Translations under genes and position numbers: made by a program
Source of the DNA: a virus
Strand: one strand, 5' to 3'
DNA length: 23,306 bases
Virus record (IMG/VR): IMGVR_UViG_3300036850_000259
Location: 1 to 23,306 of that record
The notes under the pieces: generated by a model
Databases searched by the model: none
What the model saw: the letters and a program-made list of their open reading frames with translations, nothing else
What the model was told of the DNA's origin: nothing
Part shown: piece by piece, positions 1 through 23,306 of the stretch
Position numbering within the stretch: position 1 is the first letter of the stretch
How the letters are laid out: every line of letters starts with the position of its first letter

Positions 1-2
1 GA

Positions 3-524
3 ATTCCGGACAAGCCCCCGCCGGCGGCCGGCGGCGGGATGGGCATGGACCAGACGATCGCCATGCGGGCCCGGGAAGTCGGCGTCGACCACCACGTCCT
101 CGTCGCGGCCGTCACCTCCGGGACCAAGCAGTCGGCCAAGGACCTCACCGGCGAGGAGGCCGCCCAGGTTCTCGACGAACTCAAGGGCATCGCCGAGGGC
201 CGACGCCGACTGGTGTGGGGGGGGGAGGGGGAGTGGCCCTCCCTCGAGGACGTCGACGACATCGAGGACGCCGAGGTGGTGCCAGAGGGCCCGCCGCTGC
301 CCGATGAGCCCGAGGTGCCCGCCGACCCGGCCCAGTGGGACAACGACGCGTGGCGGGCCTTCCTGGCCGCCAAGGGCGTCCGGCCCGCCGACGTGCTGCG
401 GGAAGCCCACAAGCTGGCCAAGGAGGAGGGCATCAACCCGCCCAGCTCCCTCGGCGAGATCCACAAGACGCCGGACCTCGCCGTCCGCCTCCACGACTTC
501 GTCAACGACCTGGCCGGCTCGTGA
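3..524 (+). CDS. C-terminal part of a phage protein, possibly a ssDNA-annealing/recombination protein
   Basis: The frame is open to the left edge of the window, so the gene probably starts upstream; the first in-frame ATGs (39 and 45) lack a convincing ribosome site. The Pro/Gly/Ala-rich stretch before residue MGMDQ looks like a linker. Two small helical segments follow: one around 'RAREVGVDHHVLVAAVTSG' with 'LTGEEAAQVLDEL', and a C-terminal one starting 'WDNDAWRAFLAAKGV'. They are joined by an acidic Pro-rich linker. Similar short tails occur on Erf/RecT-like annealing proteins of actinobacteriophages, and the resolvase and helicase downstream fit such a role. This is an inference, since the catalytic or annealing domain lies outside the window. 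A run of nine G at 217-225 falls inside the gene without breaking the frame. Confidence 0.5.
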   Translation: MPDKPPPAAGGGMGMDQTIAMRAREVGVDHHVLVAAVTSGTKQSAKDLTGEEAAQVLDELKGIAEGRRRLVWGGEGEWPSLEDVDDIEDAEVVPEGPPLPDEPEVPADPAQWDNDAWRAFLAAKGVRPADVLREAHKLAKEEGINPPSSLGEIHKTPDLAVRLHDFVNDLAGS

Positions 525-673
525 AGCTGGGATGTTGGGATTGCGAAGTCACGTGGCTCGATGGCGGGCCGTGCTGGGTCTGCGGCGGCGTTGGCCGCCA
601 GTGGATCGACGGCCGAGAGCCGCAGAACCCGGGCACTCACGGCCCGCCCGTGATGATGGGCGAAGGACCATGA
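521..673 (+). CDS. Tiny zinc-ribbon protein (50 aa)
   Basis: A 50-residue protein starting at GTG 521, which overlaps the stop of the preceding gene as GTGA; its own stop overlaps the next start as ATGA. It carries two CxxC pairs, C5-x2-C8 and C18-x2-C21, separated by ten residues. This is the spacing of a minimal zinc ribbon or knuckle. Trp and Gly are frequent around the cysteines. The tight coupling to the gene before and the RuvC-like gene after argues that it is translated. No enzymatic domain would fit; a nucleic-acid or protein-binding accessory role is inferred from the ribbon and the neighbours only. It is one of about a dozen Cys/His-rich mini-proteins in this window. Confidence 0.6.
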   Translation: MKLGCWDCEVTWLDGGPCWVCGGVGRQWIDGREPQNPGTHGPPVMMGEGP

Positions 674-1203
674 CCGGCGCCCTGCGCGTCGTCGCCTTCG
701 ACCTCTCACTGGTCTCCACCGGCGTCGCCCACGCCGACGGCAGCACCCACCGCATCACGTCCACCCGGTCCGGGCCCCGTCGCCTGGGCGAACTCCGAGA
801 TGCGGTCATCGCCTGCGCCACCGTCCCCTGGGCCGACCTGGTGGTCATCGAGGGCCAGTCGTTCGGCAGCAACGGCAAGGGCCACGCCGAGCTGGCCGGT
901 CTTCACGCCCTCGTCCGCGTCGCCCTCTGGGAGCGGGAGATCGTCTTCGTCGACGTCCCGCCGGCATCCCTCAAGACGATCGCCACCGGCCGGGGCAACG
1001 CCTCGAAGGAAGAGGTGCACGAGGCAGCCATCAAGCGGCTCGGCTACGCCGGTGCCAACCGAGACGAGGCCGACGCCCTCTGGCTGCTGGCCGCCGCCCT
1101 CGACCACTACGGCCAGCCCCTCGTCGAGTTGCCCGCCACCCACCGCCGCGCCCACCAGAAGATCCCCTGGCCGGCACTGGAGCCGCTCACGCCCATCTCA
1201 TGA
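670..1203 (+). CDS. RuvC-like Holliday junction resolvase
   Basis: A 177-residue protein with the RNase H-fold pattern of RuvC resolvases, which cut four-way DNA junctions during phage recombination, replication or packaging. The first acidic residue is D11 in 'VVAFDLSLVSTG'. The second is E61 in 'VVIEGQSFGS'. The last cluster is D132-E133-x-D135 in 'NRDEADALWLL', the usual C-terminal acidic helix. 'VPPASLKTIATGRGNASKE' matches the conserved Lys-containing segment before it. The length is normal for the family. The start at ATG 670 overlaps the previous stop as ATGA; the frame stays open further upstream, but that stretch has no family similarity. The stop overlaps the helicase start, so resolvase and helicase are probably co-translated. 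Confidence 0.88.
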   Translation: MTGALRVVAFDLSLVSTGVAHADGSTHRITSTRSGPRRLGELRDAVIACATVPWADLVVIEGQSFGSNGKGHAELAGLHALVRVALWEREIVFVDVPPASLKTIATGRGNASKEEVHEAAIKRLGYAGANRDEADALWLLAAALDHYGQPLVELPATHRRAHQKIPWPALEPLTPIS

Positions 1204-2654
1204 CCCGACGAACCGTCCCCTTCGACGCCTACGACGAGGCGGTGCTCCTGGGTGCCGCCCTCTCCACGACCACGGCGGCGGAGCTCGTCGCCGCCCACAC
1301 CTCGGCGGCCGACTTCCACGTCCCGCTCCACCAGCGGGTGCGGGACGCTATCGGCACCCTCGTCGGCGCCGGCCTGCCCGTCGACGTCGCCACCGTCGCC
1401 TCCGACCTCGCCCAGCGCAACGGGGTGGCCGACCTCACCGTCGCCCGCAAGGAGATCCTCGCCCTCCAGATGGGCTGCCCCGCCCCCGTCCACGCTCCCG
1501 CCTACCTGCGCTCCGTCCGCAACTGGACCCGGCGCCGGCGCGCCCTCGACCTCGCCGACCAGCTCCAGCACCAAGCCCTGGACGGGTCCTCCATCGAGGG
1601 CGTCCTCGCCCAGCTCGAGGGCCTGGTGGTCGAAGAGCGGGTCGACACCACCAGCTGGCAGGAGGTGCCGTTGGCCGCCGCCCTGGAGGGCGAGCCCGCC
1701 GACGAGGAGCCGACCATGCTCGCTCGCAGCGACGGCGCCTGTCTGCTCTACCCGGGGAGGATCCACGGTTTCGCCGGCGAGCCCGAGAGCGGCAAGAGCT
1801 GGCTGGCCCTCCACGCCTGCGCCGAGCAGATGGACGTCGGGCGCCACGTCCTCTACATCGACTTCGAGGACAACGTGGTGGGCGTCCTGGGGCGCCTCCT
1901 GTCGCTCGGCGTCGATCCCGGGGCCATCCTCGCCCGCTTCCACTACGTGCGCCCCACGGAGCCCCTGGGGGCCGAGGGGCGCCGAGCCCTGGCCGAGCTG
2001 CTGGGTGGCACCGGGTGCGCCCTGGTGGTCCTCGACGGCCTCACCGAGGCCCTCACGCTGCACGGCTTCGCCCTGGAGTCCAACCGGGACGTCGCCTCCT
2101 TCCTGGAACTCCTGCCCCGCTTCATCGCCCGCCTGGGCCCGGCCGTCATCCTCATCGACCACGTCGAGAAGGACCGGGAGCACCGGGGGCGCTGGGCCAT
2201 CGGCGCCCAGCACAAGCTGGCCGGCCTCGACGGCGTCTCCTACGGCCTCGAGGTGGTCCGCCCGGTGGTGCGCGACGGCGACGGCCTGGTGCGGGTCCTG
2301 GTCCACAAGGACCGCATCGGCTATGTGCGCTCCCTGGCCGTGCGCAACACCGTGGCGGAGATGTCGACCGTGGCCTGCGCTGGCCTGCTCACGCTTACGA
2401 TCACCACTCCCGGTGGTCGTCAGCCAGAGTCGGACTGGCGTCCCACCGACCTCATGGAGCGGATCTCCCGCTGGCTCGAGATCAACCCGGGCTCCTCCGG
2501 GCGCATGGTCGGGGAGCACATCCCGGGCAAGGCGACCTGGAAGCGGGAGGCTCTCCGCTACCTCGTCGCCGATGGCCACGCCACCGCCGAGGACGGTCCG
2601 AAGCGGGCCATCAATTACCGGATCGTCAAGCCCTACAGGTCCTCGGAATTGTGA
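1200..2654 (+). CDS. Replicative helicase-like ATPase: DnaB-type N-domain plus RepA/RecA-like ATPase
   Basis: A 484-residue protein that probably unwinds or loads at the phage replication fork. Residues about 5-105 resemble the helical DnaB N-terminal domain ('DEAVLLGAAL', 'HQRVRDAI', 'YLRSVRNW'). A RecA-like ATPase core follows. Walker A is G193-EPESGKS, then 'VLYIDFED', Walker B 'LVVLDGL' with D279, and 'LIDHVEKD' as sensor region. The arrangement resembles RepA/AAA_25 hexameric helicases found in actinobacterial prophages. The last 65 residues look like a winged helix ('GSSGRMVGEHIPG', 'ALRYLVADGHA') and may bind origin DNA. The start ATG overlaps the resolvase stop. It is followed directly by an iteron-like repeat array, consistent with a replication locus. 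No primase motifs are visible. Confidence 0.82.
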   Translation: MTRRTVPFDAYDEAVLLGAALSTTTAAELVAAHTSAADFHVPLHQRVRDAIGTLVGAGLPVDVATVASDLAQRNGVADLTVARKEILALQMGCPAPVHAPAYLRSVRNWTRRRRALDLADQLQHQALDGSSIEGVLAQLEGLVVEERVDTTSWQEVPLAAALEGEPADEEPTMLARSDGACLLYPGRIHGFAGEPESGKSWLALHACAEQMDVGRHVLYIDFEDNVVGVLGRLLSLGVDPGAILARFHYVRPTEPLGAEGRRALAELLGGTGCALVVLDGLTEALTLHGFALESNRDVASFLELLPRFIARLGPAVILIDHVEKDREHRGRWAIGAQHKLAGLDGVSYGLEVVRPVVRDGDGLVRVLVHKDRIGYVRSLAVRNTVAEMSTVACAGLLTLTITTPGGRQPESDWRPTDLMERISRWLEINPGSSGRMVGEHIPGKATWKREALRYLVADGHATAEDGPKRAINYRIVKPYRSSEL

Positions 2655-2813
2655 TGTGCGTCCCTGTGCGTCCCGTGCGTCCCGTGTCCGCCGGGACACA
2701 CTCCTCGTTAAGTGCGTCCCAGTCCCCCGCTCCCTTACGGGCGGGGACGCACTACGGGTGGACCCTGACCCACTCCCGGAGAGGGGTGTGTGTCCCATGA
2801 GAAGGGACGCACA
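2655..2813 (+). repeat. Iteron-like array of TGTGCGTCCC, direct and inverted; candidate origin or operator
   Basis: The non-coding stretch after the helicase gene contains TGTGCGTCCC at 2655-2664 and 2665-2674 in exact tandem. Further copies are GTGCGTCCC at 2675-2683, a degenerate inverted copy GGGACACAC at 2693-2701, AGTGCGTCCC at 2711-2720, and its exact inverse GGGACGCACT at 2744-2753. TGTGTGTCCC at 2787-2796 faces GGGACGCACA at 2804-2813. The inverted pairs can form hairpins. Reiterated sites of about one helical turn beside a helicase gene are typical of phage and plasmid origins, but operators for a regulator would look similar. The hairpins could also attenuate transcription. Confidence 0.7.
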
Positions 2814-2841
2814 TGAAGTGCTCGGACTGGAGCAGCCGTGA
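2797..2841 (+). CDS. Possible 14-codon leader peptide
   Basis: ATG 2797 opens a 14-codon frame encoding MRRDAHEVLGLEQP. Its stop, TGA 2839-2841, overlaps the GTG start of the next gene as GTGA, the same coupling used by certain genes in this operon. A purine-rich GGAGAGGGG lies about ten bases upstream. The frame runs across the last inverted repeat of the array (2787-2813), so translation could open or close that hairpin. It is too short for codon statistics to decide; chance is a real alternative. Confidence 0.25.
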   Translation: MRRDAHEVLGLEQP

Positions 2842-3014
2842 CGCATCGCTGGGGCTGCAGCCTTTGCCCCGAGGAGGGCGACGGTGGGGCGGAGGGCGCG
2901 CTGGAGCACCTGCGGCTCGTCCACCCCGAGGTGTACGGCGACGGCCCCGAGCGCTGGCCCGACGGGAGCCTCGTGGTCAGCGACGACACGCTCGAGCCCG
3001 AGGAGTTCCTCTGA
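2838..3014 (+). CDS. Small C2H2-type zinc-finger protein (58 aa)
   Basis: Start GTG 2838 has GGAG five bases upstream and overlaps the stop of a possible leader frame. The protein has C7-x2-C10-x13-H24-x4-H29 ('CSLC' then 'HLRLVH'), a recognisable C2H2 finger. It is followed by an acidic tail ending 'TLEPEEFL'. A single finger of this sort in a 58-residue protein is common among actinobacteriophage accessory genes. It may bind DNA or a host protein; the sequence does not say which. It is the first complete gene after the repeat array and therefore heads the accessory operon. Confidence 0.6.
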   Translation: MTHRWGCSLCPEEGDGGAEGALEHLRLVHPEVYGDGPERWPDGSLVVSDDTLEPEEFL

Positions 3015-3016
3015 CC

Positions 3017-3199
3017 GTGGTGGGCGCCTACGAACTCCGCAAGCACCTGGCCAAGGACCACGGCGTCACTCTCCGAGGCCTCGCCTACGACGACCTCGTC
3101 GCCATCCACGAGGACTTCCACGCCGCCGACGAGGGCCACCAGCCAGCGCTGTGGAGCGCGCCGCCCATCGAGGACGTCGACACCAGGGGGCGGACGTGA
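3017..3199 (+). CDS. Small hypothetical protein, His-rich (60 aa)
   Basis: Start GTG 3017 lies two bases after the preceding stop, with GAGGAG about eleven bases upstream. The 60-residue product contains 'ELRKHLAKDHGVTLRGLAYDDLV' and 'IHEDFHAADEG'. It has no cysteine, so it is not a complete zinc finger. 'HLAKDHG' nevertheless resembles the His half of the C2H2 finger encoded by the gene before ('HLRLVH'). The final codons overlap the next gene as GTGA. It resembles short helical phage proteins that occur in tandem with zinc-finger genes; its function is unknown to me. CTG 3011, in the same frame, could be a rarer alternative start. Confidence 0.5.
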   Translation: MVGAYELRKHLAKDHGVTLRGLAYDDLVAIHEDFHAADEGHQPALWSAPPIEDVDTRGRT

Positions 3200-3357
3200 T
3201 CTGCGAGTGGCCGACCGGCTGCGACCGCTCCGGCAAACACCGCTATGCCAACTTCGTCCTCTGCGCCGCCCACGCCCGGGAGGCGCTCGCCCCTGCGCCG
3301 ACGCCCAAGCCCTCGGGCCCTCGGAGCCAGGCGAGGCCGCGAAGGGGCCTCGGATGA
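3196..3357 (+). CDS. Small CxxxxxC…CxxH zinc-knuckle protein (53 aa)
   Basis: Start GTG 3196 overlaps the preceding stop as GTGA, with AGGGGG upstream. Near the N-terminus it shows C3-x5-C9-x13-C23-x2-H26 ('CEWPTGCDRS' then 'LCAAHA'). This C-C-C-H arrangement recurs in the genes at 4320 and 6745 and in the N-terminal knuckle of the HNH endonuclease at 7346. The remainder is a basic, Pro/Arg-rich tail ('PKPSGPRSQARPRRGLG'), which could contact nucleic acid. No enzymatic domain is present. A metal-binding adaptor role is inferred only from the residue pattern. Confidence 0.55.
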   Translation: MICEWPTGCDRSGKHRYANFVLCAAHAREALAPAPTPKPSGPRSQARPRRGLG

Positions 3358-3369
3358 TCGAGGTGGCCG

Positions 3370-3636
3370 ATGACCGGCCGACGGGGGCCTGGGCTGGGCG
3401 TTCCGCTGGGGGACTGGATCTTCCAGGGGGCCTGCCGGGGCCTGCCGACGGACCTGTTCTTCCCCGAGCGGGAGGCCGACGCCGAGGAGCCCAAGGCGAT
3501 CTGCCGGTCCTGCCCGGTGCTGGTCCCCTGCCTGGCCTACGCCATGGGCGAGCCGAGCGTGGGGGGCGTGTGGGGAGCGACCTCGGAGAGGGACCGTCGG
3601 CGGCTGCGGCGGGCGCGGCGGCGATCGGGGCGGTGA
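3370..3636 (+). CDS. WhiB-family Fe-S transcription regulator
   Basis: An 88-residue protein with the WhiB signature. Four cysteines, C22, C45, C48 and C54, are spaced C-x22-C-x2-C-x5-C and would ligate a 4Fe-4S cluster. The tryptophan turn 'GGVWGATSERDRR' follows at residues 65-77, then a basic Arg-rich tail 'LRRARRRSGR' suited to DNA contact. Host WhiB proteins bind region 4 of the principal sigma factor; phage copies such as that of TM4 can interfere with host WhiB2. The turn reads GVWGA where GVWGG is usual. Start ATG 3370 has GAGG six bases upstream. The stop overlaps the next start as TGATG, which couples it to a secreted Rpf-like protein. Confidence 0.9.
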   Translation: MTGRRGPGLGVPLGDWIFQGACRGLPTDLFFPEREADAEEPKAICRSCPVLVPCLAYAMGEPSVGGVWGATSERDRRRLRRARRRSGR

Positions 3637-4133
3637 TGCGGGGCCTGCTCGCCATTGCCGTGGTGTGGGTCTTCATGGCCACCGCGGTCTGCGCCTTCGC
3701 AGACCCCGCGGCCGAACTCCCGGACGGCCCGGCCACCGCCGAACCGGTGCCCCCGCCGGCGGCAGGGGGCGTCGTCCGAGCGGCCGCTCGCTGGCGCCCC
3801 GACGTGGGTGTCCGACGGAAGGTTCGCAGCAGGCCTCTCGGGCGGACCCACCGGAGACATACATCAGACATACATCTGGCTACCCGGGGGTGGGGCCACT
3901 GGGCTCCCCGGGTGGCCCACTGCGAGAGCAGGGGCCGCTACGACGCCCGCAACCCCCGCTCGAGCGCCACGGGCCGCTACCAGGCCATCCGGGGCACGTG
4001 GGGGGGCTACGGCGGCTACCCCGAGGCGGCCGCCGCCCCGCCCCACGTCCAGGAGCGCCACGCCGCCGAGCTCTTCACCCGCGCCGGCCTCCGGCCGTGG
4101 CGGGCGTCGAGGAGGTGCTGGTCCCGCCGATGA
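3636..4133 (+). CDS. Secreted Rpf-like transglycosylase domain protein
   Basis: A 165-residue exported protein. The N-terminus 'MRGLLAIAVVWVFMATAVCA' followed by FADP is a signal peptide, probably cleaved after AFA. A Pro/Ala then Arg-rich linker leads to a lysozyme-like domain of the resuscitation-promoting-factor type. 'VAHCESRGRYDARNPRS' holds the catalytic Glu (E97), followed by 'SATGRYQAIRGTWGGYGGY', 'HVQERHAAELFTRAGLRPW' and a terminal Cys (C161) able to pair with C96. Such enzymes cut peptidoglycan glycan strands. Start ATG 3636 has GGGG five bases upstream and overlaps the WhiB stop. Its place in the early/accessory region rather than a lysis cassette suggests a role other than endolysin, such as envelope remodelling or reviving dormant hosts (inference). 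A short 11-bp tandem repeat lies in the linker. Confidence 0.82.
   Translation: MRGLLAIAVVWVFMATAVCAFADPAAELPDGPATAEPVPPPAAGGVVRAAARWRPDVGVRRKVRSRPLGRTHRRHTSDIHLATRGWGHWAPRVAHCESRGRYDARNPRSSATGRYQAIRGTWGGYGGYPEAAAAPPHVQERHAAELFTRAGLRPWRASRRCWSRR
3855..3876 (+). repeat. Tandem 11-bp repeat AGACATACATC x2 inside the Rpf-like gene
   Basis: Two adjacent exact copies of AGACATACATC sit in the linker between the signal peptide and the catalytic domain. At about 36 percent GC they stand out sharply from their surroundings. They add an uneven number of codons (22 bases), so a gain or loss of one copy would shift the frame. They may be a slippage product or a small binding site. Confidence 0.7.
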
Positions 4134-4327
4134 CCTGTCCCACCTGCAACGAACCCATCTACCAGAACAACCTCGGCTACTGGCTGGGCAAGACGTGGAG
4201 GGCCTGGTTCGACCCCACCTGGCGCCACGTCGCTACAGGCACGGTGGCGTGCGACGACGCCAAGCTCCTCGGGCTAGCACGGTACGACGGCCCAGAGGTA
4301 GCGGCGCACTTGGAGACCGATGGCTAA
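4130..4327 (+). CDS. Small Cys-containing hypothetical protein (65 aa)
   Basis: Start ATG 4130 overlaps the preceding stop as ATGA. The protein begins 'MTCPTCNEPIYQNN', giving a CxxC knuckle at C3/C6. A later His and Cys in 'WRHVATGTVACDD' could complete a metal site. The centre is rich in aromatic residues ('GYWLGKTWRAWFDPTW'). Base composition is less GC-rich here than in the flanking genes. The last eight bases overlap the next gene. I do not recognise a named family. It sits in the run of mini zinc-binding proteins and is probably co-translated with them. Confidence 0.55.
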   Translation: MTCPTCNEPIYQNNLGYWLGKTWRAWFDPTWRHVATGTVACDDAKLLGLARYDGPEVAAHLETDG

Positions 4328-4619
4328 GACCCCCGACGCTCCGACGACCCCGCCGTGGGACGCTTCGTTCACCTGCGACTGGGGCGATTGCGACCGCCTG
4401 ACGCTCGCGTGGAGATGGTCGGGCCAACGTCTCAACGAGTCGCCGCTCGGGTGGCTGCCCGTCTGTGCCATCCACGCCCAGCACGGCCGGGTGAGCACCG
4501 ACGGCCCTGTCCCGTGCGCTGACGGCACCTTCGTCCACGACTTCAAGGGTCAGCCGGTATGCCCCGCGTGTGGGTACGCCGGCATCCGGCTACCAATGCC
4601 TGGCGACGGGGGGGCGTAA
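4320..4619 (+). CDS. Double zinc-knuckle protein, paralogue of the gene ending at 7119
   Basis: A 99-residue protein starting at ATG 4320 with GGAG upstream. The N-terminal half has C19-x4-C24-x24-C49-x2-H52 ('FTCDWGDCD', 'LPVCAIHA'). The C-terminal half adds C66, H73 and a C81-PA-C84 knuckle. The first 53 residues match 44 of 53 positions in the protein that starts MAKTPPAPTTPP at 6910, so the two are clear duplicates. They diverge completely after residue 53. The paralogue lacks the second knuckle. The DNA differs mostly at silent positions, so the duplication is not brand new. It is likely a metal-stabilised binding protein; the target is unknown. Confidence 0.65.
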   Translation: MAKTPDAPTTPPWDASFTCDWGDCDRLTLAWRWSGQRLNESPLGWLPVCAIHAQHGRVSTDGPVPCADGTFVHDFKGQPVCPACGYAGIRLPMPGDGGA

Positions 4620-4828
4620 TGGCGGACGTGTACCACCTGGGCCCCACGGTCCGTCTCGGCGGTTGGGCTCGGAACCCCTGTCATCGCTGCCACCGCCAGC
4701 CCGTTGAGGGTGAACACATCCAGGTCGATTTCATGGCGCAGACCATCCTCTGCCAGCGGTGCCACACCGAGGACACGATCAAGCTCGGCAACCTCCTCGC
4801 CCAGGCGATGGGAGCGGACGATGCCTAA
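4619..4828 (+). CDS. Small zinc-ribbon protein (69 aa)
   Basis: Start ATG 4619 shares bases with the preceding TAA (TAATG) and follows a G-rich ribosome site. Two CxxC pairs, C21-HR-C24 and C45-QR-C48, each followed by His, flank a short beta-rich stretch 'GEHIQVDFMAQTIL'. This is the layout of a four-cysteine zinc ribbon. A helical tail 'IKLGNLLAQAMG' closes the protein. It overlaps the next gene by eight bases. Ribbons like this are frequent in phage proteins that dock on RNA polymerase or DNA, but nothing here fixes the target. Confidence 0.6.
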   Translation: MADVYHLGPTVRLGGWARNPCHRCHRQPVEGEHIQVDFMAQTILCQRCHTEDTIKLGNLLAQAMGADDA

Positions 4829-4973
4829 GCGGGCCCAGGGCGGACCGCTCTACGGGTGCGTGCTCTGCAATCGGTGGTTCCCCGGCCGCAAGGCGGTCAA
4901 GCGCCACATGGAGAAGGGCTGCCCGAAGACCTTCGGGAAGGGGCAGCGCGCTGAGACCGGGGTGCGTTCGTGA
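4821..4973 (+). CDS. Small C2HC zinc-finger protein (50 aa)
   Basis: Start ATG 4821 has GGAG about seven bases upstream and overlaps the preceding gene by eight bases. The protein contains C13-VL-C16-x12-H29-x4-C34. Basic and hydrophobic residues fall at the positions expected in a classical finger ('CNRWFPGRKAVKRHMEKGC'). The recognition-helix region 'GRKAVKRHMEKG' is strongly basic, so DNA or RNA binding is plausible. The tail is basic as well. Single-finger proteins of 50 residues are hard to assign further. The stop overlaps the next start region as TGATG. Confidence 0.6.
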   Translation: MPKRAQGGPLYGCVLCNRWFPGRKAVKRHMEKGCPKTFGKGQRAETGVRS

Positions 4974-5329
4974 TGCACCTGTGTCCGTGCGCACCGAGGG
5001 AGCAGATCCCCGAGGCCATCGACTCCCTCCGCTGCTACCGCTGCGGTGGCTACCGGCCTCGCCAGGACGGGCCCGTCCCCGCCGTGGCGGTGGTGAGCGG
5101 GCTGGCCGAGGAGCTGGCCGTCCGGGCCGACGCCCTGCTGGCCGCCTACCGCCGGGCCCACGGCGGCGGTGGCGGCCCGTGGTCCGAGGAGGCGGGCGAG
5201 CTCCTCCACCTCGCCCACGCCCTGCTGGCCCGCTCGGCGCAGACACTGGAGTCCGCCCTCGACGCCGCCGAGCTGGCCCTGGCCATCGAGGACCACCCCG
5301 CCGGCCAGGACACGAGAGACCGGCCGTGA
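4973..5329 (+). CDS. Zinc ribbon plus helical bundle protein, paralogue of next gene
   Basis: A protein of about 118 residues. ATG 4973 is preferred; GTG 4970, one codon upstream, is an alternative. The N-terminus carries 'LCPCAP' and, about 15 residues later, 'RCYRCGGY', a four-cysteine ribbon. Residues after about 40 form amphipathic helices ('GLAEELAVRADALLAAYRRAH', 'LHLAHALLARSAQTLESAL'). The following gene has the same architecture with the same landmarks: CxC, CxxCGGY, then 'LLAGSLAKSGEALVNDYRWAH'. This indicates an old tandem duplication. Function unknown; the helices suggest oligomerisation or protein binding. The stop overlaps the next start as GTGA. Confidence 0.6.
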   Translation: MHLCPCAPREQIPEAIDSLRCYRCGGYRPRQDGPVPAVAVVSGLAEELAVRADALLAAYRRAHGGGGGPWSEEAGELLHLAHALLARSAQTLESALDAAELALAIEDHPAGQDTRDRP

Positions 5330-5823
5330 GACTCTGCCGCTGCCGGTCACGGAAGAGGGCCGAGCTCCGCTGCCCGCTCTGCGGCGGCTACGTCGCCATC
5401 GGGCGCCTGGCCCCGCCCAACCACGTCGCCCTCCTGGCCGGCTCCTTGGCCAAGAGCGGCGAGGCCCTGGTCAACGACTACCGCTGGGCGCACGAGGAGG
5501 GCCTCGGGCCCGCTCGGCGGGGGCAGATCGGCCGGGGCTCGGATACCGCCGACCCCACGGGCGGGACGGTGGCCGACGAGAGGAAGGCGAGCCTGCGAGA
5601 GCACCTCCGCCTCGCCGGCCGGGCCCTGGCCCTGGCCTGCTACCACGTGGCGGTGGCCCGGGAGGCCGTAAAGGACGGCCTCTCGGCGGTGGACGGGGGC
5701 GGCGAGGACCACACCCCGGCGCCCTACCACGACGTGATCCCCGAGGGGCGGCCCGACCTGGCCGAGTCGCACGCCGCCCTTGAGCGGCGCCTGGCTCGAG
5801 GCGAAGGGTGGGGCCAGGCGTGA
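5326..5823 (+). CDS. Zinc ribbon plus helical protein, diverged tandem paralogue
   Basis: A 165-residue protein from GTG 5326 overlapping the preceding stop. It starts VRLCRCRSRKRAELRC and continues 'PLCGGYVAIGRLAPPNHVALL', so the ribbon is C4/C6 with a later CxxCGGY. Helical segments follow: 'LLAGSLAKSGEALVNDYRWAH' and 'LREHLRLAGRALALACYHVAV'. Both match the layout of the gene before it. An insertion of roughly 45 residues, rich in Gly, Asp and Thr, separates the two helices. The C-terminal 35 residues are unique to this copy. No enzyme family is recognised. Its end overlaps the GTG start of the methyltransferase. Confidence 0.6.
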   Translation: MRLCRCRSRKRAELRCPLCGGYVAIGRLAPPNHVALLAGSLAKSGEALVNDYRWAHEEGLGPARRGQIGRGSDTADPTGGTVADERKASLREHLRLAGRALALACYHVAVAREAVKDGLSAVDGGGEDHTPAPYHDVIPEGRPDLAESHAALERRLARGEGWGQA

Positions 5824-6524
5824 TCACCGTGGGCTCCCTGTTCAGCGGTATCGGCGGCCTCGAGCTCGGCCTCGAGTGGGCGGGGATGCGGGTGATCTGG
5901 CAGGCGGAGACCGACCCCTACGCCTCCCGGGTCCTCGCCAAGCACTGGCCTGATGTGCCCAACCTGGGCGACGTGACGAAGGTGGAGTGGAGCGATGTCG
6001 AACGACCCGAGCTCGTCTGCGGCGGCTTCCCCTGTCAGGACATCTCCCATGCCCACACGAACGGACAACGGCGAGGGCTCGATGGCGAGAAGTCCGGACT
6101 CTGGGGGTGCTTCCGAGAAGCCGTCGAGCGGCTCGGGCCCCGGTGGGTTGTCGTCGAGAACGTCGAGGCGTGGCGTTGTTGGGTGCCCAGCGTGCGGGGC
6201 GACCTTGCTCGACTCGGATACGCCAGCGTGCCGCTGGAGTTGTCGGCCGGTTCGTTCGGCGCTGCCCATCGGCGCCCACGATGCTTTGTGGTGGCCCACG
6301 CCGACGGCGACGGCGAACCACTGCTCGCCCTCCATGCAGAAGTGGGAGAGCTACGCCCGCTTCCAGTCGGTAGTGGGGACTGGGGGGTTCCCCCACCCGG
6401 AGGTCTTCGAGTGGCTGATGGGGTTGCCCACCGAGTGGACCGACTGCGCTGCCTAGGCAACGCCGTGGTGCCCCAGGTCGCTCAGTGGATAGGCGAAAGA
6501 ATCATCCGTGCCGCGAACGCCTGA
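5820..6524 (+). CDS. C5-cytosine DNA methyltransferase (Dcm-like), compact
   Basis: A 234-residue protein transferring methyl from S-adenosylmethionine to cytosine C5, probably to protect phage DNA from restriction. Motif I is 'LFSGIGGLELGL' (residues 7-18). Motif IV is 'GGFPCQDIS' with catalytic C72. Motif VI is E113-N-V. Motif VIII is 'AAHRRPRCF' near 151-154. Motif X-like 'RCLGNAVVPQVAQWIG' begins near 210. Only about 50 residues lie between motifs VIII and IX, so the target-recognition region is very short. GTG 5820 overlapping the preceding stop is the preferred start; GTG 5808 is possible. Between 6289 and 6456 the +1 frame also reads like a methyltransferase C-terminus (see findings), so an indel or recoding cannot be excluded. 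Confidence 0.88.
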   Translation: MITVGSLFSGIGGLELGLEWAGMRVIWQAETDPYASRVLAKHWPDVPNLGDVTKVEWSDVERPELVCGGFPCQDISHAHTNGQRRGLDGEKSGLWGCFREAVERLGPRWVVVENVEAWRCWVPSVRGDLARLGYASVPLELSAGSFGAAHRRPRCFVVAHADGDGEPLLALHAEVGELRPLPVGSGDWGVPPPGGLRVADGVAHRVDRLRCLGNAVVPQVAQWIGERIIRAANA

Positions 6525-6761
6525 CGAAGTACGCGCAGCCAAGCGTGAGCACATGCGCCCGCGACGTTCGGGATCAAGACGGACCTGGAGCGAATCAACG
6601 CGTCTCGACGCACCACCTCCGGCAACATCGAGAACGTTCAGTGGACCACCTCATTCGCCAACCGCGCCAAGGGCGAGATGACCACCGACGAATTCATGGC
6701 CTTCTGTGCTCAGGTGGCGGAGTGGGTCGGGCGGAGGATCGTCGATGCCGCCTCCCGCTGA
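6508..6761 (+). pseudogene. Remnant of an HNH-type endonuclease gene, frame-disrupted and internally deleted
   Basis: GTG 6508, overlapping the methyltransferase end, begins 'VPRTPDEVRAAKREHMR', a typical start for phage HNH nucleases. This frame then loses family resemblance. From about 6573 the neighbouring frame reads 'GIKTDLERIN', 'NIENVQWTTSFANRAKGEM' and 'TTDEFMAFCAQVAEWVG' to a stop at 6759-6761. That is the C-terminal half of such nucleases, where 'LDRID…N+' and 'NRAKG…EF' are conserved. This frame has no start codon of its own upstream, and a stop at 6546 closes it. The HNH core, including the first His and the zinc cysteines, is missing. I read it as a gene that lost its centre with a frame change; programmed frameshifting is a less likely alternative. 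Confidence 0.55.
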
Positions 6762-7119
6762 ACCCCTAGCCATGTCCGTGGAGTGGCGCCGCGAGGGCCG
6801 GTTCGTCTACTTCACGCTGCACGGGCCCAAGCTGGCCACCCTCAACACGACGCTCCCCAGAGCAGGCGAAGATAAGTGGGTCGCACGACAGTCCGACGAG
6901 GGGGACGCAATGGCTAAGACACCCCCCGCCCCGACAACTCCGCCCTGGGAGACTTCCTTCACCTGCGACTGGGGCGACTGCGACGACGAGACGGTCGCTT
7001 GGCGGTACTCCGGTCAGCGGCTCACCGAGTCGCCTCTCGGGTGGCTCCCGGTCTGCGCCAAGCACGCCCGGAGTGGCGTCGTCGAGGTGCGACGGTTCGA
7101 CGGATCTGTCGATGGCTGA
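6745..7119 (+). CDS. Zinc-knuckle protein, paralogue of 4320 gene, with in-frame N-terminal extension
   Basis: The frame is open from ATG 6745 (CGGAGG about seven bases upstream) or ATG 6772 to the stop at 7119. The last 69 residues, from ATG 6910, match the gene at 4320 in 44 of the first 53 positions. They include C-x4-C ('FTCDWGDCD') and CxxH ('LPVCAKHA'). ATG 6910 has its own GAGGGGG site five to six bases upstream, so it may be the true start. The upstream 55 codons ('MSVEWRREGRFVYFTLHG') also look coding and contain no stop. The locus is therefore either a fusion or two proteins made from nested starts. The second knuckle of the 4320 copy is absent. Confidence 0.6.
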   Translation: MPPPAEPLAMSVEWRREGRFVYFTLHGPKLATLNTTLPRAGEDKWVARQSDEGDAMAKTPPAPTTPPWETSFTCDWGDCDDETVAWRYSGQRLTESPLGWLPVCAKHARSGVVEVRRFDGSVDG

Positions 7120-7276
7120 GCGGCCGCTGTGCCCCCGCTGCGGCTGGCAGGAGGTCGTGAAGAAGGGGCTGTGCGACACCGACTACCGGTATGAGCGCCG
7201 CACGGGGCGATCCCGGCCGGCGGCCCTGATCATGCGCCACTTGGCACGGCGTATTCGCCGGGAGATCTCGCTGTAG
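7112..7276 (+). CDS. Small zinc-binding protein (54 aa)
   Basis: Start ATG 7112 overlaps the preceding gene by eight bases, the same overlap length used at 4320 and 4821. The protein has C7-PR-C10 ('LCPRCGW') and a third cysteine in 'KKGLCDTDYRYERRTGR'. This resembles phage mini-proteins in which a CxxCG knuckle is followed by 'GLC..CY.Y.RRTG'; here the fourth cysteine position is Asp. A strongly basic helical tail follows ('MRHLARRIRREISL'), so nucleic-acid binding is plausible. It is the last mini-protein before the HNH endonuclease. Sixty-nine bases without an evident gene separate the two. Confidence 0.6.
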   Translation: MAERPLCPRCGWQEVVKKGLCDTDYRYERRTGRSRPAALIMRHLARRIRREISL

Positions 7277-7345
7277 GGGTACATTTGATCAGGGTGGTGA
7301 GGTGCGCTCTTGCGCCGCCCGCCCGTCCCGGCAAGACGAGGAGCC

Positions 7346-7696
7346 ATGGCCCGCGCCCTCCAGGCCTGTAGCGAACCAGGCTGCCCCGAGCTCGTCCCCC
7401 GAGGCGCCTGCCCCCGACACGCCAACCCCCGCCCACCCTGGCGCAACAGCACCCGGGACCAGCGACTCCCACCCGACTGGGACCAGCGCCGCCTGCGCAT
7501 CCTCACCCGAGACGGCCACACCTGCCAGCTCCGTTACCCCGGCTGCGCCGGCCACGCCACCGAGGTCGACCACGTCAGACCCGGCGACGACCACGACGAC
7601 GCCAACCTCCAGGCCGCCTGCAACCCCTGCCATCGCATCAAGAGCTCGAGGGAAGGTGGCCGTGCCAGGAAGGCCCGGTATGCAGGCCGTGCATAG
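7346..7696 (+). CDS. HNH endonuclease, packaging-associated type
   Basis: A 116-residue protein from ATG 7346 with GAGGAG just upstream; TTG 7310 in frame is a weaker alternative. The N-terminal knuckle is C8-x4-C13-x8-C22-x2-H25. The HNH module follows: zinc cysteines C60, C67, C92 and C95, and 'EVDHVRP' with H76, N87 and H96 ('NLQAACNPCHRIKSS'). In HK97 and many other phages an HNH protein encoded next to the terminase stimulates terminase cutting during DNA packaging. The position immediately before the small terminase gene fits that role. The N-terminal knuckle has the same C-C-C-H pattern as several standalone proteins upstream. It is intact, unlike the remnant at 6508-6761. Confidence 0.88.
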   Translation: MARALQACSEPGCPELVPRGACPRHANPRPPWRNSTRDQRLPPDWDQRRLRILTRDGHTCQLRYPGCAGHATEVDHVRPGDDHDDANLQAACNPCHRIKSSREGGRARKARYAGRA

Positions 7697-7712
7697 CCAT
7701 GCAGAGGGCCTC

Positions 7713-7730
7713 GCCGGCCCGAGGGCCGGC
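7713..7730 (+). terminator. GC-rich stem-loop after the HNH gene
   Basis: GCCGGCC and GGCCGGC form a perfect seven-base-pair stem around the loop CGAG, about 17 bases after the HNH stop. No T tract follows, so it would be a weak intrinsic terminator at best. Actinobacterial terminators often lack a T tract. A processing or protein-binding hairpin is an alternative. Confidence 0.4.
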
Positions 7731-7753
7731 GGCCGGTGGGACCCATGTCCGGT

Positions 7754-7782
7754 TTGACTCGGTTCAGTGTCCGCTTTGTCCT
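7754..7782 (+). promoter_or_regulatory. Possible promoter for the packaging/structural operon
   Basis: TTGACT at 7754-7759 is a good -35 match. A 17-base spacer leads to TGTCCT, only a fair -10. Transcription would enter the terminase genes, which otherwise have no separate promoter in view. The weak -10 means this may be chance. Confidence 0.3.
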
Positions 7783-7906
7783 AGGGGGGGAGGGCTTGCA
7801 CGGGGAGCAAACCTCCTCCGAATCGCCACCTCTCGCCGATTCGCCCCCTGTACGGGTCTGGGGTTTTGTCCGATTCGCGCTTCCATTCAGCGGGGATGCA
7901 TAAACA

Positions 7907-8365
7907 GTGGCCGGGATGGGCCCGCCGCCGAAGGGCGACGGGCAGCGCCGCCGACGCAACCCGCCGCTGGCCAACACGATCCGGCTCCCGGCCGAGGGTC
8001 GGAAGGGGCCGACGCCGAAGTGGCCGTTCCCGCGGCCGTCGCCTCGGGAGAGGCAGCTGTGGGCGAAGCTCTGGGCGACGCCGATGGCGGTGGCGTGGGA
8101 GCGGCTCGGGTGGGGGGAGCAGGTCGCCCGCTACGTGCGGGTGCTGGTGGTGGCGGAGCAGCCGAACCTGTCGATCCCGGCGCTGGCCGAGGCCCGCCAC
8201 CTCGAGGATCGGCTGGGCCTGAACCCGCTGGCGCTGGTGCGTCTGCGGTGGGAGATCGTGGCCGACGAGGTGGCGGAGGCACGGCAGGAGCGTGAGCAGC
8301 CAGCCCGGCGCTTGAAGGCGGTCGATCCTGTTGCAAAGGTGGCGAGGCCCAAGCGAGCCGGGTGA
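7907..8365 (+). CDS. terS: Terminase small subunit
   Basis: A 152-residue protein that would recognise the packaging site and deliver DNA to the large subunit. It starts 'GMGPPPKGDGQRRRRNPP', a basic Pro-rich N-terminus. The family block follows: 'LWAKLWATPMAVAWERLGW', 'VARYVRVLVVAEQ', 'LAEARHLEDRLGLNPLALV', 'RLRWEIVADEVAEA'. 'AEARHLEDRLGLNPLAL' is characteristic of small terminases in actinobacteriophages and related prophages. GTG 7907 follows GGGGA at about eleven bases; ATG 7916, three codons on, is the alternative. The gene overlaps the large subunit by 35 bases if that gene starts at TTG 8331. Confidence 0.82.
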   Translation: MAGMGPPPKGDGQRRRRNPPLANTIRLPAEGRKGPTPKWPFPRPSPRERQLWAKLWATPMAVAWERLGWGEQVARYVRVLVVAEQPNLSIPALAEARHLEDRLGLNPLALVRLRWEIVADEVAEARQEREQPARRLKAVDPVAKVARPKRAG

Positions 8366-9893
8366 GTTCCCCACCCTCGGCTACCAGGTCGGGGACTTCA
8401 TCGAGGCGCACTGCGCCATCCCCGACGGCGACTACATGGGTCAGCCCTATCTCCTCATCGACGAGATGTGGCGTTTCCTGTTGTGGCACTACCGGCTGGA
8501 CCCGGAGACGGGCCGGTTCGTGTACCGCCGGTCGCAGCTCAAGCGGCCGCAGAAGTGGGGCAAGGGTCCGTTCTCGGCGGGGATCATCTGCGCCGAAGCG
8601 GAGGGCCCGGTGCTCTTCGACGGGTGGGACGCCAACGGGGAGCCGGTAGGGCGGCCGTGGGCGACTCCCTGGATCCAGGTGACGGCAGCCTCGGAGGGCC
8701 AGACCGACAACGTGTGGCGGGCGCTGGGCCCGATGATCGAGGAGGGCGACCTGGGCTGGGTCATCACCGACACGGGGGAGACCCGGATCAACCTGCGGGG
8801 CGGTGGCCGGATCGAGCCGGTGACGAGCTCGGCCAAGTCCCGCCTCGGCCAGCGGATCACGTTCGCCGTCCAGGACGAGACCCACAGCTGGCTGAAGGAG
8901 AACGGCGGTTGGAAGCTGGCCGACACGCAGCGCCGGAACCTGGCCGGCATGGGAGGCCGGTCGATCGAGACGACGAACGCCTGGGACCCGGCGGAGGAGT
9001 CCGTCGCCCAGGTGACGGCGCAGTACACCGGCACCGACATCTACCGGGACCACGGGGCGGAGCCGAAGGGGAGCATCCGCAACAAGCGGGAGCTGCGCCG
9101 CTGTCTGAAGCAGGCGTACGGCGGCTCGTGGTGGGTGGACCTCGAACGGATCGAGGCGGAGGTCGACGAGCTCGCCCAGCGGGACCCGGCGCAGGCGGAG
9201 CGGTACTACCTGAACCGGGTGGTGGCTGGTGCCGGCCAGGCGTTCGACATGGACCGGTGGAGGAAGCTCGCTCTGGGGCTGGCGATCCCGACCGGGGTGG
9301 ACCAGCTGGTGACGGTCGGCTTCGACGGGGCCCGGTTCGTGGACGCCACCGCCCTGGTGGCCACCCACGTGGAACTCGGCCATCAGTGGCCGCTCGGTGT
9401 GTGGGAGCGGTCGCCGGGCGCCGGTGACGACTGGGAGGTGTCCGAGGCGGAGGTGACCGAGGCCCTCGAGGAGGCCTTCGACACCTTCAACGTGTGGCGG
9501 GTGTACTGCAACCCGGCGCACTGGGGATCGACGGTGGACGCCTGGGCGGGCCGGTGGGGGGAGAAGCGGGTCATCCGCTGGTGGACGAACCGCAACAAGC
9601 AGATGTGCTGGGCGCTGCGGGGCTACGTCGACGCCCAGGCTGCCCGGGAGATGACCCACAGCGGCGACGAGACGTTCACCCGCCACGTTACCAATGCCCG
9701 AAAAAAGATCCACCCGGGGATCCGGGACGACAAGGGACGGCCGATGTGGACTCTGCAGAAGGAACGGGAGAGCTCGACGAACTGCATCGACGCCGCCCAG
9801 GCCGGCTGCCTGTCGTGGGAGGCGAGGGGTGACGCTGTCGCTTCCGGGGTGCTGTCGGAGCAGGCGCCCGAGCCGATGCTCGCATGGACCTGA
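8331..9893 (+). CDS. terL: Terminase large subunit (packaging ATPase/nuclease)
   Basis: A 520-residue motor that pumps DNA into the prohead and cuts concatemers. The start is most likely TTG 8331. No ATG or GTG occurs before residue about 36, and the block 'SEPGEFPTLGYQV' at residues 8-20 is where homologues begin. The ATPase has a deviant Walker A at residues 72-80 ('RPQKWGKGP') and Walker B with D182-E183 ('FAVQDETHSW'). The nuclease domain starts near D332 in 'LVTVGFDGARFVDATALVA' and continues through 'WRVYCNPAHWGSTVDAW'. 'SSTNCIDAAQAGCLSWEA' is the usual C-terminal region. Length is normal. It overlaps the small subunit before it and the membrane protein after it. Confidence 0.92.
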   Translation: MQRWRGPSEPGEFPTLGYQVGDFIEAHCAIPDGDYMGQPYLLIDEMWRFLLWHYRLDPETGRFVYRRSQLKRPQKWGKGPFSAGIICAEAEGPVLFDGWDANGEPVGRPWATPWIQVTAASEGQTDNVWRALGPMIEEGDLGWVITDTGETRINLRGGGRIEPVTSSAKSRLGQRITFAVQDETHSWLKENGGWKLADTQRRNLAGMGGRSIETTNAWDPAEESVAQVTAQYTGTDIYRDHGAEPKGSIRNKRELRRCLKQAYGGSWWVDLERIEAEVDELAQRDPAQAERYYLNRVVAGAGQAFDMDRWRKLALGLAIPTGVDQLVTVGFDGARFVDATALVATHVELGHQWPLGVWERSPGAGDDWEVSEAEVTEALEEAFDTFNVWRVYCNPAHWGSTVDAWAGRWGEKRVIRWWTNRNKQMCWALRGYVDAQAAREMTHSGDETFTRHVTNARKKIHPGIRDDKGRPMWTLQKERESSTNCIDAAQAGCLSWEARGDAVASGVLSEQAPEPMLAWT

Positions 9894-10153
9894 TCGACGT
9901 GATCGAACCTGAACTAAGCAACGCACCGAGTCGGGGGGTTAAAGACGGCGCCCCGCAGGCTCCTGAGCCACCTCCGGAAACTCAACGCCGACACCGAGAA
10001 CTCGATAGAGAGACCCTCCTTGCCGTCCTCTTGGCAGTAGCAGCGGCGCTCATTGCCGCCGGTGCCCTGATGATCGCCGTTCCGCTCGGCCTTGTCGTCG
10101 CTGGCTTCTGCCTCGTGGGCTGGACCGTCGTCGTCTTCGTGGATGTGGGGTAG
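9884..10153 (+). CDS. Small membrane protein between terminase and portal
   Basis: An 89-residue protein from ATG 9884, overlapping the terminase stop by ten bases. The first 40 residues are polar, with Pro and charged residues ('PQAPEPPPETQRRHRELDR'). Two hydrophobic segments follow with a short turn: 'LLAVLLAVAAALIAAGALMI' and 'PLGLVVAGFCLVGWTVVVF'. It is therefore a hairpin of two membrane helices near the C-terminus. Small membrane proteins occur at this position in several HK97-like actinobacteriophages; their role is not established. GC content drops here, and several codons are unlike those of the neighbouring structural genes. Confidence 0.6.
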   Translation: MDLIDVIEPELSNAPSRGVKDGAPQAPEPPPETQRRHRELDRETLLAVLLAVAAALIAAGALMIAVPLGLVVAGFCLVGWTVVVFVDVG

Positions 10154-10157
10154 GCCG

Positions 10158-11657
10158 TTGCGACTGCTCTCGAAGTTGGCAGGCACTGCCCCAAAGAAGG
10201 GCTTCACGCAAAGTCCCTTCTGGTCCCTCAGCACGCCCATCTGGGACAGCGTGGTGGGGGACAAGGAGCGCATCGCCAACGACTTCGGTGGCTATGTCCA
10301 GCAGGCCTACAAGGGCAACGGCATCGTCTTCGCCTGCGTGCTCACCCGGCTCCTGGCCTTCTCCGAGGCCCGCTTCGCCTGGCAGCAGATGGAGAACGGA
10401 CGCCCCTCGCAACTGCTCGGCGGGCCCGAGCTGGCCCTGCTCGAGCGACCATGGCGGAACGGGACGACGGGCGAGCTCCTCGCCCGCATGGAACAGGACA
10501 GCTCCCTGGCGGGCAACGCCTATCTCACCATCGTCGGCCAGGGCGAGAAGCGGAGGCTGCGCCGGCTGCGTCCCGACTGGGTGACCATCCTGCTCGGCTC
10601 GGAGTCGAAGGAGCCGGACTTCGACCCCAACGGCCTCGACGCCGAGATCGTCGCCTACGGCTACATGCCGGGCGGGCGGGCGAGTGCCAGGCAGGAGATC
10701 CTGCTTCCCTCCGAGCTCGCCCACTTCTCGCCCATCCCCGACCCCGTGGCCCAGTACCGGGGGATGAGCTGGATGACCCCCATCCTGCGGGAGGTCGAGG
10801 CGGACAGCGCCGCCACCAAGCACAAGGGCATGTTCTTCAAGCACGGGGCCACCCCGAACATCGTCGTCAGATACGACAAGGACGTCGGCAAGGAGGCGTT
10901 CGAGCGCTTCGTGGCCCAGTTCCGGGAGCGCCAGGAGGGCGTGGACAACGCCTACCGCACCCTCCACGTGGCCGGCGGCGCCGACGTCAGCGTGGTGGGA
11001 GCCAACCTCCGGCAGCTCGAGTTCAAGGTCACCCAGGGCGCAGGCGAGACGCGGATCGCCGCCGCCGCCGGGACCCCGCCCGCCATCGTCGGCCTGTCCG
11101 AGGGCCTGCAGGGCAGCACCCTGAACGCCGGCAACTTCGCCGCCGCCAAGCGCCGGTTCGCCGACATGACCATCCGTCCCCTGTGGCGCATCGCCTCCGC
11201 CTCGCTCGAGCCGCTGGTGGCCCCCCCGCCGGCGGGTGCCCACCTCTGGTACGACGACCGCGACGTGGCCTTCCTGCGGGAGGACGCCAAGGACGCCGTC
11301 GAGATCCTCGGGTCGGAGGCCACCGCCATCGCCGCCCTCCTCACCGCCGGCTTCGGTGCCGACTCGGCCATCGACGCCGTGACCAGCGGCGACCTGCGCC
11401 GCCTTGCCGCCACCCACTCCGGTCTCTTCTCCGTCCAGCTCCGGCCGCCCGGCACCGAGGCGCCTCCCAAGATCGATCCGACGCTCGTCGAAGCCGCCGG
11501 TGCCCTCATCCGGGCCGGCTTCGATCCCGCGGCTGCCTTGGCTGCGCTCGGCCTGCCGCCCATCACTCACACCGGCCTACGCCCGATCACCTTGCAGGAC
11601 CCGGAGAACTCCTCGCCCAACGGCAACGCCCCCCAGGAGGCGGAGACAAGTCGATGA
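10158..11657 (+). CDS. Portal protein (HK97-type)
   Basis: A 499-residue protein forming the dodecameric DNA-entry ring at one capsid vertex. Family landmarks include 'VQQAYKGNGIVFACVLTRLL', 'LLARMEQDSSLAGNAYLTI', 'HFSPIPDPVAQYRGMSWM', and the stretch from 'KHGATPNIVV' to 'TQGAGETRIAAAAGTPPAIVG'. The C-terminal 90 residues are an Ala/Pro-rich tail ('DPTLVEAAGALIRAGFDPAA'), common in actinobacteriophage portals. TTG 10158 is preferred, preceded by GTGGGGTAGG. ATG 10143 is in frame but would overlap the preceding gene and has a poor ribosome site. The order portal, protease, capsid is the standard HK97 head module. Confidence 0.9.
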   Translation: MRLLSKLAGTAPKKGFTQSPFWSLSTPIWDSVVGDKERIANDFGGYVQQAYKGNGIVFACVLTRLLAFSEARFAWQQMENGRPSQLLGGPELALLERPWRNGTTGELLARMEQDSSLAGNAYLTIVGQGEKRRLRRLRPDWVTILLGSESKEPDFDPNGLDAEIVAYGYMPGGRASARQEILLPSELAHFSPIPDPVAQYRGMSWMTPILREVEADSAATKHKGMFFKHGATPNIVVRYDKDVGKEAFERFVAQFRERQEGVDNAYRTLHVAGGADVSVVGANLRQLEFKVTQGAGETRIAAAAGTPPAIVGLSEGLQGSTLNAGNFAAAKRRFADMTIRPLWRIASASLEPLVAPPPAGAHLWYDDRDVAFLREDAKDAVEILGSEATAIAALLTAGFGADSAIDAVTSGDLRRLAATHSGLFSVQLRPPGTEAPPKIDPTLVEAAGALIRAGFDPAAALAALGLPPITHTGLRPITLQDPENSSPNGNAPQEAETSR

Positions 11658-11667
11658 AGGGAAGAGC

Positions 11668-12369
11668 ATGAAGACCAAGGCCCTGACCCGCATCGAGGTG
11701 AAGGATGCCGACGAGGGCCTGGTGGCCGCGGTGTTCTCCACCCTCAACGTGATCGACGCCGACGGGGACGTCACCCGCCCCGGGGCGTTCGAGGACGGCG
11801 CGCCCGTGCGCATCTCCGCCTATGGGCACTCCTCCTGGATGGGCGCCCTGCCCGTGGGCAAGGGCACCATCCGCGAGACGCCGACCGAGGCCATCCTCGA
11901 CGGTCAGTTCTTCCTCGGCACCACCGCCGGCGGGGACACCTTCAAGGTGGTGAAGGAGCTCGAGGGCCTCGGCGAGTGGTCCTACGGATACGACCCGCTC
12001 GAGTATTCCTTCGGCGAGTTCGAGGGCCAGCGCGTCCGCTTCCTCGACAAGCTCAAGGTTCACGAGGTCTCGCCGGTGCTCCTGGGTGCCGGCGTCAACA
12101 CCCGCACCCTCACGGCCAAGGCCAGGGGTGACCTGCGATTCTCCGAGGAGGCGGCCGCGGTCCTGGCCGATGTGACCGACCTCCTCGACCGTGCCGATGA
12201 CGTCGTGGCGCATCGGACCGAGAAGGGCAAGCGCCTCGGCGCCGAGTCCAGCGAACTGCTCTCCCGCATCGAGGAGCAGCTCAAGCGATTCGACACCCTG
12301 CTGCGCCAGCCCGACCCACAGGACGAGCTGATCAGGGCGCACCTGCGCTTCCTCTCGCTCTCGGCCTGA
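11668..12369 (+). CDS. Prohead maturation protease (HK97 family, S78)
   Basis: A 233-residue serine protease that trims capsid precursors inside the prohead. The N-terminal 150 residues carry the family pattern. 'FSTLNVIDADGDVTRPGAF' precedes catalytic H54 in 'SAYGHSSWMGALPVGKG', and S135 lies in 'KVHEVSPVLLGAG'. The C-terminal 80 residues are helical and charged ('LADVTDLLDRADDVV', 'SSELLSRIEEQLKRF'). They may act as a scaffold-like extension. ATG 11668 has AAGGGAAG upstream; the short ATG frame at 11654 ends after five codons. It lies ten bases after the portal gene and directly before the capsid gene, its substrate. Confidence 0.88.
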   Translation: MKTKALTRIEVKDADEGLVAAVFSTLNVIDADGDVTRPGAFEDGAPVRISAYGHSSWMGALPVGKGTIRETPTEAILDGQFFLGTTAGGDTFKVVKELEGLGEWSYGYDPLEYSFGEFEGQRVRFLDKLKVHEVSPVLLGAGVNTRTLTAKARGDLRFSEEAAAVLADVTDLLDRADDVVAHRTEKGKRLGAESSELLSRIEEQLKRFDTLLRQPDPQDELIRAHLRFLSLSA

Positions 12370-12430
12370 GTCCACCCAGCTTCCGCCCGGTGCCCCAGCG
12401 GTGCCGAGGCGCGCCACGAAAGGGGCGCTC

Positions 12431-13675
12431 GTGACCCTCGCAACCAAGCTCAAGGAAGCCTCCGACAACCTCGACGCCAAGCGCAAGGACCTGCGGGCCA
12501 TCTTCGTCGAGGCGGGCCCCGACTACGACATGGACAAGATCACGTCGCTGACCGGCGACAGCGCCGCCAAGGTGGCCGAGATCCGCAAGCGCAACGAGGA
12601 GCTGGACGACCTCGGGAAGGCGCTCGACGACCTGAAGGCCGTCCAGCGCGCCGCTCTGGCCGCCATGGAGTCGGGCACCGTCGAGTCCGGCCTCGAGCCC
12701 AACGGCGACGGCGCGGGCACCAAGGGCCGCCAGCCCGAGGTGAAGAACCTAGGCCAGCTGTTCAGCGAGTCCCCGGCCTTCAAGGGCTACCGGCCCGGCC
12801 AGGGCATCGGCCCCGTCGCCCACCTCGACATCGACCTCAAGACCCTGTTCGAGACCGGCGCCGGCTGGGCGGCGGAGTCCCTTCGCACCGGCATCGTCAC
12901 CCTCAAGCCCACCCGTCCCGCCCCCCACGTCGTCGACTTCATCCCCCAGGTGCCGACCAGCCAGTCGGCCGTCAAGTACATGGAGGAGACGACCTTCACC
13001 AACGCCGCCGCGGAGGCGGCCGAGGGTGGCTCCTACGCCGAGTCGACCCTCGTGCTCACGGAGCGGTCGGAGACGGTCCGCAAGGTCGCCACCTTCCTTC
13101 CCGTCACCGACGAGCAGTTCGAGGACGTGGACGAGGCCGAGGCCTACGTCAACAACCGGCTCATCTTCATGGTCCAGCAGAAGCTGGACGCCCAGGTGCT
13201 GGTCGGTAGCGGCACCCCGCCCGCCCTGAAGGGCACGGAGAACGTGTCCGGCATCCAGACCCAGGCGCTCGGTACCGACCCCATCCCCGACGCCATCTTC
13301 AAGGCCATGCGGGCCATCCGCGACGACGGCTTCGCCGAGCCGGGCGTGGTCTTCATCGCCCCCTCCAAGTGGCAGACGGTGCGGCTCCTGCGGACGGCCG
13401 ACGGTATCTACATCTGGGGCAACCCCTCGGAGGCGGGTCCCGAGCGGATCTGGGGTGTGCCTGTCGTCCAGACCACCGCCCACACTGCCACCAAGGCTGT
13501 GATCGGGGACTACGCCATGCACTCAGCGCTCTACGTGCGCCGGGGCGTGGACGTCCAGGTGAGCAACTCCCACAGCACCTACTTCGTCGAGGGCAAGCTG
13601 GCCGTCCGGGCCGACGTCCGGGTGGCCATGGTGCACTACCGCCCCAAGGCGTTCGCCACGGTGACCGGACTGTAA
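12431..13675 (+). CDS. Major capsid protein (HK97 fold)
   Basis: A 414-residue coat protein. GTG 12431 has AAAGGGG six bases upstream and is preferred over GTG 12401. Residues 1-105 are a charged helical segment ('KLKEASDNLDAKRKDLRAIF', 'RKRNEELDDLGKALDDLKA') matching the delta domain, which serves as a built-in scaffold and is removed by the upstream protease. The HK97 coat domain follows: 'SLRTGIVTLKPTRPAPHVVD', 'KVATFLPVTDEQFEDVDEAE', 'LDAQVLVGSGTPPALKG', and the late region 'RIWGVPVVQTTAHTATKAVI'. 'ALYVRRGVDVQVSNSHSTYF' is the usual C-terminal strand. A strong terminator follows, consistent with high expression. Confidence 0.92.
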   Translation: MTLATKLKEASDNLDAKRKDLRAIFVEAGPDYDMDKITSLTGDSAAKVAEIRKRNEELDDLGKALDDLKAVQRAALAAMESGTVESGLEPNGDGAGTKGRQPEVKNLGQLFSESPAFKGYRPGQGIGPVAHLDIDLKTLFETGAGWAAESLRTGIVTLKPTRPAPHVVDFIPQVPTSQSAVKYMEETTFTNAAAEAAEGGSYAESTLVLTERSETVRKVATFLPVTDEQFEDVDEAEAYVNNRLIFMVQQKLDAQVLVGSGTPPALKGTENVSGIQTQALGTDPIPDAIFKAMRAIRDDGFAEPGVVFIAPSKWQTVRLLRTADGIYIWGNPSEAGPERIWGVPVVQTTAHTATKAVIGDYAMHSALYVRRGVDVQVSNSHSTYFVEGKLAVRADVRVAMVHYRPKAFATVTGL

Positions 13676-13691
13676 GAGCGGGCTGACGTTC

Positions 13692-13726
13692 GAGGGAGGG
13701 CCACCGGAACGGCCCTCCCTCTCTTT
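13692..13726 (+). terminator. Intrinsic terminator after the capsid gene
   Basis: GAGGGAGGGCC (13692-13702) pairs exactly with GGCCCTCCCTC (13711-13721), an eleven-base-pair GC stem around an eight-base loop. TCTCTTT follows. It is 17 bases after the capsid stop and just before the ribosome site of the next gene. It probably reduces read-through and so keeps capsid transcripts in excess over tail transcripts. Confidence 0.85.
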
Positions 13727-13743
13727 CCCCAAAGGAGTGACTT

Positions 13744-14175
13744 GTGGGAATCATCGAAGGTGCGAGGAAGATCGCCGCCGGCGGTGGTATGGGCCAGGTC
13801 AAGGTCGCCCGGGGCCTTTACGACTTCGCCACCGACGGCGGGGCCCAGGGCGACATCACCCTGCGGGGGGACTCGATCCCCTCGGGGGCCATCATCATCG
13901 ACGCCCTCATCCACGTCGACACCGTGCCCACCTCGGGCGGTGCCGCCACCATCGCCATCAAGACTGAGGGCGCCGCCGACATCAACGCCGCCGACGCCTA
14001 CAACGGCGCCCCCTGGTCGACGACGGGGGCTAAGCGGGGCGACTTCACCGCCACCACCGCCCCCATAAAGACGACGGCGGCCCGGAGCATCAAGGCCACC
14101 GTCGCCACCGCCGACCTCACCGCCGGCAAGTTCAGCGTGATGGTCTTCTACGTCGAGCTCGAGAGCCAGACGTAA
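13744..14175 (+). CDS. Putative head-associated structural protein
   Basis: A 143-residue protein from GTG 13744 with AAAGGAG eight bases upstream. It is Ala/Gly/Thr-rich and predicted to be mainly beta ('GDITLRGDSIPSGAIIIDAL', 'KATVATADLTAGKFSVMVFY'), like a sandwich-fold virion protein. It lies between the capsid and connector genes, where decoration or minor head proteins are usually encoded. No sequence motif fixes the role. A capsid-decorating protein is my preferred inference. It is joined to the next gene by a TAATG overlap, and both are probably made together after the terminator. Confidence 0.6.
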   Translation: MGIIEGARKIAAGGGMGQVKVARGLYDFATDGGAQGDITLRGDSIPSGAIIIDALIHVDTVPTSGGAATIAIKTEGAADINAADAYNGAPWSTTGAKRGDFTATTAPIKTTAARSIKATVATADLTAGKFSVMVFYVELESQT

Positions 14176-14522
14176 TGGCCTACGAGGCGGTCTCCACGGT
14201 CGTCGCCTCGGCGGCGCGCACCGCCACGGGGCAGTCATCGGCCATCAACATCAACGGCATCGCCCCCGCCATCAACCTGCTGGTCGACTGCCCGACGGTC
14301 ACGGGTACCACGCCGGCGCTCGACCTGAGCGTCGAGTGGTCTCCCGACGGGGGCACGACGTGGTGCGTCGCCGACGCGGCCGACACCTTCACCCAGATCA
14401 CCGCGGCCAAGCAGGTCGCCAAGCGCTTCACGGTCAAGGCCCCGACCTACCGGGTGAAGTGGACCATCGGGGGCGCGAGCCCGAGCTTCACGTTCTCGGT
14501 GTACGAGTACCGCACCGCGTAA
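14175..14522 (+). CDS. Putative beta-sandwich structural protein
   Basis: A 115-residue protein starting at ATG 14175, which shares the last base of the preceding TAA. It is beta-rich and small-residue-rich. It shows 'ALDLSVEWSPDGGTTWCVA', a pattern seen in immunoglobulin-like or sandwich domains, and 'YRVKWTIGGASPSFTFSVYE'. Two cysteines are present, but no metal motif. It may decorate the head or contribute to a fibre; the context between capsid and connector genes favours a head-surface role (inference). An unusually strong ribosome site for the next gene, AAGGAGGAGG, follows its stop immediately. Confidence 0.55.
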   Translation: MAYEAVSTVVASAARTATGQSSAININGIAPAINLLVDCPTVTGTTPALDLSVEWSPDGGTTWCVADAADTFTQITAAKQVAKRFTVKAPTYRVKWTIGGASPSFTFSVYEYRTA

Positions 14523-14532
14523 GGAGGAGGAG

Positions 14533-14745
14533 GTGTGGCCGCCGCTCGACATCGTCCACCTCGACATCGTCATCGCCGACCAACGGCTCTGCCTCACCGA
14601 GGACGGCTGTCTCGTAGCGGAGGGCGATCCATCGGCGCGCTGGCTCTACTGCGTCCCCGGCCAGGAGATCCCCCGCCACGAAGCCGAGCACTACGGGCTG
14701 TGCATCCCGGAGAAGACGCCGAAGAAGCCCAAGCCCAAAGCGTGA
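14533..14745 (+). CDS. Small hypothetical protein, first copy of a tandem pair
   Basis: A 70-residue protein from GTG 14533 behind AAGGAGG (spacing five). The core 'RLCLTEDGCLVAEGDPSARW' continues as 'LYCVPGQEIPRHEAEHYG' and ends in a Lys/Pro tail 'EKTPKKPKPKA'. In the window from RLCLT to YG it matches the following gene at 31 of 38 positions, so the two arose by duplication. The 'GDP.ARWL.C.PGQ.IPR.EAE.YG' pattern resembles short proteins found among head-tail connector genes in actinobacteriophages. No biochemical function is known to me. This copy has two extra cysteines compared with its twin. Confidence 0.6.
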   Translation: MWPPLDIVHLDIVIADQRLCLTEDGCLVAEGDPSARWLYCVPGQEIPRHEAEHYGLCIPEKTPKKPKPKA

Positions 14746-14760
14746 AAGGAGGGGTGCCCC

Positions 14761-14997
14761 ATGGCACTCGAGATCGAGACCGACGACGAAGGCGGAGCGG
14801 TGGTCACGGCCACCGAGCGACTGTGCCTGACCGAAGACGAGCGACTGGTTCCCGAAGGAGACCCCGATGCCCGCTGGCTCTTCTGCGTCCCCGGCCAGGA
14901 GATCCCCCGAGCGGAGGCCGAGCGCTACGGGATGGTGAAGAAGAAGGCCGCGGCCAAGCCCGCCGACAAGGCGGCGAAGCCGCCGGCGAACAAGTAG
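14761..14997 (+). CDS. Small hypothetical protein, second copy of the tandem pair
   Basis: A 78-residue protein from ATG 14761 with AAAGGAGGGG eight bases upstream. The middle 'RLCLTEDERLVPEGDPDARW' and 'LFCVPGQEIPRAEAERYG' are the duplicate of the previous gene. It has a longer acidic N-terminus ('LEIETDDEGGAVVTA') and a different Lys/Ala-rich tail ('KKKAAAKPADKAAKPPANK'). The tail may be disordered and bind DNA or a capsid surface. Both copies keep intact frames and strong ribosome sites, so both appear functional. The role is unknown; the position just before the connector genes suggests a neck or head component. Confidence 0.62.
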   Translation: MALEIETDDEGGAVVTATERLCLTEDERLVPEGDPDARWLFCVPGQEIPRAEAERYGMVKKKAAAKPADKAAKPPANK

Positions 14998-15000
14998 CCC

Positions 15001-15657
15001 GTGGCCGACACCCTGGACGTTCTCACGCTGGACGAGGCGAAGGCCGCTGCCAACGTCGCTGGCGTGACCGCCTATGACCTCGAGCTGCCGGCGTGGATCA
15101 CGGCGGTCTCGCGCCGTCTCGACGACGCCGTGGGTCCCATCGTCCGGCGCACCATCACCTCCGACCTGCAGGACGGTGGCGAGGGCCATGAGGTCAGGAC
15201 GGCCAAGTACCCGGTGACCTCCTTCAACGCCGTCACCGAGTACCAGGACACCACGGCCACGGTCCTCACCCGGGAGACCAACGCCCTCAAGCCGTCCGAC
15301 GCCTATCTGGCCGAGGCCTACGACCCCGACCCCACCCTCTTCTCGGGGCGCCTCCGCCGCCGCTCGGGGGGCTCCGACTCGTACTACCCCCAGGGCCGGC
15401 GCAACGTCGAGATTACTTACGTCGCCGGCCGCTACGCCACCACCGCCTCGGTCGACGAGCTGTTCAAGCTGGCGGCTCGCCTCACGCTCCTGAACCTCTG
15501 GAACTCCCAGCGCCCCAACACCGCCTCCGTCGAGGAGTTCGACGTGCCGCAGAGCAACTTTCCCCGCTTCGCCATCCCCAACGCCGTGCGGGAGCTCCTC
15601 AAAGCCCACTGGCAGGAGGGTCCCATGGTGGGCGAGAGCGGACTGATGGTGGGCTGA
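15001..15657 (+). CDS. Head-tail connector/adaptor protein (gp6-like)
   Basis: A 218-residue protein from GTG 15001. It starts 'LDVLTLDEAKAAANVAGV', the usual opening of head-to-tail adaptors that bind the portal ring (HK97 gp6 or SPP1 gp15 type). 'DLELPAWITAVSRRLDDAVG' forms the first helices. The middle carries 'YPVTSFNAVTEYQD' and 'VEITYVAGRYATTASVDELF', with 'KLAARLTLLNLWNSQRP' as the closing helix. 'FAIPNAVRELLKAHW' matches the family C-terminus. It follows the head genes and is joined to the next gene by TGATG, as in other neck modules. Confidence 0.78.
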   Translation: MADTLDVLTLDEAKAAANVAGVTAYDLELPAWITAVSRRLDDAVGPIVRRTITSDLQDGGEGHEVRTAKYPVTSFNAVTEYQDTTATVLTRETNALKPSDAYLAEAYDPDPTLFSGRLRRRSGGSDSYYPQGRRNVEITYVAGRYATTASVDELFKLAARLTLLNLWNSQRPNTASVEEFDVPQSNFPRFAIPNAVRELLKAHWQEGPMVGESGLMVG

Positions 15658-16124
15658 TGTCCACGGGTACGAGCCTCGTCGCCTTGAAGCAGGCGCTCAT
15701 CACGGCCCTGCGGGCCCGGGCGGGGCTCGTCGGGGTCCAGGTGCTCTACGCCGCCGGCGACTTCCAGACCGGTGACGACCACCTGGAGGGAGAAGCGATC
15801 TGGCTCCGCAACACCGAGTGGGAGAGCTCGGAGTTCCCCGTCATGCGGGCCGGCACCAAGAAGGTCGACGAGGTCTACGCGCTCGAGGTCTTCGTCCAGG
15901 TGCTCAAGACCGACGGCTCCAGCCAGGAGACGGCCGACCTGCGGGCCCTCGCCCTCGTGGCCGAGTTGCAGCAGGCGCTGGCGGAGACCCCACAGGTTTC
16001 GGCGCAGACGTTCTGGGGGGAGCTGAAGATGCGCCGCCACATCACCGGGCAGCTGTCGCCGGGGCCCGGCCACGGCTCCCGCTTCGAAGCTGTCATCTGG
16101 GTGAAGGCGCGCCTCGCGCCGTGA
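15657..16124 (+). CDS. Putative tail terminator / tail completion protein
   Basis: A 155-residue protein from ATG 15657, overlapping the adaptor stop. It opens with a helix 'LVALKQALITALRARAGL' and continues with strands. 'EAIWLRNTEWESSEFPVMRA' is followed by 'EVYALEVFVQVLKTDGSSQE', and a helix 'DLRALALVAELQQALAETPQ' follows. The end 'GSRFEAVIWVKARLAP' is a terminal strand. This order matches tail-terminator proteins such as lambda gpU and its relatives, which cap the tail tube and join it to the head. Its position between adaptor and tail tube supports this. Sequence similarity in this family is low, so the call rests partly on context. Confidence 0.65.
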   Translation: MSTGTSLVALKQALITALRARAGLVGVQVLYAAGDFQTGDDHLEGEAIWLRNTEWESSEFPVMRAGTKKVDEVYALEVFVQVLKTDGSSQETADLRALALVAELQQALAETPQVSAQTFWGELKMRRHITGQLSPGPGHGSRFEAVIWVKARLAP

Positions 16125-16140
16125 AGAGAAGGGGATGACC

Positions 16141-16329
16141 ATGCGTCTCAAGTACATCGGGCCCCTGGAGGCCGTGGTGGTGCCCTCGGGCGACCTCGAG
16201 CTGGGTCCTGTGGCCCCGGGCGAGGTGCTCGAGGTACCCGACGCCCTGGGCAGGTCCCTGCTGGAGCAGGAGTCCAACTGGGAGAAGGCCGCCGACTCCC
16301 GGCCGAGCAAGCCGAAGAGCGAGGAGTAG
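16141..16329 (+). CDS. Small hypothetical protein before the tail tube (62 aa)
   Basis: ATG 16141 is preferred because GAAGGGG lies six bases upstream; ATG 16135, two codons earlier, directly abuts that site. The protein reads 'MRLKYIGPLEAVVVPSGDLE' and then 'VAPGEVLEVPDALGRSLLEQ', ending in a Lys/Ser/Glu tail. 'KYIGP…V.VP…GE..EVPD.L..SL..Q..NW' is a widespread pattern in tiny phage proteins located near tail-tube genes; its role is not known. The four bases before the next ATG include part of its ribosome site, so expression is probably linked to the tail tube. Confidence 0.6.
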   Translation: MRLKYIGPLEAVVVPSGDLELGPVAPGEVLEVPDALGRSLLEQESNWEKAADSRPSKPKSEE

Positions 16330-16332
16330 GCG

Positions 16333-17271
16333 ATGGCGGGCTTCAAGTCCCAACTGGGCTTCAAGGAGGAGTCGACCTACGGGACCCGGGTGGTGCCCGA
16401 CCGGTTCCTCGAGTTCGTCTCCGAGGGCATCAAGCTCACCCGGCAGCGGATCGACTCCCGTGGCATCCGGGCCGGACGCCGGACTCTGCACCGCTGGAAC
16501 GCCGGGATCCAGGAGGCGGCCGGGCCCTTCGAGATCGAGCTCGCCGCCCAGGGCACGGGCCTGCTGCTCAAGCACCTCTTCGGCGCCGTCTCGACGGCCG
16601 GCACCAACCCCTACACCCACACCTTCACCCCGGGGATCCTCAACGGCAAGAGCCTGACGGTCCAGTTCAACAAGCCCGACATCTCCACCGACCGACCCTT
16701 CGACTACACGGGCGTGAAGTGCACCAGCTGGGAGCTGGGCCTCAAGGTGGGCGAGCTGGCCATGCTCACCGTTGAGACCTACGGCACCCACGAGCAGACC
16801 GACCAGAGCCTGGCCTCGGTGTCCTACCCGGGCACCTACACGCCCTTCGTCTTCACCCACGGCTCCCTCACCATCGCCGCCGCCGAATACGAGATCGAGG
16901 CCATCACCCTCACCGGCGACAACGCCCTGAAGACCGGCCGGCACTTCATGAGGGCCTCCAACCCGGAGCGGCCGAAGGAGCCGCTGGAGAACGGGCAGCG
17001 GGACTACGGCGGGACCATCGACAGCGAGTTCCGGGACCTGACCGCCTACAACCGCTTCGTCAACGGCACCGAGGCGGCCCTGGTGCTCACCCTCAACGCC
17101 GGCGCCAGCGCCCAGCTGACCATCACCACCAACGTCCGCTTCGACGGCGAGACCCCCGGCGTCGCCGACATGGGGCTCCTCGACCAGCCGCTGCCCTTCA
17201 AGTGCCTCCACGCTACGGCCGACGCCTCGGCCATCACCGCCGCATTGGTCAACGCGGACGCCACCCCGTAG
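16333..17271 (+). CDS. Major tail protein (tail tube)
   Basis: A 312-residue subunit of the tail tube. ATG 16333 has GAGGAG six bases upstream. The N-terminus 'FKSQLGFKEESTYGTRVVPD' is typical of the phage tail-tube family in actinobacteriophages. Further blocks are 'GPFEIELAAQGTGLLLKHLF', 'PYTHTFTPGILNGKSLTVQF', 'DYTGVKCTSWELGLKVGELA' and the late 'TAYNRFVNGTEAALVLTLNA'. The protein is mainly beta. Its place before the gp10-like and tape-measure genes, its length and its strong ribosome site all agree. The stop is directly followed by the next ATG with no intervening base. Confidence 0.85.
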   Translation: MAGFKSQLGFKEESTYGTRVVPDRFLEFVSEGIKLTRQRIDSRGIRAGRRTLHRWNAGIQEAAGPFEIELAAQGTGLLLKHLFGAVSTAGTNPYTHTFTPGILNGKSLTVQFNKPDISTDRPFDYTGVKCTSWELGLKVGELAMLTVETYGTHEQTDQSLASVSYPGTYTPFVFTHGSLTIAAAEYEIEAITLTGDNALKTGRHFMRASNPERPKEPLENGQRDYGGTIDSEFRDLTAYNRFVNGTEAALVLTLNAGASAQLTITTNVRFDGETPGVADMGLLDQPLPFKCLHATADASAITAALVNADATP

Positions 17272-17700
17272 ATGGCCCAGCCCGTCGTTCGCGCCGAGGG
17301 TCTGACCGAGCTCCGCCGGGCACTGAAGGACGTCGACGCCAAGCTGCCCCGGGAGATCCGCATCGCGCTCAACGAGGGAGCGAAGGTCGTGGTCGGCGCC
17401 GCCCGGCCGACCCTGCCCGAGATCAGCGGGGACCTGGCCAGGTCGCTGCGGCCCTCGTCGACACAGCGGGAGGGCCGGGTGACCCTCGGTACCACCTCCG
17501 TCCCCTATGCCGGGTGGGTGGAGTTCGGCGGGAAGATTGAGCACGCCGGCCACGGCCACACCTTCCCCCACGTCATCCGCCGGCCCTTCGTCAAGGAGGG
17601 CCGCTACCTATTCCCCGCCGCCGAACGGAAGACCGATCAGGTGATCGAGGTCTGCGAGCGGGCCGTCGGCGACCTGATCCAGCGGGCGGGACTGGGGTAA
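17272..17700 (+). CDS. HK97 gp10-like neck/tail-completion protein
   Basis: A 142-residue protein whose ATG directly follows the tail-tube stop. It begins 'VRAEGLTELRRALKDVDAKL' with a long basic helix. The characteristic middle is 'VPYAGWVEFGGKIEHAGHG', and 'RPFVKEGRYLFPAAER' follows, the conserved 'RPF…GRY.FPA' of the gp10-like family. A helix ends the protein. These proteins join head and tail and are usually encoded before the tail tube. Here the gene sits between tail tube and tape measure, the slot normally held by frameshifted tail-assembly chaperones. The stop overlaps the tape-measure start as TAATG. Confidence 0.75.
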   Translation: MAQPVVRAEGLTELRRALKDVDAKLPREIRIALNEGAKVVVGAARPTLPEISGDLARSLRPSSTQREGRVTLGTTSVPYAGWVEFGGKIEHAGHGHTFPHVIRRPFVKEGRYLFPAAERKTDQVIEVCERAVGDLIQRAGLG

Positions 17701-20066
17701 TGGCCAAGAACGTCGTCGTCCGCTTCCTCTCCGAGAGCCTCGGCCTCGAACGGGGCTTCAAGAAGGCCGATCAGGCGGCCAAGGGCTTCCAGGCCCAGGT
17801 GGGCAAGCTGGCGGGGTCCTTCACCAAGCTGCCCGGACCCATCGGCTCGGCCGCCTCCAGCATCCAGGGCCTGGCCGGCAGCGTGCCGCCCATGGCCGCG
17901 GGCGTCGCCGCCGGTGCCACCGCGGTGGCGAGCCTGGTGGCGGTGGCGGCCAAGTCGGTGGCGACCTTCACCCAGCTCGCCGCCCAGATCCTCGACGTCC
18001 AGCGGGTGACGAACAGCTCGGCCGAGGACGCCTCCCGCCTGGTCTCCATCCTCGACGACTACGAAATCCCCGTGGAGACGGCCAACAAGGCGTTCTTCCG
18101 GCTGGCCCGGGAGATCGGCCAGGGAGGCGAGGGGCTGCGGGACTACGGCGTCGAGGTGGCCCGCACCGCCGACGGCTCCGCCGACCTGTCCGAGACCCTG
18201 CTGCGGATCGCCGACGCCTACAACGCCACGCAGGATCCCGCCGAGCGGGCGGAGATGCTCAACAAGGCCTTCAGCCGCTCTGGCCAGGAGCTCGTCCCCA
18301 TCCTCGAGCAGGGCCGCGAGGGCATCGCCCGGATGTTCGCCGAGGCCGAGGACGCCGGGCAGATCTTCAGCCAGGACGACATCGACCGGGCCGAGGAGTT
18401 CCGTCTCGCCCAGGACCAGCTGCAAGACGCCGTCAACGAGGTCTTCCTCACCATCGGGCCGGAGCTCGTCCCCGCCCTCACCGATCTGGCGACCGTCACG
18501 GCGGTAGTGACCGACAAGGTGGTCGACTTCGGCAAGGAAAACGGCAAGTGGATCGGCAACGTCATCAAGTTCATGCCCATCCTCAACACCGTGACCTTCG
18601 GCCTCGGCCTCGTGAAGAAGGCCTTCGGTGACGAGGTCGAGGCCAAGAAGAAGTCGATCGAGGGCGACCGGCAGAAGCGGGAGACGGCCAAGCAGGCAGC
18701 CGATGCGGCCAAGGAGCAGAAGGAGGCCACCGACGACTTCACCCGCGCCCTCGACGCCCTGGGCAAGGCCGAGGACAAGGTCGCCGACGCCGCCGAGGGC
18801 GTCACCGACGCCGAGCGGAACCTGGCCGGTGCCCGCAAGGATCTCGCCGAGATCATCCGGGACGGGGCCGACGGGCTGTCCCCCTACGAGGAGGCCCTCG
18901 AGCGGGTGGAGGCCGCCGACGAGGCCCTCGCCGACGCCGAGGGCGAAGTGGCCGACGCCGTCAGGGACGTGGCCGAGGCCGAGGGCGATCTCGTCGACGC
19001 CCACGAGAAGGTCAGGGACGCCCAGGAGCGGGTCCTCGACGCCGAGCAGAAGATCGCCGACCTCCGGGAGCAGGCCGCCGAGGACGCCAAGGACGCCGTT
19101 CTCGACATCGCCAAGGGCCAGAACGATCTCACCAAGTCTCAGGACAAGCTGGCCAAGGCGGAGTTCCGGCTCGGCCAGCTCCGCCAGGGAGCGGAGACGA
19201 CGGCCGAGGGGCTGCGTGAGGCCGAGCAGGAGGTGGCCGACGCCCAGCTCGAGGTGAGCGAGGCGGGGCGGGAGCTGGAGACCGCCAACAAGGATCTCGC
19301 CGACGCCAACACCACGCTGGCCGGTACCTCCGACGAGGCCAAGGACGCCGAGAAGGCACGGCAGGAGGCAGTCGACGGCCTCACCCGGGCCCTCGGGGAG
19401 GTCACCGCCGCCGAGGGGGCCAAGACGGCGGCGACCAGCAGCCTGGCCGCTGCCGAGGTCGCCCTCTCCCAGGGCATGGCCGCCCGCAACACCGCCCAGG
19501 CCGAGGCCCAGCGCCTCGACGACACCGACGTCGCCTTCGCCGAGAGGGTCAAGGAGGCGAAGGACAAGGTCGCCGGCGCCGAGCGGGGGCTGCGGGACGC
19601 CCGCCGAGGGGCGAAGGACGCCGCCTACGACCTCGAGGTCGCCTCGGGGAAGCTGAAGACGGCCGAGGACGAGCTGCTCACCACCGAGGCCAGCCTCCTC
19701 GCAGTGCGCCAGGCCATCGCCACCAACGCCCCGGCGCTGCTCGCCGCCTTCGACGCCACCCCCCTGGGCAAGCTCCTCGCCGCCCTCAGCCAGCCCATCA
19801 ACGCCAATGCCCCCCTCGTCCAGCTGGGTGGCCCCGTCCGGGCCCGCCAGCACGGGGGACCGATCTCGGCCGGCGTCCCCTATCTGGTGGGGGAGGGGGG
19901 TCCCGAGATCCGGGAGTTCGATTTTCCCGGGCGCATCAGGCCGAAGGGCCTAGGGGGCAACGGCACCGGGGGAGTCCACATCGAGAACTTCAACGTCACC
20001 GGCAACCCCTCCCCTCGGGACATCGCCGACGAGCTCGCCTGGTTCTGGAAGACCGCCGGCCGGTAG
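17700..20066 (+). CDS. Tape measure protein
   Basis: A 788-residue protein that sets tail length; by the usual 1.5 angstrom per residue this implies a tail near 120 nm. Residues about 63-97 are hydrophobic and Ala-rich ('AAGVAAGATAVASLVAVAAK'), a likely membrane-inserting segment. Residues about 315-680 form a very long coiled coil of repeated 'DA…A..D.ADAE' units, including 'LADAEGEVADAVRDVAEAEG'. The C-terminus 'RQHGGPISAGVPYLVGEGGP' is a hallmark of tape measures. ATG 17700 overlaps the gp10-like stop. No peptidase or transglycosylase domain is seen within it. It is the longest gene in the window. Confidence 0.9.
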   Translation: MAKNVVVRFLSESLGLERGFKKADQAAKGFQAQVGKLAGSFTKLPGPIGSAASSIQGLAGSVPPMAAGVAAGATAVASLVAVAAKSVATFTQLAAQILDVQRVTNSSAEDASRLVSILDDYEIPVETANKAFFRLAREIGQGGEGLRDYGVEVARTADGSADLSETLLRIADAYNATQDPAERAEMLNKAFSRSGQELVPILEQGREGIARMFAEAEDAGQIFSQDDIDRAEEFRLAQDQLQDAVNEVFLTIGPELVPALTDLATVTAVVTDKVVDFGKENGKWIGNVIKFMPILNTVTFGLGLVKKAFGDEVEAKKKSIEGDRQKRETAKQAADAAKEQKEATDDFTRALDALGKAEDKVADAAEGVTDAERNLAGARKDLAEIIRDGADGLSPYEEALERVEAADEALADAEGEVADAVRDVAEAEGDLVDAHEKVRDAQERVLDAEQKIADLREQAAEDAKDAVLDIAKGQNDLTKSQDKLAKAEFRLGQLRQGAETTAEGLREAEQEVADAQLEVSEAGRELETANKDLADANTTLAGTSDEAKDAEKARQEAVDGLTRALGEVTAAEGAKTAATSSLAAAEVALSQGMAARNTAQAEAQRLDDTDVAFAERVKEAKDKVAGAERGLRDARRGAKDAAYDLEVASGKLKTAEDELLTTEASLLAVRQAIATNAPALLAAFDATPLGKLLAALSQPINANAPLVQLGGPVRARQHGGPISAGVPYLVGEGGPEIREFDFPGRIRPKGLGGNGTGGVHIENFNVTGNPSPRDIADELAWFWKTAGR

Positions 20067-20072
20067 CGCCTG

Positions 20073-20918
20073 ATGGCCGTCACCGACTTCCAGCTGGAGT
20101 TCGGCGGTGTCCTCCTGGGCGACGGCACCGCCTACGACATCGTCGCCGTCAGCGGCCTCGACGACCTGCCCGACGCCCGCACCAGCGACACGCCCCGCCC
20201 CTCCGACCACGGCCTCTTTCCCGGCAACGACTACAGCGGCGGCCGGACGATCGAGATGGAGCTGGAGGTGAGCGGCGCCACCGACGCCGCCTTCCGGTCT
20301 TCCATCGCCAGCCTGGCCGCCGCCACCATCCCGGGGGCGGCGGAGTCCGCCCTCGTCTTCCAGCTGCCCGGCTTCAGCGGGGCCCGCCGCATCAACTGCC
20401 GCCCCCGCCGGCGGTCGCTGCCGGTGGATGTCGCCTTCGCCCTGCGCTACGGCGTGGTGGCCCTCCAGTTCTTCGCCACCGACCCCCGCATCTACGCCGA
20501 CACCGAGACCGAGCTGATCACGGTGGCGGCCACCTCCGGCGGGGGCCGGACCTACCCCCGCACCTACCCGCTCACCTACGCCGCCGGGGGCGTCGGCGGC
20601 ACGCTGGTCGCCACCAACGCCGGGAACTTCCCCACCCGCCCGACGCTCACCGTCACCGGTCCCTGCAACCAGCCGAGAATCGAGAACGTGACGGCGGGCA
20701 AGCACCTCGAGGTGGCCGTCAACCTGGCTGCCGGGGAGACGCTGGTCATCGACACCGACGCCCGCACTGTCCTGCTCGGGGGCACGGCCAGCCGCTACTC
20801 CTTCCTCACCGCCGCCAGCCAGTGGTGGGAGATCGCCGCTGGCGACAACAGCCTGAAGTTCACGTCGGCATCGAACGTCGGGACCCTCGAGGTCCACTTC
20901 CGCTCCGCCTGGATCTAG
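20073..20918 (+). CDS. Distal tail protein (Dit-like)
   Basis: A 281-residue protein expected to form the ring at the tail tip. The N-terminal half carries 'FQLEFGGVLLGDGTAYDIVA' and 'VDVAFALRYGVVALQFFATD'. 'DPRIYADTETELITVA' and 'GRTYPRTYPLTYAAGG' mark the family junction between the ring domain and the C-terminal galectin-like domain. The latter ends 'TSASNVGTLEVHFRSAWI', with 'IDTDARTVLLGGTASRYSFL' and 'SQWWEIAAGDNSLKF' before it. These are standard blocks of siphophage distal tail proteins in actinobacteriophages. It lies directly after the tape measure, as expected. Confidence 0.85.
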   Translation: MAVTDFQLEFGGVLLGDGTAYDIVAVSGLDDLPDARTSDTPRPSDHGLFPGNDYSGGRTIEMELEVSGATDAAFRSSIASLAAATIPGAAESALVFQLPGFSGARRINCRPRRRSLPVDVAFALRYGVVALQFFATDPRIYADTETELITVAATSGGGRTYPRTYPLTYAAGGVGGTLVATNAGNFPTRPTLTVTGPCNQPRIENVTAGKHLEVAVNLAAGETLVIDTDARTVLLGGTASRYSFLTAASQWWEIAAGDNSLKFTSASNVGTLEVHFRSAWI

Positions 20919-20939
20919 CGCCGGGCTCCCTCACGAGGG

Positions 20940-22010
20940 GTGGTCGTCATCACCGAGCTCCAGTCCTCCTTCATCAGCGCGTCCTCTCACCCGGCCGACA
21001 CCGATCGGCTGTGGCTCGAGGGGCTCATGAACCCCGCCGGCGCCCCCGTTTCGGGCGCCGCCTACGGCGTGGGGCGGGGCACCACCGAGCTCAAGGTCCA
21101 GGAGAAGGGCACGCCCGACATGTCCGTCGACGTGCTGGCCGGCCACTGCTGGATCGACGGCACCGAGAACGCCAACCAGGGCGTCTATCACGGCTACAAC
21201 GACGCCACCAAGAACCTCGCCATCTCCGCTGCCCACGCCACCCTGGCCCGCAAGGACCTGGTGGTGGCCAAGGTGCAGGACGCCGCCTACTCCGGGGGCA
21301 CCAACGCCTGGAGCCTGGCCGTGGTCACCGGCACCCCGGCGGGCAGCCCGGCCGAGCCCACGGTGCCGGCCAACGCCATCGTCCTCGCCCTGGTCGACGT
21401 GGCCGCCCTCGCCGCCTCCATCGTCAACGCCAACATCACCGACCGGCGCCGGCGGGCCTGCGCCCTCGGCGGGCGCGTGGTCTGCACCTCGAGCTCCCGT
21501 CCTACCACTGGGCTCTTCGAAGGCCTCGGCATCTTCGAGACCGACACGGACAAGGAGCTCACCTACGACGGGGCGGCCTGGGTCGAGGAAGACGCCCTCG
21601 GTGCCTGGGAGTCATGGACGCCGACGCTGGCCAACCTCACGCTGGGCAACGGCACCGTCGGCGCCAAGTTCCGGCGCCAGGGGCGGACGATCCACTACCA
21701 CTTCAGGTTTACCCTGGGCTCGACCAGCGCCGTGGGCACGGCCCCGACCTTTTCGCTGCCGGTGGCGGTGTCGAGCAACTACATAGTGCAACTACAGACT
21801 CACCTCGGCCTGGCGACCTACCGCGATGACAGCACGGGGGTCTATTACCAGGGCTATGTCGGGCTCTCTACGGCGTCCGTGGTGGAACTTGTCACTTGGC
21901 TGTCTAGCGGCACCTACCCCACCCTTGCCCAGGTCCAGGCTGGCACCCCCATCACCTGGACCACCAGCGACGTCATCTTCGTCTCCGGCACCTACGAAGC
22001 GGCCAGCTAG
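20940..22010 (+). CDS. Minor tail protein, probable fibre/receptor-binding
   Basis: A 356-residue protein. Residues about 15-185 form a conserved baseplate-attachment module: 'ADTDRLWLEGLMNPAGAPVS', 'LAGHCWIDGTENANQGVYHG', 'NLAISAAHATLARKDLVVAK', 'ANAIVLALVDVAALAASIVN', 'NITDRRRRACALGG'. Blocks like these occur in many minor tail proteins. The C-terminal part after about residue 200 is beta-rich and Thr/Ser-rich ('AWESWTPTLANLTLGNGTVG', 'YHFRFTLGSTSAVGTAP'), typical of a receptor-binding tip. It is also less GC-rich after 21770, which suggests exchange of the tip. GTG 20940 overlaps its own GAGGGG, so the exact start is uncertain. Confidence 0.75.
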   Translation: MVVITELQSSFISASSHPADTDRLWLEGLMNPAGAPVSGAAYGVGRGTTELKVQEKGTPDMSVDVLAGHCWIDGTENANQGVYHGYNDATKNLAISAAHATLARKDLVVAKVQDAAYSGGTNAWSLAVVTGTPAGSPAEPTVPANAIVLALVDVAALAASIVNANITDRRRRACALGGRVVCTSSSRPTTGLFEGLGIFETDTDKELTYDGAAWVEEDALGAWESWTPTLANLTLGNGTVGAKFRRQGRTIHYHFRFTLGSTSAVGTAPTFSLPVAVSSNYIVQLQTHLGLATYRDDSTGVYYQGYVGLSTASVVELVTWLSSGTYPTLAQVQAGTPITWTTSDVIFVSGTYEAAS

Positions 22011-22013
22011 TCC

Positions 22014-23306
22014 GTGCCCACCTACCGCTACCTGGTGGGCGAGCTCAATCCCTCGAGCGGGTCGGGCATCCGGGAGGAGATCCCCTTCGACACCGTCTCC
22101 TTCAGCCACGTCCTCAACCGCCCGGGGGGCTTCGCCGCCACCGTGCCGCTGCGGCTGCCGGGTGTCACCAGGACCACCTACGCCAACCAGCACCTGCTCC
22201 TCGACGGTGCCTCGGGGACCGACGCCTCCACCCCCGACTCGGCGATCCTGTCGATCACGGGCGACATCGACGTCATCTGGTGCGGCACGGCCGACGACTG
22301 GACCCCGGCCGCCGCCCGCACGCTGATCGCCAAGTACAACACCACGGGCAACCAGCGGTCGTGGCGCCTGTACCTGGACACCGACGGGCTGCTCAAGTGG
22401 GCGCACTCCACCGACGGGACCAGCGGCACCCTCGTCCTGCCGTCCTTCGGGGCCTTCGCCACCTACCGGCCCAGCGACGGCGAGTCCCTCTGGGCCCGCC
22501 TCACCCTCGACGTCGACGACGGCGCCGGCAACAAGGTCTTCCGGTGGTACACCTCGACGGAGGCCGTGACCACTCCGGTCGCCCAGGTCACCTGGACGCT
22601 GCGGGAGACGGACACCATCGCCGGTGTCACCAGCATCTTCGACTCGACGGCCGTCCTCGAGATCGGGGCCTTCGGCTCCGGGACCGGTGACCGGTGGGAC
22701 GGCAAGGTCTACTGCGCCGAGGTCCGCAGCGGCATCGGCGGGACCGTGGTCGCCAACCCGAACTTCGACTACTACCAGGGCCCTTGGCTGAACGGCGACG
22801 TGGCCAGCACCGCCAGGGCCGACAACGTCGGGAACGTCTGGACGCTGGGCGGTGCCGCCAGCATCGTCGGCACGGCGACCACGACCACGGCCCCGTCCAA
22901 GATCACGCGCGCCAACCTCGACCCCGGCCGCACCGCCGTCCACGTGGATCGGGACGGGGCCATCGTCTGGTCCGGCATCCTGTGGACGGCCAAGGGCGAC
23001 GCCGAGCGGGGCACCCTGGACGTAGGGGGCGAGGGCTGGTGGTCCTACTTCCTTCGCCGCCGTCGCATCACGACGACGAAGACCTTCCTCGCCGCCGACG
23101 CCTTCACCATCGTCCGCACGCTGATCAACGACGCCCAGGCGGTGACCGGTGGCAGCATGGGCATCGTCGTCCCCGTCAGCACCTGCGGGGTGCTGCGGGA
23201 CCGGACCTATTACCACTACGAGCGCAAGCCCGTCGGCGAGGCCGTCGAACTGCTGGCCGAGCTCCAGAACGGCTTCGACTTCGCCATCGACGTGGCCTAC
23301 GTCATC
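22014..23306 (+). CDS. Tail hub/baseplate minor tail protein with inserted LamG-like domain, partial
   Basis: The gene starts at GTG 22014, three bases after the previous stop, and runs off the window after 431 codons without a stop. The first 50 residues ('YRYLVGELN', 'IPFDTVSFSHVLNRPGGFAA', 'TVPLRLPG') are the start of a Gp37-like tail protein. From about residue 290 that family resumes: 'DPGRTAVHVDRDGAIVWSGI', 'LDVGGEGWWSYF', 'DRTYYHYERKPVGEAVELLA'. Between them, residues about 55-288 look like a LamG/concanavalin-type lectin domain. It has 'IDVIWCGTADDWTPAAARTL', 'IAKYNTTGNQRSWRLYLDTD', 'GDRWDGKVYCAEVRSGIGG', and ends 'GNVWTLGGAASIVG'. The hub would anchor the tip; the insert probably binds a cell-surface glycan (inference). 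Confidence 0.78.
   Translation, partial: MPTYRYLVGELNPSSGSGIREEIPFDTVSFSHVLNRPGGFAATVPLRLPGVTRTTYANQHLLLDGASGTDASTPDSAILSITGDIDVIWCGTADDWTPAAARTLIAKYNTTGNQRSWRLYLDTDGLLKWAHSTDGTSGTLVLPSFGAFATYRPSDGESLWARLTLDVDDGAGNKVFRWYTSTEAVTTPVAQVTWTLRETDTIAGVTSIFDSTAVLEIGAFGSGTGDRWDGKVYCAEVRSGIGGTVVANPNFDYYQGPWLNGDVASTARADNVGNVWTLGGAASIVGTATTTTAPSKITRANLDPGRTAVHVDRDGAIVWSGILWTAKGDAERGTLDVGGEGWWSYFLRRRRITTTKTFLAADAFTIVRTLINDAQAVTGGSMGIVVPVSTCGVLRDRTYYHYERKPVGEAVELLAELQNGFDFAIDVAYVI

Follow-up and report, generated by a model that had tools for sequence, protein, structure and literature searches.

Recruitment of DnaB helicases to origins normally depends on initiators and loaders that are separate proteins. 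In the alpha protein of phage P4, a C-terminal winged helix on the replicative helicase binds iterons. The helicases SaPI Rep and SCCmec Cch2 likewise have a C-terminal domain that recognises iterons situated immediately downstream of their own genes; these repeats are the known or putative origin, and binding of Cch2 to the direct repeats has been demonstrated (PMC7581432). In a review that discusses helicases fused to origin-binding domains, the examples are SV40 LTag and papilloma E1, both SF3 (PMC3401641).

The viral DNA analysed here, a contig of 23,306 bp (the window), and its relatives share with SaPI Rep and Cch2 the combination of a helicase with a predicted C-terminal DNA-binding domain and short repeats directly downstream. 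However, the SaPI Rep and Cch2 helicases are of the DUF927 or D5 type, whereas the phage protein has a DnaB fold with a DnaB N-terminal domain. Because its core is DnaB-like/AAA_25, the phage system would work like SaPI Rep and Cch2 without being a homologous member of that group, and its repeat unit differs in being hypervariable, with a residue code that can be traced. P4 alpha has a similar architecture but is a primase plus SF3 helicase. In the pRN1 replicon an essential stem-loop region also lies directly downstream of the gene for the winged-helix replication protein ORF904, but this is an SF3 helicase with a prim-pol and no iterons were found there (PMC4234260). In the PLE system, as here, the DNA-binding domain of RepA and the origin covary and swap as a module, although RepA is a separate initiator rather than a helicase and its iterons are about 30 bp long, unlike the 9-bp units of the phages (PMC8263062).

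The gene preceding the array (1200-2654, + strand) encodes P0001, a replicative helicase of 484 aa with a DnaB-like N-terminal domain, a RecA-type ATPase core and a C-terminal winged helix. Pfam matches were to the DnaB N-terminal domain and AAA_25, the PHROG match was to the DnaB-like replicative helicase, and the structure model (pLDDT 89.9) had DnaB as its best PDB fold matches; the DnaB N-terminal domain and RecA-type core thus recovered by Pfam, PHROG and PDB folds make P0001 a DnaB-type helicase. Protein searches with the sequence of P0001 or P0002 alone gave no new relatives, which were found by alignment-based searches. The winged helix comprises residues 405-484 (2412-2651, + strand), with modelled helices at 416-428, 434-440 and 445-457 and wing strands at 461-465 and 471-475. 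It resembles the DNA-binding domains of MarR, ArsR and AspA with weak E-values (0.01 at best), and weak single E-values are usual for a domain as small as a winged helix. The specificity residues indicated by covariation are G438, A445, T446 and R449 in the window helicase. In the model, helix 2 contains residue 438, and the opening turns of helix 3, where bases are usually touched by winged helices, contain residues 445, 446 and 449.

The 157 bp following the helicase stop codon contain six exact copies of the 9-bp core unit GTGCGTCCC, and two further copies carry one mismatch. Iterons 1-3 (2656-2664, 2666-2674 and 2675-2683, all exact and on the + strand) are arranged head-to-tail with spacings of 10 and 9 bp, approximately one helical turn, and are followed by iteron 4 (2693-2701), an inverted one-mismatch copy read as GTGTGTCCC on the - strand. 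Iteron 5 (2712-2720, +, exact) forms the left arm of a central hairpin-forming inverted repeat (2711-2753, unstranded; 15-nt arms with 87% complementarity, separated by 13 nt), which also contains the exact inverted iteron 6 (2744-2752, -); its stem is imperfect in the window itself. A second inverted pair (2788-2812) consists of iteron 7 (2788-2796, +), again GTGTGTCCC with one mismatch, and the exact inverted iteron 8 (2804-2812, -), which adjoins an ATG at 2813. The pattern scan thus bears out the array, its placement and the three direct copies at helical-turn spacing described by the first-pass annotation; the two inverted pairs are also present, but its layout has to be amended by the additional inverted near-copy at 2693-2701 after the direct copies. 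When the whole contig was scanned, all six exact GTGCGTCCC matches were in the array and none elsewhere, so that the scattered copies named in advance as contrary evidence were not seen; the reversed pattern, used as a control in the same scan, gave no matches. In 4,000 segments of 159 bp simulated with a Markov model, the highest count reached by any 9-mer was three, against the six copies observed.

Arrays of this kind were recovered in other viral contigs by scans blind to gene content. When two adjacent units were searched as GTGCGTCCCNGTGCGTCCC, only two other contigs (L007 and L008) were found, both with the array directly behind a helicase 36-39% identical to that of the window; in L008 the helicase gene stops at 1630, and the first base of the array is 1661. 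The second scan, for three copies of CCTCGTCCC, returned 29 stretches, and all 31 arrays (these 29 together with L007 and L008) are located directly after a homologous DnaB-fold helicase gene on the same strand. Microcystis phage MinS1 has the same layout, with ACCTCGTCCC as its unit, behind a helicase that is 40% identical. Helicase alignment found hundreds of relatives, of which 80 were kept per search, and nearly all of those kept carry an array of this kind. In relatives found by the helicase alone, the segment downstream of the helicase was richer in repeated 8-mers than any other segment of the locus at 57 of 78 loci, and several of the exceptions have the array slightly upstream, within the open frame. 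The array lies inside the helicase open frame, after the winged helix, in L156, L190, L191 and L197, and the iterons may therefore encode a C-terminal tail in these phages. The search for the same unit at the same place in related phages, which the first-pass annotation had proposed, accordingly found the place kept and the unit sequence varying by phage. A scan of genome contigs for three GTGCGTCCC copies yielded unrelated tandem repeats, none of them beside a helicase homologue, and the GTGCGTCCC copies spaced by multiples of 9 bp in other viral contigs (L009-L016 and L019) resemble repeats within coding sequence that have no relation to the array.

Other repeats were seen in more remote groups. 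A related group of lake phages (L257-L307) carries the iterons ACTTGACCGA and ACCGATCC together with a different winged-helix sequence, and in more distant phages (L223, L225 and L226) different repeats occur where the helicase gene ends or after it: ACCGGTTCA in Dagobah, TATCGGCA near the end of the record in P8625, and AGATCACG/CTGAGAAA in Leaf. In MinS1 the annotated CDS UIU47017 (7473-7667 in our locus L141, 297-491 in MZ923504.1) almost wholly overlaps the iteron array and is probably not a real gene. MinS1 also carries an Lsr2-family gene (3487-4698 in L141; also in MZ923504.1). It was reported as a Microcystis phage, with Nocardioides and other actinobacterial entries among the best hits tabulated in its paper (PMC8876498), and its genome looks like that of an actinobacterial phage; the helicase is unmentioned in the main text of that paper.

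Within one phage all copies agree, but the unit differs from phage to phage. Besides GTGCGTCCC and CCTCGTCCC, the units CCGTGTCCC, CCTCGCCCC, CCCTTTCCC, CCATTTCCC, CCAGTTCCC, CTAGTTCCC, ATGGTTCCC and GTGGTTCCC were observed; their 3' CCC hardly changes, whereas the six bases ahead of it are variable. The arrays of 77 loci contain 5 to 16 copies (median 9), mostly 10-11 bp apart when oriented alike, and both orientations occur in all 77. A perfect stem of at least 8 pairs was present in 68 of 76 relatives, against 7 of 76 shuffles.

Covariation was computed for every helicase column against every unit position in 44 representatives, with the RecA columns as a control for shared ancestry; unit positions were numbered backwards from n1, the base preceding CCC. 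A script set the registers; loci with an ambiguous register, as well as the ACTTGACCGA and ACCGATCC groups, were excluded by hand, and the registers of L377 and L161 were corrected ahead of the tree test. The best column for n4 was residue 438 (z 6.4; RecA maximum 2.9), and residue 449 was best for both n3 (z 8.4; RecA maximum 3.6) and n2 (z 8.0; RecA maximum 3.5). At n1 the winged-helix columns 444 and 445 were slightly ahead of a RecA column (6.7 vs 5.7), and n6 and n5 gave no winged-helix signal in the 44 representatives; the code is therefore best for the middle of the unit. R449 accompanies CG in 24 of 25 representatives and TT or GT in none of ten, E438 accompanies T at n4 in 18 of 20, and K or R at 438 accompanies G at n4 in 9 of 17. 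On independent pairs of a tree built from RecA only, CG and R449 changed together in 9 of 10 cases and oppositely in none (p 0.004), and T at n4 changed with E438 in 8.4 of 11 (about 8 to 0, p 0.008); for G at n4 with K/R438 this test was low in power. The Gly438 of the window is unexplained by the code, since L144 and L162 have the window's unit with Glu438.

L253 and L185 match at 253 of 254 RecA residues, yet the bases ahead of CCC in their units are CCTCGT and CCAGTT, respectively, and seven winged-helix sites, among them 438, 445 and 449, are different between the two. For pairs with at least 85% RecA identity, a difference at residues 438, 445 and 449 was present in 43 of the 44 whose units differ and in 4 of the 104 that share a unit, a count that is descriptive because the pairs overlap. 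Winged helix and array thus form a cassette whose two parts move jointly. Their adjacency means that linkage inflates the association and could locally produce joint movement, but it does not account for the reappearance of identical residue-base matches in lineages whose helicases share 35-40% identity. Repeat sequence and helicase tail change together across dozens of related phages, in a code that is partly readable. Because the unit bases covary with winged-helix residues and little with RecA, the helicase itself very probably binds the array.

We consider it probable, with good confidence, that the array is a replication origin of about eight iterons bound by the helicase encoded directly upstream. 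The alternative proposed alongside it by the first-pass annotation was a multi-site operator, at which the helicase or another regulator would bind to control the downstream operon without the array being an origin. The location between two genes, with the last inverted pair abutting the ATG, would suit such an operator, but the downstream genes vary (the 44 representatives fall into 20 shared-ORF groups, the largest of 18) and the helicase is always upstream, which makes this reading less likely. Moreover, a promoter scan, weak as such scans are for actinobacterial phages, found no sigma-70-like promoter, and in several phages the array lies within the open frame after the winged helix. We therefore regard the operator as unlikely.

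It is considerably less likely that the array acts as RNA, its transcribed hairpins serving to terminate or attenuate transcription or to control translation, perhaps together with the 14-codon leader at 2797-2841. The inverted pairs are hairpin-capable and stems are kept in relatives, but no Rfam match and no terminator-like site (stem plus T-run) was found, and neither direct repeats at helical-turn spacing nor covariation with a DNA-binding domain fits a role in RNA. The suggested link to translation through the leader also loses ground, as the nearest relative, L142, has no counterpart of it. The 14-codon frame shares bases with the last inverted pair and ends in a stop that overlaps the GTG of an ORF at 2838-3014 (58 aa, with a Cys-containing start). 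A WhiB protein, which the first-pass annotation had placed nearby, was not detected by Pfam among the window ORFs tested, a subset of all ORFs. Further downstream of the array the window carries a DNA methyltransferase gene (5808-6524, PHROG 363).

A packaging site (cos or pac) bound by the small terminase is very improbable: L008 and MinS1 do have a small-terminase-like gene, judged by eye, downstream of the array, but the large terminase gene of the window (8331-9893) is more than 5 kb away, and it is the helicase residues that track the unit changes. The least credible reading is a functionless minisatellite, for although unrelated genomes hold similar 9-mer tandem repeats, the fixed position, the two orientations and the concerted unit changes matched by helicase residues speak against neutral repeats.

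The array is thus most likely a replication origin with the helicase as its own initiator, a reading based on the matching arrangement of SaPI Rep and Cch2. One helicase subunit would bind each iteron with its C-terminal winged helix, in which residue 438 in helix 2 and residues 445, 446 and 449 at the start of the recognition helix would read the bases that vary ahead of the constant CCC. With direct copies spaced by one helical turn and inverted copies beyond them round the hairpin, the array may gather subunits in two orientations, and the DnaB-fold ring would then assemble on opened DNA with no separate initiator and perhaps no loader. In the window no clear A+T-rich unwinding element was seen, and the G+C content of the array is slightly lower than that of its flanks (0.597 vs 0.621). 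The iteron origin read by the winged-helix tail, as envisaged by the first-pass annotation, is strongly supported by conservation, position and the covariation of the tail, but the GC skew change expected at the array was not seen: skew was uninformative both in the window and averaged over relatives, with no switch at the array, and the downstream minus upstream difference was positive in 36 of 64.

What is new is a helicase of the DnaB type, not SF3 or AAA+, with a putative origin reader of its own and an exchangeable specificity cassette; we found no description of these arrays in the open-access literature, which does not in itself prove absence. The chances appear about even that this represents a phage replicon of wide occurrence, in which a ring helicase of the DnaB type recognises the origin by itself, without separate initiator or loader, and recognition helix and iterons form an exchangeable, fast-diversifying specificity cassette. 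Such diversification perhaps serves to avoid cross-firing, satellites or origin-directed nucleases. If true, initiation would need a single protein, a DnaB-fold helicase that has its origin reader built in, and such a minimal system would lend itself to the question of how the DnaB ring loads. In many uncultured phages the probable origin can be located by the array from the sequence only, and direct, quantitative predictions of binding follow from the residue-base code.
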